Below are positions 1 through 64,000 of a stretch of DNA of 64,000 nt, one piece after another. The DNA is from Nitrospirota bacterium. GTDB lineage: Bacteria; Nitrospirota; Thermodesulfovibrionia; UBA6902. Every line of letters begins with the position of its first letter. Positions within the stretch are counted from its first letter, which is position 1. The notes under the pieces are model-generated. The model saw only the letters and a list, made by a program, of their open reading frames with translations, had not been told where the DNA came from and made no database searches. The stretch lies in assembly GCA_016213945.1 (NCBI GenBank), contig JACQZF010000016.1:1-64000 (forward strand), written 5' to 3'. Position numbers and translations under genes: made by a program.

Positions 1-150
1 GAAAGAACATGGCATCACACTCGTCTGCATGGAACGCACAATCGTTATTTTACGACCCAGGGCGAACTTCGCTTAGCCTTGACTTCAACGTTTCGGAGCA
101 TTCAAAGAAATCCTTCTCAGGTTATGGGGTACCTACAACCGTATCAATAA
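1..150 (+). mobile_element. IS630-like transposase, C-terminal fragment
   Basis: Frame 1 is open from the window edge to a TAA at 148-150 and encodes the last 49 residues of a protein. The segment THNRYF, preceded by basic residues and followed by a helical stretch, resembles the C-terminal end of IS630-family DDE transposases, where a (V/L)THNRYF block follows the third catalytic acidic residue. The catalytic residues would lie to the left of the window, so activity cannot be judged. It sits directly beside a damaged radical SAM gene, consistent with element-linked rearrangement. I did not identify a terminal inverted repeat in 151-178. Confidence 0.7.
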
Positions 151-178
151 TGCACAGTATTAATAATATTATGTAGCT

Positions 179-498
179 TTATTTATGCAAGGATATATAC
201 CAACCGCTGTTGTACAGCTGCACATCAAGCTTTAATTTTTCAAGCGCGTAAGGGTCATAGCCTGAAAAAAGATAAGTGAAGACAGGGTTGTTTGTAAGAA
301 GCGGATCTATACCGTCATTAATTATCCCCATGCTCTTCAGTTCTTCCCAGCAGGGTGTATGGGGAATCGGCGAGAACTCCGTGAGGTGGGTCCTCACGCC
401 GGTTCGGTAACCCTGAGCAGGCCCAGCGGCCTGGACCAGAGGTTTGCAGCCGCAAAGTCATGGACCCACGGATTGATGAGGATGATCTTCGGTTTCAT
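179..498 (-). pseudogene. B12-binding radical SAM protein, internally deleted remnant
   Basis: Two pieces of one gene are fused. From an ATG at 498, 34 codons (start MKPKIILINPWVHDFAA) match the opening of cobalamin-binding radical SAM proteins, then hit TGA. In another frame, from about 397 to 179, some 72 codons carry the C-terminal signature of the same family (EFSPIPHTPCWEE, then DPLLTNN). The iron-sulfur cluster motif and the whole catalytic barrel, normally several hundred residues, are missing, and the join is out of frame. The gene is therefore dead. The adjacent IS630-type fragment is a plausible agent of the deletion. Family assignment of both ends is from memory of conserved motifs. 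Confidence 0.7.
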
Positions 499-550
499 AG
501 TTAAATATAACAAATAATGATTTCTATTTTTCTGTTTCCCGTTTACTTCT

Positions 551-575
551 CCGTGCCTCTGTGCCCTCTGTGGTT
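551..575. repeat. Dispersed CTCTGTG-type repeat, single arm
   Basis: A stretch rich in CCTCTGTG and CTCTGTGGTT. Related copies occur at 24441-24504 and about 29796-29820 in this window. The same short sequence is scattered in intergenic DNA of many bacterial genomes; its role is unknown to me. Confidence 0.55.
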
Positions 576-590
576 AATTAAGTGCAAAAG

Positions 591-619
591 TTGACTTGCA
601 CAATGCTGTAAGTTATCCT
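591..619 (+). promoter_or_regulatory. Candidate sigma70-type promoter of smpB
   Basis: TTGACT at 591-596 and TATCCT at 614-619 are separated by 17 bases. A transcript would be expected to start near 626, almost exactly at the smpB ATG (627), which has no Shine-Dalgarno sequence. The -10 element is imperfect. Confidence 0.45.
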
Positions 620-626
620 CTTAATC

Positions 627-1073
627 ATGGAGACGGTTGCTACCAACAGGAAGGCGTATCACGATTATTTCATTCAGCAGACTTACGAGGCCGGCATCTC
701 CCTTCTCGGTACGGAGGTAAAATCCCTGCGCGAGGGCAAGGCCAACCTCAAGGACAGCTACGCTATTATTAAGAATGGAGAGGCGTTCCTCTTTAATTGT
801 CACATCAGTCCGTACAGTCACGGGAATCTTCAAAACCATGACCCGCTGCGGACAAGGAAGCTCCTCCTTCATAAGAAGGAAATAGACAAACTGCATGGGA
901 ACATCAGCCAGAAAGGGCTTACCCTCGTACCTTTAAAGATCTATTTCAAAGGCGGCAAGGCAAAGGTCGAGATAGGGCTTGCAAAGGGCAAGAAGCAGTA
1001 TGAAAAACGTGAAGCGATAAAAGAGAAAGAAGCGAAAAGGGAGATCGAGAGACATATGAGGAAGAGGAGTTGA
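627..1073 (+). CDS. smpB: SsrA-binding protein SmpB
   Basis: 148 residues, the usual size of SmpB, which binds tmRNA and delivers it to stalled ribosomes for trans-translation. The N-terminal NRKAYHDYF, the [16 protein letters not shown] segment, the HISPYSHGN block and a basic lysine/arginine-rich tail ([24 protein letters not shown] region) are typical. The start is fixed by homology, because NRKA lies only a few residues after the first Met. No Shine-Dalgarno sequence precedes it; the candidate promoter at 591-619 would give a nearly leaderless mRNA. The tmRNA gene ssrA, often nearby, is not in this window. It converges with the hydrogenase protease gene, with only 3 bases between the two stops. 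Confidence 0.95.
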
Positions 1074-1076
1074 AAT

Positions 1077-1559
1077 CTATTTTCTGGAAACCGCTTCCAC
1101 CCCCCACTCTTTTAATTTCAGGACAGCCTTATTCACAAGGGCGCCCAACTGTTCCTGTATCTCATCCGATAATTCCGTGCTTGTCTCCATTGACTTCGGC
1201 TGTATCCCGATGAGGCACATCTCAGGCGGAGTAATTCCCATTAACCGCGCGGCAAAGAGTGTATCTGGCAAACCTATCTGGTGCACGGAGAGTTTATTTG
1301 AAATCAGAAATGCCGGGATCTTGTCGCCCTCAACAGTATCTATTGTCCCCGGTTCTTTTTTGAAATTCGCAGCGTCAATTATCAGGACCTTGTCCCTGCC
1401 TTCAAACAGCGGCAGGAGATCAAGCCCCTTTGTCCCGCCGTCTATCAGATCAACAGATTCCGGGAAGACGTAATCGCTTATTAATTTATTCACCGCATGA
1501 ACGCCGACACCGTCGTCAGACAAAAGTATGTTGCCGATCCCAAAGATTGCTATGTTCAA
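1077..1559 (-). CDS. hyaD: Hydrogenase maturation endopeptidase (HyaD/HybD family)
   Basis: 160 residues, close to E. coli HybD. This cytoplasmic protease removes the C-terminal extension of the [NiFe] hydrogenase large subunit after nickel insertion. The residues that probe nickel in HybD are present at matching positions: acidic residue D16 in the SDDG segment, D62 in LIIDAANF and H93 in SVHQIG. Its substrate is evidently HyaB (3267-4976), whose C-terminus still carries a cleavable tail after the DPCMACAVH motif. It is oriented like hyaABC but separated from hyaC by about 1 kb holding hicAB, so it is probably transcribed independently. Confidence 0.92.
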   Translation of the reverse strand: MNIAIFGIGNILLSDDGVGVHAVNKLISDYVFPESVDLIDGGTKGLDLLPLFEGRDKVLIIDAANFKKEPGTIDTVEGDKIPAFLISNKLSVHQIGLPDTLFAARLMGITPPEMCLIGIQPKSMETSTELSDEIQEQLGALVNKAVLKLKEWGVEAVSRK

Positions 1560-1950
1560 AAGGTGCCCCCAATTTTCATGCAGCTATTATACATGAATCA
1601 AGATAAGGTGCGGGGAAGCGTCTGAGTCCACGGAAGACAGAAAAGATTTTATTCTAGGGGTGTCTTCCTGTTAAAGATTAGAATATCATTGGCCTTTAAT
1701 CTTCCATGATCTTTTAAAATGGCTATTATTTTATCTTCAATTTCCATAGCATTTGTATTTTAAGAAAGGGAAGCTCTATGTCCCAATCTATTATTCCAAC
1801 TATTCAGCCAATCCCTCTTATTCATTCTGACGATATCATAAGCAACGCACACAGTGAAATACAAGACAAGAAAGAGCCATAGTGCAGAATTTGGAAAGTT
1901 CAAAAGCATGGAAGTAAATAGGCAGGAAGCAAGGAGGTTCCACGAGTCTA
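1560..1950. other. Gene-poor interval with possible mini-ORFs and repeat debris
   Basis: No recognisable gene. Two short frames deserve mention. On the minus strand, 1747-1649 encodes 32 residues starting MEIEDKIIAILKDHG, which looks like the beginning of a winged-helix regulator cut off by a stop. On the plus strand, 1778-1882 encodes 34 residues starting MSQSIIPTIQP and has a good Shine-Dalgarno (AAAGGGAAG). Neither is convincing as an intact gene. Around 1857-1905 lies a copy of a repeat shared with 2427-2510 on the other side of hicAB. Confidence 0.4.
1857..1874 (+). repeat. Left copy of direct repeat flanking hicAB
   Basis: 18 bases (AAATACAAGACAAGAAAG) that recur with one mismatch at 2427-2444, on the opposite side of the hicAB pair and in the same orientation. 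Both copies lead into looser sequence with GTGCAGAA and CATAGTG words. Confidence 0.6.
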
Positions 1951-2163
1951 CTAAGGGACTGCTAAATATTCAGCAAAGGAAGTTGATTCGGGGATTGGCA
2001 GGTTGTCATCAATCAGTCCATGAAGATGCATTTTAATAGCCTCATGCATATTTAGTTCTGTTTCTTCACGCGTAGCGCCTGTAGCAACACATCCCGGCAG
2101 ATCCGGTGAATACGCTGAATAATTGCCGTTGGCTTTTTCAATGACCACAAGAAAACGGTGCAT
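1951..2163 (-). CDS. hicB: HicB-family antitoxin
   Basis: 70 residues. The partial RNase H-like fold of HicB antitoxins is recognisable from YSAYSPDLPGCVATGATREET and the following helix with LNMHEAIKMHL. HicB neutralises the HicA RNase toxin and usually represses its own operon. Here the protein lacks a long C-terminal DNA-binding (HTH or ribbon-helix-helix) domain, so autoregulation may be weak or act through the complex. It follows hicA with a gap of 2 bases, the usual toxin-first order of hicAB loci. Confidence 0.9.
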   Translation of the reverse strand: MHRFLVVIEKANGNYSAYSPDLPGCVATGATREETELNMHEAIKMHLHGLIDDNLPIPESTSFAEYLAVP

Positions 2164-2165
2164 GG

Positions 2166-2360
2166 TTATTTTGCCTCCTTTAATTTCGCCTGTTTCAAAA
2201 TACTGTTTAAAGTGCCTGGGGCTAAATCATCATTAGGATGTCCGGCAATTGTTACCCTGCCTGTCTTTATCGAATGTTTATATTGCCTGTGACTCCCTTT
2301 GGTAACAACAAGATACCAGCCATCCGATTCAAGTAATTTTATAATATCACGTACCTTCAT
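2166..2360 (-). CDS. hicA: HicA-family mRNA interferase toxin
   Basis: 64 residues from the ATG at 2360, chosen because GAGGGG lies 9 bases upstream; an ATG 3 codons earlier would overlap the ribosome site. The small double-stranded RNA-binding-like fold of HicA is evident: a start MKVRDIIKLLESDGW, the GSHRQY segment with the catalytic histidine, then VTIAGHP and a C-terminal helix. HicA cleaves mRNA and tmRNA independently of ribosomes in characterised members. Together with hicB it forms a module inserted between the hydrogenase cytochrome b and protease genes. Confidence 0.9.
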   Translation of the reverse strand: MKVRDIIKLLESDGWYLVVTKGSHRQYKHSIKTGRVTIAGHPNDDLAPGTLNSILKQAKLKEAK

Positions 2361-2426
2361 ATAATTCATCCCCTCTGATTAAAAGATTCTTTAAATTTAT
2401 GGAATATCTTAACGCCGCATGACTGG

Positions 2427-2444
2427 AAATTCAAGACAAGAAAG
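2427..2444 (+). repeat. Right copy of direct repeat flanking hicAB
   Basis: Matches 1857-1874 at 17 of 18 positions. It is followed to about 2510 by imperfect repetition of short words (GTGCAAAAGT, GTGCAGAAGTGCC) of a type seen in low-complexity intergenic repeats. Confidence 0.6.
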
Positions 2445-2530
2445 TGCAAAAGTACAACAGGACAAGAGTTCAAAAGTGCAGAAGTGCCATAGTGTAAAAG
2501 CACGGAAGCGGAAAAGATGTAAAACAAAAA

Positions 2531-2563
2531 CAGCCCCGGAAGACACCAAGTCTTCCGGGGCTG
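2531..2563 (-). terminator. Rho-independent terminator of the hyaABC operon
   Basis: A perfect 14-bp stem (CAGCCCCGGAAGAC with its complement) and a 5-base loop. Read on the minus strand it is followed by TTTTTGTTTT and lies 30 bases beyond the hyaC stop. This is the best terminator in the window. Confidence 0.9.
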
Positions 2564-2593
2564 ATAATTTTGCTATTAACTTCTTGCTGTTTT

Positions 2594-3253
2594 TTACTTC
2601 ACATCTTTTTCAGGTATAAACTTGTACCCGGTGAAGATAGAGCCCATCAGACCGCTCTTCTCCCTGCTGTCCGAAAACCACGAAATGTAAACATGTATCA
2701 TCGCGAAGGCGAGTATCACGTACATTAAGATGTGATGATACAGCCGGATGGTCGGCAAAAGCATTATGCCTGTAAGCCATCCCCCAAGGAGCGTCCAGAC
2801 AGCGCCTGAATGGTTTACCGAATACATCGCAAAACCTGAAACGATCTCAAAGATAAATATTATAAACAGCAGGAGGTATGTTAAACCTCCAAGGGCTGAA
2901 TGTCCGACATGGCAGCTTTTTCTGCTGAGCAGCAGGTAGCACTTCAGGTCATCGATCATCCTGCCTGTCTTCTCGCCTGTAAATGGAAGCCATTCGCTGA
3001 TGCAGGCATACTTGTTCCCGGCAAGTGACCAGTAGAGCCTGATGATCACGCTCATCATGAAGGTGTATGCTGCTATGAAGTGAATGAGCCTCATCCAGCC
3101 CATTATCCACTGTTTTGAGGAATAGGCATGAATAAAGGGACTCCCGATGTAAAACCCCGTAACAGACAGGGTAAGGATGCAGAGAAAGTTGATCCAGTGG
3201 GTAAATCTTACGGGAAATTCCCATGCGTAGGTTTTCAATCTCGTGTCGTTCAT
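2594..3253 (-). CDS. hyaC: Ni/Fe-hydrogenase b-type cytochrome subunit
   Basis: 219 residues with four predicted membrane helices (near 18-38, 58-78, 120-142 and 170-192). It belongs to the HyaC/HupC family: diheme cytochrome b that anchors the periplasmic hydrogenase dimer to the membrane and passes electrons to quinone. Conserved features are WEFPVRFTHWIN near the N-terminus, HFIAAY in helix 2, and the histidines in RLYHHILMYVILAFAMIHVY, which would ligate heme. It begins 13 bases after hyaB and ends before a strong terminator, so it is the last gene of a hyaA-hyaB-hyaC operon. Its presence argues for a respiratory uptake hydrogenase. Confidence 0.93.
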   Translation of the reverse strand: MNDTRLKTYAWEFPVRFTHWINFLCILTLSVTGFYIGSPFIHAYSSKQWIMGWMRLIHFIAAYTFMMSVIIRLYWSLAGNKYACISEWLPFTGEKTGRMIDDLKCYLLLSRKSCHVGHSALGGLTYLLLFIIFIFEIVSGFAMYSVNHSGAVWTLLGGWLTGIMLLPTIRLYHHILMYVILAFAMIHVYISWFSDSREKSGLMGSIFTGYKFIPEKDVK

Positions 3254-3266
3254 ATTTACCCCCTTT

Positions 3267-4976
3267 CTATTTTATCCTTATCCTTGTTACCTCTTTGCCG
3301 TCAGGGTCCACCACATGAACAGCGCACGCCATGCAGGGATCGAACGAGTGGATCGTCCTCAAAATTTCAATTGGCTGTTCGATGTTGGCTACCGGAGTTC
3401 CTATCAGCGCTTCTTCGTAAGGGCCTCTCTGGTTGTTGGCATCTCTTGGAGAGCCGTTCCATGTGCCGGGTACTACGCACTGGTAGTTTGCGATCTTGCC
3501 GTCCTTGATGTTTATCCAGTGGCCTAACGCGCCTCTCGGCGCCTCGTGAAGGCCGTATCCTCTTGCCTCTTTGGGCCATTCAGAGGGGTTCCACTTTTCA
3601 CCGGCGTGGGTCTTGAAGTCGCCCTTCTTCATATTCGCTGCAAGCTGATCAAGCCATACGGGGATCTGCTCCGCTGTTACAAGGGTCTCAATCGCACGTG
3701 CCGCAATTCGTCCGAGTGTTGAGAACAAAGCGGCAGGACCGACTCCTAATGTCTTCAGGACGAGGTTTACTACTTCCTGGACTCTCTTGTGTCCTGAGCC
3801 GTACGCAACGAGCATTCTTGAAAGAGGCCCGACCTCCATCGCCTTGTTATCATAGCGGGGGGCTTTCAGCCATGTGTATTTTGCGTCCGTATCAAGATAT
3901 TCATACGGGGGCTTCGGCCCTGTGTATTTGTAGTTTGTCTCGCCTTCCCATGGATGCTTTGACGCGCTGTCGCCGCCGGAATACTCATACCATGAGTGAG
4001 TTACATATTCAGCAACCCTGGTATGGTCCACGGAATGCACCCTTGAAAGGTCCTTGTTGAGAATGATCCCGCGCGGCAGCCAGAGGTTGTCTGTATTACT
4101 TACCGTGTCATTTGGGAATTCACCATACGCGAGGAAATTGCCGACGCCTGCTCCGTGGCCTGCCCAATCTTTATAGAATGGGGCCACCGCAAGGACGTCG
4201 GGGATATACACCTTCTCGACAAAGTCCTTTGCGATCTTTGCAAGCCCTGAGATAAAGGCTATGCTTCCAGCGTTCAGGGCGTTCTGGCTGTTCGGGTCAA
4301 CAGGGATGGACATGCCGCCGACAATGTATGTCTGTGCGTGAGGGTTCTTTGCGCCGAGCAGGGCCTGTATTTTTATTACATCACGCTGCCAGTCAAGCGC
4401 TTCGAGATAGTGGGCGACTGCCATGAGATTTGCTTCAGCAGGAAGCTTGTAAGCCGGATGCCCCCAGTAAGCGTTCGCAAAGGGGCCGAGCTGGCCGTTC
4501 TCTACAAAGGCCTTGAGCTTGTCCTGGATGCCCTTGAAATAATCCGTGCTTGATTTCGGCCAGTCCGAGATCGCCTGCGCAAGCGCTGATGTCTTTGCAG
4601 GGTCAGCCTTTAATGCGCTGACAATGTCTACCCAGTCAAGCGCGTGGAGATGATAAAAATGAATTACATGGTCCTGAACGAACTGAATGCCGGTTATAAG
4701 GTTCCTTATAAGACGCGCATTGTCAGGGATTGTGATGCCTAATGCGTTTTCGACCGCTCTCACCGAGGCGGTTGCGTGAACCGTTGTTCAGACGCCTCAT
4801 ATGCGCTGGGTAAAGGCCCACGCGTCTCTGGGGTCTCTGCCTTTGAGAATGATCTCAATGCCCCTGAACATGGTGCTTGAGCTCCACGCGTCAACAACCT
4901 TTCCGCCTTCAACCTTTGCCTCAATCCTGAGATGTCCTTCAATTCTTGTTATAGGGTCAATAACTAACTTTGCCAA
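3267..4976 (-). CDS. hyaB: [NiFe] hydrogenase large subunit with two in-frame UGA (Sec) codons
   Basis: 569 residues when two TGA codons are read through, the normal length for a group 1 large subunit. It starts at TTG 4976 after AGGTGA, with the family opening [17 protein letters not shown]. The first nickel motif, normally RICGVC, reads [18 protein letters not shown]: codon 60 is TGA at 4799-4797 and codon 63 is TGA at 4790-4788. The second motif, DPCMACAVH, is intact and is followed by 15 residues for HyaD to remove. The rest of the frame is undamaged. Known [NiFeSe] enzymes carry one Sec in the C-terminal motif; here both N-terminal ligands, one terminal to nickel and one bridging, would be Sec. 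Other readings are a double nonsense mutant or sequence error, both unlikely given the exact positions. An annotator unaware of Sec would call a 498-residue fragment from a GTG at 4763. Confidence 0.9.
4753..4772 (-). promoter_or_regulatory. Candidate SECIS hairpin in hyaB
   Basis: On the mRNA strand, ACCGC-CTC pairs with GAG-(A)-GCGGT: an 8-bp stem with one bulged A and a GGU apical loop. The loop begins 24 bases after UGA2 and 33 bases after UGA1. From memory, bacterial SECIS models accept roughly 16-37 bases with a G among the first two loop bases, so one hairpin could serve both codons. A competing 5-bp hairpin (CGGTT/AACCG, 4769-4783) overlaps its 5' arm. Confidence 0.5.
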
Positions 4977-5003
4977 TGTAAATCACCTCTCTTTCAGAAT
5001 TTT

Positions 5004-5080
5004 ATCCGCAGATTTCGCAGATAACACAGATTAAAGAAAAAACTTATAAAAATCTGAGTCAATCTGTGTAATCTGTGGAT
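5004..5080. repeat. Dispersed CAGATT/AATCTG palindromic repeat between hyaA and hyaB
   Basis: The arms ATCCGCAGATT (5004-5014) and AATCTGTGGAT (5070-5080) are inverted with one mismatch, and inner words CACAGATT and AATCTGTG continue the pairing. Such sequences are a common dispersed repeat type. It fills most of the 116-base hyaA-hyaB gap and would form a stem in the operon mRNA. Confidence 0.65.
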
Positions 5081-5092
5081 GATCATTTTATG

Positions 5093-6181
5093 TTATTCTT
5101 CTTTCTTCGGCGAGATTGCCCGTCCTATTCCGTGTATCACAAGTCCCGCTGCTGTTGCCGCGGCAAGTCCGGCGCCGACTTTATCAGCAGTGCTTTCGAT
5201 GCTCACTCCGGGGACCTTCGGCAGTCTCCTGTAGAAGGGCGTCATGGTGTCCCAGAAGTTAGGCTCGGCGCAGCCTATGCAGCCGTGTCCTGCCTGAACA
5301 GGCCAGCTTGTGCCTTCATTGTATTTGATAGTGGGACAGTTCTTAAATGTCTCAGGGCCTTTGCATCCCATTTCGTATAAACACCAGCCCTGTCTGTGGC
5401 CCTCGTCTCCCCATTGCCTTACGAACTGCCCGGCGTCAAAGTGCGCCCTTCTCTCGCAATTGTCGTGGATCCTTTTTCCGTAAGCGAAATAAGGCCTGCC
5501 GAGTTTATCAGTATTTGGGAGTGATCCGAATGTCAGGTAATGGACGATGCAGGCGGTAATATTTTCAGCGTTTACCGGACAGCCCGGCAGGTTGATCACT
5601 GTCGCGCCCGGCACAGCCTCTTTTACACTTACCGCTCCTGTGGGATTTGGCAGCGCAGCAGGAATTCCTCCGTAAGCGGCGCATGTGCCTACTGCAATCG
5701 TTGCAAGCGCGTTGCCGCAAACCTCCCTTGCAATGTCAACAGCGGACCTGCCGCCTATGCAGCAATACACGCCGCCGTCTTTCATGGGGATGGAGCCTTC
5801 CACAACAACAAGGTATTTGCCCTTCTGGTTATTCACCACATCCATCAGCGACTTCTCCGCCTGCTTTCCCGCCGGCGCCATTATCGTCTCATGATAATCT
5901 ACTGAGAGAATATCAAGGACAATGTCTCCGACTGTCGGCTTTGACGCCCTCAAAAGGGCCTCGGTGTTGCCGCAGCAGTCCTGAAACTCAAGCCACACAA
6001 GATACGGCTTTTTACCGCCAAGGGCTTCTGCGATTTTCGGGATAAACGAAGCGGGCAGTGCCAGTAATGCGGCCATTCCGGTGCAGAACTTCATGAAGTC
6101 TCTGCGGGACAAACCTTTATCGCCGAGAGCACCCATTGATTCCGCTGCTTCCTGCAATGGATCAACTGGAAACAACTTCAT
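5093..6181 (-). CDS. hyaA: [NiFe] hydrogenase small subunit (Tat-exported)
   Basis: 362 residues from the ATG at 6181, chosen for its strong AAGGAGGTGG ribosome site; a longer frame upstream lacks one. SRRDFMKF at residues 25-32 is a twin-arginine signal, so the folded dimer is exported to the periplasm. The electron relay ligands are visible: DCCGN at 68-72, GTCAAYGG, LPGCPVN, the HDNCERR and GWCLYEMGCKGP segments, NCPT and HGCIGCAEP. A C-terminal hydrophobic helix (VGAGLAAATAAGLVIHGIG) should anchor it. In the proximal-cluster motif the second canonical cysteine is asparagine (N72), a variation also known from cyanobacterial HupS. First gene of the hyaABC operon, with a promoter at 6237-6265. 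Confidence 0.94.
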   Translation of the reverse strand: MKLFPVDPLQEAAESMGALGDKGLSRRDFMKFCTGMAALLALPASFIPKIAEALGGKKPYLVWLEFQDCCGNTEALLRASKPTVGDIVLDILSVDYHETIMAPAGKQAEKSLMDVVNNQKGKYLVVVEGSIPMKDGGVYCCIGGRSAVDIAREVCGNALATIAVGTCAAYGGIPAALPNPTGAVSVKEAVPGATVINLPGCPVNAENITACIVHYLTFGSLPNTDKLGRPYFAYGKRIHDNCERRAHFDAGQFVRQWGDEGHRQGWCLYEMGCKGPETFKNCPTIKYNEGTSWPVQAGHGCIGCAEPNFWDTMTPFYRRLPKVPGVSIESTADKVGAGLAAATAAGLVIHGIGRAISPKKEE

Positions 6182-6236
6182 AGAGCCACCTCCTTTTTGA
6201 AAACTAAGAGATTTGTTATGCGTGTCCGTTATCGAA

Positions 6237-6265
6237 AAATTATCATAAAACCCAATACTTGTCAA
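6237..6265 (-). promoter_or_regulatory. Sigma70-type promoter of the hya operon
   Basis: On the minus strand TTGACA (6265-6260) and TAATTT (6242-6237) are 17 bases apart, upstream of the hyaA ribosome site. An overlapping GATAAT gives a shorter-spaced alternative. No regulator site was recognised. Confidence 0.6.
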
Positions 6266-6337
6266 TAAAATAATTGCATAAAGCAGGTTACCTGGTTTTC
6301 ATGCCGCTGCATTCATGAATTGCCTGTTAACTCTGCG

Positions 6338-7552
6338 TTAAAATTTTCCATCCGAATGAAAGTCTGCTCCAGAATTTCTATGATTTCGCTTCATCCATTT
6401 ATAGGATCTTAAGCCATGTATTGCTTCAGCCGGTTTTGTGCCAAGCAGGCCCATAATTATTTTTAAGGACGCTGGATGGAATCTGTTCATGCAAGTGAAA
6501 ATAAAATCCCTGGTTTTCCGTGCGTAAACAAATTCAGGATAAATGTATCTCTGCAATGAGCCGATATACTGCCCGGCAATATACGCCGCGTCATGCTCAA
6601 TGTCCTTTCCTTCGCGCAACGCATTCAAAATAGCCTGTGAGGCAAGTTCGGCGCTTCGCTGCGCGTAGAAAATTCCCTCGCCTAACAGCGGGTCTGCAAA
6701 TCCCGCGGCATCTCCGGCAAGAAGGGTGTTTCTGAAGGCCGGCTGCAAAAGAAATCCGCCGTACGGGAAGGCGCTTGCCTTAATTTCATCAGGTTGAAAT
6801 TCGCCGATATCAAGCCCTGACAGGAAATTATTGAATGCGGGCAGAAGCTGTTTTTTGTTTTTCCTGAAAGGCCCTCCTGCGCCGATGACCAGTTTTTCTT
6901 TATTAGGGAATATCCAGGAGTATCCATGATTGACGAAATCAAAATAAAGGACGGGGTGATCGATCTGTTTCCTAAGCTGTGAACGATTTATAAAGATCTC
7001 AAAGGCGATAGCCATATTATCAAGCCAGTTTTGCTGATCAAAGTGCCCTTTCGGAAAGCCCCGCCTGACGATGCTGTTGATCCCGTCCGCCCCGATAATA
7101 AGTTTTGCCTCTATTGTCCGGCCTGCCGAAGTAGTTACCCTGCTGCCGGATATGTCTAAAGATATACATCTCTCGCCTTCGACAACCTCTGCGCCGGCCT
7201 GTCCTGCCATTGTCAAAAGAAAGTGGTCGTAACGGTATCTGTCGACAAAATAAAAAGCGAGGGGCAGGTCTTTTTTCGTTACGCGTTTATCCTTAAAGTA
7301 GATCTCATATTGGTTGGATTCAAAACTAATGATGCCATTTTTCTTGAGGCCGCTGACCGCTTCGCCGAATACTCTTTTTAAGAGCCTGATAGTTTTATCT
7401 GTTATACAGCCGCCGCACAGCTTGGGCCTCGGAAATCTGCTCTTGTCGATTATCAATACCTTAAGACCGGCATTGCTTAAAATATGTCCCGCTGTTGAGC
7501 CGGCAGGGCCTCCGCCGACAATGAGCACATCGTATTTTATAGTTTCGGTCAT
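6338..7552 (-). CDS. Geranylgeranyl reductase family FAD-dependent oxidoreductase
   Basis: 404 residues. The N-terminal VLIVGGGPAGSTAGHILSNAG is a Rossmann FAD-binding motif, followed by a PKLCGGC segment typical of the geranylgeranyl reductase family, and the second FAD contact LAGDAAGFADPLLGEGI near residue 275. Family members reduce isoprenoid chains of lipids or quinones, or act in related oxidations; the substrate here cannot be told from sequence. It is transcribed in the same direction as the hydrogenase genes but separated from hyaA by about 155 bases containing the hya promoter, so it probably has its own transcription unit. A repeat element lies upstream. Confidence 0.85.
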   Translation of the reverse strand: MTETIKYDVLIVGGGPAGSTAGHILSNAGLKVLIIDKSRFPRPKLCGGCITDKTIRLLKRVFGEAVSGLKKNGIISFESNQYEIYFKDKRVTKKDLPLAFYFVDRYRYDHFLLTMAGQAGAEVVEGERCISLDISGSRVTTSAGRTIEAKLIIGADGINSIVRRGFPKGHFDQQNWLDNMAIAFEIFINRSQLRKQIDHPVLYFDFVNHGYSWIFPNKEKLVIGAGGPFRKNKKQLLPAFNNFLSGLDIGEFQPDEIKASAFPYGGFLLQPAFRNTLLAGDAAGFADPLLGEGIFYAQRSAELASQAILNALREGKDIEHDAAYIAGQYIGSLQRYIYPEFVYARKTRDFIFTCMNRFHPASLKIIMGLLGTKPAEAIHGLRSYKWMKRNHRNSGADFHSDGKF

Positions 7553-7588
7553 ATTTAATTTAAAGGACCTTTCTGCTTGTCCCGAGTC

Positions 7589-7647
7589 GTCATTCCCGCT
7601 TGTTCGGAATCATTCTGTAAGAAAGATTCCCGACAAGCGGGAATGAC
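7589..7647. repeat. Dispersed GTCATTCCCGC palindromic repeat
   Basis: A perfect 15-bp inverted pair, GTCATTCCCGCTTGT (7589-7603) and its complement (7633-7647), around an imperfect centre. Related elements are at 22920-23006 and 63640-63668, all intergenic. Confidence 0.8.
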
Positions 7648-7708
7648 AGACTTGTATTGTTTCGTTTCAAATTGAAAAATCATTCTTCATTTAAAAAACA
7701 GAGCTGTA

Positions 7709-8404
7709 TTACCTGTCCAGCAATATCGACCCGCCAGTAAAAAAAGTCCCCGCTACCGCAGCGGTCATCAGGCAGGCAAGGGTCGCAGCCAAAAGCGCCC
7801 TGAAGCCGACCGCGGAGATGTCCCGGCTTCTCTTGGGGACAAGCGCAGTCGTTGACATACCTGCCGCGAGTATGGTGCAGAATTCCGACCGTGTCATATT
7901 GCCGAGATAGGGGAGTACCGTCATATTTGCTTCAACACCGACAAAGATATTGCTTGAGACACTGAGGGACTCGGCGCCGCTTATCCTCATCAATCTTGTG
8001 AACGCCCTTGAAAATGTTTTTATCAGCCATGGCATGACGCCTATGTAATACAGCATTCCCATGAGGCTTGCAAAAAATATTATTGTCGGGAGCGCCTGAA
8101 AGGCTAAAATAAAACCGAGCGATTTCTCCCCCATTTCATTCTTTGTTCCTGGCGGAAGGGCCAGCCTGCCGAAGAGAAATCTTGTCCCTGCTGTTGCGCT
8201 TTCAAGCACCTTCACCACAGCATCATTTATATAGAGAAATATTGTTGAGCCTGCGGGTACGATAAATATGAAGAGCGCCAAAATCAGTTGAAGGGCTGTT
8301 CCCCATAGCACGACTCGCCAGTTGATGACCTTTCTATCGGTAGAAAGTGACCATGCAAAAGCCATTAAAATAAATATCCCGGCAAAGCTTACTAAATTAT
8401 ACAA
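7709..8404 (-). pseudogene. Concentrative nucleoside transporter (CNT family), internally deleted
   Basis: About 231 residues from a TTG at 8404 preceded by GGGGAG; intact CNT/NupC proteins have about 400. The N-terminal half is normal, with INWRVVLWG, PPGTKNEMGEKSLGFILAFQALPTIIFF and VGVEANMTVLPYL, up to AAGMSTTA. The next residues, LVPKRSRDISAVGFRALLAATLACLMTA, belong to the extreme C-terminus of the family. Roughly 150 residues covering the substrate-binding core helices are missing, although the reading frame is kept. The product is unlikely to transport nucleosides. A precise in-frame deletion at a short shared sequence, or an assembly collapse, would both explain it. Confidence 0.75.
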
Positions 8405-8576
8405 ATGGATTCTCCCCTTCGTTAAAATGATGATATCTAAAACCACTGCTATTTTCAAGGATTAAATGGGTAGCAGGGGTTGTAAATAAAAATGCCTGCT
8501 GATATAATTTTGAACCCCGCAAATTTAAGTATATTACGGCCCAGATATTGAAAGGAGTTAAGATAAAAATAAGCCC

Positions 8577-9731
8577 ATGAAATGCGATAAAAAAAATAGA
8601 TTAAATTTAAAAGATCACGTGCCGCTCAAACCGAATCCGATACGCAGAGGAATGACTGTAGATGAGGTAATTGAGAGTTCCATGTTTTCTTTCAATGCCG
8701 GCACATTCAGAAAAGCCTGCGAGTTGTTTTCAAAACATATGGCCAAAAAAGACGTAAGAATCGGAGTATCACTTGCAGGAGCGCTCGTTCCGGCGGGAAT
8801 AGGGCGCAGTTGTTTAATCCCCCTGATAAAAGCAGGCTTTGTTGACTGGATAGTTTCCACAGGCGCAAATTTATATCACGACCTGCACCATGTGCTCGGA
8901 TACAAATTCAGGGAAGGTCAAGCTGCTGTTGATGACGGGCAATTGCGCGAAAACGGGATTATCAGGATCTATGACATCTTTCTCGATTACGAAGCGTTAT
9001 TGGATACTGACTCTTTTGTCCGCAAAACGCTTCTGCGCGAAAGGGCCAATTTTCCTGACCCATGCTCAAGCGCGGATATACATGCCCTCCTGGGAAAGGA
9101 GATCATCAGAATAAATCCCAAACTCAAGGACGAGAGTTTGCTTGCCGTTGCATATGAGGCAGGAGTGCCTATCCACACCTCCTCCCCTGCGGACTCAAGC
9201 ATAGGCATGAATGTTGCCGCGCTCATGCTTGAAGACGCTCCCATCCCGATGGATACACATAAAGACATAAATGAAGTAACAAGCTATGTTTATGATATCA
9301 AGAAGAAGGGCGGCAAAAGCGCAGTGCTTCTCCTTGGAGGAGGGAGTCCGAAAAACTTTGTCCTTCAAACTGAACCGCATATTCAGGAGATCCTGGGGTT
9401 GCCCGAGGCAGGCCATGACTTTTTCATACAATTCACTGACGCGCGTCCGGACACTGGAGGCCTCAGCGGGGCAACTCCCTCAGAGGCGGTTTCATGGGGG
9501 AAGATAGATCCCACTGCGCTTTCCAAGACCATCGTCTCTTACGGGGATTGCAGCTTTATGCTGCCTTTTTTTGTAAGTTACGTGATGAATAAATCCAAAC
9601 CTCGCCTATGCTCCAGGTTATTCGAGAAGCGAAATAAGCTTATTCAACAATTGCAGCAGGATTACAAAGAAATTGGTAGTTATAAGAAGCAAGCTGATCA
9701 AGGTTATAAATCTGGCCGGGGCAGCCGCTGA
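8577..9731 (+). CDS. Deoxyhypusine synthase-like NAD-dependent enzyme
   Basis: 384 residues of the deoxyhypusine synthase fold. Visible are the N-terminal GVSLAGALVPAGIG segment, HDLHHVLGY, the PIHTSSPADSSIG block, LLLGGGSPKNF with the lysine that corresponds to the catalytic lysine of eukaryotic enzymes, and GARPDEAVSWGK-like TPSEAVSWGK near the C-terminus. Bacteria lack eIF5A, so these homologues are thought to act in polyamine synthesis, for example as homospermidine-type synthases. The ribosome site AGGAG (8553-8557) is 19 bases from the ATG, unusually far, and a TAA blocks an earlier in-frame start. It stands alone. Confidence 0.85.
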   Translation: MKCDKKNRLNLKDHVPLKPNPIRRGMTVDEVIESSMFSFNAGTFRKACELFSKHMAKKDVRIGVSLAGALVPAGIGRSCLIPLIKAGFVDWIVSTGANLYHDLHHVLGYKFREGQAAVDDGQLRENGIIRIYDIFLDYEALLDTDSFVRKTLLRERANFPDPCSSADIHALLGKEIIRINPKLKDESLLAVAYEAGVPIHTSSPADSSIGMNVAALMLEDAPIPMDTHKDINEVTSYVYDIKKKGGKSAVLLLGGGSPKNFVLQTEPHIQEILGLPEAGHDFFIQFTDARPDTGGLSGATPSEAVSWGKIDPTALSKTIVSYGDCSFMLPFFVSYVMNKSKPRLCSRLFEKRNKLIQQLQQDYKEIGSYKKQADQGYKSGRGSR

Positions 9732-9840
9732 ACTGAAACGAAGCTGAAACAAAAATAGAGTCATCATCAGGCTTGCTTCTCCAGGTGTTAGGAATGTTGT
9801 GCAGTAGATGCTTCTTCCTGCCAAACTGATTCACAAATTA

Positions 9841-9906
9841 CCTGTTACGCCTTCAGATGGCTCTATTAAATCGAGGCGATGCCCCGGTTACGGTAAACCG
9901 TAGAGC
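9841..9906 (+). ncRNA. Pseudoknotted structured RNA, HEARO/omega-RNA-like
   Basis: The outer stem GCTCTA (9860-9865) pairs with TAGAGC (9901-9906). Inside it, CGGTT (9885-9889) pairs with AACCG (9896-9900). Upstream CGCCTT (9848-9853) can pair with GAGGCG (9873-9878) within the outer loop, giving a pseudoknot. The layout, and the words CCTGTTACGCC, CTCTATTA and GAGGC, recall the HEARO RNA class, now known as the guide RNA of IscB/IsrB nucleases. A T-rich run (9907-9916) follows and could terminate transcription. No IscB-like gene follows, so it would be a stand-alone copy. The class assignment rests on memory. Confidence 0.5.
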
Positions 9907-10058
9907 TTTTTCTTTTATGAAGCTTCGGTAGATGCTTCAGGCTTCCTTCTTTGCTTTGAAGGCTTGCTCACCACATCTAACTCCCGCTTCCTTACCAATT
10001 TACCTGGTCCTCTGGTCTATTTCCGCTCCAGGGTATCGCAAATTTATTTCTTATTTTT

Positions 10059-10086
10059 ATTCTAACTCAAATTTGTTACTTGTCAA
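10059..10086 (-). promoter_or_regulatory. Strong minus-strand sigma70-type promoter
   Basis: TTGACA (10086-10081) and TAGAAT (10064-10059) with a 16-base spacer, located past the end of xerD and pointing left into non-coding DNA, antisense to the structured RNA at 9841-9906. No open frame of note lies downstream. Confidence 0.5.
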
Positions 10087-10129
10087 CCCCCTAATCGCCT
10101 CATAAAAAAATCTTAACGAAAATTACTTG

Positions 10130-11005
10130 TCAGCCTCTTGGATGATAGTCCTTGTGTATTTTCTTCAACCTCTCAGGGGTGACCTTTGTATAAATTTGTG
10201 TTGTGGATATATCGGTGTGACCGAGCATCTTCTGGAGCGCGCGCAAATCAGCGCCTCCATCCAGCAAATGGCTGGCGAAACAGTGTCTGAGTGTGTGCGG
10301 GGATATCTTGATGGATAATCCTTTGGAGTATGTTTTAATCAACTGCCACAATCGCTGTCTCGTCATCGGCTTCCCGCCTTTTCTGAGAAAAAGGTAGTGG
10401 CTCATTTTTTTGCCCAAAAGCTTTGGTCTTAATTCTTCAATATATTGCTTTATCGTGTTCAATGCTGTTTCGTTGATAGGGACGACTCTTTCTTTAGAGC
10501 CTTTACCCTGCACGGTGATAAAGCCCGCTTCAAAATTTATGTCACCGGCTTTCAAATTCACAACTTCGCTTGCTCTTAAACCCGAAGAGTAAATAATCTC
10601 AAGAAGCGCCCGGTCGCGAAGAGAAAATTTCTCCATTTCGGGTTTATGAAGCAATTCAGAAACTTCTTCAGTTCCGATAATCTTCGGGATGCGTTTCCAT
10701 CCCTTTGGCGTGGAGAGATTTTCAACAGGGTCTTCCTTGATAATCCCTTCAAGGAGCATAAACTTGCACAGGCCGCGCAGCGCCGCGATGTTCCTTGCCA
10801 TAGTCGAAGACTGATTGCCTGTGTCGCGGATGTGCGTTAAGAATGAAGTGAGGTCGCTCCGTTTGAAATCCGTTACTTTTTTGCCGATACTGTCAAGATG
10901 ATTTTGAAATTTTTGAATATCTCTTCTGTAGGCTTCCAGTGTATTTGCAGAAAGCCCTTTCTCCACAGTGAGATAATTTAAAAATCTTTCTACAGGATCT
11001 ACCAT
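10130..11005 (-). CDS. xerD: Site-specific tyrosine recombinase XerD
   Basis: 291 residues from the ATG at 11005 (start MVDPVERFLNYL); a TTG at 11068 would add an atypical hydrophobic leader. The N-terminal SAM-like DNA-binding domain contains LSANTLEAYRRD. The catalytic set is complete: R in SSGLRASEVV, K in VQGKGSKER, HTLRH, HTD in MLGHTDIS and the nucleophile Y in TTQIYTKV. XerC/XerD resolve chromosome dimers at dif. No dif site was recognised here. The gene stands upstream of the dcw cluster, on the opposite strand. Confidence 0.93.
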   Translation of the reverse strand: MVDPVERFLNYLTVEKGLSANTLEAYRRDIQKFQNHLDSIGKKVTDFKRSDLTSFLTHIRDTGNQSSTMARNIAALRGLCKFMLLEGIIKEDPVENLSTPKGWKRIPKIIGTEEVSELLHKPEMEKFSLRDRALLEIIYSSGLRASEVVNLKAGDINFEAGFITVQGKGSKERVVPINETALNTIKQYIEELRPKLLGKKMSHYLFLRKGGKPMTRQRLWQLIKTYSKGLSIKISPHTLRHCFASHLLDGGADLRALQKMLGHTDISTTQIYTKVTPERLKKIHKDYHPRG

Positions 11006-11222
11006 TTTTAAAGAATACAGGATGCTGAAGGCAAGTTGCAAGATATAAAAATTATGGAAGAAGATCAAAGAATTTTTTTAATAATAATGTGAATCAATAT
11101 TTAAACTATCTTTTAGAATTTTGACAGACTGGATTTTTTCTTATCTGGAATGTCCATAAATAGTATTCTCAAGGCCATAAGACCACAAAATATAGTAGCT
11201 ATCTTTTTCGCAAATTTTTCCC

Positions 11223-11251
11223 TTGACAAGCATATGCTTCCTTTCTATACT
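11223..11251 (+). promoter_or_regulatory. Promoter of the dcw cluster
   Basis: TTGACA (11223-11228) and TATACT (11246-11251) with a 17-base spacer, close to the sigma70 consensus and 39 bases before the mraZ ATG. The MraZ boxes lie just downstream, where bound protein would block initiation or elongation. Confidence 0.85.
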
Positions 11252-11259
11252 TAACATCA

Positions 11260-11284
11260 GTGGAAATATGTGGAGGATAGTGGA
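11260..11284 (+). promoter_or_regulatory. Three MraZ-type operator repeats
   Basis: GTGGA occurs at 11260-11264, 11270-11274 and 11280-11284, an exact 10-base period. MraZ in other bacteria binds tandem TGGG- or GTGG-like repeats with this spacing in its own promoter, so this is a likely autorepression site. The third box also overlaps the ribosome-binding region (GGAAAAGA). Confidence 0.8.
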
Positions 11285-11289
11285 AAAGA

Positions 11290-11742
11290 ATGCCAGCATT
11301 TACAGGAAAATATTATTATACAGTTGATCCCAAGGGTCGAATAATCATCCCGTCTCCTTTAAGAAAAATTATTTCCGACCATTATAACACAAAACTTTTT
11401 GTCACAAATGCTCTCTTTGACCGCTGTCTCCACATCTATCCACTGGAAGAGTGGAACAAGCTCGAGGAAAAAGTGCGGACGCTCCCGAAGATGGACAAAG
11501 ACATCAAGCTTTTTAACAGGAGAGTCATTGCATCGGCAACTGAGTGCGAAGTTGATAAGCAGGGAAGGATCCTGGTCCCGTCCGCTCTCAGAGAAGATGC
11601 AGATATTAACGGAGACATTGTCATTGTCGGGCAGATTGAGAAAATAGAGTTGTGGAACAAGAAGGAATGGGATGCTGCCGTGGATATTTCCGGCGTTAAA
11701 CAGGAAGCTGTGGAAGATAAGCTGGCAGGTTATGGCCTATAA
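11290..11742 (+). CDS. mraZ: Transcriptional regulator MraZ
   Basis: 150 residues with two AbrB-like half domains, each with its signature: DPKGRIIIP near residue 14 and DKQGRILVP near residue 90. MraZ forms ring oligomers on direct repeats upstream of its own gene and controls the dcw cluster. It is the first gene of the cluster, preceded by a consensus promoter and three GTGGA boxes, and ends directly before the rsmH start codon without any gap, implying translational coupling. Confidence 0.96.
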   Translation: MPAFTGKYYYTVDPKGRIIIPSPLRKIISDHYNTKLFVTNALFDRCLHIYPLEEWNKLEEKVRTLPKMDKDIKLFNRRVIASATECEVDKQGRILVPSALREDADINGDIVIVGQIEKIELWNKKEWDAAVDISGVKQEAVEDKLAGYGL

Positions 11743-12618
11743 ATGAAAATAGAACATATACCTGTAATGCTGAAGGAGATAACTGAAATGCTTCAGCCGC
11801 AAAAAAACGGGATATACGTTGATGTAACTGTCGGTCTTGGCGGACATGCAGAAGGGGTCCTTCAGCGGGCACTGGGATGCACTTTAATCGGCATTGACAG
11901 AGATGAAAAGGCATTGGAGATCGCAAGGGAACGGCTGAGCAATTATGACAATGTTCATCTTGTTCAAGACAATTTTTCAAACATGAAGACGGTTGTTAAC
12001 GGTCTCGGTTTTAACAAAGTCAACGGAATGCTTCTTGACGCGGGGGTCTCCACATTGCACCTGAAGTCGGAAGGCAGGGGGTTCAGTTTTATGAAAGATG
12101 AACCTCTGGACATGAGGATGGACCAGAGGCAGGGGCCCACTGCCGAAGATGTGGTTAATAACTACTCCGAGCAGGACCTTGCTTTAATTATATGGAAGTA
12201 CGGTGAGGACAGGTTCAGCAGGAAGATCGCAAGGGCCATGGTCTATGCGCGAAAGAAAAAACCAATCACCTCCTGCAAGGAGCTTGCAGATATAATCGAA
12301 AAGGCGATTGGAAGAAGGGGCAGGATTCATCCTGCAACAAGGACATTTCAGGCGATAAGGATAGAGGTGAATAAGGAGCTTGAAGAACTTTCAACCGCAG
12401 TTGAGTCAGGGGCAGACCTGCTTGAGCAGGGAGGAAGGTTTTGCGTGCTCTCTTATCATTCCCTCGAAGACAGGATTGTAAAAAACGCATTTAAGAAACT
12501 GGCAAAAGAAGGTCTCTTTAACATAATAACCAAAAAGCCTCTGGTCCCAAGCCGGCAGGAGCAGCAATTAAACCCTTCATCAAGGAGCGCCAAGCTCAGG
12601 GTTGGGGAGAAAATATGA
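11743..12618 (+). CDS. rsmH: 16S rRNA (cytosine(1402)-N(4))-methyltransferase
   Basis: 291 residues. RsmH (MraW) methylates N4 of C1402 in the ribosomal decoding site using S-adenosylmethionine. The start HIPVMLKEI, the SAM-binding VDVTVGLGGHAEG, LLDAGVST, the FSFMKDEPLDMRMD block and the C-terminal SYHSLEDRIVKNAF and SAKLRVGEK are characteristic. It overlaps ftsL by 4 bases (ATGA). Confidence 0.96.
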   Translation: MKIEHIPVMLKEITEMLQPQKNGIYVDVTVGLGGHAEGVLQRALGCTLIGIDRDEKALEIARERLSNYDNVHLVQDNFSNMKTVVNGLGFNKVNGMLLDAGVSTLHLKSEGRGFSFMKDEPLDMRMDQRQGPTAEDVVNNYSEQDLALIIWKYGEDRFSRKIARAMVYARKKKPITSCKELADIIEKAIGRRGRIHPATRTFQAIRIEVNKELEELSTAVESGADLLEQGGRFCVLSYHSLEDRIVKNAFKKLAKEGLFNIITKKPLVPSRQEQQLNPSSRSAKLRVGEKI

Positions 12619-12962
12619 AAAAATGCAGGGCCAAAAGCAGCAGGAAAAAGAGTCTGTTAAAACTTTGTTTCCCTCTTTATTTTGTCTTTTGCTTATTCGC
12701 AATCATATGGCTTAAGGCGGCAGTGATTAATCTGGAATATGAGCTTGGGGAGCTTGACAGGCAGAGGGCGGAGCTTACGCGGGAGAGAAAGATGGCGGTT
12801 GCTCAGAGGGCGAATTATTATTCAACTGAAAAGATTGAGAAGGTGGCCCTGAATAATCTCGGCATGACTATGCCCATGAGGGAAAAAGTTTTTTACGTTA
12901 AAAGGGAGACCGTGCCCGGTCTTTACAAGACGTCATTAAATAACGCAGCAGAGAAGAAGTAA
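12615..12962 (+). CDS. ftsL: Cell division protein FtsL
   Basis: 115 residues: a short basic cytoplasmic tail, one transmembrane helix (about 15-36) and a periplasmic helical region (ELGELDRQRAELTRERKMAVAQ) suited to coiled-coil pairing with FtsB, followed by the conserved KIEKVALNNLGM. FtsL-FtsB-FtsQ link the Z-ring to septal peptidoglycan synthesis. The family is poorly conserved in sequence, so the call leans on position between rsmH and ftsI, topology and the LGM motif. Confidence 0.88.
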   Translation: MKKCRAKSSRKKSLLKLCFPLYFVFCLFAIIWLKAAVINLEYELGELDRQRAELTRERKMAVAQRANYYSTEKIEKVALNNLGMTMPMREKVFYVKRETVPGLYKTSLNNAAEKK

Positions 12963-13001
12963 GAGGACACGTTATGGACAACAAGATAATTATTTTCTGG
13001 G

Positions 13002-14807
13002 ATGAATATGAATAAAAGAAGGACCAGGCAGAAGGTTGATTCCAGAAAGCTCTGGGATGAAGACCAGGGAAAAGTTTCGCTTGAAAACAACAGGAAGAGG
13101 GCGGTAGTCATTATCACCGTCATCATATTCGGCTTCGCCGTTATATTATTCCGTCTTGCAGACCTCATGGTCTTCAACCACGGGAAACTCTCAGAAAGGG
13201 CCGCGCAGCAATATATAAAGGAGAAGACGTTAACGCCGCAGAGGGGAATAATCTGGGACAGGAACATGAAAGAGATGGCGACAAACATCGAAACAGACTC
13301 GCTCTATGTTGTGCCGGTGAAGGTAAAAGATACACGCAGCCTGTCTTCACAGATCGCCCCTATAATAAATGTCCCGACGAAAGAAGTTAACGACTTGCTG
13401 TATAAAAAAAGGGACAAGGGTTTCACATGGCTTGCAAGGAGAATGGACCTGCAGACGAGCCGCAAATTAGAGGAACTGAAGCGCCCGTTCAGGGATGGAT
13501 GGATGGGCTTTATCACTGAACCGAAACGTTATTACCCCAAAGGACAGATTGCATCACACGTCCTGGGTTTTTCAAACATTGATGACGAAGGGATTGCCGG
13601 GCTTGAGCTTGTTTACAATAATTATTTAAAAGGCGAGGTCAAGAGCGTTTCAGTCGGCATTGATGCACGAGGCAGGAGCCTCACCAGTGATGTAAAGGAA
13701 GCTGTGCCTGGCAATAACCTTATCCTCACTATTGACGAGGGTCTCCAGTACATCGTCGAAAGAGAGCTTACAACTGCAATGGAGGAAAGGCAGGCAAAGG
13801 CCGCGGTTGCGATAATGATGAATCCCATGACAGGTGAGATCCTCGCATTGGCCAACAGGCCCACTTACGACCCCAATCTTCCTTCAGCAGCAGGCGGTGA
13901 AGAAAAGCGCAACAGGGCGATTACAGACCTGTACGAGCCCGGCTCAACCATGAAGTCCATTCTCGCGTCAGCCGCATTGGAAGAAAAGGCGGTCGGGCTT
14001 GGCGATATGTTTGACGTCTCAAGAGGTACGATCAATGTTGCGGGTAAAACCATCCATGACGTCCACAGGCACGGGGTGCTCAATTTTCAGGAGGTCATCA
14101 AGAAGTCCTCAAACGTCGGCGCTGTGAAGATAGGACAGAGGCTTGGAGCGACGAAATATTATGAATACCTGAAAAAATTCGGCTACGGGGACAAATCCGG
14201 CATAGATTTCCCAGGCGAGGCAAAGGGTATTTTGAGGAATGTTAAAAAATGGTCGGGCACATCCCTGGCCTGCATGTCGATAGGCCAGGAGATAGGCGTG
14301 ACACCCTTGCAGATGCTGAGGGCCTATTCGGCCATAGCAAACGGCGGTTCGTTAATGAAGCCGTATATTGTATCGGAGATAATTTCTCCGGACGGCAAGG
14401 TCGTCAGGAAAAATTCACCGACTGAAGAAAGAAGGGTCATCTCAAAAGCTACCTCTGCCGCACTGAGGAATATTCTGAGGACAGTTGTTGAAGAGGGAGG
14501 CACCGCTCAGCGTGCCAGCGTCAAAGGGAACCTGGTGGCTGGAAAGACCGGCACGGCGCAGATATTTGATACAAAGACAGGACATTATTCCAAGAACAGG
14601 TTTGTAGGCTCGTTTGTGGGCTTTGCCCCTGCTGACGATCCGAAAGTGGCGCTTATCGTTGTTATTTATGAGCCGGTCGGAGAGACATACGGAGGACTCG
14701 TGGCTGCTCCTGTGTTTAAAAATATAATTGAACATACATTCGCTTATCTTGACGTGCCCATGGAGAAAGATGAGAACAGGATTTTCCTTGTCAGTAAATC
14801 CCGTTAA
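13002..14807 (+). CDS. ftsI: Septal transpeptidase FtsI (PBP3-type)
   Basis: 601 residues with a single N-terminal membrane anchor (about 29-50), a dimerisation/pedestal domain and a C-terminal transpeptidase domain. The penicillin-binding motifs are in order: STMK with the nucleophile S315, SSN at 369-371 and KTG at 515-517. It cross-links septal peptidoglycan with FtsW. The C-terminus extends about 25 residues past the usual end without a PASTA domain. A weak ribosome site precedes the ATG. Confidence 0.95.
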   Translation: MNMNKRRTRQKVDSRKLWDEDQGKVSLENNRKRAVVIITVIIFGFAVILFRLADLMVFNHGKLSERAAQQYIKEKTLTPQRGIIWDRNMKEMATNIETDSLYVVPVKVKDTRSLSSQIAPIINVPTKEVNDLLYKKRDKGFTWLARRMDLQTSRKLEELKRPFRDGWMGFITEPKRYYPKGQIASHVLGFSNIDDEGIAGLELVYNNYLKGEVKSVSVGIDARGRSLTSDVKEAVPGNNLILTIDEGLQYIVERELTTAMEERQAKAAVAIMMNPMTGEILALANRPTYDPNLPSAAGGEEKRNRAITDLYEPGSTMKSILASAALEEKAVGLGDMFDVSRGTINVAGKTIHDVHRHGVLNFQEVIKKSSNVGAVKIGQRLGATKYYEYLKKFGYGDKSGIDFPGEAKGILRNVKKWSGTSLACMSIGQEIGVTPLQMLRAYSAIANGGSLMKPYIVSEIISPDGKVVRKNSPTEERRVISKATSAALRNILRTVVEEGGTAQRASVKGNLVAGKTGTAQIFDTKTGHYSKNRFVGSFVGFAPADDPKVALIVVIYEPVGETYGGLVAAPVFKNIIEHTFAYLDVPMEKDENRIFLVSKSR

Positions 14808-14901
14808 AGTATTTTCCCGGCGGGACATGGAATGCGGCTCCGGCAGGTTTTAATTACGGATGCTTTACGGATATTATAGATGAGATTTTTTTACGGGATA
14901 A

Positions 14902-16470
14902 ATGACCATATTAAAACTTTTAGAAGGTCTGGCGGTCAAATCGAGCACCGGACCTCTTGATGCGGAAATTAAAGGGATCGCTTATGATTCGAGATTAATA
15001 AAAGAAGGTTTTCTTTTTGTGGCTGTCAATGGATTTTCCGTTGACGGCCACGATTACATAAGAGATGCGATAAACAGGGGGGCTGCTGCCATTGTTTCGG
15101 AAAAGGCAGCGGCTTGTTTAACAAATGCAGATCAATCTGCTGATCAAAAGAGCGCTGCTTTTATTGAAGTGCCGGACAGCAGGGAAGCGTTAGCGCTTAT
15201 CTCCGCCGCCTTTTACGGCAAGCCCTCCACAAGTTTATCCCTGATCGGTATTACAGGAACAAATGGAAAGACTACGACAAGCTTTATTACGAAAAATATC
15301 CTCGATGCAGGAGATAAAAGGGCGGGTCTTTTGGGAACTATCTGCTACATCACTGGAGATGAGAGAGTGGCGGCATCGCATACAACGCCTGAGTCACTGG
15401 ACTTGCAAAGGTGTCTGGGTGAAATGGTGTATAATAACATGAGCTACGCAGTACTTGAGGTTTCCTCACACGCGCTGGCGCTTAAAAGAGTTGAAGGCTG
15501 TACTTTTAAGACGGCGGCCTTTACTAATTTTTCGCAGGACCACCTCGACTTTCACGGCACGATGGATGAGTATTTCAGGGCGAAGTGCAGAATTTTCAAT
15601 TATCTTGCTTCTGAAGGGACCGCAGTATTAAATTGGGATGATCCGGCGATCAGGCCGCTCGTAAAAAAACTCGATTGTAAAGTTGTCACCTGTGGCCTGG
15701 AAGAAGGCGCGATGATAAGGGCGGAGAATATAAGAAGTCAGAAGTCAGAAGTCAGAAGTCAGAACACGGATACCCCCCTTATTCCTTCCTTAGCAAGGGG
15801 GGATAAAGAGGGGTTAAAAGGATTATCATTTGATGTGCAAACACCTGAAAGCAGGTTCACGATAAATTCGCATCTGATCGGCCGCATCAATGTGTATAAC
15901 GTTCTGATGTCTGTCGGCATAGCATATTCACTGGGTATAAGTGATGAGGTGATTCAACGGGGGATTGAAAATGCAAAACCTGTTGAAGGCAGATTTGAAA
16001 ATGTGGACGAAGGTCAGAACTTTTTATGCATAGTGGATTATGCCCATACTGATGATGCCCTGAAAAAACTTATCCAGGAGGCGAGGCATCTGACAAAGGG
16101 GCGGGTGATAACGGTCTTTGGATGCGGCGGCAACAGGGACAAAACCAAAAGGTCTTTGATGGGAGCGGCAGCTTCGGAGCTGAGCGATTCTATAATTGTC
16201 ACCTCGGACAACCCGCGCAATGAAGACCCTCTTGAGATAATTAAAGATGTTTTAAAAGGCATCAGCAAAAATAATTATACGGTGCAGCCTGACAGGGAAT
16301 TGGCAATTAAAGAGGCAGTTGCAATGGCAAAAGAAGGGGACACGGTGCTTATCGCGGGCAAAGGCCATGAGGATTATCAGGAGATAAAGGGAAAGAGACA
16401 TCACTTCAGTGATAAAGAAGTTTTGAAAGAGGCGATCAGAAAGCTGTTAGCTATGAGCCAGGAGCTATGA
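14902..16470 (+). CDS. murE: UDP-MurNAc-L-Ala-D-Glu:meso-diaminopimelate ligase
   Basis: 522 residues, longer than the usual 480-500. ATP-dependent ligase adding the third stem residue. The P-loop is GTNGKTTT near residue 117, and DNPRNEDP near residue 436 marks specificity for meso-diaminopimelate, so the organism has DAP-type peptidoglycan. About 30 extra residues lie near residues 278-307, encoded by four perfect AGAAGTC heptamers (15733-15760) and a C-run/G-run palindrome (15771-15810). They fall between the AENI and LSFDV strands of the central domain, in frame. The gene overlaps murF by 4 bases. Confidence 0.95.
   Translation: MTILKLLEGLAVKSSTGPLDAEIKGIAYDSRLIKEGFLFVAVNGFSVDGHDYIRDAINRGAAAIVSEKAAACLTNADQSADQKSAAFIEVPDSREALALISAAFYGKPSTSLSLIGITGTNGKTTTSFITKNILDAGDKRAGLLGTICYITGDERVAASHTTPESLDLQRCLGEMVYNNMSYAVLEVSSHALALKRVEGCTFKTAAFTNFSQDHLDFHGTMDEYFRAKCRIFNYLASEGTAVLNWDDPAIRPLVKKLDCKVVTCGLEEGAMIRAENIRSQKSEVRSQNTDTPLIPSLARGDKEGLKGLSFDVQTPESRFTINSHLIGRINVYNVLMSVGIAYSLGISDEVIQRGIENAKPVEGRFENVDEGQNFLCIVDYAHTDDALKKLIQEARHLTKGRVITVFGCGGNRDKTKRSLMGAAASELSDSIIVTSDNPRNEDPLEIIKDVLKGISKNNYTVQPDRELAIKEAVAMAKEGDTVLIAGKGHEDYQEIKGKRHHFSDKEVLKEAIRKLLAMSQEL
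15733..15760 (+). repeat. Tandem heptamer repeat inside murE
   Basis: Four perfect copies of AGAAGTC plus a partial fifth, translated as a KSEVRSQ-type peptide. A palindrome with CCCCCCTT and AAGGGGGG arms follows directly, suggesting that two different dispersed repeats inserted at the same spot. Confidence 0.9.
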
Positions 16471-17846
16471 CATTAACGGTACGTGAAATCATCAATGCAA
16501 CAGGAGGAAAGTTGCTTACTGATGACTCAAGGACATTCAGCGGGGTCTCGATAGATTCCCGCTCTATTAATGAAGGTGAAATTTTTTTTGCCATCAGGGG
16601 AGAAAAATTTGACGGGCATACATTTCTTGACAAGGCGCTTTTGAAAGGCAGCGGGGCAGTCGTGGATTCAAGACCTGCGGTATTGGCAAAAGACAGGACA
16701 ATAATTTTTGTAAAAGACACCCTGGGCGCTTTGCAGGACCTTGCGCATTTTCTAAGGACAAGACTTGATATCCCTGTCATAGCTGTTACAGGCAGTAACG
16801 GGAAGACGACTACGAAGGAGATGATCTATGCGGTCCTTTCAAAAAGATTCAATACCTTAAAGAATGAAGGCAACCTCAACAACCATGTGGGCTTGCCTTT
16901 AAGCCTGATGAAACTTCAACCTGAACACGAGGCGGTGGTCGTTGAAATGGGTATGAATGCGCCAGGTGAAATCAAGAGACTTTGCGAGATAGCTTTTCCA
17001 ACACATGGCGTGATTACGAACATTGGCACTGCCCATATCGGCAGGCTCGGCAGCCACGAGGCAATCAGGAATGCAAAACTTGAGATACTCAATGGACTCA
17101 AAGTGGTGGTTGTAAATGCTGATGACAGCCTGATGATGCAGGGGATTGCGAAAGCGGGGAATTTTAGCGGCGACGTCGTTACGTTTTCTATAAACAATGA
17201 TTCACAAGTCATGGCCAAAGATATTCAGACAACGGAAAACGGGATTAATTTTACACTGAATATTAAAGATGCCGGCAGTGTTCCTGTAAGCCTTAATGTG
17301 CACGGGACTTTTAATGTTTACAATGCGCTTGCGGCTTCTGCCGCAGGCTTTTCACTTGGCGTTTCCGCAGAAGAAATCAGGGCCGCGCTTGAATCCTTCA
17401 GGGCCTTTTCCATGCGCTTTGAGATTGTGAAAACAAAGGGGATGACAATAATAAATGATTCCTACAATGCCAATCCGTCATCCATGGAGGGATCATTGAA
17501 GGAACTCGTCCGTCTTGGCGTTGAAGGAAGAAAGGTCGCGGTTCTTGGCGACATGCGTGAACTGGATGAGTATGCGGAAGATGCGCACAGGACGATTGGG
17601 AAAATGGTATCTGAAATGGGCGTGAATGTCTTTATCGCGGTCGGAGAGATGATGAGCCTGGCCGCAGAGGAATGTTTAAAAGCAAAAAAAGACAGACCCT
17701 CGCCTGAGGTTTATACCTTCAAAAATATCGACAGCGCTAACGAAAATATTATGGATATTCTGAAGCATGGAGATTCGGTCCTTATAAAAGGCTCGCGCTC
17801 GATGCAGATGGATAAAGTTGCCGGGAGAATATTAAATGTTATATAA
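16467..17846 (+). CDS. murF: UDP-MurNAc-tripeptide:D-Ala-D-Ala ligase
   Basis: 459 residues. MurF completes the cytoplasmic pentapeptide precursor by adding D-Ala-D-Ala made by Ddl (25469-26413). The P-loop GSNGKTTTKEM near residue 110, NEGNLNNHVGLPLSLM, EMGMNAPGEI and the C-terminal DSYNANPSSMEG are family signatures. It overlaps murE by 4 bases and mraY by 11, consistent with one tightly coupled operon. Confidence 0.96.
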   Translation: MTLTVREIINATGGKLLTDDSRTFSGVSIDSRSINEGEIFFAIRGEKFDGHTFLDKALLKGSGAVVDSRPAVLAKDRTIIFVKDTLGALQDLAHFLRTRLDIPVIAVTGSNGKTTTKEMIYAVLSKRFNTLKNEGNLNNHVGLPLSLMKLQPEHEAVVVEMGMNAPGEIKRLCEIAFPTHGVITNIGTAHIGRLGSHEAIRNAKLEILNGLKVVVVNADDSLMMQGIAKAGNFSGDVVTFSINNDSQVMAKDIQTTENGINFTLNIKDAGSVPVSLNVHGTFNVYNALAASAAGFSLGVSAEEIRAALESFRAFSMRFEIVKTKGMTIINDSYNANPSSMEGSLKELVRLGVEGRKVAVLGDMRELDEYAEDAHRTIGKMVSEMGVNVFIAVGEMMSLAAEECLKAKKDRPSPEVYTFKNIDSANENIMDILKHGDSVLIKGSRSMQMDKVAGRILNVI

Positions 17847-18918
17847 GCTGCTTTATTATTTGCACGATTATTATACGCCCTTTAACGTGTTCAGGTATAT
17901 TACATTCAGGACCGCGCTTGCCATTATTACTTCTTTACTCATCACTTTTATAACGGCCCCCTGGCTTATCAGAAAACTCAGGACCATGTGCATGACCCAG
18001 TATGTGAGAGACGACGGGCCCCAGACTCACCTGAAAAAAGAAGGCACGCCGACAATGGGCGGCATCATTATTATTTTGTCCGTGGTCGGCAGTGTTTTGA
18101 TGTGGGGAGAGCTGAGCAATAAGTTTGTATTAATAATGATAACCGCGATAGTGGGCTTTGGGCTTATCGGCCTGGTGGATGATTATCTCAAGGTAGTCAG
18201 GAAAAATCCTAAAGGATTGAGGGGATGGTATAAGTTCGGCGCCCAGATTGCGCTTGCCATAGGGATAGGCTTTGCTTTTTACTATGACCCCAACGATATT
18301 TATATTGCAAAGCTGAGCATTCCGTTTTTTAAAAAATGGCTGATAGACCTCGGCTGGTTTTACATCCCATTCACCATTCTTGTTATAGTCGGGTCGTCGA
18401 ATGCGGTTAATCTGACCGACGGCATAGACGGCCTTGCAATAGGATTAGTCGGGATAGCTTCCCTTGCAAACGCTGTATTCGTTTACATATCAGGACACGC
18501 GGGTTTTTCACAGTACCTGCAAGTCCTTTATCTGCCGGGCACTGGAGAACTTACTGTTTTTTGCGGGGCGATGTTTGGCGCTGCTCTTGGATTTCTCTGG
18601 TACAACAGTTATCCTGCTGATATTTTCATGGGCGACGTTGGATCGCTCGGTCTCGGCGGAGCACTCGGGACCCTTGCAGTGATTACCAAGCAGGAGATTG
18701 TGCTGGCGGTTGTCGGGGCTATTTTTGTCTTAGAGACATTTTCAGTAATAATCCAAGTGGCGTCATTTAAACTTACAGGTAAAAGGGTTTTTAAGATGGC
18801 GCCCATTCATCATCATTTTGAGGTAAAGGGCTGGCCTGAGCCCAAAGTGATAATACGATTTTGGATTGTCGGAATTATCCTTGCGCTGTTGAGTCTGACG
18901 ACATTAAAGGTGAGATGA
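17836..18918 (+). CDS. mraY: Phospho-MurNAc-pentapeptide transferase
   Basis: 360 residues and about ten membrane helices. MraY transfers phospho-MurNAc-pentapeptide to undecaprenyl phosphate, forming lipid I. Conserved magnesium and substrate motifs are LVDDYLKV near residue 115, NAVNLTDGIDGLA near 186 and the cytoplasmic MAPIHHHFE near 318. It begins inside the end of murF. Confidence 0.97.
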   Translation: MLYKLLYYLHDYYTPFNVFRYITFRTALAIITSLLITFITAPWLIRKLRTMCMTQYVRDDGPQTHLKKEGTPTMGGIIIILSVVGSVLMWGELSNKFVLIMITAIVGFGLIGLVDDYLKVVRKNPKGLRGWYKFGAQIALAIGIGFAFYYDPNDIYIAKLSIPFFKKWLIDLGWFYIPFTILVIVGSSNAVNLTDGIDGLAIGLVGIASLANAVFVYISGHAGFSQYLQVLYLPGTGELTVFCGAMFGAALGFLWYNSYPADIFMGDVGSLGLGGALGTLAVITKQEIVLAVVGAIFVLETFSVIIQVASFKLTGKRVFKMAPIHHHFEVKGWPEPKVIIRFWIVGIILALLSLTTLKVR

Positions 18919-18928
18919 TGGAGAAATT

Positions 18929-19007
18929 TCCCCTCTAAAAAGAGGGGTAGGGGTGTGTAAAAGAAAGAGCATAAAGTAAACACACCCCTTCTTGATAGAG
19001 GGGAAGC
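18929..19007. repeat. CCCCTC/GAGGGG-type dispersed repeat between mraY and murD
   Basis: CCCCTCT and AGAGGGG form a short inverted pair at the left, and ACACCCC with GGGGTGT pair across the interval; GATAGAGGGG closes the right side. It occupies nearly all of the mraY-murD gap and supplies the GAGGGG used as ribosome site for murD. Related C-run/G-run palindromes occur at 15771-15810 and 41338-41403. Confidence 0.6.
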
Positions 19008-19011
19008 AATA

Positions 19012-20550
19012 GTGGAAAGAATGATAGTTGTGGATGAAAAGAAGATGACATTTAAGGATAAGAACATTGTAGTCGTAGGGCTTGCGAGGAGCGGCACAGG
19101 AGCGGCAAATCTCCTCTCTGAATTAGGGGCGAACGTGACTATTACCGACAACAAGCAGGGGAGTCTGCTTGAGAATAATATTAAAAGATTATTGCCGTCC
19201 ATCAAAGTAGTTACAGGCAGTAATCCATCTGAGGTCTTCGACACCGCTGAGATGATAGTGATAAGCCCTGGAGTACCGCTGACAGTTCCCTCTCTTGAAC
19301 GCGCAAGGGCAAAAGGCATTCCAATAATAGGCGAGCTGGAGCTTGCGTACCAGGTGATACAGGGGTTAGGGATCAGGGATCAGGGATTAGTAAAAAACAA
19401 ATCAGATATCGGTTTACCAACCCCTTTCATCGGCATTACCGGGACCAACGGGAAATCAACTGTAACCACACTGGTTGATCTAATGCTGAAAGAGGCCGGT
19501 TTCAATTCACTGCTTGGCGGCAATATCGGGATAGCATTGACAGAGGAAATGTGTAAAATCGTAGGGGCGGGTTTAAAACCCGACTCTGCATTACCTGATT
19601 ACATCGTGACCGAGATTTCCAGTTTTCAGCTTGAGACGATAAAAGATTTCAGGCCGAAGATTGCGACCATCCTCAACATCACGCCTGACCATCTCGACAG
19701 GTATAAAGGCATGGATGAATACATCGACGCGAAGGCGAGGGTTTTTGAAAATCAAACGCCTGAGGATTTCCTTGTCCTGAATGCGGACGATCCTGAATTA
19801 GAAAAAGTGGGAAGTGAGAAGTTGGAAGTTAGAGGGAAGGAAAAACCAGGAATACTTTATTTCAGCCGGAAGAAAGAGGTCGAGGGAATATATCTGAAAG
19901 ATGGAATTGTTTATTGTGACTTATTGTCTTTTCCCGCTTCTTACTTCCCACTTCTCACTTTCCGCTTCTCACTTATATCTCAGGATGAGATAAAGATCCA
20001 GGGCGTTCATAATATTGAAAATGCAATGGCGGCCTCTTTAATCGCATTGATTTCCGGATGCTCTATTGACTCAGTCAGAAATGTTTTGAAGACCTTCCCG
20101 GGACTTGAGCACAGGCTTGAGTTCGTAGCCGACATCGGGGGAGTGAAGTTTATAAATGATTCAAAGGGGACGAACGTGGGGGCTGTCGCAAAGTCCCTTG
20201 AGGGTTTCGATAATTTAATACTCATCATGGGCGGACTGGACAAAGGCGGCGAATTTACCGGCCTGAGAGATCTGGTAAGACGGAAGGTCAAAGCACTGGT
20301 CTTAATTGGAAAGGCAAAGGACAAGATCGCCAGTGCCCTTGGAGACGCCGCGGAAACGCTTATGGCTGAGGACCTGAATTCAGCGGTTGAGCTGTCTCTG
20401 TCAAAGGCGTCTGCAGGCGACGTTGTTTTGCTGTCGCCGGGCTGCGCAAGCTTTGACATGTTCAAGGATTTTGAAGACAGGGGAAGGAAATTTAAAGATG
20501 CGGTAAATCAGTTGAAAGTTAAAAGTGAAAAGTTGAGAGTGAAAGAATGA
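19012..20550 (+). CDS. murD: UDP-MurNAc-L-alanine:D-glutamate ligase
   Basis: 512 residues; typical MurD has about 440-450. The core is complete: VVVGLARSGTGAAN, P-loop GTNGKSTVTTL, ITPDHLDRY, NDSKGTNVGA and LLSPGCASFDMF. The excess comes from repeat-derived segments: a GGGATCA tandem (19362-19390), an inverted pair of AAGTGAGAAGTT-type sequences (19808-19835 and 19935-19978), and an AAAGTGAAAAGTT tail giving the final KVKSEKLRVKE. The start is uncertain: GTG 19012 follows GAGGGG; ATG codons at 19021 and 19048 are alternatives. The stop overlaps the ftsW start. Confidence 0.94.
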   Translation: MERMIVVDEKKMTFKDKNIVVVGLARSGTGAANLLSELGANVTITDNKQGSLLENNIKRLLPSIKVVTGSNPSEVFDTAEMIVISPGVPLTVPSLERARAKGIPIIGELELAYQVIQGLGIRDQGLVKNKSDIGLPTPFIGITGTNGKSTVTTLVDLMLKEAGFNSLLGGNIGIALTEEMCKIVGAGLKPDSALPDYIVTEISSFQLETIKDFRPKIATILNITPDHLDRYKGMDEYIDAKARVFENQTPEDFLVLNADDPELEKVGSEKLEVRGKEKPGILYFSRKKEVEGIYLKDGIVYCDLLSFPASYFPLLTFRFSLISQDEIKIQGVHNIENAMAASLIALISGCSIDSVRNVLKTFPGLEHRLEFVADIGGVKFINDSKGTNVGAVAKSLEGFDNLILIMGGLDKGGEFTGLRDLVRRKVKALVLIGKAKDKIASALGDAAETLMAEDLNSAVELSLSKASAGDVVLLSPGCASFDMFKDFEDRGRKFKDAVNQLKVKSEKLRVKE

Positions 20551-21740
20551 ACAGTAAAGACACAAGAGGGATCATAATATCCGTAACATTGCTTGTTTGC
20601 ATAGGCATTCTTATGGTCTACAGTTCAACAGTGCTTATGTCCATGAAGAAATACGGCAATAGTTTTCATTTTCTGCTGAATCATATCTTTACTGTATTTG
20701 TCGGGGTCGCGGCAATGTTCATACTGTCAAGAATGGACTATCGAAGTTTTAGACGGCCATTTTTTCATATAGCGTCATTTCAGGTGTCCGCAATTCATAT
20801 ACTGATGGGGATTGCCTTGTTTATGCTGCTGCTGGTGTTTGTGCCGGGTATCGGTATTTCTGCAAATGGCGCACAAAGGTGGCTCAGGCTCTGGCCCACG
20901 ACTTTTCAACCCTCGGAGTTTACAAAAATAGTCATGGTTATATTTCTTGCCGATTACATGGACAGGAACATCCACAGGATGAAAGATGCCCGGTTCGGCA
21001 TTTTAATACCGATCAGCGTTATGCTTTTGTTCCAGGGCATAATCATCATCCAGCCTGATTTCGGCGCGGTGATGAGCCTCGGGATACTTACCATGGGGCT
21101 TTTGCTTATCGGAGGGGTGAGATTGAGCTACATCGGGGCAATGGCCCTTCTCTCCCTTCCTGCTATTTATATTGCCGTAACGTCGTCTTCATACAGGATG
21201 AAAAGGATAATGTCTTTTACCGATCCGTGGAAGGATTCTCTCGGCAGCGGCTTTCAGCTTGTACAGTCTTTTATCGCATTCGGCAACGGCGGGCTGACGG
21301 GACTGGGGCTTGGAGGGAGCAAACAGAAATTGTATTTCCTGCCTGAGGTCCACACCGATTTTATTTTTTCATTGATCGGGGAAGAATTAGGAATGATCGG
21401 CGCGGTGTTTGTGCTGCTCCTCTTCCTGTACTTCTTTCTGAAAGGGGTCAAGGTCGCAAATAAGACGAATGATTCGTTCAGTTATTTCCTGACACTCGGT
21501 TTGACGATGATGATTGGGGTCCAGGTCATTATTAATTTTGCGGTGACAACGGGGCTGATGCCGACAAAGGGCCTGCCGCTGCCATTTATCAGTTACGGCG
21601 GGTCATCCCTGCTTATTAATCTTGCCGCGATCGGGATACTGATAAACATATCAAGACACAACGAGAACAGGACCATAGACAGCAGGACAGGCACTGATAA
21701 TTTTATGGACCATAATTATTACGCGGGAAGGCGGACATGA
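20547..21740 (+). CDS. ftsW: Septal peptidoglycan glycosyltransferase FtsW
   Basis: 397 residues, a SEDS-family polymerase with about ten membrane helices that polymerises lipid II at the septum with FtsI. Signatures are GANGAQRW-like SANGAQRWL, FQPSEFTK, QPDFG, the long periplasmic loop with GSGFQLVQSFIAFGNGG, and the C-terminal GLPLPFISYGGSSL. It overlaps murD and murG by 4 bases each. Confidence 0.96.
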   Translation: MNSKDTRGIIISVTLLVCIGILMVYSSTVLMSMKKYGNSFHFLLNHIFTVFVGVAAMFILSRMDYRSFRRPFFHIASFQVSAIHILMGIALFMLLLVFVPGIGISANGAQRWLRLWPTTFQPSEFTKIVMVIFLADYMDRNIHRMKDARFGILIPISVMLLFQGIIIIQPDFGAVMSLGILTMGLLLIGGVRLSYIGAMALLSLPAIYIAVTSSSYRMKRIMSFTDPWKDSLGSGFQLVQSFIAFGNGGLTGLGLGGSKQKLYFLPEVHTDFIFSLIGEELGMIGAVFVLLLFLYFFLKGVKVANKTNDSFSYFLTLGLTMMIGVQVIINFAVTTGLMPTKGLPLPFISYGGSSLLINLAAIGILINISRHNENRTIDSRTGTDNFMDHNYYAGRRT

Positions 21741-22900
21741 ACATTGTTATAGCGGGCGGCGGCACAGGCGGGCATGTGTTTCCGGCAGTTGCCATTGCAA
21801 AGGAATTAAGGAATTCAATCGCCAACGTCAAGATCACATTTATCGGGACAGCGAGGGGGATTGAGTCAAAGATAATTCCCAAAGAAGGCTATGACATAAG
21901 GTTTATAAGGTCCGAGGGGCTTGTCGGGAAAAATATCTTCAAAACTATTTCATCTGTCATGAAAATCCCCACGTCCTTAAGCGACGCCCGCGCGATACTG
22001 AAAGGGCTTCAGCCTCAACTGGTATTGGGGGTCGGTGGCTACAGTTCCGGCCCGGTGCTCCTATGCGCCTCGATGATGGGCATCCCCACAATAATACATG
22101 AGCAGAATACGCTCCCCGGCCTCACCAATAAATTGCTGAGCAAATTTGTCGACACCATAGCGGTGACGTATCATGAGAGCATGAATTTTTTCCCTCAGGA
22201 GAAAACCTATCTTACAGGCAACCCCATAAGGGCTGATATCCTGAGCGGCAGCAGGGAGAAAGGCTACAAGACGTTCAGTCTTGAGAGGGACCTTTTTACA
22301 ATATTTGTCTTCGGAGGAAGTCTCGGGGCCAGCCGCATAAACAGCGCGGTCAGTGAGGCCCTTGCGTACCTTGTGCCGCTGAAAGACAAGGTGCAGTTTC
22401 TGCATCAAACTGGAGACAGGGATTTTGATACCGTCAGAGAGGCCTACAGGGTACGTGAATTCAGGGGGACCGTTGTCCCATTCGCGCACGAAATGGCAGA
22501 CGCATATGCAGTGGCGGATTTAATTGTCTCAAGGGCCGGCGCAACCACCCTTGCAGAGTTGACCGCGTGCGGCAAGGCGGCAATACTTATTCCTTACCCG
22601 TATGCCGCAGGCAATCATCAGGAAGTCAACGCAAGAAAGCTCTGGGACATCGGCGCGGCCCAGATGATACTTGACAGGGACCTGAACGGCAAGGTGCTTG
22701 CCGATCTAATTAAATTCATGATAGAAGACCCTGAGGCAATAGGGCAGATGGAGCGCACCAGTAAGTCCCTGGGCAACCCCGAGGCCACAGCGAAAATAGT
22801 TGAGCTTATGATGGGACTTTTAAAAAAAAAGGCGGTAGACAGGATGCAGGGCAAAGAACAGAAAATACAAAGCGCGGGTCATAAGGAACAGGTAATTTAA
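21737..22900 (+). CDS. murG: Lipid II synthase MurG (GlcNAc transferase)
   Basis: 387 residues. MurG adds GlcNAc to lipid I on the inner leaflet. The N-terminal GGGTGGHVFPA loop, GVGGYSSGP, HEQNTLPGLTNK, FGGSLGA and SRAGATTLAE are all present. The last 25 residues or so (after MGLLKKK) are polar and lack family similarity; they run into DNA that looks repeat-derived, so the original stop may have been lost. Confidence 0.96.
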   Translation: MNIVIAGGGTGGHVFPAVAIAKELRNSIANVKITFIGTARGIESKIIPKEGYDIRFIRSEGLVGKNIFKTISSVMKIPTSLSDARAILKGLQPQLVLGVGGYSSGPVLLCASMMGIPTIIHEQNTLPGLTNKLLSKFVDTIAVTYHESMNFFPQEKTYLTGNPIRADILSGSREKGYKTFSLERDLFTIFVFGGSLGASRINSAVSEALAYLVPLKDKVQFLHQTGDRDFDTVREAYRVREFRGTVVPFAHEMADAYAVADLIVSRAGATTLAELTACGKAAILIPYPYAAGNHQEVNARKLWDIGAAQMILDRDLNGKVLADLIKFMIEDPEAIGQMERTSKSLGNPEATAKIVELMMGLLKKKAVDRMQGKEQKIQSAGHKEQVI

Positions 22901-22919
22901 TGGAAGATATTGTCAGAGC

Positions 22920-23006
22920 GTCATTCCCGCAAGCCCCGAACAAGTCGGGACAGGCTCCGCGCGTCGGGAATCTTTCTGAAAATGATTCCGGACAAGCGGG
23001 AATGAC
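22920..23006. repeat. Dispersed GTCATTCCCGC palindromic repeat (second copy)
   Basis: Outer arms GTCATTCCCGC (22920-22930) and GCGGGAATGAC (22996-23006) are perfect, with an inner CCCGAACAAGTCGGG hairpin. It lies between murG and murC inside the dcw operon, so it is transcribed. Confidence 0.8.
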
Positions 23007-23053
23007 AGAAAAATAAATTTTATCACCATGCTTTAATAAAAGGACTTTTAACA

Positions 23054-24466
23054 ATGTATAAGCGTTTTGAGAAAATTCATTTTGTGGGTATCGGCGGTGT
23101 CGGCATGAGCGGCATCGCGGAGGTCCTCCATAATCTCGGCTATGACATCTCAGGCTCTGATCTAAAAGAATCTGAAACTACGAACAGATTGAAAGGGCAG
23201 GGCATTAACATCATCATCGGCCACAAGGCGGAGAATATAACGAGCGCCGATGTTGTGGTCATCTCATCAGCAGTCTCTTCTTACAATCCTGAGGTGGAAG
23301 CCGCGCGCAAATTGTCCATTCCTGTCATACCGAGGGCGGAGATGCTCGCGGAGCTTGCGAGATTGAAATACGCGGTGCTGGTGGCAGGGGCGCACGGCAA
23401 GACCACGACAACATCACTGGTGGCGAGCGTGCTTGCAGAGGGAGGGATCGACCCTACCGTCGTGATTGGCGGAAAATTGAAAGGCATCGGAAGCAACGCA
23501 AAATTGGGGCAGGGAGATTTCCTTGTAGCGGAGGCTGATGAGAGCGACGGCTCTTTCCTGAAACTCTCTCCCACTATCGCGGTGGTGACTAATATAGACA
23601 GGGAGCATCTGGATTATTTCAAAAACATTGATGAGATAAAGAACGCCTTCGATTCATTCATAAATAAAATACCTTTTTACGGGCTGGCTGTCCTATACGG
23701 CGACAATGAACACATGAAAGAGATACTGCCCAATGTCAAACGGAGATTTATCACTTATGGATTGAGCGACAACCTCGACCTTGTCGCAAAGGACATCAAG
23801 ACACATAATTTCAGGACAAGATTCGAGGCTGTCTTAAACGGGAAATCATTCGGCATATTTGAAGTCCCGCTTATCGGAGTCCACAACGTGTGCAACTGTC
23901 TTGCCGCTATTGCCGTTGCAAATGAATTAGAGATGGGCATGGTGGACATACAAAGGGCCCTAAACAACTTCAGCGGGGTCCAGCGGCGTTTTGAAATGAA
24001 AGGGGAAGTTTCGGGGACCAGGATAATTGACGATTATGGACATCACCCTGCCGAGGTCATGGCGACTTTAAAGGCTGCAAAGACGGCGATGAGTGAAGGC
24101 AGAGGGCAGAAGGCGGAAGGCAGACTTGTTGTTCTCTTTCAGCCGCACAGGTACACAAGGACGAGAGATCTTTTCAAAGATTTCATCTATGCCTTCACGG
24201 ACGCTGACAAGGTGCTGCTGTTAGACATTTATCCCGCAGGAGAAAAACCCATTGAAGGGGTCAATGCTGAAAATTTATTTAAAGCCATAAAGAACACAGG
24301 CAAGGACATTGAGTACATAAAGGACAGGTCAGAGATATTAAATTATCTTGATCAGGAATTGAAGCAAGGAGATATCCTGCTGACTCTCGGGGCAGGAGAT
24401 GTATGGAAGCTCGGAGAGGAGTTTTTGAAAATTAAAAATGAAACCACAGAGACACAGAGGCACTGA
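23054..24466 (+). CDS. murC: UDP-MurNAc:L-alanine ligase
   Basis: 470 residues. First Mur ligase of the pathway. [14 protein letters not shown] opens the N-terminal domain, [10 protein letters not shown] is the P-loop near residue 114, [10 protein letters not shown]-like [10 protein letters not shown] and [11 protein letters not shown] follow. Two short stretches are repeat-derived: an AGGCAGA-type tandem at 24095-24123 ([10 protein letters not shown]) in the third domain, and the last residues NETTETQRH, which come from a CACAGAG-type repeat spanning the stop codon. Confidence 0.96.
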
Positions 24467-24504
24467 GAAAAATTAAGAAGAAATGAGAAATGCCTCTGTG
24501 GTTT
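24441..24504. repeat. CACAGAG/CTCTGTG palindromic repeat across the murC stop
   Basis: AAACCACAGAG at the left and CTCTGTGGTTT at the right are inverted, as are CAGAGGC and GCCTCTG. The murC stop codon (24464-24466) lies within it, so the last residues of MurC are encoded by the repeat. Confidence 0.75.
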
Positions 24505-24532
24505 ATTAAATGTTTTTTAGGTTAAGGATTAA

Positions 24533-25468
24533 ATGAGAGTGATGGACAAGGAATTAAAAGGGATTTTTGAAAAAGGGCTTTTCAAGGGCGAGATGAAGTT
24601 TGATGAGTTGATGTCGGAGCACACGTCTTTGAGGATAGGCGGGCCAGCGGAGGTCTTGGTCTTCCCGGAAGACCCTGTCTCTTTGAGGAACGTCTTGCGC
24701 GCTGCAAAAAAGGAGAATATTCCGGTGGCCATGCTTGGGGGCGGAACGAATCTCCTTGTCAGTGATAAGGGAATAGAAGGCGTTGTTATCTCATTGAAGG
24801 CATTCAGGGGGATTGAGTTTACGAGGGAGAGCAATGACCGGGAAGCTGTTCTGTACGTTGCTGCGGGAGTTCCGCTTGCGGTCCTTTTGAGTTTCGCCCA
24901 AAAGAACGGATGCGCCGGCATCGAGGCGCTTGCGGGTATACCCGGATATTTTGGCGGAGCTGTTTTTATGAACGCAGGGTCTTTCGGCACTGAGATTAAA
25001 GACGTGCTCGTCTCAGTAGCGGTGATGGACATGAATGGCAAGATCTCAATTTTGGAGAAGGACAAATTGAATTTTTCCTACAGGTCTTCAAATATTTCCG
25101 ATGGCCTGATAATCCTCAGCGCGAACATTTTATTAAAGAGAGATAATCCTGATGACATATCAAGGCGCATGAAAGATTTTTTAAATAAAAAGAGAAATAC
25201 CCAGCCCCTCGGAGAGCCTTCCGCAGGATGCGTTTTTAAAAATCCCGAAGGAGATGCAGCGGGAAGGCTGATAGACGCGGCAGGGTGTAAAGGGATGAAG
25301 AACGGCGATGTAGAGGTGAGCGCGGCACATGCCAATTATTTCATTAATAAAGGCAATGCCACGTGCAGGGATTTTATCGCATTAATGGAAACCGTGAAGG
25401 CGAAGGTGAAGGAACACAGCGGTGTCGCGCTTGAGCCGGAGATAAAGATCATAGGGAAAGGAATATAA
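24533..25468 (+). CDS. murB: UDP-N-acetylenolpyruvoylglucosamine reductase
   Basis: 311 residues. MurB reduces enolpyruvyl-UDP-GlcNAc to UDP-MurNAc with FAD and NADPH. HTSLRIGGPAEV, the FAD-binding GGGTNLLV, AGIPGYFGGAVFMNAG and the catalytic serine in PSAGCVFKNP are present. It ends one base before the ddl start. Confidence 0.96.
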   Translation: MRVMDKELKGIFEKGLFKGEMKFDELMSEHTSLRIGGPAEVLVFPEDPVSLRNVLRAAKKENIPVAMLGGGTNLLVSDKGIEGVVISLKAFRGIEFTRESNDREAVLYVAAGVPLAVLLSFAQKNGCAGIEALAGIPGYFGGAVFMNAGSFGTEIKDVLVSVAVMDMNGKISILEKDKLNFSYRSSNISDGLIILSANILLKRDNPDDISRRMKDFLNKKRNTQPLGEPSAGCVFKNPEGDAAGRLIDAAGCKGMKNGDVEVSAAHANYFINKGNATCRDFIALMETVKAKVKEHSGVALEPEIKIIGKGI

Positions 25469-26413
25469 ATGGCTAAAGGACCTGTTACAACAAAGAGGAT
25501 CGGCGTATTGATGGGAGGCGAGTCCTCCGAGAGGGACATCTCCATCAGGAGCGGGCTCGCGATATACCAGAGCCTGCAGGAGCTTGGTTATAACGCAGTG
25601 CCTATCGATATAAGCAAGGACGTAGTCAACGCGCTGAAGAAGGAAAAGATCAGGTTTGCGTTCCTCGCCTTACACGGGGGAATAGGAGAAAACGGGGCGA
25701 TACAGGGAATGCTCGAAGTGTTCGGCATCCCTTACACAGGCTCAGGCATCATGGCCTCGGCCCTTGCAATGGACAAAGAGGCGTCCAAGAAAATGTTTGC
25801 ATATCACGGGCTGCCGGTAGCTCCGTTTATAGTCATCCGCCGACAGACAAAAGGCAAAAAGGCGGCTGATACACAACTGCCTGCCGTTGACTTTCCACTG
25901 CCGTGGGTTGTCAAGCCTGTTACAGAGGGGTCCAGCATCGGGGTCAGCATCATTAAAGAGGAAAAAGATATGCTCCCGTGCCTTGAGAAGGCCTTCTCAT
26001 TTGACAACAGAGTGATGATAGAGAAATTCATCCCCGGCAAAGAGGTGCACATCGGGATACTCGGCCAGAGGGTCCTTGGAGGCGTTGAGGTGAGGCCGTC
26101 CCTGGAATTTTATAACTACGAGGCAAAGTATACATCGGGCCTTACTGAGTACATTATCCCCCCTGAGATTGATGACGCTACATATGAAAAGGCGAAAGAC
26201 ATTGCATTAAAGGCCCATAAGGCGCTCGGATGCGCGGGCGCCAGCAGGGTTGATCTGAGAATAGATGAAGGCACCAGGGTCCCGTATATACTTGAAGTAA
26301 ACACACTGCCCGGCATGACAACGACGAGTTTGCTTCCGAAGATAGCAAAGTCCGCGGGCATGAGTTTCAGCGATCTTATAGAGGAGATAATAAGGCTTGG
26401 GCTCAAAGAATAA
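25469..26413 (+). CDS. ddl: D-alanine--D-alanine ligase
   Basis: 314 residues, ATP-grasp fold. Supplies the dipeptide used by MurF. The start has [46 protein letters not shown] and the C-terminal [16 protein letters not shown] with metal-binding residues are typical. It overlaps ftsQ by 17 bases. Confidence 0.96.
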
Positions 26414-27287
26414 CAAACGGAAATCAGTATCGCGGCGACAGGGAAAGTTCTCGGTCTTCCTCAAGAGGACTGGCATTGTCCTGTCAGTTGCGCTGGCAGT
26501 TACCACCATAGTGCTTGGAACGTATCTGCTGGCGCAGGCGTTTTATGTCAGAGATATCGAGGTTTCAGGCAACGAGCATCTTGATAAAAGAGATATTGAA
26601 AGCATTTTAAACATCCGGAGGGAATCTCTTTTGGACCTTCACCTGGAAGATATCGACGAGAGGCTGAGGAAAAACGCATGGATAAAGAAGACAACCTTGA
26701 GATGGCAACTGCCCGGAACGCTTGTGATAGACATTGAAGAGGCGAGGCCCAAGGCCCTGCTCAATTTCGGAGGAGAGACTTTCCTTGTTAATGAAGAAGG
26801 GAATGTAATGGAAAGGCTGAATGATGCGGGCACTCCTTTTCTTCCGGAAATTAATGGGATAGACCCGAGGTATAAAAAAGAAATGTCGGAGGCCATGAAA
26901 TTAGTTGAGGCCCTGTCCGCCAGGAAAATACTTGCCGACAAGCAGTTAGTAGAGATAGGCCTGGAACCGTACGGGCTCAATCTGAATATCGACGGCGAAT
27001 TTATCAAAGTCGGTTACGGGCAATACGCGGAGAAATTCGACAAGTGGGTGGAGCTTGAACCGGAGCTGAAGAAAATGGGCGTGCCGATCCAATACGTGGA
27101 TTTAAGATTTAAGGATTCTGTTATTGTGAAGCCGGTAAAGCCGGAGAGACCGGACAAGGAGAACGGGAAGGGAAAAGAGAAGGGAAAAGAGAAGGATAAA
27201 GAGAAAGTGACTGAGGCAGCAAAGGATAAAGGGAAGGGCAAGGCGAAAGCAAAAGCCATGGACAGAAAAAAGGAAAAGAAGGCTTAG
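26397..27287 (+). CDS. ftsQ: Cell division protein FtsQ
   Basis: 296 residues. A basic cytoplasmic tail, one membrane helix (about 27-48), a POTRA domain ([18 protein letters not shown] onward) and the FtsQ beta domain ([21 protein letters not shown]). It bridges FtsL/B to early division proteins. The start is probably TTG at 26397 within the end of ddl. The last 50 residues form an unusual lysine/glutamate-rich, low-complexity tail with [10 protein letters not shown]-type repetition, longer than in typical FtsQ and of unknown purpose. Confidence 0.92.
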
Positions 27288-27289
27288 TT

Positions 27290-28483
27290 ATGCACTTTGG
27301 ATTTATAAAAGACGTGACCGCGAAAAACGGCAGCATAGTCGTCGGCCTTGATATCGGCTCGACAAAGATATGCGCTATGGTTGCCGAAGTCAATCCTTTC
27401 AAAAGCCGGGATGAGAATAATTCTTCTACAAATATAATGGGCGTCGGCTCTGCTCCGTCAAAGGGCATTAAAAAAGGGGTCGTCATTAACATCGAGCAGA
27501 CCGTTGAAGCAATTAAGGAAGCGGTGCAGCGTGCTGAAGAGGCGTCAGGCGTTGATATAAAAACCGTGTATACAGGGGTCACAGGAAGCCACATAGGATA
27601 TATCTCAAGTCAGGGCGTTATCGCTGTTAAGGAAAAAGAGATTGGACAGAAGGAAGTTGACATGGTGATCGATGCCGCAAGGGCTGTGGCAATTCCGTTT
27701 GACCGGGAGATACTCCATGTGGTACCTCTGGAGTTTATCGTGAACGGCCAGGACGGAATTACTGACCCGCGCGGAATGGTAGGGGTGAGGCTTGAGGCAA
27801 AGGTCCAGATAATAACCGGCGCTGCCTCGTCAATCCAGAATTTAATGAAGTGCTGCCAGAAGGCGGGACTTGAGGTGCTTGATGTTGTGTTTCAGCCGGT
27901 TGCCACCGCCGATGCCGTGCTGACACGGGATGAGAAGGAGCTTGGCGTCGTACTTGTAGATATTGGCGGCGGCACAATTGATATCGCGCTTTATAAAGAA
28001 GGAAATATTTTCCATTCCGCAGTATTGGCTGTTGGGGGGGCCAATTTCACAAATGACGCCGCAATCGGATTGAGGCTCCCGTTTCATGAAGCTGAAAAGA
28101 TAAAAAGAATGTTCGGCTGCTCGATGCTGTCTTTGGTGCGCGGTGAAGAAGAGATCGGGATTGAAAACACAGACGGCAAGCCGGGCAAGAGTATAACGAG
28201 AAGCCACCTCGTTGAAATATTACAGCCCCGCGCGGAAGAATTATTCGGTTTAATCAAAGAAGAGATTGCCGGAAAAGGTTATCACAAGCTGATGAACGCG
28301 GGCGTGGTTTTAACAGGCGGAGCGGTATTAATGGAAGGAATGACTGTGATGGCGGAAAATATTCTGGAGCTTCCTGTAAAAATTGGAAGTCCTATTGGTA
28401 TCGGAGGGCATACTGATATTTTAAACAACCCCGCATATGCAGCATGTGCAGGGCTTGTCCTTCAGGGAGCTCAGGAGATATGA
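27290..28483 (+). CDS. ftsA: Cell division protein FtsA
   Basis: 397 residues of the actin-like ATPase family. FtsA tethers FtsZ to the membrane. IVVGLDIGSTKICAMVAE is the phosphate 1 loop, VLVDIGGGTIDIALYKEGN the phosphate 2 loop and GVVLTGGAVLMEG the adenosine motif. The C-terminal amphipathic membrane-targeting helix typical of FtsA is not obvious; the protein ends at AGLVLQGAQEI, shorter than many homologues, so a partner may help membrane attachment. Confidence 0.94.
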   Translation: MHFGFIKDVTAKNGSIVVGLDIGSTKICAMVAEVNPFKSRDENNSSTNIMGVGSAPSKGIKKGVVINIEQTVEAIKEAVQRAEEASGVDIKTVYTGVTGSHIGYISSQGVIAVKEKEIGQKEVDMVIDAARAVAIPFDREILHVVPLEFIVNGQDGITDPRGMVGVRLEAKVQIITGAASSIQNLMKCCQKAGLEVLDVVFQPVATADAVLTRDEKELGVVLVDIGGGTIDIALYKEGNIFHSAVLAVGGANFTNDAAIGLRLPFHEAEKIKRMFGCSMLSLVRGEEEIGIENTDGKPGKSITRSHLVEILQPRAEELFGLIKEEIAGKGYHKLMNAGVVLTGGAVLMEGMTVMAENILELPVKIGSPIGIGGHTDILNNPAYAACAGLVLQGAQEI

Positions 28484-28532
28484 CGGAACAAATTTTAATA
28501 TATAAAAATTTATTAAGGGAAAGGAGAACGGT

Positions 28533-29696
28533 ATGAAGATTTTCGAGCTTGAGGAGTTACAGAACGGCAATATTACCAACCCCGCAAAGATCAAGATTGT
28601 GGGTGTCGGAGGAGGAGGAAGCAATGCTGTAAACAGCATGATAGCGTCTAACCTCCAGGGAGTTGAGTTTGTGGCCATCAACACGGATGCGCAGGCCCTT
28701 GAATTGTCCCTTGCGCACCAGTGCGTGCAGGTCGGCACTTCATTGACAAAGGGGCTTGGCTCCGGCGCAAACCCCGAGACAGGGAAGCAGGCTGCTATTG
28801 AAGACAGAGGCGCGGTTGAAGACGCATTGAGAGGCGCCGACATGATTTTTATAACAGCAGGCATGGGAGGAGGCACAGGCACAGGCGCGTCTCCGGTTGT
28901 TGCAGAGGTAGCGAGGGAGCTTGGCATTCTTACCACGGCAGTTGTTACCAAACCGTTTCTCTTTGAAGGCAACAAGAGGGCCAGAAACGCTGAGCATGGG
29001 ATAAAAGAACTGCAGAAACATGTGGACTCCCTTATCGTCGTTCACAATCAGAGATTATTAAATATAGCAGACAAGGACACGACCTGGCTTCAGGCCTTAA
29101 ATCTTGCAAATGACGTCCTGAGGCAGGCGGTAAAAGGCATCTCGGACTTGATACTCGTTCCCGGACTTATAAATCAGGATTTTGCGGACATAAAGACCAT
29201 CTTGTCAAACAGCGGCAGGTCTCTCATAGGTATCGGCAGCGCAAGCGGCGAAACCCGCGCGGTAAGCGCGGCCAAGATGGCAATCTCAAGCCCCCTGTTG
29301 GAGGAAACCTCCATTGATGACGCTAAAGGCGTATTGATAAACATCACTGGAGGTTCCTCCCTTTCTTTTCACGAAGTCAATGAGGCAGCCAGCCTTATTA
29401 AGGATGCGGTGCATGATGACGCTGAGATAATATTCGGCTCGGTAATTGACCCGGATTTTGATGACAAAGTAGTGATAACTGTAATTGCAACAGGCTTTGA
29501 AGAAAAACCCCGCGCGGTGATGCCTTCGCTTGAGAAATGGAGGCCGAAGGGAGACACAGTTGTATTAAAAGGCTCCACGCAAAGGTTTCTGTCTAAGGAG
29601 ACGGTCAAGGTTGACAGCGAGGATTATCTTGACGTCCCGACCTTCATGCGCAAAAACGGTTATGTTGAAAATGAGCAGGACATAAAAACTCTGTAG
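28533..29696 (+). CDS. ftsZ: Cell division GTPase FtsZ
   Basis: 387 residues. Tubulin-like GTPase that forms the Z-ring. VGGGGSNAVNSM, the tubulin signature GMGGGTGTGASPVV near residue 111 and NLANDVLRQAVKGI are present. The conserved C-terminal peptide that binds FtsA appears as DYLDVPTFMRKNG. A GGAAAGGAGAA ribosome site precedes the ATG. It is the last gene of the dcw operon; its stop lies within a 12-bp hairpin stem. Confidence 0.97.
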   Translation: MKIFELEELQNGNITNPAKIKIVGVGGGGSNAVNSMIASNLQGVEFVAINTDAQALELSLAHQCVQVGTSLTKGLGSGANPETGKQAAIEDRGAVEDALRGADMIFITAGMGGGTGTGASPVVAEVARELGILTTAVVTKPFLFEGNKRARNAEHGIKELQKHVDSLIVVHNQRLLNIADKDTTWLQALNLANDVLRQAVKGISDLILVPGLINQDFADIKTILSNSGRSLIGIGSASGETRAVSAAKMAISSPLLEETSIDDAKGVLINITGGSSLSFHEVNEAASLIKDAVHDDAEIIFGSVIDPDFDDKVVITVIATGFEEKPRAVMPSLEKWRPKGDTVVLKGSTQRFLSKETVKVDSEDYLDVPTFMRKNGYVENEQDIKTL

Positions 29697-29713
29697 CGGA
29701 TGCTACAGAGTTT
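29686..29713 (+). terminator. Hairpin at the ftsZ stop codon
   Basis: A perfect 12-bp stem (AAACTCTGTAGC with its complement) and a 4-base loop. The ftsZ TAG (29694-29696) is inside the left arm. No T-run follows, so it may act as an mRNA 3'-end stabiliser or a Rho-linked element rather than a classical terminator. Confidence 0.5.
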
Positions 29714-29821
29714 CGGAAGTTAAGAAGATAAGAAGTTTTGAAGATGGGCAAAGGCTGTCTCAACTTCATATCTTCTTAACTTCACAACTTCTCTTCACCT
29801 CTGTGTTCTCTGTGGTTGATT
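29714..29821. repeat. AAGTTAAGAAGATA palindromic repeat after ftsZ
   Basis: GAAGTTAAGAAGATA at the left and TATCTTCTTAACTTC at the right form a perfect 15-bp inverted pair, with further AAGTT/AACTT pairing. A CTCTGTG-type repeat arm (about 29796-29820) follows. Together they fill the space between ftsZ and the converging kinase gene. Confidence 0.75.
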
Positions 29822-31585
29822 TCAAATCCTGCTCTTATACTTCAGCTCTTTAAAGCGGATGAGGTATTTTGTGCCGCTGCTTCTGTCCAGGGCCAATTCG
29901 CCCTTCAGTTGATGCTCCACTAAATTGACAATGAGCTGCATGCCCAATGATTTCACCGCCCTGATATCAACGCCTTCGGATATCCCTGAGCCGTTATCGC
30001 TGACTATGAGTTCGTATTTGTCTTCACCGGTGATTTTTCTGAACGATATCTTTATCTCTCCCTTTCTGTCCTTCGTGAAGGCGTACTTCAGGGCGTTTGA
30101 GACCAGTTCATTTATGATCAGTCCGCACGGGATCGCGGTGTCGATTGCAAGACCAATTTCCTCTGCTTCAATATTGAGCGAGATATTCCCGTTGTTTGTA
30201 CCGTAAAACATGAGCAGTCCGTTTGCGAGGCTCTTGATGTAATCACCGAAATCGATGTTGGCAAGGTCATTCGAATGGTAGAGCTTCTCGTGGATGAGAG
30301 ACATGGACCTTATCCTGTTGCGGCTTTCATCGAACAATTCAATGTACCTCCGGTCGTCGATCTGGTCCGACTGAAGGCTTAACAGGCTTGAAATGACCTG
30401 CATGTTGTTTTTTACCCTGTGGTGGATTTCTTTCAGCAGCACCTCTTTCTCCTCTGTACTCTCAAGCAGCTTCACATTTGCGGCCTCGCGCTGATATACG
30501 GTATGCTGGAGAGAATCAATTGTGTCAATGAGCTGGGAGGTCATTTTATTGAAAGCAAGGGACAGTACACCTATCTCATCGCTGCCTGAAAAAGCGGCCT
30601 TTTGCGACAGGTCGCCGCTGCTGATCGCCTGCGCGGTTTCGGCAAGGGATTCGATAGGCCGAATGATCTTGCGCATGATTGTAAATCCGAGGGCCAAAGC
30701 CACTGACAGTGTAAACAAAAGAAAAGCCGCTATGGTGAGCACGGGACGGGTGGTGTTTCTCAGGGCTTCCGCAACGGGTATCTCAGTTACAATGTGAAGA
30801 TACTGAGCGCCCAGTTTTATTGTGTCACCGGCCAAAACGACCTTTGTGCCGTTAATGCCTGTCATGATACCGGCCTTATCAGGCACGTTGAAGTATGCGT
30901 CTTTTAACATCACAGAAGGGTCCGGATGTACAATGACCCTGCCGTCATTGTTCGTGATGTAGGCAATGCCGGATTTGCCTATACGCATATTCGCCACTAT
31001 TTCCTGCATGAATTGCAGGCGCATTTCAGCAACAAGCACACCGTTTACTTTATTATTCCGCTCGTCAATTACCGGCAGGCCCATTAACATAAAAGGGCTA
31101 CCTGTTTTTTTATCGAAATACACGGGGCCATAATATGTAGTGTGTTTTGTAACCGGGACCAGAAATTCCTCAGCCCCTGACCGGTCATCAAGGTCCCTGT
31201 CAGTGAAGATCGAAGTGCGGGACACGCGCATTATCTCCCTGCCATTGCCATTGAGCAGCACCAGTTCATTGAATGAATCTCTATGGTTTTCGTCCTTGAA
31301 CGAGCGAAGCTTGGAAAGGATCTGATGCTGCTGTTCCCGCCCTATTCCGACAATGTAGTAGTCGATTTTCATTGCATTGACCAGGGTTGTCTCCTGTTCA
31401 TGGATCTTCGAGAGGATTTCGCCGGAAACGCGCTTGGCGATCTCGCTTTGTAATTCCATCGCCTGTCTCCGCTGGATAACAGAGTCCTGCCACGATAAGA
31501 CTGCGCCAAGCAAAAGGAGAGGGACTATTGCAAGGACAACGAGAGAAATGATCAGGCGCTTTCTGATGCTGCCCGTTGTTTTCAT
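29822..31585 (-). CDS. Sensor histidine kinase with Cache, HAMP and HisKA_2 domains
   Basis: 587 residues. Membrane helix at about 12-31, a periplasmic Cache-type sensor domain (about 35-280, with PVYFDKKTGSPFMLMGLPV and GRVIVHPD), a second membrane helix near 288-308, HAMP (about 310-362), then a HisKA_2 phosphoacceptor domain with EIHHRVKNN and a HATPase domain (NELVSNALKYAF, SDNGSGI, LGMQLI). No partner response regulator lies beside it. The ligand is unknown; Cache domains generally bind small metabolites. It converges with ftsZ. Confidence 0.9.
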   Translation of the reverse strand: MKTTGSIRKRLIISLVVLAIVPLLLLGAVLSWQDSVIQRRQAMELQSEIAKRVSGEILSKIHEQETTLVNAMKIDYYIVGIGREQQHQILSKLRSFKDENHRDSFNELVLLNGNGREIMRVSRTSIFTDRDLDDRSGAEEFLVPVTKHTTYYGPVYFDKKTGSPFMLMGLPVIDERNNKVNGVLVAEMRLQFMQEIVANMRIGKSGIAYITNNDGRVIVHPDPSVMLKDAYFNVPDKAGIMTGINGTKVVLAGDTIKLGAQYLHIVTEIPVAEALRNTTRPVLTIAAFLLFTLSVALALGFTIMRKIIRPIESLAETAQAISSGDLSQKAAFSGSDEIGVLSLAFNKMTSQLIDTIDSLQHTVYQREAANVKLLESTEEKEVLLKEIHHRVKNNMQVISSLLSLQSDQIDDRRYIELFDESRNRIRSMSLIHEKLYHSNDLANIDFGDYIKSLANGLLMFYGTNNGNISLNIEAEEIGLAIDTAIPCGLIINELVSNALKYAFTKDRKGEIKISFRKITGEDKYELIVSDNGSGISEGVDIRAVKSLGMQLIVNLVEHQLKGELALDRSSGTKYLIRFKELKYKSRI

Positions 31586-31676
31586 AGAAGCAAAACTTCC
31601 TTTAACGAAACAGAAGATTATGATAGAATACTTTTCATTTTAAATTAAAACGTTAAATTAAAAAAGAGAGGTAATC

Positions 31677-33380
31677 ATGTATTTTTCAGGGACCTTCATT
31701 CCGACCTTGCGGGAGACCCCTGCGGAGGCGGAGTCGATCAGCCATATTCTTATGCTTCGCGCAGGTTACGTCAGGCAGCTTGCCTCCGGACTTTATATCT
31801 ACCTCCCTCTGGCATGGAGGGTGATGAACAGGATAAATAAAATAATCAGGGAAGAAATGGATGCGATAGGCGCGCAGGAGATCTCGATGCCGGGGCTGCA
31901 TCCCGCTGACATATGGCAGAAGACGGGAAGATGGTCTGACATCGGCGATGAGATGTTCAGGCTGAAAGACAGGGGCGGCAGGGACATGTGCCTTGGAATG
32001 ACCCATGAAGAAATAATCACCTGGCTTGCCTCGATGGAGCTCCGTTCATACAGGCAATTGCCCCAGACATGGTATCAGATGCAGGCGAAGTTCAGGGACG
32101 AGGCAAGGCCCAAGAGCGGGATATTGCGCACCCGGGAATTCATCATGAAAGACAGTTACAGCTTTGATAAAGATGAAGATGGCCTCAAGGAGAGCTACCG
32201 GAAGCACGCTGAGGCGTATCACAGGATATTTCAGCGATGCGGGCTTAAATTCCACCAGGTGCAGAGCGATCCCGGAATGATGGGCGGCGCGACCGCGCAT
32301 GAATTCATGGCACCGAGTCCGGCAGGAGAGGACACCATTGTCCTCTGTAAATGCGGCTACTCGGCAAATACGGAACTCGCGCTGTCAGTCCCGCCACCTC
32401 AGAAACTGAAAGGGGATGAGAAGGACCGGGCACTGGAAGACATCGCTACTCCTGATAAAAGGACGGTAACAGAGGTGTCGGGATTTTTAAAGGCTGACCC
32501 ATCGTGTTTTATAAAAAGCCTGCTTCTGATAGGGAAGGATGGCCCTTTCCTTGCGCTCGTAAGAGGCGACCAGGAGCTTCATGAGAAGAAGCTTACAGAA
32601 ATCACCGGAGAATTCAGGGCCGCGCAAAAAGATGAAGTGAAGACCATCCTCGGTGTTGCGGCAGGGTTTATCGGCCCTTATAACAACACATTGAAAAAAA
32701 TCGCCGACATTTCACTGAAGGACGGGACCTACATCTCAGGGGCGAACAAGGAAGGTTTTCATACGAGAGGGATAAAACCGGGTGTCCATTTTCAGGCGGA
32801 GTGGCATGACATACACGTTGCCAGGGAGGGAGACACCTGTTCAACATGCGGCGCTGAAATAATGCTTGAGAAGGCGATTGAGATAGGGAATATATTTCAG
32901 CTCGGCACGAAATACTCACTGCCGCTCAAGGCAGTGTATCTTGATGAGAACGGAAAAGAGAACCCGGTCATAATGGGAAGCTACGGCATCGGCCCCGCCC
33001 GTATCGCAGCCTCTGCCATTGAGCAGAACAATGACAAGGACGGGATCATCTGGCCCCAAAGCATTGCCCCCTTTGACGTTGAGATCATCCCCCTCGATGC
33101 GGAGAGTGAAATAGTGGAGCTCACCGGGACAATATACAAGGGATTGATCGATGAAAAACTTGATGTGCTCATAGACGACAGGGATGAACGCCCCGGCGTG
33201 AAATTCAAGGACGCTGACCTGATAGGTATTCCGTATCAGATAGTCATCGGGAAAAAAGGATTGAAGGAAGGGGTAGTTGAGCTCAAGTCGAGAAGGACAA
33301 AAGAAACGGAAAAGATCGCCCCTTCCGAAGTGGTTAAGAAAGTGATAGGTTTTTTTCAAAGCCGAATTGTTGGGACATAA
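31677..33380 (+). CDS. proS: Prolyl-tRNA synthetase, bacterial type
   Basis: 567 residues, the length of bacterial-type ProRS with the editing insertion domain between class II motifs 2 and 3. Motif 1 region GLYIYLPLAWRVMNRI, motif 2 TREFIMKDSYSFD, motif 3 GSYGIGPARIAASAIEQNND and the C-terminal anticodon-binding domain (PFDVEIIPL onward) are clear. Cytoplasmic enzyme charging tRNA-Pro. Ribosome site AGAGAGGTAATC is just upstream. Confidence 0.97.
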   Translation: MYFSGTFIPTLRETPAEAESISHILMLRAGYVRQLASGLYIYLPLAWRVMNRINKIIREEMDAIGAQEISMPGLHPADIWQKTGRWSDIGDEMFRLKDRGGRDMCLGMTHEEIITWLASMELRSYRQLPQTWYQMQAKFRDEARPKSGILRTREFIMKDSYSFDKDEDGLKESYRKHAEAYHRIFQRCGLKFHQVQSDPGMMGGATAHEFMAPSPAGEDTIVLCKCGYSANTELALSVPPPQKLKGDEKDRALEDIATPDKRTVTEVSGFLKADPSCFIKSLLLIGKDGPFLALVRGDQELHEKKLTEITGEFRAAQKDEVKTILGVAAGFIGPYNNTLKKIADISLKDGTYISGANKEGFHTRGIKPGVHFQAEWHDIHVAREGDTCSTCGAEIMLEKAIEIGNIFQLGTKYSLPLKAVYLDENGKENPVIMGSYGIGPARIAASAIEQNNDKDGIIWPQSIAPFDVEIIPLDAESEIVELTGTIYKGLIDEKLDVLIDDRDERPGVKFKDADLIGIPYQIVIGKKGLKEGVVELKSRRTKETEKIAPSEVVKKVIGFFQSRIVGT

Positions 33381-33382
33381 TT

Positions 33383-34351
33383 TCAAAAAGGAGAGTCAGT
33401 CACCCAGCCGCCATTCCATTTTATGCCGAAGGGGCTAAAAACAGACCCTGAATTATTGTTCCCTGAAATATCAGTTGCGACCGTGTCAGTACCTTCATCA
33501 AGAGGCCAATAACCTTTCAATGTGGCAGAATCGATATTACATGGAGCTGAATATCCAAGAGTTTTTGTCATGCATTGCTGAATTTCAGCCTGCGTTCTCG
33601 CAACAGTCCAAAACCTCACTTCGTCAATAATGCCGTTGAATTTGGCAGTGTTATCAAGTCCGTCAATCGAGCCTCCGGTAAAAGGGAACATACCTATGAA
33701 AATTTGCCTTAGTCCCTCCGAGTTGATATCGTCGTCCGGGGCGAATTGGGGGCCTTTCAGTTTCGTATTTGCTGAGTCCCATGTTGAAGCGCATGCTTGT
33801 GGTATTCCATTAATATAAATGTCCATGTGGGGTGTTTCAGCCTCTCCCCCCGAGGTCCCTTTGGGCCGAAGACCCCTGGGGCATTTAGGATGGCCGGCAA
33901 CGGCACTGTGGTCTTCCTTAACAAGTACCCCTGCGATGTGCGTCCAGGTATCAAAATTCACAGAAACTCCCGAAGCAGCGGTGAAAGTGGAAGTCCCGCT
34001 GACGGTCAGCATTATTGAAAACTTCGGCTCATTATCTTTCACATACAACGATAACCCGCCTCCTGCAAATCGTGAAAAAATGCTCCCGTTCAGATTCCCG
34101 CTGGTTTTTCTTTTTATCCATGCTTCCACAGTGAACTCTTTCCCCGCCATGCTGAAAAGGTCGGGACTGGCAATGAAAATTGTCCCGACATCCGTGGCGC
34201 GGCTAAGGTCAACTGAAAAAACTTTTTTATCCTCCCTTACCGGAACGGTTTCTATTATTTTGGTATTGTCATTTTTGTGGTGAGCGGTTTCACAAGAAAG
34301 CAGGGCAGTTGTCAGTATGAATATTATGCATATTACAGAAGATGTTCTCAT
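33383..34351 (-). CDS. LamG-domain lipoprotein with a repeat-derived insertion
   Basis: 322 residues. The signal peptide ends in the lipobox LLSC, so it is a lipoprotein. A concanavalin-like LamG/laminin-G_3 jelly-roll domain covers most of the rest (FTVEAWIKRK, WTHIAGVLV, MDIYINGIPQ, FNGIIDEVRFW, LKGYWPLDEG). Between the WTHIAGVLV and MDIYING strands about 20 extra residues (GHPKCPRGLRPKGTSGGEAE) interrupt the domain; they are encoded by a C/G-rich element at about 33836-33897 inserted in frame. Ligand unknown; such domains bind carbohydrates or proteins. It converges with proS. Confidence 0.8.
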   Translation of the reverse strand: MRTSSVICIIFILTTALLSCETAHHKNDNTKIIETVPVREDKKVFSVDLSRATDVGTIFIASPDLFSMAGKEFTVEAWIKRKTSGNLNGSIFSRFAGGGLSLYVKDNEPKFSIMLTVSGTSTFTAASGVSVNFDTWTHIAGVLVKEDHSAVAGHPKCPRGLRPKGTSGGEAETPHMDIYINGIPQACASTWDSANTKLKGPQFAPDDDINSEGLRQIFIGMFPFTGGSIDGLDNTAKFNGIIDEVRFWTVARTQAEIQQCMTKTLGYSAPCNIDSATLKGYWPLDEGTDTVATDISGNNNSGSVFSPFGIKWNGGWVTDSPF

Positions 34352-34480
34352 ATCTCTCCACCCATTTTGCTTTTGTCAGGCAGTTAATTAAATAACTGCT
34401 TTTTTAGTATATACAGTTGTAAGGTTTATGTGTCAATGCATTAAATCAGCAAGGTTAACTCATAATCGGCTTAGGGCATA

Positions 34481-34518
34481 AAAAAAGCCCGCTCAGTTTA
34501 AAACTGTGCGGGCTTTTA
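34481..34518 (-). terminator. Terminator of the peptidyl-prolyl isomerase gene
   Basis: AAAAGCCCGC and GCGGGCTTTT arms with an inner CAGTTT/AAACTG pairing. T-runs lie on both strands, so it could work bidirectionally; it is 17 bases past the stop at 34535. Confidence 0.9.
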
Positions 34519-34534
34519 TCTTCATCGTAATAGA

Positions 34535-35425
34535 CTATGGATGCTGGGCCGGTTTTTGCCCTCCTGCGCTTTCAGCGGGAATAGTAATTGCCTCAAGGGC
34601 TTTATCATTTTTGCTTACTTTATATTTGTTTTTTAAGCCCTCAATATATTTTTCAAAGAGCTCTCTCTTTTTTTCAGCGAGGAGCTGTTTTTGTATTGAT
34701 TCCTTGGACTGCTCAAAACTTGCGGTCTCGCCCTTTTTGATATCGGTCAATTGAATGATGTGATAGCCGAAGCGTGTCTTTACCGGCTCGCTTACTTCTC
34801 CGGGTTTTAATTTCAATACAGCCTGCTCAAACTCGGGGACCATCTGCCCGTGGGCAAAGTAACCGAGGTCTCCGCCTTTCTGGGCAGATCCTGTATCTTT
34901 CGACAGGGACTTTGCCAGGTCGGCAAAGCGCTCTCCTTTTTTGATGCGCGCAAAAGTCTTCTTTGCCAGGTCCTCCGTGTCAACGAGAATATGGCTTGCC
35001 TTGATCGTTGTTCCGATGGTGAATTTATCCGCGTTTTTGTCATAGAAGCCTTTAACGTCTGTGTCATCTACCTTTGACTTGTCTTCCACTTCTTTTTTAA
35101 GAATGAGGGCCACCAGGGTCATTTTTTCAAACTCTTTGATTTTATCAAGATACTCTTTGTCCTTATCAAGTCCCATTTTTTTGGCGTCCTGATATATAAG
35201 CTCCCTCTTAACGAGTTCATCAAGGAATTTGTCTTTGCCTTCTTTCCCTTTGAATTGTTCCTTTGCCCAATCAGGAATACGGCCCATCTCTTTCAGGAAC
35301 TCATCCTTGGTAATGGGAGTTTTATCAACCTCCGCTATAACATCCACGCCTGATTTCTCCTTCTGAGAACATCCGGCAAGGATTGCCAGCGAAAATACAA
35401 AAACGAAAAGCCATGTCTTTTTCAT
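34535..35425 (-). CDS. PpiC-type peptidyl-prolyl isomerase lipoprotein
   Basis: 296 residues. Signal peptide with lipobox LAGCS at about 16-20, an N-terminal SurA-like helical chaperone region ([17 protein letters not shown] onward) and one parvulin rotamase domain ([48 protein letters not shown]) around residues 140-235. It probably assists folding of exported proteins, like PrsA or SurA/PpiD relatives. A strong ribosome site (AGGAGAAA) and a terminator show a single-gene unit. Confidence 0.92.
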
Positions 35426-35614
35426 TAAAATTTCTCCTTTTGTTCGAATTGAATTAGATTGTTTTATAACATAATGATTTTGGATTTTACAAGTAACTGC
35501 ATGAACGGGATATGACGCCGTGAAGGCATTGTGTTATTCAGGTCTTCATTGACATCAAACAGCCCAAACAGGCTATTATTAATGCACCAAAAAGTTTTCA
35601 AGGAGGACAAAATT

Positions 35615-36112
35615 ATGGCAGACGAGCATTCATTTGATGTTGTCAGCAAGGTTGATCTACAGGAGGTATCAAACGCAGTCCAGCAGGCGTTAAAAGAGAT
35701 GGGACAGCGTTTTGATTTTCGCGGCAGCAAGAGCAACATAGAGCTCGATAAGGAAAAAAACGAGATACATCTTACGTCCGATGATGAGTTCAAACTGAAG
35801 AGCGTTATTGATATGCTGCAAAGCAAACTTATAAAAAGGCAGGTGCCTTTGAAGGCCTTAAGCTATGGCAAAGTTGAGCCTGCGGCGTCAAACACTGTGA
35901 GACAGGTCATCACGCTTCAGCAGGGCATCCCGACTGAAAAGGCAAAAGAGATCGTAAAAGCCATCAAGGACTCAAAGCTCAAGGTCCAGTCCGAGATCCA
36001 GAAAGACCAGCTCCGCGTCAGGGCCAAAAAGATTGACGACCTCCAGACGGTGATGAAACTGCTGAAAGAGAAAGACTTCGGGGTCCATATTGATTTTGTG
36101 AATTACAGGTAA
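35615..36112 (+). CDS. yajQ: YajQ family protein (UPF0234)
   Basis: 165 residues from the ATG at 35615, selected for the AAGGAGG 8 bases upstream; this matches the usual YajQ length. [18 protein letters not shown] at the start, [11 protein letters not shown], and the C-terminal [19 protein letters not shown] and [11 protein letters not shown] are conserved. Members bind nucleotides, and some bind cyclic di-GMP. Cytoplasmic; stands alone. Confidence 0.94.
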
Positions 36113-36294
36113 CCACGTTAGATGACCTTTGTCCTTCTAACGGCTTAAAATGCAGAGGGCAAGACCGACTCGCTTTACCTTTCGACGTATGCCATCTGGC
36201 CACGTGCGGAGCCGGGCTTGTTGATATTTCCGGGTGAATATTTTAACATGACAAGACTGGTCCCAACGGCTACAAAAAATAAAGGAGATATAAA

Positions 36295-37041
36295 ATGAAG
36301 AGAATTTCAATGTTAGTTGTCCTGTTGTTAACTTTACTGCTGACGGTTTCAAACGGCGCATATGCCGGGACGCCGAAGTCAGCCGAATTATCGCCGAAGC
36401 ATGGGGACATTGTCACGCAGCAAGACGCGTCTTCTCTTTCAGGCAAGGTCATAGAAACAATGAACAGCGGTGGTTACACGTATTGCAATATTGAGAGGAA
36501 CGGTAAAAAGATATGGGTGGCTGTTCCTGAGACACAGGTGAAGGCAGGACAGACTTTATCTTTTCAGCCAGGAATGCCAATGGAGAATTTCGAGAGCAAA
36601 ACTCTGCACCGGACATTTGATACAATAATTTTTTCGGGCGGGATCATGGAGCAGGGATCGGGTGCAGCAGCCGAGCCAGCCGGTCACAAAAAGGCTGAAG
36701 CGCCGGCAGCTAAAGCAATCAAGGTCAAAAAAGCTTCAGGTGCAAACGCGTACACTGTGGCCGAACTTTACCAGAAGAGAGGCGAGCTCGATAAAAAAGA
36801 GGTTGTTGTCAGGGGACAGGTCGTCAAGGTTTCGGCTGAGATCATGGGGAAGAACTGGATACACATTCAGGACGGGACCGGAGATGCTTCAAAGGGCACT
36901 GATGATATTTTAGTTACATCAAAGGACCTTCCGTCAGTGGGGGACACTGTAACGGCAAAAGGCACCTTGGCTAAAGACAAGGACTTTGGAAGCGGATATA
37001 AATATTCCGTGATAGTGGAAGAAGGCGACATCAAGAAATAA
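36295..37041 (+). CDS. Periplasmic OB-fold protein (NrfJ-like)
   Basis: 248 residues. A signal peptide (about 1-24, ending AYA), a first small beta domain (SGKVIETMNSGGYTYCNIERNGKKIWVAVPE), an alanine/lysine-rich linker and a second OB-fold of the tRNA_anti-like type (VRGQVVKVSAEIMGKNWIHIQDGTGD). The first domain resembles NrfJ-type proteins seen with c-type cytochrome systems. A precise role cannot be assigned. Ribosome site AAGGAGA lies upstream; an imperfect inverted repeat (CGTTAGA/TCTAACG) separates it from yajQ. Confidence 0.75.
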   Translation: MKRISMLVVLLLTLLLTVSNGAYAGTPKSAELSPKHGDIVTQQDASSLSGKVIETMNSGGYTYCNIERNGKKIWVAVPETQVKAGQTLSFQPGMPMENFESKTLHRTFDTIIFSGGIMEQGSGAAAEPAGHKKAEAPAAKAIKVKKASGANAYTVAELYQKRGELDKKEVVVRGQVVKVSAEIMGKNWIHIQDGTGDASKGTDDILVTSKDLPSVGDTVTAKGTLAKDKDFGSGYKYSVIVEEGDIKK

Positions 37042-37047
37042 TATCGG

Positions 37048-37488
37048 CTATCCAAAGCGGCTTAATATCTCAGCCTTATGGATTTTGGTCAGGTTAGCAG
37101 GAATATTTTTGTCTAACCTGGCTTTTACTTCCGGCTCTAATTTTTTGATAATGTCTTTATTGATCTCTCCGGCGGCTGCCAGATGCCAGTTCTCACAAGC
37201 TTCTTTTTTTATTAAAGCATTGATATCCGCTGCTATCGTTTTGACCAGTTTTTTTCTGGTTTCCAGTTCCAGGTTGTGAGGTTCTCCATATCCCTTTGCA
37301 ACTTCACCTTCTCCCCCGCCACCGGTGAATCTTCCCGCAGAATCGCTTAATTTCTCCGATAACTTGCCGAGTCCCTCAATAGAATCATAACTTTCCACCA
37401 ATTCAATTTTAGCGCTTCCAACGGGCGGTCTGGTGACTCTGTAAGCCTTAAAATGTCCTAAATCAACCGTGATTATTATTGTGCTCAT
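37048..37488 (-). CDS. Host attachment family protein
   Basis: 146 residues. It resembles the family named after an Agrobacterium protein required for attachment to host cells: an opening beta strand with a DLGHFKAYRV segment, a central glycine-rich GRFTGGGGEGE stretch, and a helix-strand C-terminal half with ALIKKEACENWHLAAAGEI and the closing LTKIHKAEIL. The fold is like release factor eRF1 domains. In free-living bacteria the role is unknown. It converges with the OB-fold gene with 6 bases between stops. Confidence 0.65.
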   Translation of the reverse strand: MSTIIITVDLGHFKAYRVTRPPVGSAKIELVESYDSIEGLGKLSEKLSDSAGRFTGGGGEGEVAKGYGEPHNLELETRKKLVKTIAADINALIKKEACENWHLAAAGEINKDIIKKLEPEVKARLDKNIPANLTKIHKAEILSRFG

Positions 37489-37681
37489 AACCGTGACCTA
37501 TTCTTTAAAGAAGCCAAGGCTTCCATTTCATTCAGCCCCAATACCGAATGCTCACAATAAAGATTACCATGTCCAGCGGTAAAGTCAAGTTTATATTTAA
37601 TTTGCGGCGGAAAATATTTTTGCAGGAGCGTCAATCATGTGATACAATTTTCTCAGGCCAAATAATAAAGGAGGAAAGCTT

Positions 37682-38110
37682 ATGACTTCATCTGCAAACA
37701 GACAAAAATTTGAAGAGCTGCTGAAAAGGTGGATAGTGATGGAGGAAGGCACTATCAATACGGCGAACAGTTTAATAAACGGCAGCAAGAATCCCATGGT
37801 CAAGGCGATGATTGATCTGTTAAGACTCGACTCGGAAAAACACAAGCATATCCTGGAGGCAATCCGGCTCAGTCTTGATTCTACAGTTACGTTCAGCACT
37901 GACGACATGAAGGTGGTGGATTCCTTCATAGAGAAACACATCGAGATCGAAAAAAATGCCATAGCTACTGCCGAGCAGGCGGTAAATATGACCACCCTGC
38001 CTATCCCGAAATTGCTCTTGTCGCATTTACTGGAAGACGAAAAAAGCCATGACGCCTACATGTCGGAACTTAATGGGCTTAAGGTTTACATGGCAAAGGA
38101 CACTGACTAA
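37682..38110 (+). CDS. Ferritin-like four-helix protein
   Basis: 142 residues, almost entirely helical, with two acidic-x-x-H elements, SEKHKHIL near residue 62 and EDEKSHDAYM near residue 122, plus MEEGT and EIEKNA glutamates. This fits a ferritin-like or rubrerythrin-related diiron fold without a rubredoxin domain. It may handle iron or peroxide. Ribosome site AAAGGAGGAAA precedes the ATG. A related domain occurs in the fusion at 61000-61857. Confidence 0.7.
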   Translation: MTSSANRQKFEELLKRWIVMEEGTINTANSLINGSKNPMVKAMIDLLRLDSEKHKHILEAIRLSLDSTVTFSTDDMKVVDSFIEKHIEIEKNAIATAEQAVNMTTLPIPKLLLSHLLEDEKSHDAYMSELNGLKVYMAKDTD

Positions 38111-38206
38111 CTGGCGTATAGGGACAACAGGATAATTGTTGATTGAAGGCAGGGTGTTTATTTTGAGTCTGGAAAGACCTGTGTTCCCTGGTCCCCCCAG
38201 CGGGCG

Positions 38207-38479
38207 CTACGGGATCGTTTTTTTCAACTCATGATAGATGTCCCTGCTGTTTTCCCTCCTGGAAAATTCTTCATTGAAAACGTCGACCGGGACCTTTTCC
38301 GCTATCCTCAAGACACGCTTAAGGTCATCAGTTATGGGGAAAAGCTCCACGAAGCCGTTTCCGGCTTTATAAGGGAACCAGAGCGTTTCTAAAACACACT
38401 CTCTTGAGGTGCGGCCTTCTCCGAAGTCACTTTTTCTTCGTTTTACATAAATGCATTCGCCCAACGCCACTTCACTCAT
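38207..38479 (-). CDS. Hypothetical protein
   Basis: 90 residues, start MSEVALGECIYVKRRKSDFG. Mixed alpha/beta composition, no signal or membrane helix, no motif recognised. GGAG lies 11 bases upstream of the ATG. Codon use looks like that of neighbouring genes, which supports a real product. No function is proposed. Confidence 0.5.
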   Translation of the reverse strand: MSEVALGECIYVKRRKSDFGEGRTSRECVLETLWFPYKAGNGFVELFPITDDLKRVLRIAEKVPVDVFNEEFSRRENSRDIYHELKKTIP

Positions 38480-38688
38480 AACCGGATACTCTCCACATTC
38501 GATATATCAAAGATTAATGCAAACGACCTTAATAATATAATCGGCGGAATTGCAGCATATCTTTATTTTTTAAAACCGTTCAAACAGCTCAAACTGATAA
38601 TATTTAACCGGGGGCAGGCCTGAGGAGGAGCCTTGCAGAACAAAACTGTTTGTACCTTTTCAAAGGAATGATGATATGATATCACTAT

Positions 38689-39183
38689 ATGAAAGAACCA
38701 TTACGCGATAAACCAAACATCTCCCCGTATATCACGCCAGCAGGACAAAAACAGTTAAGTGATGAGCTTTCCCATCTCTGGAAGGTCAAACGCCCCCAGG
38801 TCACTCAGGCTGTTGCTGAGGCTGCTGCCATGGGGGACCGCTCCGAGAATGCGGAATATATTTATGGCAAAAAACAGTTACGTGAGATCGATGCCCGTAT
38901 GCGGTTTCTTCAGAAACGACTGGATGCCCTGATCGTAGTGGACAGGACACCTGATGATACTTCAAAGGTATTTTTTGGCGCATGGGTTGAGATTGAGGAC
39001 AACGACGGCAACGTGTACGAGTATCGCATTGTCGGGCCGGATGAAATTGTTCCCGACAAGAATTTCATAAGTATTGATTCACCTATGGCAAAGGCATTAT
39101 TACGCAAGGCGGAAGGTGACGATGTGACAGTGAGCAGGCCGAACGGCACCTCTGCCTTTGTTGTGACATCCATCCGTTATTAA
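38689..39183 (+). CDS. greB: Transcription elongation factor GreB
   Basis: 164 residues. The N-terminal coiled-coil finger (KQLSDELSHLWKVKRPQVTQAVAEAAAMGDRSENAEY) contains the two acidic tip residues (D, E in GDRSENAEY) that activate RNA cleavage in backtracked polymerase; the C-terminal FKBP-like domain starts near residue 85 (FFGAWVEIED) and includes DEIVPDKNFISIDSPMAKALL. The spacing and the NISPYITPAG start favour GreB over GreA. Confidence 0.93.
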   Translation: MKEPLRDKPNISPYITPAGQKQLSDELSHLWKVKRPQVTQAVAEAAAMGDRSENAEYIYGKKQLREIDARMRFLQKRLDALIVVDRTPDDTSKVFFGAWVEIEDNDGNVYEYRIVGPDEIVPDKNFISIDSPMAKALLRKAEGDDVTVSRPNGTSAFVVTSIRY

Positions 39184-39268
39184 CCACACGGCTTCGAGTT
39201 CATCCATCCAAAGGTTTAATTCCTTCACACGGGATTCAGGCCCACATCAGTGAAAAGGGCAAACCTGT

Positions 39269-40618
39269 TCAAATGACGGGATTGTGTGTCCGGCTATTGC
39301 TTGTATTGTTTGCCTTTGACCATGTGAAATGCCGTGAAGCAGTACTCCTGTGAGATTTATAAGTTCCCTGCTTCCGTTTTTCCGTTCTTCCCGCGTTGTG
39401 CCCGGTTTGTTTATGGGCTGCTGCTGCGGCATGCTCCCTGCGGCGCTGTGGTTCGCGGGGAGGGCGGGCAAATTCGGTATCGCGCGCAGGCAGCGACTTT
39501 TTATAATCAAAGCACTCAAGCATGCGGCGCTCAATTTTTTCACCGAGGACACGTTCGATGGCGCGCACCATGTCATTGTCTTCACCGGTAATAAACGTGA
39601 AGGCGTCGCCGGTCTTAGCGGCGCGGCCCGTGCGTCCTATCCGGTGTGTGTATGCGTCCGCGGTATCAGGCATATCGTAGTTTATGACGTGTGAAATGCT
39701 TGAGACATCTATGCCGCGCGCCGCGATGTCTGTCGCGACCAGTATCTGATATGCGCCCTTACGGAATCCGTCGAGCGCGGCCTGCCGCTTGTTCTGAGAT
39801 AAATTTCCCTGCAGCGATGCGGCCCGGTAGCCCGCATTTGCCAACTGCTGACCCACGCGCTTGGCGCGGTGCTTGGTACGGGTAAAGATCAGTACAGAGT
39901 CAGTGTCGGTATGGCGCAGCAGTTCCATGAGAAGCGCTGTTTTGAGCTGCTGCTCGACCGGATAAAGCGCGTGCGCGACTGTGTTCGCCGGCGCAGTGTG
40001 GTCGACCTGTACCGTAATCGGGGCATGGAGGACTTCGTGCGCAAGCCTCCTGATATCATCGGGCATGGTTGCTGAAAACATCAGAGTCTGTCTTCTTTCC
40101 GGTATATATTTAATGATCTTCCTGATGTCAGGCAGAAAGCCCATGTCGAACATACGGTCTGCCTCGTCAAGCACGAGTACCTCCAAATGTGACAGATTGA
40201 TAGTGCGCTGATTAATGTGATCGAGCAAACGGCCCGGACATGCAACAACAATCTCAACTCCGCCCCGCAGTTTCTGAATCTGCGGATTTATGCCCACGCC
40301 GCCGTAAACTGTAACGCTCTTGAGGCGGGTCTGCCGTCCCAGAATCCCGATGGCCTCGTGTATCTGCTCAGCCAATTCGCGCGTAGGCGCGATGATAAGT
40401 GCGCGGACCCGGCCGCGCGGTCCTTGCATCAGACGATGCAGTATTGGCAGCACAAAGGCCGCTGTCTTTCCTGTTCCGGTCTGCGCGAGACCCATTACGT
40501 CGCTCCCTTTCAGGACCGGCGGTATGGCCTGATGCTGGATTGGCGTTGGCGTTTCATAACCAGCGGCCTTTACCCCGGCTGCGACAGTGGGGTGAAAATT
40601 AAATTCGATAAATTCCAT
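39269..40618 (-). CDS. rhlE: DEAD-box RNA helicase, RhlE type
   Basis: 449 residues. FIEFNFHPTVAAGVKAAGYETPTPIQ is the Q motif, AQTGTGKTA the Walker A, VLDEADRMFD the DEAD box, SATMP motif III, and HRIGRTGRAAKTGDAF motif VI. Ribosome- and mRNA-structure remodelling enzyme. The tail after residue 375 is basic with RRREHAAAAAHKQ, typical of the RhlE subgroup and probably RNA-binding. Its DNA looks somewhat richer in GC than its neighbours, which could reflect recent transfer. Confidence 0.93.
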   Translation of the reverse strand: MEFIEFNFHPTVAAGVKAAGYETPTPIQHQAIPPVLKGSDVMGLAQTGTGKTAAFVLPILHRLMQGPRGRVRALIIAPTRELAEQIHEAIGILGRQTRLKSVTVYGGVGINPQIQKLRGGVEIVVACPGRLLDHINQRTINLSHLEVLVLDEADRMFDMGFLPDIRKIIKYIPERRQTLMFSATMPDDIRRLAHEVLHAPITVQVDHTAPANTVAHALYPVEQQLKTALLMELLRHTDTDSVLIFTRTKHRAKRVGQQLANAGYRAASLQGNLSQNKRQAALDGFRKGAYQILVATDIAARGIDVSSISHVINYDMPDTADAYTHRIGRTGRAAKTGDAFTFITGEDNDMVRAIERVLGEKIERRMLECFDYKKSLPARDTEFARPPREPQRRREHAAAAAHKQTGHNAGRTEKRKQGTYKSHRSTASRHFTWSKANNTSNSRTHNPVI

Positions 40619-40829
40619 AAAACTCCTTTTTTCGTTTGTTCTGCGTTCGGGGGAAAAAAGCCAGGGTGTATTCAGGGGATTACAATGACGTAGTTCTCAT
40701 CCGTGTACTGCAGTTGTTTGTTGACTAAGAGTACCAGCTTTGGGGAAGCCCTGTCAAGTACCGGGGTGGGCAACCATGACCGTTCAAGCCGCCTGGACAC
40801 GTTTAAGTTCAGCTATCGGCAATAAATGT

Positions 40830-41315
40830 TTAACCTGCATCAGTCCGGATTTTTTTCAGATAACGGAACAACTCTCTGAATACTTTTGGAGGGTGATTGT
40901 GTTCTCTTTCTGTTAGGGCGTTATGTACGAGTTGAGCTAATTGCTGCCGGTCTGCATCAGGGCATTTTTTTAGAATAACTTCTATAAGCGATTCATTCCC
41001 TGCAACAAGCTCATCCCGCCACTGTTCAATTTCTTTGAAGGCCGAGGTCTTTTTGTAGTTTCCCTCTTCAATGTTCTGAAGCGCTTCAAGAATGGGCGCA
41101 GGGTCATATCTTCTCATCAGGACGCCGATATACTGCATCTGCCTCCGGAGTCCGCCGCGCGCCTTGATTGTCTTTGCATGTTTAACGGCATTGTAAATTT
41201 CCTCAGGCAGGTTAATCCCTTTGAACTGCTCAGGCGGCAGTTCCATAAGCCGTTTTCCAACCTTCTGTAAAGCTTCAGCTTCTTTTTTTCTTTGAGTTTT
41301 GCTTTTAATTTCCAT
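40830..41315 (-). CDS. darP: Ribosome-associated protein DarP (YjgA, DUF615)
   Basis: 161 residues. Helical protein with SKTQRKKEAEALQKVGKRLMELP at the start, GGLRRQMQYIGVLMRR in the middle and a C-terminal RELFRYLKK. In E. coli DarP promotes late 50S subunit maturation. The family is best known from beta- and gammaproteobacteria, so its presence here may reflect transfer or a wider distribution. Confidence 0.88.
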   Translation of the reverse strand: MEIKSKTQRKKEAEALQKVGKRLMELPPEQFKGINLPEEIYNAVKHAKTIKARGGLRRQMQYIGVLMRRYDPAPILEALQNIEEGNYKKTSAFKEIEQWRDELVAGNESLIEVILKKCPDADRQQLAQLVHNALTEREHNHPPKVFRELFRYLKKIRTDAG

Positions 41316-41337
41316 TTGTCTGCACTTTTCCTGACCT

Positions 41338-41403
41338 CCCCTTGCCCCTCCTTATCAAGGCGGGGATTTTAATTCGCCCCTTTTAAGGGGAGATACAGAG
41401 GGG
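41338..41403. repeat. C-run/G-run dispersed repeat
   Basis: CCCCTTGCCCC and CGCCCCTTTTAAGGGG, with GAGGGG at the right end, form nested inverted words. The same class occurs at 15771-15810 and 18929-19007. Confidence 0.55.
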
Positions 41404-41411
41404 TAGATTTT

Positions 41412-42551
41412 TTAAAACAAATCATACCTTACCAGTCTGCCGTCAAGGCCGCCTGTTTTCAAGGGCTTTTTCCATGTCGCTTTCAGTCCTATCTTTTTGA
41501 TAAACTCCCGCTCTCCGAAATAAATATATGCAGAAGAACCCTTGCACTTCTGCTTCAGGAAATCTCCGAGTGATTCATAAAAGAGATCGAGCGTCTGCCT
41601 GTCTCCCATACGGACGCCGTAAGGAGGATTTGTGATAATGACGCCATTGTGCAAACCTTCGCTTTCTTTGAAGTCAAGCGCGTCAAGCTTTATTTTTCCC
41701 CCGTGCGGCAAATGCGTTATGTTTGTCCTTGCTATATTAACAGTTTCAGGAGATATATCGCTTCCTGTTATAAGTCTGTCAGGCAATTGGCGGATTTGCC
41801 GGTCAAGTTCTTTCTTTACTTTTGTCCATAGCGGTTTATCATAGTCAGGCAGGAATTCAAATCCGAAGCGCTCACGAAAAATGCCGGAAGGGATTTTGCA
41901 GTAATGCATCAGCGCTTCACAGAGCAGCGTGCCGGAGCCGCACATCGGGTCATAAAGCGGGACAGAGCCGTCCCATTGTGAATATTTTATAACCGCGGCG
42001 GCAACCGTTTCCTGCATGGGCGCCGACACGGAGTCTTTCCTGTATCCCCGGCGATGCAGAGAACCTCCTGAGGTGTCCAGGCTGATGATTGCGTGGTCCT
42101 TTCTGATGTAAAGGTTCAGCCATATATCCGGATCGCCTGAATCAACATCAGGCCTTTCCCCTGACATCTCCCGGAATGAATCGACGATTGCGTCTTTCAA
42201 ACATAGAGACGCATAGTGCGAATTATTTATCATGCTGTTTGATACGTTGGCGAAAATGGCAAAGGTTTTTTTCAGGGAAATAAAATCCGTCCACTTTATC
42301 TTTTTTGCCTTTTTGTACAGTTCATCGGTAGTGCGGCAATGAAAAGACATCAGGGGCGCAAGTATTCTCGATGCGAGTCTTGTGGAATAATTGGTCCGGT
42401 AAAGCGCTTCCTTTTCTGCATTAAAGTAAACTCCCCCGTATTCGGACCTGATTTCTCTTGCGCCAAGTTCAGACAGTTCCTCTGCTGCCAGCTCTCTAAT
42501 GTCATTAGCAACTTGAGCAAAGTAAATCTTATCTTTCTGATATTCATACAT
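41412..42551 (-). CDS. THUMP-domain 23S rRNA guanine-N2 methyltransferase (RlmL-like)
   Basis: 379 residues. An N-terminal ferredoxin-like plus THUMP region (about 1-160) is followed by a Rossmann methyltransferase (UPF0020 type) with YDPMCGSGTLLCEALM near residue 202 as SAM site and the NPPYGVRMGD motif near residue 310, typical of enzymes that methylate guanine or adenine amino groups. The length matches the N-terminal half of E. coli RlmL or the Bacillus YpsC type. Confidence 0.88.
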   Translation of the reverse strand: MYEYQKDKIYFAQVANDIRELAAEELSELGAREIRSEYGGVYFNAEKEALYRTNYSTRLASRILAPLMSFHCRTTDELYKKAKKIKWTDFISLKKTFAIFANVSNSMINNSHYASLCLKDAIVDSFREMSGERPDVDSGDPDIWLNLYIRKDHAIISLDTSGGSLHRRGYRKDSVSAPMQETVAAAVIKYSQWDGSVPLYDPMCGSGTLLCEALMHYCKIPSGIFRERFGFEFLPDYDKPLWTKVKKELDRQIRQLPDRLITGSDISPETVNIARTNITHLPHGGKIKLDALDFKESEGLHNGVIITNPPYGVRMGDRQTLDLFYESLGDFLKQKCKGSSAYIYFGEREFIKKIGLKATWKKPLKTGGLDGRLVRYDLF

Positions 42552-42918
42552 AGCTCCGGTATCTTACCAGATTTAGAAAGACTAATGATTCAGCTTAATA
42601 CAGTAAGGCTTCGAGAAGGGCAGACAGAAAACCGCAAGGTGTTTTCTTTGTTTGTCTTTAGTTGAAAATACCTTTGAAGGGTGCGACATTTTTTTCTATT
42701 GAGACAAAAGTTGCACATAGGGAAAAACAATTATTTTTTAAACTGTTAACTTCAAAATCAATCAGTCTATATGAAAGTTTGTCGCAACCATTCCATTTCC
42801 TGATAATCCGTAATACATTGATTTTCAGATAATAAAATGTCTCTAAATTGGGCATAGATATTGCAAACATTAAGAATAATTCAATAAATAAGTTAAGAAA
42901 TAAATTTATAAAAATGCC
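42552..42918. other. AT-rich intergenic interval
   Basis: No gene recognised in 367 bases between two divergent genes. A 7-bp hairpin with AGAAAAC and GTTTTCT arms lies at 42626-42647, and TGCGACA-like words recur on both strands (near 42680 and 42780). It must hold promoters for both sides, but none stands out. Confidence 0.4.
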
Positions 42919-43986
42919 ATGCATTCCATCTCTACTGATCAAAAAAAGATTAAACAGTTATCGACACTCTCCTCACGTTTAGTGCGGGCTTTGCTGTTTA
43001 ACCAAATGCCGAACTATCTGATCGCTTTTGTAACCGGTCGTTGTAACATGAATTGCCGCTATTGTTGTGACATAGCACAACAGATAAAAAATGATAAAGA
43101 ACTGCCTCCTCATTACTGGGCATATGCTGTTAAAGATGCAAGGGCACTGATTCATTTAACTATTACTGGCGGCGAACCTTTTATGCGTGAAGACCTTGAT
43201 GCATTAGTTATTGGGATGGCTAAATCTTCAGGAGTACCTAATGTCAGTATCAATACAAATGGTTACTATACAGATAAAATTTATACTATAACAGAAAACA
43301 TTTTAGCATCTTTGCCTGGCGTTTATCTTACAATAGCTTTATCGCTTGACGGCCCTCCGGAGGTCCATGACAAGCTGCGGTCAAACAAAGGAACTGCGAA
43401 TGCCGTATTTAATACAATCAATAAACTAAGCGTACTCAGGAAGACCTTCCCAAACTTTAAAATAAGAATCCAGTCTCTTTTATTGCCTGAAAATGCAGAT
43501 AATTTAGAGGAACTATTTGCTGATACCTCCTCATGGCCAGTTGATTTCCATGAAATAATCTTTCCTCGAGACGTTCGTGGCAGAGAGTTTTCGATGCATG
43601 CGCTTGCGACTACATATAAAAAAATAGTTGGAAGGCGCAAATCCGACAGTACTTTAGAATGCAGAATGTTTCATACACTCTACAATAACGTTTTAAATAA
43701 CCTGCATGAGGATAATCGTTCAACCCCATGTTATGCCGGGGGACGTCTGGTGGAAATCCTTCCAGGCGGCAAGGTAGTGGGTTGTGAAATGTCGAAAGTC
43801 CGGGAAAAGTCCGTAATTGGATTTATAGGAAAGTCGGGAGAACGATTGAACGATATTTGTAAAAGCAGAAAAGCCGGGTGGTTTCGCAAAGAAATAGCTC
43901 AAAAATGCAAATGTACTTTCGAATGCGCTCACATATGCAATGCAATTTTCAGATTAGAAAACTGGCCAAGGCTTATATTGCGGTGA
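42919..43986 (+). CDS. Radical SAM protein with SPASM-like C-terminus
   Basis: 355 residues. CNMNCRYC with C42, C46 and C49 binds the SAM-cleaving 4Fe-4S cluster; TITGGEPFMR and NTNGYYT are the usual GGE and beta-strand motifs. The C-terminal third has CYAGGRLVEILPGGKVVGCEM and a cluster KCKCTFECAHIC resembling SPASM auxiliary cluster ligands, which suggests peptide modification or a similar anaerobic reaction. It ends 12 bases before resB, so the two are probably co-transcribed. The start codon is uncertain because no ribosome site is visible. Base composition is more AT-rich than most of the window. Confidence 0.85.
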   Translation: MHSISTDQKKIKQLSTLSSRLVRALLFNQMPNYLIAFVTGRCNMNCRYCCDIAQQIKNDKELPPHYWAYAVKDARALIHLTITGGEPFMREDLDALVIGMAKSSGVPNVSINTNGYYTDKIYTITENILASLPGVYLTIALSLDGPPEVHDKLRSNKGTANAVFNTINKLSVLRKTFPNFKIRIQSLLLPENADNLEELFADTSSWPVDFHEIIFPRDVRGREFSMHALATTYKKIVGRRKSDSTLECRMFHTLYNNVLNNLHEDNRSTPCYAGGRLVEILPGGKVVGCEMSKVREKSVIGFIGKSGERLNDICKSRKAGWFRKEIAQKCKCTFECAHICNAIFRLENWPRLILR

Positions 43987-43998
43987 TCATGGAAAATA

Positions 43999-45468
43999 AT
44001 GAAAACAGATCCAGCCATTAACTTTATGAAGAACATTCCATCTGTATTGTATAAACTGTTTACTTCAATCCACACATCCATCATTATATTGCTATCCATT
44101 GTCGCGCTGTCCGTAGTGGGCGCATTCTTTCCCCAGAAAGCAAATATTGAGGGAATGAATATCAAACGGTATATTGATACGGGAGGGAAACTGGCCCCTC
44201 TTGTTGAGACTTTGGGTTTGCTCGATGTCTTTAACTCACCTCTTTTTATTGCCCTTGCGGTGCTCCTGCTTATCGCCCTTGCCGCATGCAGTTACGATAG
44301 ATTGTCGAGGAAATTACTTAAGATAAAAAAAACGGGGCGCTCTCTTGAGGCATTGAAGAACCACCCGGAGGTCCTGATTTTTGAAGAGACTGATCTCGAA
44401 GAACGGTTAAAAGAAAACAAATTTCAGCTTAAGACCGAATATCAGAATGAGTCTTCGCCGGTGAGGGTATATGAAAAAGGAGTTCCTGCAGCATGGCTTT
44501 CTTTATTGTTACATGTCCTGATATTTCTTTGTATCCTGGGCTTTTTTATAAATACGCTGTTTGCTTTCGAAAATGTTGCCTATCTGTTTCTCAATGAACC
44601 GAAAAAAATTACCATATTCAGCGAAAAACAAAAGTGGAACAAATTATTAAAAAGGATGGGCGGGGCGGTCTCTGGCAGGAACAGCGCTGACGAATATATC
44701 CTGACAATAAAAAATATCAGGAGTGAATATCATCAGGTGCCGGTACTTCATTATCCTGACGAGGACAAGATTTACAGGCTGTCACGCGGGTTGGGAATAA
44801 AAGAGTTTAGCCCCCCGGGTGAAAGATTAGCTCCACAAAAGTGGGCCTCCATGGTTGAAATCAAAAAACCCAATAGTGAGATTCTGGATACAATTTATCT
44901 GGAACCTAATAAGACATTCAGCGGAGGCGGGTTTTCACTTCATCATGTTACGCCGCTGCATAGGGTAAAATTTAAGGCAAACGATGAAATAGTTGATATT
45001 TTCAGCGGCCATGGTTTCCGCTTAAAAGGCGTGGATGGCGAGTTCGGGATTAGTCGAATTCTTTCGGGGACCGTTTTTAAACCGGACGGCTCAACAGAAA
45101 CACTGACCCCCGCAACAACTGTTTATTACTTTCCTGATGAAATTCCACTTGTGAGAGAGGATATTGTCGATATCCGTCTCGGCGAAAAAAAGCACGCCAA
45201 AGATTTTGATTTTGAAATCCTGGAAATACGGGACGGGTTTCTCTTTTTTTACAGCAAAAACCCGAGCCTGTGGTTAGTGGGCATTACGTCAGTTTTAGCG
45301 TTACTTGTCCTCTCTGTAAGATGCTTCTGCGCATGGTACAGGATAGAACTGGCATCTGAAAATAACACGACATATGTCCTGTTAAAAACAAGAGGGGCGC
45401 TGGCAGATAAAGAGATGCTCCTAAAAAAAATGACAGTAATACCTGATAGAGCGATGCATGAAGCATAG
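43999..45468 (+). CDS. resB: Cytochrome c biogenesis protein ResB
   Basis: 489 residues. Three N-terminal membrane helices (about 17-38, 71-94, 165-190), a large periplasmic domain and a final helix (LWLVGITSVLALLVLSVRCF). ResB (Ccs1) with CcsA forms the system II heme lyase that attaches heme to CxxCH of exported apocytochromes. Opening LFTSIHTSIIILLSIVALSVVGAFFPQ is characteristic. It precedes ccsA by about 60 bases. Confidence 0.9.
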   Translation: MKTDPAINFMKNIPSVLYKLFTSIHTSIIILLSIVALSVVGAFFPQKANIEGMNIKRYIDTGGKLAPLVETLGLLDVFNSPLFIALAVLLLIALAACSYDRLSRKLLKIKKTGRSLEALKNHPEVLIFEETDLEERLKENKFQLKTEYQNESSPVRVYEKGVPAAWLSLLLHVLIFLCILGFFINTLFAFENVAYLFLNEPKKITIFSEKQKWNKLLKRMGGAVSGRNSADEYILTIKNIRSEYHQVPVLHYPDEDKIYRLSRGLGIKEFSPPGERLAPQKWASMVEIKKPNSEILDTIYLEPNKTFSGGGFSLHHVTPLHRVKFKANDEIVDIFSGHGFRLKGVDGEFGISRILSGTVFKPDGSTETLTPATTVYYFPDEIPLVREDIVDIRLGEKKHAKDFDFEILEIRDGFLFFYSKNPSLWLVGITSVLALLVLSVRCFCAWYRIELASENNTTYVLLKTRGALADKEMLLKKMTVIPDRAMHEA

Positions 45469-45530
45469 AGACAACGAGGACCGGAATATTATGGAAAAGC
45501 GCGGGAAAATAAAATCATTCGGAGTTATCC

Positions 45531-46403
45531 ATGATGACAAATAACGCTTTTCTGGAACAGGCCTCTTTACTCATAACAGAGATTAGGCTTTACTGGCTCG
45601 TGGCGCTGCTTTACGGCGTATGTTTCTGCACTGCCGTAGCTTATTTTATAACTCGAAAAAACATCTTGGGCGAAAGCTTAAACCTGTTTTTGGCCGGAAC
45701 AGCCGTAATTCATATACCGCTGATACTTTTCAGGACGTATTTGGTGCAAAGATTTCCATTGCAAAGCATTTACGAGGCTCTCTCACTGTTTGCTCTTCTC
45801 ACAACGGTTACGTATTTATATATTTCCAGAAAATGGCGCAATATTTATTTGATAGGGCTTATGGTCTCCGCTATCGCTTTTACCGCGTGCTTATATGCCC
45901 TCCTTAATCGAAGCCCTGTGGCAGAGCCTATTATGCCAACGCATAACAGTATATGGTTTGAAATTCATGTCATTGCGGGATTATTGGCCTACGCAGCCTT
46001 TGCAGTCAGCTTTTCTATTGAGTCACTCTGCGTCATGATCAAATTTGCCCCTGAAAGATATCGTAGTATTTTCGGATTTACCGGCGAAGTCCCTTGTGGA
46101 TGGTCTTATAGATTGTCGCTTTACGGGTTTCCCTTTTTGACATTGTCTTTAATCACGGGCGGCTTGTGGGCCTATGATCTGTGGGGCGTGTACTGGTCCT
46201 GGGACCCCAAACAGACATGGGCGCTGATAACGTGGATGGTATTTGCTGTCTATCTGCATGCAAAATCCAGTGAAAAGTGGAAGGGACTAACAGCTTCTTT
46301 GTTAAATATTTCAGGGTTTGTCAGTATGATGGTGACATTCGTCGGGGTTGATGTGCTTATAAACTTCCTGCTAACAATTAAAACGTGCCACTGGTCACAT
46401 TAG
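45531..46403 (+). CDS. ccsA: Cytochrome c biogenesis protein CcsA/ResC
   Basis: 290 residues, eight predicted membrane helices. The heme-handling tryptophan-rich motif is WGVYWSWDPKQTWALITW near residue 218, with the conserved histidines (HNSIWFEIHVIAG and HAKSSEKW) that hold heme. Partner of ResB for covalent heme attachment outside the membrane. The pair implies multiheme or other c-type cytochromes elsewhere in the genome. Confidence 0.92.
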   Translation: MMTNNAFLEQASLLITEIRLYWLVALLYGVCFCTAVAYFITRKNILGESLNLFLAGTAVIHIPLILFRTYLVQRFPLQSIYEALSLFALLTTVTYLYISRKWRNIYLIGLMVSAIAFTACLYALLNRSPVAEPIMPTHNSIWFEIHVIAGLLAYAAFAVSFSIESLCVMIKFAPERYRSIFGFTGEVPCGWSYRLSLYGFPFLTLSLITGGLWAYDLWGVYWSWDPKQTWALITWMVFAVYLHAKSSEKWKGLTASLLNISGFVSMMVTFVGVDVLINFLLTIKTCHWSH

Positions 46404-46482
46404 ATCATATGAATGGTTTTTCTTGTCCAATAAAAGTACAAGGGAACGTCAGGAACAATAAGCATAAGGTTGTGGAAATCCT

Positions 46483-47889
46483 ATGAGAGTTTTACTTGTA
46501 GTACCGCCAAGTTCATTAGAAGAGAGATGGGGTAAATTTGATAAAGCGGTCCAGACTTATCTGCCCCTGGGACTTGCATATATAGCAAGCATTATTGAAA
46601 AAGAAGGACACGAGGTAAAAGCAATAGATGCAGTTGCGTCAAAATACAGCTTTGGTGATATAGAAGAAATTATTAAAATTTATTCTCCTGATATCCTGGG
46701 GCAACAAACTGTTTTCAGTAATTTAAATGATTGCTACCAGACAGCAAAGATTGCGAAAAATATAAAACCTGATATAAAGACTGTGTTGGGTGGGGCACAC
46801 ACTACAATGTATCCCGAAGAATCCATCAAGAAGGATTTTATCGATTTTATTGTCATAGGTGAAGGTGAATTTATAGTAAAGAAGCTTTTAGACTGTCTTG
46901 AGAACCGGGGCGATCTGGCTGCTGTGCCGGGAATTGTATGGAAAACTGGAGACAAGATCATCAGAAATGAGCCGCCCTCTCCAATAAAGGATCTTGATTC
47001 GCTTCCTTTACCTGCAAGACATCTTTTCCCCATAGAAAAGTACTCAGCTGCATCGCAGCTTAAGGGGAAAAGAGTTATGAATATGGTTGTTTCCCGGGGC
47101 TGTCCTTTCCGTTGTTCCTTTTGCTGGGTCCCGGAAGCCTTTGGCCGTAACATCAGATATCGCAGTCCTGAGAGCGTAGTCCGTGAAATGAAGCTTCTTA
47201 AAGAAAAATATGGGGCCGATTGTATTAGATTTTGGGATGATTCATTCTCAGCAAACAGAAAATGGATCAATCAATTCTGTGATCTATTAATCACTGAGGA
47301 CCTGAATATACCCTGGTCGTGTTTTACACGGGTGGACCTTGTCAATCTGGCAGTCCTTAAAAAAATGGAAGCCTCAGGATGCTATCAAATTTTTTATGGC
47401 ATAGAGTCAGGCGTGCAACGACTTCTCGATATAATCAATAAAGGCACCACCTTGGAACAAGCAAGCAATGCCGTCAAACTTACTAAAGCAGCCGGGATAG
47501 AAAGTTTCTGTTCTTACATGCTGGCACTTCCGGGCGAAACCCAAAAAGATGCCGAGCAGACAATTGAATTTGCTAAAAAACTAAATTCCGATTATGTTCA
47601 GTTTAATCTGACAATACCTCACATGGCCGGCGAAAAGTTTTGCGATTTCGCCAAAGAACACGGCACTGTACTTGAAGATGTTAATACTGCAACACTATTT
47701 GAGAATCCGGCTTATATACCCTTCGGCAGGACAAAAGAAGAATTGAAAGATACTGTGAAAAAAGCATATAAAAGCTACTATCTCAGGCCGTCATATATCA
47801 TAAAAAGAGTATATAAAATAAAAGATACGCCTCTCAGGAAAGTTGTTGTATTATTTTGGACTGGTTTAAAAGTGCTGTTATGGCGATGA
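46483..47889 (+). CDS. B12-binding radical SAM protein
   Basis: 468 residues. An N-terminal cobalamin-binding Rossmann fold (about 1-145, GLAYIASIIEKEGHEVKAIDA and VLGGAHTTMYPEE) lacks the DxHxxG histidine motif, so any cobalamin would bind base-off without it. The radical SAM motif is CPFRCSFC (C207, C211, C214). Family members methylate unreactive carbons or rearrange rings; the substrate is unknown. It shares the AT-rich stretch and direction with resB-ccsA and the radical SAM gene at 42919. It is related to the intact form of the remnant at 179-498. Confidence 0.88.
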   Translation: MRVLLVVPPSSLEERWGKFDKAVQTYLPLGLAYIASIIEKEGHEVKAIDAVASKYSFGDIEEIIKIYSPDILGQQTVFSNLNDCYQTAKIAKNIKPDIKTVLGGAHTTMYPEESIKKDFIDFIVIGEGEFIVKKLLDCLENRGDLAAVPGIVWKTGDKIIRNEPPSPIKDLDSLPLPARHLFPIEKYSAASQLKGKRVMNMVVSRGCPFRCSFCWVPEAFGRNIRYRSPESVVREMKLLKEKYGADCIRFWDDSFSANRKWINQFCDLLITEDLNIPWSCFTRVDLVNLAVLKKMEASGCYQIFYGIESGVQRLLDIINKGTTLEQASNAVKLTKAAGIESFCSYMLALPGETQKDAEQTIEFAKKLNSDYVQFNLTIPHMAGEKFCDFAKEHGTVLEDVNTATLFENPAYIPFGRTKEELKDTVKKAYKSYYLRPSYIIKRVYKIKDTPLRKVVVLFWTGLKVLLWR

Positions 47890-47983
47890 TCACAACCCTT
47901 TCCGTAACAAGAGTAAATTGCTATATTGAGGCCGGCAGTATTAGAGCAACAGTTTATCATTAATCAACTGTTACTATGGAGAT

Positions 47984-49108
47984 CTAAAAACCGATTAACT
48001 CCTGAAGGCAGGTCATTAAGTCAGTTGAGCCGGACCGTTCGCAGTAGAAAAAGATACTTAAGAGGAGCGCTGCTATGGATAATAAGAGTAACAGCGCCGG
48101 TTTTTTTGTGACTTTTTGAGTTGTTCTGGATATATAAAAGCCGATCCCTGCCGCCTGAGCTGCTTGAGATATCTCCGGTTGTTTATTAGGTGGCTGATGT
48201 TCCTTTAGAGCATTATCCGTTACTGCAGATGCGGCTTGTTCTTTTCTCTCCTTTTGTTTAAGCGAAACCTTATAGAAAAAGATATCTTTGCCTAATCCCA
48301 TTCCCTCGGCAGCCTCATAGACATCATCGACATCTACTATTGTTTTTCCCCTTTCGGAGGCTGTGTTGAGGGCCCTGTCGCATAATGAATTGATTACACG
48401 GGGCGTACTTCCTGGACCGAAGGCGAGGGCCAGCGCTTCCCATCCGGTGTCTGAGAATATGGAAGGGTCACCGCCGGCTATCTTAATACGATGGGAGATG
48501 TATTCCCTTATCCTGCCGCCGCTCATCTTTCCCATATTTTCAAGGGCCGCGATGCGCTGTTTGAAAGGTTCCATCTCCGGCTTGTTGATTATTTCCATTA
48601 ATTCCTCCTGTCCGAGCAGAAGGAGCTGGATAAGTTTGGTCGAATCTTCTTCAAGGTTGTTCAGCAAGCGGATGCCGTTAAGCGTGTCATCTGTCATAAG
48701 ATGCGATTCATCTATCATCAGCAGACATTTACCGCCTTCAGAATTAATCTTTAAGAGGGCGTCCTTGATGTCTCTTAGAAGGAACACCTTCTCGGTTGAT
48801 GAAGGTTTCAGTTCAAGCTCATGTGCGATAAAAAGAAAAAGATCGATGCTGTTCTCAGGAGGCAGAGCCATCCATATAAGGGTTATATTATTTGAAAAAT
48901 CAGATATTATCATTCGGCTCAGGGTTGTCTTGCCTGTCCCGATAGGCCCTGTAACCACCATCAGCCCCCGGCCCGCCTTAAAAGAATCTGTTATCCGGTG
49001 ATGGACCCTGGCATGTTCTCCCTGATCAAAAAAGAACCTTGTGTCAGGCACATTTTCAAAGGGCAGTATTTTTAGGCCAAAGTGTTCAGTGTACATAGTA
49101 TCTTGCAA
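47984..49108 (-). CDS. ExeA/GspA-like AAA ATPase, membrane anchored
   Basis: 374 residues. YTEHFGLKILPFENVPDTRFFF at the start is diagnostic of the ExeA/GspA-type ATPases; GPIGTGKTTLSRM is Walker A, CLLMIDESHLM Walker B. A helix near residues 341-360 (PALLLLLSIAALLLSIFFY) is the membrane anchor, so only a short periplasmic tail remains and the peptidoglycan-binding domain of full GspA is absent. Such proteins serve type II secretion or exopolysaccharide export; no such genes are adjacent. Confidence 0.85.
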   Translation of the reverse strand: MQDTMYTEHFGLKILPFENVPDTRFFFDQGEHARVHHRITDSFKAGRGLMVVTGPIGTGKTTLSRMIISDFSNNITLIWMALPPENSIDLFLFIAHELELKPSSTEKVFLLRDIKDALLKINSEGGKCLLMIDESHLMTDDTLNGIRLLNNLEEDSTKLIQLLLLGQEELMEIINKPEMEPFKQRIAALENMGKMSGGRIREYISHRIKIAGGDPSIFSDTGWEALALAFGPGSTPRVINSLCDRALNTASERGKTIVDVDDVYEAAEGMGLGKDIFFYKVSLKQKERKEQAASAVTDNALKEHQPPNKQPEISQAAQAAGIGFYISRTTQKVTKKPALLLLLSIAALLLSIFFYCERSGSTDLMTCLQELIGF

Positions 49109-49351
49109 CTCCTTGTTTAGGTAAACGGGATTTACTTCAACGGACTTTAATCCCCAATCATAAATCAGGTTAGTAGAGGATTATCTTTTTGACATAGGGT
49201 TATCTTAAAGTAACCAAGGGCAATATTTCAATCTGTCAGTGATGGCAGATTTGAATTAACTCCATCATAAAGCTTACAATAGTACCTGCGGGTAGTTTTG
49301 CTGCGCATTACTGAACACAAAATATCTCGCCTCATTATAATCGATAACAAA

Positions 49352-51208
49352 ATGATCCAGATAAGTAATTTAGAAAAATCATACGGGCGTCAGGTGCTCT
49401 TCGACAAGATCGGTTTTATAATAAATCCCGGAGAGCGCATCGGACTCGTCGGCAGAAACGGCCACGGCAAGACTACGCTGTTCAAACTCATATTAGGGCA
49501 GGAACATCAGGACTCCGGGACTATCAGCATACCAAACGGCTACAGGACCGGGCATCTCTCACAGCATATCCGGTTTACCGAGGAGAGCGTATTGAAAGAG
49601 GCTTGCCTGAGCCTTCCGCAGTACGATGACGGCAGGGACGAAAGTTACAAGGCGGAGGCCATACTGATGGGTCTCGGGTTTTCCGTTGACGATCTTGTTC
49701 TCGACCCTTCGCAGTTGTCCGGCGGGTTTCAGGTGAGGCTGAACCTTGCGAAGGTGCTCGTCTCGGACCCGAACCTCCTGCTGCTTGACGAACCCACAAA
49801 CTATCTCGACATCGTGTCGCTCCGCTGGCTTGTGCAATTTTTGCGAAGCTGGAGAAAAGAGCTGATGATAATTACCCATGACCGCTCGATCATGGATTCT
49901 GTTACCACACATACAATGGCGATCCATCGCTGCGGGGTAAGAAAGATAGCAGGGCCTACGGAAAATGTGTACCAGCAATTGATGCTGGAAGAAGAGATAT
50001 ATGAAAAGACCCGGGTGAACGACGAGAAAAAGCGGGCGGAGATCGAACAGTTCATAAACCGTTTCAGGGCAAAGGCCACCAAGGCAAAGGCGGTCCAGTC
50101 GAGGGTCAAGGCATTACAGAAAAAGGAGAAGCTTGAAAAATTATCAGACACAAAAAACCTTGACTTCAGCTTTAACTCCGCCCCATTTCAAAGCAAACAG
50201 CTTATGGAAGTGAAAGACCTGTACTTCGGATTTAAATTCGGCGAACCGTTAATTGACAGGTTGAGCTTTTTCGTCGGCAAGAAGGACCGCATCGCGATAA
50301 TAGGAAAGAACGGCAAGGGCAAGACAACGCTCCTGAATCTCCTGGCCGGGGAATTAACTCCCTTGAGCGGCGAGATACGCTCTCACAATGACCTGAAGTT
50401 TGCGTATTTCGGACAGACAAATATAAACCGTCTGGACCCGCAAAAGACCATTGAAGAAGAGATAATGGACGCGCACCCCGACCACAGCAGGGGCCCGGCG
50501 CGCGCGATATGCGGGGCCATGATGTTTCCAAAGGACGACGCGCTGAAAAAGATCAGCGTCCTCTCCGGCGGCGAGAAGAGCCGTGTGCTTCTTGGTAAAC
50601 TGCTCGTCAGCCCCGCTAACATGCTGCTGCTTGATGAACCGACGAACCACCTCGATATGGAGTCCACCGATTCCCTGGTCGAGGCAATAGAAGACTTCAG
50701 CGGCGCTGTAGTCATGGTTACCCACAGTGAAATGATACTCCATGCCATCGCAACACGGCTCATTGTCTTTGACGGTGGTAAGGCGACCCTTTTTGAAGGC
50801 ACGTATCAGGACTTCCTTGACAGAGTGGGTTGGAGCAATGAAGTCCCCCCGCCGCCGCGTGACACTAAAGGGAATGGTGGAAAAACCCTGGACAAGAAGC
50901 TCCGCCGCCGCCTGCGCGCTGAACTGGTCAATGAAAAATCAAAGACCCTCAGCGCCTTGCAGAAAAGGACCGCTGAAATTGAACGCGAGATCGTCAGCCA
51001 TGAAGCGATTGTAGAGCAGAGCAATAAAGATATAGTGGATGCCTCAGCTAAAGGCGACGGCGACACTATCAAAAAACTCTCAAAGGCGCTCCACGATTCA
51101 CAATCAAAGATCGATTCCCTCTTCTCCGAACTCGAACGCCTGCAGACCGAGATTGTTGACAAGACAAAGGAGTTTGAAGAAAAGCTTAGCAATATGGAGA
51201 TGGTGTAG
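49352..51208 (+). CDS. ABC-F family ATPase (Uup/YheS-like)
   Basis: 618 residues from the ATG at 49352 (MIQISNLEKSYG), the normal family start; a TTG 18 codons upstream is less likely. Two ATP-binding cassettes in one chain: Walker A GRNGHGKTTLF and GKNGKGKTTLL, signatures LSGGFQVRL and LSGGEKSRV, an interdomain linker with KAKAVQSRVKALQKKEKLE, and a C-terminal coiled coil (about 535-618). Soluble translation factor class acting at the ribosomal E site. Confidence 0.92.
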   Translation: MIQISNLEKSYGRQVLFDKIGFIINPGERIGLVGRNGHGKTTLFKLILGQEHQDSGTISIPNGYRTGHLSQHIRFTEESVLKEACLSLPQYDDGRDESYKAEAILMGLGFSVDDLVLDPSQLSGGFQVRLNLAKVLVSDPNLLLLDEPTNYLDIVSLRWLVQFLRSWRKELMIITHDRSIMDSVTTHTMAIHRCGVRKIAGPTENVYQQLMLEEEIYEKTRVNDEKKRAEIEQFINRFRAKATKAKAVQSRVKALQKKEKLEKLSDTKNLDFSFNSAPFQSKQLMEVKDLYFGFKFGEPLIDRLSFFVGKKDRIAIIGKNGKGKTTLLNLLAGELTPLSGEIRSHNDLKFAYFGQTNINRLDPQKTIEEEIMDAHPDHSRGPARAICGAMMFPKDDALKKISVLSGGEKSRVLLGKLLVSPANMLLLDEPTNHLDMESTDSLVEAIEDFSGAVVMVTHSEMILHAIATRLIVFDGGKATLFEGTYQDFLDRVGWSNEVPPPPRDTKGNGGKTLDKKLRRRLRAELVNEKSKTLSALQKRTAEIEREIVSHEAIVEQSNKDIVDASAKGDGDTIKKLSKALHDSQSKIDSLFSELERLQTEIVDKTKEFEEKLSNMEMV

Positions 51209-51241
51209 ACCAGGATAATTATGTGTCCCCTTGTAGGGGTC

Positions 51242-53416
51242 TTATCCCTCACGCTTACGCATCATGCATGCCCTGACAAGGCGGGCTTCTTCGTAACTTA
51301 CTGTGCCGGAGAAATGCTCCACTACCGGCTTAAGCGCCCACTGCTGACTGGATAAAAAAAATTCCTCTATCAACTGCCGCTTTGCCGGATCAATAAGACG
51401 ATCTACATCAACCTCGCGTCCCTCCATTATCAGACGCTCCATGTGGGCAGCTATGGTTGCAAGCGAAAGATTGCGCTGTTTTGCGATTTCCTCAAGGGAC
51501 ATCCCTTTTTGGGAAAGCTCATAGGTCTCTTCAATTGTCCGGCTCTTATTATTCTTCTGCGCTGATAACGGACGGTGTGTGTACACTGGAACCTCCGCTG
51601 GTTTCGATATGCCGGGATTTTCATCAAGATACCGCTTTATCTCAGCGGCAAAATCCTCCCCGTACCGTTCGAGCTTCGTATCTCCTACGCCGCTGATCAT
51701 TTTCAACTCCGGCAGAGTTGACGGGAAACGCCTGCACATGTCCTGCAGGGTCTTGTCCGAGAAAATGATATAGGGCGGGACCTGTTGTATATCAGCCAGC
51801 CTTTTTCTGATGCCTCTAAGTCTTTCAAAAAGCGCCCGGTCATATTCCCCTCCCTTGTCCGCCGGAGTCTTCGCCTTCACTTCTTCCTTTATCAATGCAG
51901 TGATCTTTTCTCTGCCGAACAATATATCGGACCCTTTTTTCGTAATATTCAGCACAGGATATGGATCGCCTTCCTGCATGAGCGCCTCCTGCGCGATGAG
52001 CTCATCAACCAAAGTGCGCCAGTATCTTTTGTCCCTGTCTTTGCCGACGCCGTAGGTCTTTATCTCGTTATGTTTAAGCTCCCGGATGCGCTTGGTGTCC
52101 GCGCCCGTAACAATGTCCACAATGTGCCCCGCCCCGAACCTCTGCCCTGTCCTTGACACTGCCGACATTATCTTCTGCGCTTCGATAGTGATGTCGATCT
52201 GCTCAACGTTGCCGGAGCAGATATCGCAGGCCGTGCAATTGCCGGAGGTGTAATCCTCCCCGAAAAATCCGAGTAGCTGTTTCCTCCTGCAGACATTATG
52301 CGCCGCGTATCCCGCCATCTGATTCAGCTTCCCCATGGCGATGGAACGCTCATTGTCATCCGTTATCCTGTCGATGAAATAACGGATCTTCGGAATGTCC
52401 CCTCGGCTGAAGAACAGGAGGCAGCGGGCAGCGCTTCCGTCACGGCCCGCGCGTCCGGTCTCCTGATAATAACTTTCGATATTTTTTGGAAGGTCGGCGT
52501 GAAGGACAAAGCGCACATTTGATTTATCAATGCCCATGCCAAAGGCAATGGTCGCCGTTATCACCTGGACCCCATCCCTGTTAAAGGCCTCCTGATTTTT
52601 GCTCCGCTCCCCGGCTGACAATCCCGCATGATACGGCAGTGCGGAGATGCCCTTTGATATCAGGAACTCCGCAGTCTCCATCACGGAATCGCGCGTCGTG
52701 CGGTAGATGATCCCTGATTCGCCGGGATGCTCCATGAGAAATTCGAGTATCTGCGCTTCCACTCCTGATTTTGACTTTACCTCATAGAAGAGGTTCGGGC
52801 GGTTAAAGGACGCGCGCACTATATACGGGTTTCTGAGGCCGATCTTCCTGATGATATCGGACTGCACCTTTTCGGTTGCCGTGGCGGTAAAGGCCGCAAC
52901 CGGCACAGCAGGAAACATCTTTGGTATGAGAGAAAGGCCTAAATAGTCGGGACGGAAATCATGCCCCCATTCTGAAATGCAATGAGCCTCGTCTATCGCA
53001 AAGAAAGAGACCGAAGAGGTCTTCAGCCTTTCAAGGAAGTGCGGTATGGCAAATCTCTCAGGTGCGATATAAAGCAGATTGAGTTTACCTGATTGTAATT
53101 TGCGATAAACGTCGGCAACCTCCCCGGCATTCATCGAGCTGTTCATGAATGCGGCGGATATCCCGTTTACAACCGCTGAATCAACCTGGTCTTTCATCAG
53201 CGAGATGAGCGGGCTGATGACAACCACCGTGCCGCGCATAAGCCTTGCGGGCAGCTGGTAGCACAAGGATTTCCCGCCGCCGGTCGGCATTACCGCAAAT
53301 ACGTCTTTGCCGTCGAGGATATTTTTGATAATGGATTCCTGATTAGGACGGAATGTCTGAAAACCGAAAACGTTTTTAAGCGTATCAAATATCGATGAAT
53401 TCAAGGTGTCTTTCAC
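51242..53416 (-). CDS. recQ: ATP-dependent DNA helicase RecQ
   Basis: 724 residues. Walker A MPTGGGKSLCYQ, DEAH box IDEAHCISEWGHDFRPDY, QETGRAGRDG motif VI, a zinc-binding C4 site (CRRKQLLGFFGEDY with CTACDIC), an RQC winged helix and an HRDC domain (YDRALFERLRGIRKRLA). The extra C-terminal helix-turn-helix region (ETYELSQKGMSLEEIAKQRNLSLATIAAHMERL) is a HTH_40-type domain found in some RecQ proteins. Acts in recombination and fork repair. Confidence 0.95.
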   Translation of the reverse strand: MKDTLNSSIFDTLKNVFGFQTFRPNQESIIKNILDGKDVFAVMPTGGGKSLCYQLPARLMRGTVVVISPLISLMKDQVDSAVVNGISAAFMNSSMNAGEVADVYRKLQSGKLNLLYIAPERFAIPHFLERLKTSSVSFFAIDEAHCISEWGHDFRPDYLGLSLIPKMFPAVPVAAFTATATEKVQSDIIRKIGLRNPYIVRASFNRPNLFYEVKSKSGVEAQILEFLMEHPGESGIIYRTTRDSVMETAEFLISKGISALPYHAGLSAGERSKNQEAFNRDGVQVITATIAFGMGIDKSNVRFVLHADLPKNIESYYQETGRAGRDGSAARCLLFFSRGDIPKIRYFIDRITDDNERSIAMGKLNQMAGYAAHNVCRRKQLLGFFGEDYTSGNCTACDICSGNVEQIDITIEAQKIMSAVSRTGQRFGAGHIVDIVTGADTKRIRELKHNEIKTYGVGKDRDKRYWRTLVDELIAQEALMQEGDPYPVLNITKKGSDILFGREKITALIKEEVKAKTPADKGGEYDRALFERLRGIRKRLADIQQVPPYIIFSDKTLQDMCRRFPSTLPELKMISGVGDTKLERYGEDFAAEIKRYLDENPGISKPAEVPVYTHRPLSAQKNNKSRTIEETYELSQKGMSLEEIAKQRNLSLATIAAHMERLIMEGREVDVDRLIDPAKRQLIEEFFLSSQQWALKPVVEHFSGTVSYEEARLVRACMMRKREG

Positions 53417-53476
53417 TGCCCCCCCATTAGACCGTTATTCTAACATAACGGAAAGCAGTTTAAACCCCAAACACCA

Positions 53477-53791
53477 TCAGCGGATAAAGGAGCAGCAGTA
53501 ATCGGTAAGCGCCCTGACCTTGAGGGAGAATTTAGCATTGGCCTTAACTTCAAAAGATTCTCCGCCTTTGATAGTCTTCCAGCCGCTCTCTTCGGGCAGG
53601 AGCACGTCTAAATCCCCTGAAAGTATTTCCATTATCTCTTTGTCCGCAGTATTAAACTCATACTCGCCGGACAGCATCACCCCAAGGGTCTTCTTTGAGC
53701 CATCGCCGAAAATGACGGTCCTGCTTGTCACCTTGCCGTCGAAATAGATATTCGCCTTCTTCACAACCGTTACATTCTTAAACTCAGACAT
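53477..53791 (-). CDS. ppnP: Pyrimidine/purine nucleoside phosphorylase PpnP
   Basis: 104 residues, small single-cupin protein (DUF1255). [49 protein letters not shown] and [15 protein letters not shown] are conserved. In E. coli PpnP phosphorolyses several nucleosides to free base and pentose-1-phosphate. Confidence 0.92.
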
Positions 53792-53865
53792 GATGATACC
53801 TCACATACATTTTTATTTAATGCGATGAATGTACCAGAGGTAATGCCGGATATGCAAGCCCTTTT

Positions 53866-53940
53866 CTACTTGATGAAGGTTCCGTTGCGGTATTCCTCAA
53901 ACGCTATCCTGATCTCTTCCACCGGTCGTGTGGCGCATTG
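53866..53940 (-). pseudogene. Pirin family protein, C-terminal remnant
   Basis: About 24 codons ending at TAG 53866 read PVEEIRIAFEEYRNGTFIK, matching the extreme C-terminus of pirin-like cupin proteins as I remember them. No start or upstream domain exists, since AT-rich DNA without homology precedes it. The remnant implies a deletion between ppnP and the methyltransferase gene. Confidence 0.55.
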
Positions 53941-54043
53941 AAAAATTAATTTATCTCTTATAGAATAAAAAACAATTCAGCCTGCTTCTTAAACCTTGTT
54001 TCATTGCTTGAATTAATTTAACAAAATTCCTTGCAGGTATTTT

Positions 54044-54979
54044 ATGGACAAACTGCGTCAGAGTGTAACAAGCTTCATATCTCTTGAAAACCTCATCACT
54101 GACGGCAATGCTCAATTGTTCCATAAAGTCGTTTCAGGGATGCATGACCTCTGCTTTCATATCCTTGAAGCTGAAAGGAACGGCAGGTCTCATTCAGAGA
54201 TAGAAGAAACCATAAAGCCCGCGCGTGACATTCACAGCCGCTCAGTTTTTGTTAAACGTATGCAGGACTGGCCCAGAAAATATCCAGGGGATTTTGAGAC
54301 CGTGGAATACATATGTAATCTTGAGAACAGATCAACGTACGGGAAAGTTGAATATTACATTGAAGAATATGCCCTGAACAGTGCGATGGCGCAGCAGCAC
54401 AGAAATAAAGTGCAGCGCCAGTCAGAGATCATTCTTGACGCGCTTTTAAACGGCGGGGCGGGACGGAAGATATTGTCGGTGGGCTGCGGGGGGAGCTGGG
54501 ATTTTTTGAAAATTAAAAAATACATCCATGATGTCCGGTGCGAAATAGTCCTGCATGACATCGACAGCGACGCACTGGAATTATCGAGGGAAAGGCTCAA
54601 TGATCTCAGCGCGGGGATACACCTGATTAAAGGCAACTTCCTGCAATCTCTGAGGACCATAGAAATGTCAGGGCCCTTTGACGTAATCCTCGCGGGCGGC
54701 CTGTTTGATTATTTGTCGGACAAGCACATTTCTTTTTTCCTGAAACACGCCTTCAATAAAATGTTAAATCAAAACGGCATCCTGTTTTTTACAAATATCA
54801 AAAAAGGCAATCCCTACAAAGTCTGGCAGGAATATCTGGCGGACTGGAAGCTGATCTACAGGGGTAAAGATGAGATCATCGGCCTTCTGACCTCCGCGGG
54901 TTTTTCAACCGGCGATTTCAAAATAGAGAAAGATGAAACAGGACTGACCTTCCTGGTGACAGCGCAAAAACCGGGCTGA
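54044..54979 (+). CDS. SAM-dependent methyltransferase, class I
   Basis: 311 residues. A helical N-terminal domain (about 1-125) precedes a Rossmann domain with ILSVGCGGSWDFLKI near residue 142 as SAM loop, LHDIDSDALELSRERL as acidic loop and DVILAGGLFDYL. The N-terminal domain resembles that of methyltransferases that modify small molecules or lipids, but the substrate is unknown. AGGTATTTT before the ATG is a modest ribosome site. Confidence 0.75.
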   Translation: MDKLRQSVTSFISLENLITDGNAQLFHKVVSGMHDLCFHILEAERNGRSHSEIEETIKPARDIHSRSVFVKRMQDWPRKYPGDFETVEYICNLENRSTYGKVEYYIEEYALNSAMAQQHRNKVQRQSEIILDALLNGGAGRKILSVGCGGSWDFLKIKKYIHDVRCEIVLHDIDSDALELSRERLNDLSAGIHLIKGNFLQSLRTIEMSGPFDVILAGGLFDYLSDKHISFFLKHAFNKMLNQNGILFFTNIKKGNPYKVWQEYLADWKLIYRGKDEIIGLLTSAGFSTGDFKIEKDETGLTFLVTAQKPG

Positions 54980-54990
54980 ATCCGGGTTGC

Positions 54991-55761
54991 TTATATATCC
55001 ACCCACACCCGGCCTTTATGTCTTTTTACATCCACGGGTGTTTCAAAGAAAGATGAGAGATTGGTTTTTGTCAGGACCTCTCCGGTCTTCCCGGAGGAGT
55101 GGACCTTGCCCCGGCGCAGCAGCAACGTGTGAGTAAAGACCGGCAGTATTTCTTCTATGTGATGAGAGACGTAAATGAGTGTAGGGGCAGAGGCGCTGCT
55201 GCCCAGAGTTTCAATGGACGATAAAAGATGCTCTCTTGAAAAGATATCCAGTCCCGCGCACGGCTCATCCATGATAAGTAATTTAGGGGAGCTTATCAGC
55301 GCGCGCGCGATAAGGACCTTCTGCCTTTCGCCTTGAGACAACTCCGCGTAAGGCTGGTTTGCCGCGTGGGAGCAGTCAAGCTGGCGCAGCAGGGACAAGG
55401 CCTTTTCAATATCCTTTGCCTTTGGTTTATCATAAAGCCCGATTGTTGAAAAAATACCGCTGAGCACAATCTCCTTTGCGGTTTCGTTTGCGTAAAAAAT
55501 TTCCTGAAGCGAAGAGCTGATGAAACCTACTTCCCTGCGCAATTCCCGCCAGTCATATGAGCCGAAGGGCTTTCCCAAAACGCTCATCTCACCTGTCGAG
55601 GGAAACACGTATCCGTTGATCATCTTCAAAAGAGTTGTCTTGCCGGAGCCGTTCAGCCCGATAATGGCCCAGTGCTCGCCTGGCCTGACGGTCCAGTTGA
55701 TATCACGCAAAACATGTTTATTCCCCAATATGCAGGAGACTTTCCTGATGTCAATGATCAC
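54991..55761 (-). CDS. ABC transporter ATP-binding protein
   Basis: 256 residues, one cassette: Walker A GLNGSGKTTLL, Q-loop FISSSLQE, signature LSQGERQKVLIARAL, Walker B LLIMDEPCAGLD, H-loop YVSHHIEEI. No permease or binding protein neighbours it. The sequence, with HWAIIGLNGSGKTT and PCAGLD, resembles the orphan ATPases annotated as ModF/YlmA-like, whose function is unsettled. It converges with the methyltransferase gene. Confidence 0.85.
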   Translation of the reverse strand: MIIDIRKVSCILGNKHVLRDINWTVRPGEHWAIIGLNGSGKTTLLKMINGYVFPSTGEMSVLGKPFGSYDWRELRREVGFISSSLQEIFYANETAKEIVLSGIFSTIGLYDKPKAKDIEKALSLLRQLDCSHAANQPYAELSQGERQKVLIARALISSPKLLIMDEPCAGLDIFSREHLLSSIETLGSSASAPTLIYVSHHIEEILPVFTHTLLLRRGKVHSSGKTGEVLTKTNLSSFFETPVDVKRHKGRVWVDI

Positions 55762-55941
55762 ATCGGCCTCATCAATAAAATTTTAACTTTGCATTATTAT
55801 ACTAAGTTGCCGGAAGAAGTTATTCAATATACGGGAATGAAATATACTGCATATTGTCCCGGTCTTGCACCTCCATTGCCAACCGTTCCAAAAGCCATTA
55901 TAATCTAAGTAAGAAAGCATGTATAGAAAGAAGGTGGAGCA

Positions 55942-56370
55942 ATGAGGACAAGCATTTTGACAGTTATCGTTTTTAGTCTGCTGACTGTTTTCTGGATTGA
56001 TAGCGCCGGGGCCTTGCATAACCTGTTTAAGGAAATGGACAAGAACCAGGACGGGGTAATCGAGCGCGGCGAATTTTATGAGGACATAAAAAAGGACGCC
56101 TTTAATAAATCAGATGCCAATAAAGACGAGGCCGTTTCGCCGGAAGAGTGGACCACCATGGAGGGCATCGATAATAAGCAGGAGGTGTTCAGGTCCGTTG
56201 ACACGAACGCTGACAAAAGGATCAGTTTTCCCGAGTTTTCAAATTACGCTGATAAATATTCAAATATTGTTGAAGCTTTCATGGTCATGGACAAAAACAA
56301 GGACGGCGCCCTGTCCCCTGATGAAGTCTCGGTCCGTCCTCTTTTCAGGTGGATAACAATCCGCTACTAA
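55942..56370 (+). CDS. Secreted EF-hand protein
   Basis: 142 residues. Signal peptide (about 1-24, ending AGA) and four EF-hand-type calcium loops: DKNQDGVIERGE, DANKDEAVSPEE, DTNADKRISFPE and DKNKDGALSPDE. The second and third loops have weaker position-6 residues (E or K instead of G). A calcium-binding exported protein of unknown role. Ribosome site AAGGTGGAG lies just upstream. The selenoprotein gene follows 105 bases later in the same direction. Confidence 0.88.
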   Translation: MRTSILTVIVFSLLTVFWIDSAGALHNLFKEMDKNQDGVIERGEFYEDIKKDAFNKSDANKDEAVSPEEWTTMEGIDNKQEVFRSVDTNADKRISFPEFSNYADKYSNIVEAFMVMDKNKDGALSPDEVSVRPLFRWITIRY

Positions 56371-56475
56371 ACTGAAATACCGGCTGCGGAAGTCATTGAA
56401 AAATCCGCACCAATCTGCAAAAATCAGCGGCGACTGCCGTTTTAAGGTTTAACGAACAATAGAATGGAGGACGGG

Positions 56476-57237
56476 ATGAGAAAATTTCTGGTAGCTGGAT
56501 TTTTTCTCACTGGTATTTTATTTCTAAATACCGTAGAGGCCATGCAGACAAAAGTGATCGTCAGGATAAAATCAAAGGACGCGAAATTCGTCGGCACTTC
56601 AATGGGCGGTGCGCTCATTACGATCAGGGACGTTGAAACCGGGAAGGTCCTTGCAGAGGGACTGACATCCGGCGGAACGGGCGACACAAATAAGATCATG
56701 AATGAACCCGTGCGGCGTTTTGCGCGATTGACCGATGACGCAACTGCAAAGTTTGAAACAACTGTTGATATTGCGGAACCGGCGTTAGTCACGATTGAGG
56801 CGGAAGCGCCGATGTCAAGAAAGCCTGATACTGTGAAAAGCTCAACACAGGTGTGGCTGATTCCAGGGAAGGACATGCCCGGAGACGGGATAGTCGTGGA
56901 AGTTCCGGGGTTCTCAGTTACCGCAGTTGTTCCAGAAGAAATAAAGTTGAGCGGCAATAAAGCCGCCGTTACTGTGCAGGCTACTATCGTAATGATATGA
57001 GGATGCCATTTGACCCCGGGCGGGTTATGGGATTCAAATAAATACGAAATCAAAGCTATTGTTAAATACAACGGAGAGATCATCAACACCATCCCTCTCA
57101 ACTTTGCAGGCACGCCGAGTCTTTTCAAGGGTGAATTGAACGTCACAAAAAGCGGCCCATACGAAGTGACCGTGTACGCGTATGATCCTCAAACCGGGAA
57201 TACAGGCGTGGATAAAAAGACAGTGAAGGTTTTATAA
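56476..57237 (+). CDS. Secreted selenoprotein with UGC redox motif (in-frame UGA)
   Basis: 253 residues when TGA at 56998-57000 (codon 175) is read as Sec. The ATG at 56476 follows GGAGG; a signal peptide ends near ..NTVEA. Beta-rich segments flank the motif MI-U-GC-HLTPGGLWD, in which Sec175 and C177 would form a selenenylsulfide pair. The frame stays open for 79 more codons (NKYEIKAIVKYNGE, GPYEVTVYAYDP) to TAA at 57235, and this part looks like an immunoglobulin-like beta sandwich continuous with the N-terminal half. From memory, homologues have CGC at this place. An annotator ignoring Sec would split it in two. Function unknown, probably thiol redox in the periplasm. Confidence 0.8.
57006..57030 (+). 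promoter_or_regulatory. Candidate SECIS hairpin of the UGC selenoprotein
   Basis: CCAT (57006-57009) pairs with ATGG (57027-57030) and ACCC (57013-57016) with GGGT (57022-57025), leaving an asymmetric internal loop with unpaired T residues and the apical loop CGGGC. The loop starts 17 bases after the UGA and has G in its first two positions, within the bacterial SECIS range as I recall it. Confidence 0.5.
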
Positions 57238-57394
57238 AGACACCGCACCTCTCTGACTGTCAAAACCCATCCGAAAATAAATAAGGTCGTGTTAAAAGGA
57301 ACGAAGCTTAAGGAGAGAAAAGAAGGCCACGCGGAGTGGCAGTTGATGGAGGATGAAGTAGAAAGATAAACTGCGCTTGTTTAAGGTCAGACAA

Positions 57395-59512
57395 TCACCC
57401 TGCCTTCACCTTCCACGTGGTCCCGTCTTTTTTGTCCTCAAGGATGATGCCTTTGGCCTCAAGCTCTTTTCTGATCGTGTCAGCCTTTGCCCAGTCTTTC
57501 TGTTTCCTCGCCTCCTGCCGTTCGGCGATTTTCAGAAGCAGGGACTCCTCTGAAAACTCAAGCTTCTTCACCTTCATCAGGGACCTGTACCATTCCTCAG
57601 GCGTCTTGTTGAATATGTTCATGACGCCGCCGATTTCGGCAAGTAGCTCTCCGGTTTTAATCACAAGCTCTTTTGCCTTCTGCCCGGAAGGTTTTGAATC
57701 AAGGAACCTGTTTGCTTCCCTTATGAGCTCGAAGATAAATCCCAGCGCAGAGGCCGTGTTGAAATCGTCATTCATCGTGTGATGGAATTTATCTTTAAAA
57801 GCAGAAAGCAGTTTTTCAAGGTCCGCGGAAGTCCCCGGCTTCTCCGCGGCCCCTGCTGTTTCAAGAAAATCCTTGATCCTCGTAACTGTAGAGTAATACC
57901 TGTCAATGGAAAGCTCGGACTCGGTCAACTGCGCGTCGGAGAATTCTATCGGGCTTCTGTAATGAGTTGAGAGCAGAAAATATCTTACGACCTCAGGCTC
58001 GTATTTTTCAAGGATATCTTTTATGGTGAAAAAATTTCCAAGGGACTTGGACATCTTCTCTTTTGCCACTGTGATAAAGCCGTTGTGCATCCAGTACTTC
58101 ACAAAAGGTTTGCCGGTATACGCCTCGCTCTGCGCAATCTCATTCTCATGGTGCGGAAATATAAGGTCAGCCCCGCCTCCGTGGATGTCAAAGCTCTCTC
58201 CTAAATATTTTGACGACATGGCGGTGCATTCTATGTGCCATCCGGGCCTGCCCTTACCCCACGGGCTTTCCCACCAGGGCTCGCCTTCCTTGGAAGATTT
58301 CCACAGGGCAAAATCAAGAGGGCTCCTCTTTCTCTCATCAACCTCAACACGCGCACCGGACATGAGGTCGTCAACGTTCTTTTTTGAAAGTTTGCCGTAC
58401 CCGGAAAATTTGCTGACCTCAAAGTAAACATCTCCATTTACAGGATACGCATAGCCTTTATCAATGAGTCCCTTTATCGTCTCGATCATTTCCTTTATGT
58501 GGTCTGTGGCATTGGGCTCAAGGTCCGCCCTGCTCACGCCAAGCATATTCATGTCCCTGTAATATTCCTCGGTGTATTTTTTCGCGATCACGTCGTATGA
58601 GACATTCTCCTTTGCGGCACGGTTGATGATTTTGTCGTCGATGTCGGTGATGTTCCTGACGTGAGTGACCTTCAGTCCCTTGTATCTCAGATATCGCTTT
58701 ATAATGTCAAAGACAATCGCACTGCGCGCGTGACCCAGGTGGCATACGTCGTATGCCGTTATCCCGCACACGTACATCCTGACCTGCTCTGGTACCAGAG
58801 GGACAAAATCCTCTTTCTTCCCGCTCATCGTGTTGTAAACCTTTATTGTCTCGCCTTTGCCTTCCAATCCGCTGATTCTCCTTTCAAGTTCAGAAATATA
58901 ATTTTTTATCTCTTCAAATCTCTCATCAAGAGGATCGGGCAGGTGCACCTGATCGAGCATTTCCACCAGCCCATCGTTATAAATCTTCACTACCTTCTTT
59001 TTTATCACCCTGCCAGGCACACCGACTACAATGGAATTGTCAGGCACGGAATGAAGCACTACTGAATTTGCGCCTATCTTCACGTTGTCTCCTATCGTGA
59101 TCGCGCCGAGGATCTTGGTCCCTGCGCCGACAACTATGTTGTTGCCGAGTGTCGGATGACGCTTGCCTTTTTCCTTGCCTGTTCCACCCAGCGTCACTCC
59201 CTGGTAGAGAAGGACGTTCTCCCCGATTTCCGCTGTCTCTCCGATTACAACCCCCATGCCGTGGTCAATGAAAAATCCTTTTTTTATCTTTGCGGCAGGG
59301 TGTATCTCGATGCCAGTGAGGAACCGCGCTAATTGAGATAAAAACCGCGGCAGCACCGGCACGCCGAGCTTCCACAGTCTGTGGTTCACCCGGTAGAGGA
59401 ATATTGCATGAAATCCCGAGTAAGAAAGAATGACCTCCAGCCTGCTCCTTGCAGCAGGGTCCATCTTGAAAACAGTCCTGAAATCATGCCTTACGTCACT
59501 CCAAAAACTCAT
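57395..59512 (-). CDS. Fused serine O-acetyltransferase and cysteinyl-tRNA synthetase
   Basis: 705 residues in one uninterrupted frame. Residues 1-225 are CysE: a helical N-terminus, then left-handed beta-helix hexapeptides ([55 protein letters not shown]). Residues 226-705 are Cys[20 protein letters not shown] with the HIGH-type HLGH and a zinc cysteine, [23 protein letters not shown] and KMSKS. CysE makes O-acetylserine, the cysteine precursor; CysS charges tRNA-Cys. In many bacteria the genes are neighbours; here they are one protein, presumably channelling or coordinating supply and use of cysteine. Confidence 0.93.
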
Positions 59513-59684
59513 AGGGGTTATTATACTTCAAACAAGGCGGAAGATGGAAAGATACGAAATTTTGGTAATCAGTAATGTACAAGTCCCGGAAGCGTTTGCA
59601 AAATTCCGGCTCCGCGCTGGTTGAGGGGCTTCCCTATTTTGCGGAAATATTATATAAATAAAGCAACAGGAGGCAGGATTCCCA

Positions 59685-60956
59685 ATGAACAAGAATCACG
59701 AGAGAATACACGCTGACGAAAAAAACCTGTGCAAATTGTGCATGAGCGAACTTGATGCAATCTATTCCGACCTGGCGCTTACTGAAGACGAACTTGAAAT
59801 ACTGGCAATGCCGAGGCGTGCTTTCATCGTGCATTTCCCCGTGAAAACTGAAGCGGGGAAGACAAAGATGTTTATTGGCTACAGGGTGCAGTACAATGAC
59901 GCCAGAGGGCCGGGCAAGGGCGGCATCAGGTTCCATCCCGACCTGACAGTGGAACACATAAGCGACCTTGCGTTTCTCATGGGGCTCAAATGCGCTGTGG
60001 TAAACATCCCCTTTGGCGGGGCAAAGGGCGGCGTTGCAGTAAACCCGAAGGAACTGAGCAGGAGCGAGCTGGAACTGGTGACGCGCGGATACATCCGCGC
60101 CATTGCGGATTTCATAGGGCCGTTCAGGGACATCCCGGCGCCTGATGTATATACCGATGAGCAGATAATGGCATGGATACTTGACGAATATGAAAGGATA
60201 ACGAGAAAACATTCCCCCGCAGTGGTAACAGGCAAGCCGGTTGAATTAGGCGGCATAAAGACCAGGCGGTACTCTACGGCGCTTGGAGGCATTTACCTGC
60301 TTGAAGAGGCGATGAAGGAGCGCGGCATTGAAAAATCCGGGGCCTGTGTAGCTGTCCAGGGATTCGGACATGTGGGAGAAAACACAGCGCGCATCCTGCA
60401 TGAAGAAGGATACAGGGTCATTGCCGTGAGTGATTCAAAGGGGGCCATACTAAATCAGACAGGTCTCGACATTCCCGGCGTGACAGCGCACAAGGAAAGG
60501 ACCGGCAGCGTGGCCGGTTTCCCGGGCACACAGAATATCTCCAATGACCAACTGCTTGCCTGCGACTGCGATATCCTTATCCCCGCGGCCTTGTCCGATC
60601 AGCTCAACGGGAGTAACGCGGGAGACATAAAGGCAAAGATAATCCTTGAACTTGCCAATGCCCCGACAACAACAGAGGCGGACAAGATAATTTTAGCGAA
60701 GGACATTATGCTGATACCTGATGTCCTCGCCAATTCAGGCGGCGTGGTAGTGAGTTATTTCGAGTGGAGCCAGAATTTAAATAATGATTATTGGGAGGAA
60801 GAGAAGGTACTGCGAAAATTAAAGCATACCATGATCTCCGCTTTTAATGATGTCCACGCGCTCTGCCGTGAACATGGGTGCAGGATGAGAGAGGCAGCAT
60901 ACCGGCTTGGAGTGAAACGAATTCTTCATGCGGAGAGACTGCGCGGCAACCTGTAG
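59685..60956 (+). CDS. gdhA: Glutamate dehydrogenase (Glu/Leu/Phe/Val family)
   Basis: 423 residues. GPGKGGIRFHPDL and MGLKCAVVNIPFGGAKGG hold the substrate and catalytic lysines; DIPAPDVYTDEQIMAWILDEY follows; VAVQGFGHVGENTA is the NAD(P) Rossmann loop. The length fits hexameric small GDH. Interconverts glutamate and 2-oxoglutarate plus ammonia. Strong AGGAGGCAGG ribosome site. Followed closely by the ferritin/REC fusion gene. Confidence 0.94.
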   Translation: MNKNHERIHADEKNLCKLCMSELDAIYSDLALTEDELEILAMPRRAFIVHFPVKTEAGKTKMFIGYRVQYNDARGPGKGGIRFHPDLTVEHISDLAFLMGLKCAVVNIPFGGAKGGVAVNPKELSRSELELVTRGYIRAIADFIGPFRDIPAPDVYTDEQIMAWILDEYERITRKHSPAVVTGKPVELGGIKTRRYSTALGGIYLLEEAMKERGIEKSGACVAVQGFGHVGENTARILHEEGYRVIAVSDSKGAILNQTGLDIPGVTAHKERTGSVAGFPGTQNISNDQLLACDCDILIPAALSDQLNGSNAGDIKAKIILELANAPTTTEADKIILAKDIMLIPDVLANSGGVVVSYFEWSQNLNNDYWEEEKVLRKLKHTMISAFNDVHALCREHGCRMREAAYRLGVKRILHAERLRGNL

Positions 60957-60999
60957 CTCTGAGGATAATAATTGCCGCTGCAAGGTAAAGGAGACACAC

Positions 61000-61857
61000 A
61001 TGCGGGAAATAATCGACTGGCTTATTGCAATAGAAGATATGGCTGCCGATCTTTACAAGAACGCCTCTCTTCAATTCAGGGCCGATGAGGAGTTCAGTGG
61101 TTTTCTCAGCCGGCTGGCTGATGACGAGGCATGGCACTCCCTTCTCCTCAAAAAGGCCGCGGGCCCTTTTCCAGAAGAGGGAAGTATCATTCTGGACAAG
61201 GCAACGAAAGAAAAGATAGAAACCCCTTTTAACGGGAATTACAGCATGTTATTATCCGGCGCCCTTACAAGGGAATCTCTGCTGGATTGCATAATTACTG
61301 CTGAGTTCTCAGAGCTTAACAATGTTTTTTTATATGTCGTAACCAGCATGATGCAAAGAAGTAAAGATGCCGGCAGCGTTGCTTTGAAAATGCAGGACCA
61401 CGTGGCAGCCATAGAAGAATATTTAGCCTCGCTGCCTGACGGTCAAAAATACATTGACAGGATCAGTCAGCTTCCTGAAATTGGACGGAAGAAAATTCTT
61501 ATTGTTGAAGATGACGCGACCACGAATAAGCTGCTTCAGGCCCTTCTTAATAAAGAAGGCGCCGTTGAATCCGCGTTAAACGGCAGGGAGGCGCTCGATA
61601 AGGTCACCCACGGGTTTTTTAACGCCATCATTTCCGATATTGAAATGCCTGTAATGGACGGGATTGAATTTTATAAAGAAGCCTCAAGGGCCGCCCCGGT
61701 AATGCAGGAGAGGTTCCTTTTTTTCACAGGCTCCTGTTCCCCGGAGCATTTCGACTTTCTGCGTGAGAACCATCTGCGGTATCTTAAAAAGCCTTCTCCG
61801 ATAAAGGACATAATACAGGCTGTTCATGAAATACTCTACAGTTCTAAAGTGTCCTGA
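61000..61857 (+). CDS. Ferritin-like domain fused to a response regulator receiver domain
   Basis: 285 residues from the ATG at 61000 (AAAGGAGA upstream). Residues 1-155 form a ferritin-like helical domain: IAIEDMAADLYKNAS, DDEAWHSLL (E-x-x-H type) and a later AEFSELNNVF helix with DHVAAIEEY. Residues 165-285 are a receiver domain: KKILIVEDDATTNKLL with the acidic pocket, AIISDIEMPVMDG with the phospho-acceptor aspartate, FFTGS and YLKKPSP with the conserved lysine. The combination suggests a phosphorylation- or redox-linked iron/oxygen sensor; no DNA-binding domain is present. Confidence 0.85.
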   Translation: MREIIDWLIAIEDMAADLYKNASLQFRADEEFSGFLSRLADDEAWHSLLLKKAAGPFPEEGSIILDKATKEKIETPFNGNYSMLLSGALTRESLLDCIITAEFSELNNVFLYVVTSMMQRSKDAGSVALKMQDHVAAIEEYLASLPDGQKYIDRISQLPEIGRKKILIVEDDATTNKLLQALLNKEGAVESALNGREALDKVTHGFFNAIISDIEMPVMDGIEFYKEASRAAPVMQERFLFFTGSCSPEHFDFLRENHLRYLKKPSPIKDIIQAVHEILYSSKVS

Positions 61858-61947
61858 AAAATTATTGACCGGGTAACCTGCCTGAGCACTCTGAAAATTT
61901 GTTAAAATAATGTTGATATTACGCAAGGAGCAGCGCATTTTTCTAAC

Positions 61948-62193
61948 ATGGTCAGGTTAACGTTTTATTATAAAGGTGGATGCTGGTTGTGCGACACTGC
62001 AGAAGAGCTGTTGAACGGACTCATGATGAGGTACGACATCAGAATTGATAAAAAAGCTATTGACTCAAATGATGAACTCTATGAACTGTACAGGTTTGAT
62101 ATCCCGGTGTTTGAATTCAAGGATGGTTCAACGCTGCACGGGCGTATTAAGAAACAGGACCTCCTGGATAAACTCGAAGAAAACAAAGAATAA
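61948..62193 (+). CDS. Glutaredoxin-like thiol protein
   Basis: 81 residues. YYKGGCWLCDTAEELL holds a CxxC redox site with the thioredoxin-fold strand order; DIPVFEFKDG supplies the cis-proline region. It resembles the DUF836/glutaredoxin-like family. Cytoplasmic. Possible partner: unknown. The nearby selenoprotein and the fused CysE-CysS hint at a thiol-metabolism neighbourhood, but that is only context. Confidence 0.82.
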   Translation: MVRLTFYYKGGCWLCDTAEELLNGLMMRYDIRIDKKAIDSNDELYELYRFDIPVFEFKDGSTLHGRIKKQDLLDKLEENKE

Positions 62194-62268
62194 AGTAACA
62201 CCGGCATTTATCCGATAATAAACCTGTTGATAGTCAAAGGGAAAGAGGTTGGATACAGGTTATCTGGA

Positions 62269-62805
62269 ATGAAGAGGGTTGCGAAGGGAGAAATGCTTAA
62301 CAGGTTATACGTTGTAACAGTCTTTTTATTGATATCAGGCTGTGTAACTGTTCCGCCTGTACAACATGACTTCCAGGCTGAAGAGAAGTATGCGGCAACT
62401 TATGGCGAGGTTTGGCAGTTGGTAAATGGCTTTCTCTCAGATGAAAATATTTCTGTGAAGACCGGCAATAAAGAATCCGGGGCAATAGTGACCTCCGAGA
62501 TCGAGGTCCCATACGAAGGTTTTCAGTATGCGTCGGACTATTGCGACTGCGGCCAGCTTGGAGGTTTATATGTTTATCATGAAATCAAGGGAGAATATAA
62601 AATTCAGATATCGAAGCTTGCAGAAAAGATAGCCGCCATAAGAATAGATTCGCGCTACCGGGCGTCTTTATGGCTTGGGAAGGACTTCGTCGGCTGGGTA
62701 CCGTGTGAATCGAAAGGATACCTTGAGAAGAAGTTATTTGAGCAGCTAACTTCCAGGTTTAAAACCTACCAGGAGGAGAAAGATAAAAAACCCGCAACAA
62801 AATAA
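62269..62805 (+). CDS. Putative lipoprotein
   Basis: 178 residues from ATG 62269; a TTG 14 codons upstream and an ATG 8 codons downstream are alternatives. The hydrophobic stretch and lipobox LLISGC place the lipidated cysteine near residue 25. The mature part is alpha/beta (YGEVWQLVNGFLSDENISVKTGNKESGAIVTSE), resembling periplasmic lipoproteins of the outer-membrane-associated type often described only as hypothetical. A pair of cysteines (DYCDCG) may be oxidised. Function unknown. Confidence 0.72.
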   Translation: MKRVAKGEMLNRLYVVTVFLLISGCVTVPPVQHDFQAEEKYAATYGEVWQLVNGFLSDENISVKTGNKESGAIVTSEIEVPYEGFQYASDYCDCGQLGGLYVYHEIKGEYKIQISKLAEKIAAIRIDSRYRASLWLGKDFVGWVPCESKGYLEKKLFEQLTSRFKTYQEEKDKKPATK

Positions 62806-62884
62806 AGCATTCCAACCTCCCCCCCGGCTAAAAGGGGACCGGATATTTCTCCCTAAGAAAGTATCAAACTGCGCAGTGATGGAC

Positions 62885-62989
62885 TTATTGATTTCTTAGA
62901 GTGTCTTCGATTTTTCCGGCAGCACATAAGGCCATGAGAAACATGCCCAACATGCTCCCGACTACTAATCCCAGCACAAACATGATCAT
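62885..62989 (-). CDS. Small single-pass membrane protein (DUF3789-like)
   Basis: 34 residues: MIMFVLGLVVGSMLGMFLMAL forms one hydrophobic helix, then CAAGKIEDTLRNQ. GGAGG lies 4 bases before the ATG, an excellent ribosome site for a frame this short. The G-x3-G spacing and the C-A-A ending resemble DUF3789 microproteins often carried by phages and mobile elements. It is too short for most gene finders. Confidence 0.7.
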   Translation of the reverse strand: MIMFVLGLVVGSMLGMFLMALCAAGKIEDTLRNQ

Positions 62990-63293
62990 GGTGCCTCCAA
63001 TGGTTAATTGTTTACACTTATATTAATTTCTATAAAATTATAGAAATTATAGTGCAAATAATATACCCAAACAAATAAATTATATTTATAATTTTATGCT
63101 CCTACAGGGACTTGCACGAAAAAAGGCGTGTAATTTTATTTGCCAATTTCAAATTTGATTTTTCAATGAAAGTTGACAGCCATATTGACAATATTCTGTC
63201 AATGTGACAATGACAAAACTGCAAGCGATTTACGCTTGCAGTTTTCTAAAACGCCCCTCTTTAAGTGGCCCAGCAAATGCTCGTGAGTATTGT
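62990..63293. other. AT-rich intergenic region
   Basis: No gene recognised over 304 bases. AT content is high between 63000 and 63180, with several ATTATA/TATAAT words, so promoters are possible. TGACAAT-type words recur at 63175-63215. The right part holds the terminator at 63215-63245. Confidence 0.5.
63215..63245 (-). terminator. Terminator downstream of napD
   Basis: A perfect 13-bp stem, AAAACTGCAAGCG and its complement, with an ATTTA loop. The A/T ends give a T-run on both strands. It is 49 bases past the napD stop. Confidence 0.8.
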
Positions 63294-63551
63294 TCAGGCT
63301 TGCAAAGTCGTTGGCTCTTCATCCGCTCCTTCAATGCTGAAGTAGGCAAGATGTACATTTTTTACACCCTGGATATCCTTCAGGGGTTCAAAGTCGCTTT
63401 TTACTTTTGCCATGGTCTCTCTTTCGATAAGGAAAACTACTTTTTCGTTATCGACTTCATTAACCTCAATTTTTCTCATCTTTAATTCGTCAACTATTTT
63501 GTTCACTTCTTTTAATTCATTTGCCTCAATAAATCCGCTTGCGACAACCAT
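63294..63551 (-). CDS. napD: NapD-like Tat chaperone of periplasmic nitrate reductase
   Basis: 85 residues from ATG 63551, which follows GGGAGGTAAT; the frame continues upstream but lacks another ribosome site. The ferredoxin-like fold with an opening strand VVASGFIEAN, a helix, the central KVVFLIERETM and the C-terminal GVKNVHLAYFSIE matches NapD. NapD binds the twin-arginine signal of NapA until its molybdenum cofactor is in. No napA is inside the window. Confidence 0.72.
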   Translation of the reverse strand: MVVASGFIEANELKEVNKIVDELKMRKIEVNEVDNEKVVFLIERETMAKVKSDFEPLKDIQGVKNVHLAYFSIEGADEEPTTLQA

Positions 63552-63639
63552 ATTACCTCCCTTGTTAGAGTTGCTAATCATTTCACATCTTCGTCCTGTC
63601 CGCAGGTAGTAAGCGGGCATCCAGTATTTTATATTCTGG

Positions 63640-63668
63640 ATTCCCGCTCAACAGACTGCGGGAATGAC
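63640..63668. repeat. Dispersed ATTCCCGC palindromic repeat (third copy)
   Basis: ATTCCCGC (63640-63647) and GCGGGAATGACG (63658-63669) flank a 10-base centre. Shorter member of the family at 7589 and 22920. It lies between napD and the napH-like gene. Confidence 0.7.
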
Positions 63669-63680
63669 GCTTACGAATTC

Positions 63681-64000
63681 TTACTTATGGGCCCTTAAAC
63701 TCATACTTACAAGTTTTCCCTTGGTCCCGCAGCCCTCAACGCATCTTCCGCAGTATATGCAATTAGTATCACGCAGTCCGGGCTGGTCCAAATGATGAGT
63801 TATTTTCACATCCATATAACATACCTGTTCGCAGAGATTACATTCCCCGCAATTGCCTTCTTTGAAGCGGAGCTTCAGCAGGCTTAGTTTATTAAAAAGA
63901 CCATAGGTGATCCCGACAGGGCATAAAATTTTGCACCAGAGACGCGGGGCAAAATATTCAAGCAATAAAAGGGAAAGTAAAGCTGAGCCTGAATATATTA
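63681..64000 (-). CDS. NapH-like 4Fe-4S membrane protein, 5' end outside the window
   Basis: The frame is open to the right edge, so about 105 C-terminal residues are seen. A membrane helix (SALLSLLLLEYF) leads into LWCKILCPVGITYG, the cytoplasmic CxxxCP motif of NapH/NosR-type proteins. Two 4Fe-4S motifs follow: CGECNLCEQVC and CIYCGRCVEGCG. Such proteins carry electrons from quinol to periplasmic reductases. With napD it suggests a nap cluster extending to the right. Confidence 0.8.
   Translation of the reverse strand, partial: IYSGSALLSLLLLEYFAPRLWCKILCPVGITYGLFNKLSLLKLRFKEGNCGECNLCEQVCYMDVKITHHLDQPGLRDTNCIYCGRCVEGCGTKGKLVSMSLRAHK

Follow-up and report, generated by a model that had tools for sequence, protein, structure and literature searches.

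A 2026 review catalogues 119 families and subfamilies of prokaryotic selenoproteins; most of the characterised members have thioredoxin-like folds, and the entries with a UGC motif are DUF1573 and TlpA-like (PMC13188914). A redox-active cysteine pair on an Ig-like fold has been described for the periplasmic protein CsgC, whose invariant CxC motif lies at the junction of the B-C loop with strand C and has a potential of -139 mV, the value for the tripeptide CGC being -167 mV; CsgC is more stable once oxidised (PMC3173608). Here, we describe a gene that almost certainly encodes a selenoprotein with a U-G-C site, located in the window, i.e. the whole stretch of 64,000 nucleotides that was analysed. 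The reading frame runs from ATG 56476 through TGA 56998-57000 to TAA 57235-57237. Counted from this ATG, the TGA is codon 175 and is followed by 78 sense codons and the TAA; a further in-frame ATG at 56464 is a possible start but less likely than the one at 56476. The in-frame TGA, the unbroken frame behind it and a hairpin loop 17 nt downstream had been pointed out in an earlier note and were all confirmed. The features of the gene are:

56476-57237, + strand: predicted selenoprotein gene, 253 residues with the UGA read as Sec175; the alignment with homologues starts at the ATG of 56476
56476-56544, + strand: signal-peptide-like N-terminus MRKFLVAGFFLTGILFLNTVEA, read from the sequence; the model has a helix at residues 2-15, then a strand
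56545-56874, + strand: first predicted Ig-like beta domain, about residues 24-133 (AlphaFold model, mean pLDDT 91.8)
56875-57234, + strand: second predicted Ig-like beta domain, residues 134-253 (AlphaFold model), with the U-G-C site in the loop that joins its second long strand to the third
56998-57000, + strand: in-frame UGA, predicted Sec175; 19 non-redundant Sec forms share the position of this TGA codon, and 12 other homologues have Cys there
57004-57006, + strand: Cys177, the C of UGC and predicted partner of Sec175; present in 28 of 28 Sec and Cys forms in alignment A1
57011-57027, + strand: SECIS-like hairpin with stem UGACCC/GGGUUA and loop CGGGC (57017-57021), the loop starting 17 nt after the UGA

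The residue context of Sec175 is IVMI-U-GC-HLTPGG-LWD, and the C-terminus of the family in alignment A1 ends ...GNTGVDKKTVKVL, without Cys.

Homologues were collected by three routes. Among 61 relatives, the genome of the window included, 18 loci in 16 genomes contain one in-frame stop each, which is always TGA. Searches of the phylum and the class added two Sec forms (L038, L040) and five Cys forms (L039, L086, L087, L088, L089), and a scan of GTDB genome contigs yielded further Cys forms in Flagellimonas/Allomuricauda, a Deltaproteobacterium, KSB1 and an Alphaproteobacterium. In all 19 non-redundant Sec-form genes, which include that of the window and belong to one class of Nitrospirota, the TGA occupies the identical codon, and this number of copies ruled out a sequencing error or a pseudogene. 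Position 175 is Cys in 12 of 12 aligned Cys homologues and likewise in copies on sphingomonad plasmids. The homologues with C175 and a conserved C177 that the earlier note had predicted do therefore exist; the finding it had named as fatal, homologues that end at residue 175 or are continued by a separate downstream gene, did not turn up among the homologues read, as all Cys forms are single proteins fused across this position. Under the standard code the UGA is formally a stop, giving a protein of 174 residues next to a separate or decayed gene. This reading is refuted in practice by the comparative evidence: besides the fusion of all Cys homologues, the part downstream of the UGA is conserved and includes the later strands of one domain, and the hairpin behind it is conserved at the codon level (see below), leaving a true stop very improbable. 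Slimmer still is the chance that the UGA is reassigned, e.g. to Trp, or read through without Sec: the homologues have Cys and never Trp at 175, other genes of the window stop at TGA (e.g. at 54977 and, on the minus strand, at 57397), and the full Sec machinery is present.

U/C175 and C177 are the sole invariant Cys/Sec residues of the Sec and Cys forms, and in nearly all forms a Met precedes the pair. In homologues from family f29 of the same phylum, with about 33% identity, both Sec/Cys175 and Cys177 are gone. There, the site reads TLSG, then S, A or N, then ...HGDWDSR, and G176, G183, W185 and D186 are kept. Since the two residues were lost together in f29, it is suggested that they act together. 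These homologues without Sec or Cys (L041-L065) come from about 55 sampled genomes of f29; at three wider f29 loci (L083-L085), the homologue lies after a gene reading as methionyl-tRNA synthetase. The gene occurs patchily, in 2 of 10 genomes of the genus and 23 of 230 of the class, and a search of phages gave no homologue of the selenoprotein. The residue directly before position 175 (56995-56997 in the window) also differs between the forms. It is Ile or Leu in 19 of 19 Sec forms, with the codon ATA in 17, and Met in 12 of 12 aligned Cys forms, including L088, an apparent reversion from Sec. It may be that an AUG immediately before the UGA is disfavoured.

The 19 non-redundant Sec forms were aligned by codon, and each column with a conserved residue was scored for use of a single codon as compared to pooled codon usage. 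The six most constrained of 94 scorable columns were the one directly before the TGA (codon -1, ATA) and the run from +5 to +9. The codons of this run, ACC CCG GGC GGG TTA, are exactly the hairpin named in the earlier note. For five columns named beforehand to fall within the top six, a simple rank calculation, which ignores shared ancestry (affecting all columns alike), gives p of about 1e-7. The ten Cys forms examined displayed no comparable constraint over the hairpin codons. RNAalifold predicted a stem of six pairs and the loop CGGGC, and in the window sequence an imperfect longer stem extends to about 57035. One Sec form, L040, has exchanged Thr for Met and Leu for Met within this segment; its hairpin still forms, with the register shifted and GGGC as the loop. 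When the free energy was compared to that of synonymous codon shuffles, the hairpin was not significant in single sequences (fractions 0.07-0.46), and the case for it as a SECIS element is one of codon conservation across species, not of single-sequence stability. As known for bacterial SECIS elements, the hairpin has a G among the first loop bases, lies shortly after the UGA and appears to be under selection.

The genome of the window encodes its own machinery for selenocysteine. A tRNA-Sec was found at 73.9 bits, above the cut-off, SelB (360.7 bits) and SelA (625.8 bits) lie on one contig, and SelD (328.7 bits; G000:C91:8229-9143) has one in-frame TGA and is probably itself a selenoprotein. 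SelA, SelB, SelC and SelD, the components expected of a bacterial selenoprotein producer, are thus all present, and because selA, selB, selC and a predicted Sec-coded selD occur together, a working Sec pathway is indicated. The earlier note had come to the same conclusion from two in-frame UGAs in the window. That argument is not needed, and a rough scan of the window revealed no other UGA as convincing as the one at 56998-57000. SelA was above the cut-off in 14 of 17 further genomes with a Sec form. Among the three below it (G011, G012 and G046), two have a strong tRNA-Sec, and G011, 91% complete, has neither selA nor tRNA-Sec above the cut-off. Since selA was also detected in four of five tested Cys-form genomes of the class, Sec is not forced by the presence of the machinery.

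A maximum-likelihood tree requires three changes of the Sec label, all three forced by well-supported branches, indicating a minimum of three exchanges between Sec and Cys in the family. Because the deeper order of the tree is poorly resolved, a direction can be assigned with some confidence for L088 alone. This Cys form keeps ACC CCG GGC GGG, and TTA is changed to ATA, which breaks the stem. The degraded hairpin would be a clear case of a relic of Sec ancestry, and on its account the change in L088 is read as a recent one from Sec to Cys.

AlphaFold with the family alignment gave a model with a mean pLDDT of 91.8 (93.2 for the second domain alone), in which both domains are nearly all beta and Ig-like. 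Together with the signal-peptide-like start, the model bears out the earlier description as a secreted beta-rich protein. In the numbering of the second domain, the U-G-C lies after strand 29-40 and before strand 58-65, i.e. in the B-C loop, and the strands from the third long one onward are encoded downstream of the UGA. A Foldseek search with the whole protein returned generic Ig/FN3 matches only (TM of about 0.2-0.35); with the second domain, superoxide reductase, SoxY chains and the copper protein CrdA were obtained at TM of about 0.5. By the model, these matches say that the second domain is Ig-like and point to no specific family.

The selenoprotein matched nothing in Pfam above chance and nothing in NCBIfam or, by sequence, in the PDB, and none of the 119 catalogued families and subfamilies fits the protein (PMC13188914), which agrees with the earlier view of an undescribed family. 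Identity with GOS_A, a known selenoprotein without a model, is unlikely as judged by its description alone, which names no redox motif (PMC2398784). Like the window family, DUF1573 (PF07610) has Sec in a UGC motif that immediately follows a beta strand, the domain being small and secreted, and Sec-containing DUF1573 proteins occur in the same order as the genome of the window (L105, L106). The DUF1573 domain we take to be Ig-like. The UGA-coded DUF1573 proteins of these two loci (L105:1273-2115 and L106:1156-1869) have, beyond this domain, a cytochrome-c-like part in which CxxCH motifs occur. Membership of the window family in DUF1573 was rejected: Pfam scans of family members gave no PF07610 match at E up to 1, and a profile-profile comparison gave a probability of 2% that covered the CGC motif only, with no homology beyond it. 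UGC selenoproteins of the TlpA/Prx-like kind share the motif but have a thioredoxin fold, whereas the window protein has neither a match to AhpC-TSA/Redoxin nor a thioredoxin fold in its all-beta Ig-like model. CsgC resembles the window protein in being a periplasmic Ig-like domain with a cysteine pair at the B-C loop, fold and position in the latter being taken from the model. It has a single domain and a curli role, as against two domains and Sec in the window protein; there is no sequence match between them, and CsgC is absent among the 50 best Foldseek matches listed. The likeness to CsgC and DUF1573 is one of analogy and does not make the family a member of either. The best reading is that the gene represents a new family of secreted selenoproteins absent from current lists.

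No conserved operon partners of the Sec form were found, and the Sec-form genes stand alone. The only recurring neighbours are, upstream, an EF-hand gene shared by two species of the genus and, downstream, a small ORF present in some genomes. In the window, the upstream gene (55942-56370, + strand) encodes a secreted-looking protein with four EF-hand matches. It adjoins the selenoprotein gene also in G004 (L066) and is absent there in the other relatives examined. Immediately downstream, at about 57256-57369 on the + strand, is a remnant of a small gene (TVKTHPKINKVVLKGTKLKERKEGHAEWQLMEDEVER, then a stop), which is intact (about 80-100 aa, no Pfam match) after the homologue in L066, L068, L081 and L082. 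It is followed by a convergent ORF of 705 aa (57395-59512, - strand) that, judging from its sequence, looks like a fusion of serine acetyltransferase and cysteinyl-tRNA synthetase.

Neighbours with a connection to sulfur or disulfides belong to the Cys homologues, several of which are distant. On a sphingomonad plasmid, the Cys homologue, annotated like the other plasmid copies as a hypothetical protein, lies in an island with an SQR-like oxidoreductase, a rhodanese, RND efflux, a BigR-like regulator, a Tll0287-like protein, TlpA, bd oxidase, CydDC, a peroxiredoxin and TrxC. Another sphingomonad copy follows, at a distance of 2 bases, a gene whose annotation as disulfide bond formation protein B is weak by profile (19.8 bits vs a cut-off of 138 bits), and it has TauE/SafE nearby; a third has a YeiH-type transporter in its vicinity. 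The copy in an alphaproteobacterial MAG adjoins TauE and a Blh-like persulfide dioxygenase, which matches the dioxygenase part of Blh at 377 bits, below the model cut-off, and in which the remaining half of Blh is missing. A gene for a c554-like multihaem cytochrome overlaps the Cys gene in two genomes of the class, one of which has a DsrE-like gene downstream; as close orthologues occur in only three Cys genomes, this cytochrome was rejected as a general partner. Overall, the neighbourhoods of the Cys homologues lean towards thiol/disulfide or inorganic-sulfur chemistry.

The U-G-C followed by HLTPGG had earlier been taken for a thiol redox site. The motif is present, and a redox role is something that we infer: by analogy, the U175/C177 pair is probably a thiol/selenol redox site, and it looks like a periplasmic one of a kind rare outside thioredoxin folds. 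By the comparative evidence, UGA175 is almost certainly read as selenocysteine through SelA, SelB and tRNA-Sec of the same genome, directed by the hairpin just downstream. We propose that the protein, once exported, adopts a fold of two Ig-like domains. The B-C loop of the second one would expose Sec175 and Cys177 as a pair that reversibly forms a selenenylsulfide. This pair would exchange electrons with a thiol, a disulfide or a persulfide of the cell envelope, in a manner comparable to the CxC of CsgC or, in DsbD, to the cysteine pair of the Ig-like domain at the N-terminus. To this explanation as a whole, a secreted Sec protein with two Ig-like domains and a reversible U175/C177 redox pair, we assign a probability of roughly 0.6.

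Two other roles for the pair have to be weighed. The U-G-C could be a binding site for a soft metal, e.g. Cu(I) or Hg, or could carry sulfane sulfur, instead of acting as a thiol/disulfide exchanger. The nearly constant Met before what would be a soft ligand pair fits such a site, as do the ArsR/SmtB regulators and RND efflux near the sphingomonad homologues, with a heavy-metal P-type ATPase on one plasmid, and the SoxY, superoxide reductase and CrdA matches of the second domain. Yet no conserved His or further Cys is available to complete the ligands, and the lack of a conserved His also sets the family apart from superoxide reductase with its conserved His4-Cys iron ligands. SoxY and SoxZ chains do resemble the second domain (Foldseek E about 2e-4 to 1e-3), but TM-scores of about 0.5 are generic for Ig-like folds, and the family lacks the C-terminal GGCGG arm of SoxY, its reactive pair lying in an inter-strand loop. 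We regard this role as rather unlikely. Even less probable is a purely structural pair, a selenenylsulfide that would stabilise a surface protein without catalysis, as might be imagined for an Ig-like, secreted and often stand-alone protein given that CsgC gains stability when oxidised (PMC3173608). The repeated exchange of Sec and Cys fits a tuning of reactivity instead. Moreover, Sec is costly and is rarely retained for a structural role. We therefore favour the reversible redox pair. Taken further, the protein might be a selenium-dependent periplasmic redox or sulfane-sulfur protein built on an Ig fold, with a catalytic Sec outside the thioredoxin world and at least three Sec/Cys switches, a possibility that we put forward tentatively.

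Annotation by the standard code would end the Sec forms at residue 174 and lose most of the second domain. With the UGA read as Sec, one family would be added to the 119 catalogued families and subfamilies of prokaryotic selenoproteins (PMC13188914). A Sec residue in an Ig-like domain, together with natural Cys versions in Flavobacteriaceae, sphingomonads and others, would provide ready Sec/Cys pairs for testing the benefit of selenium.
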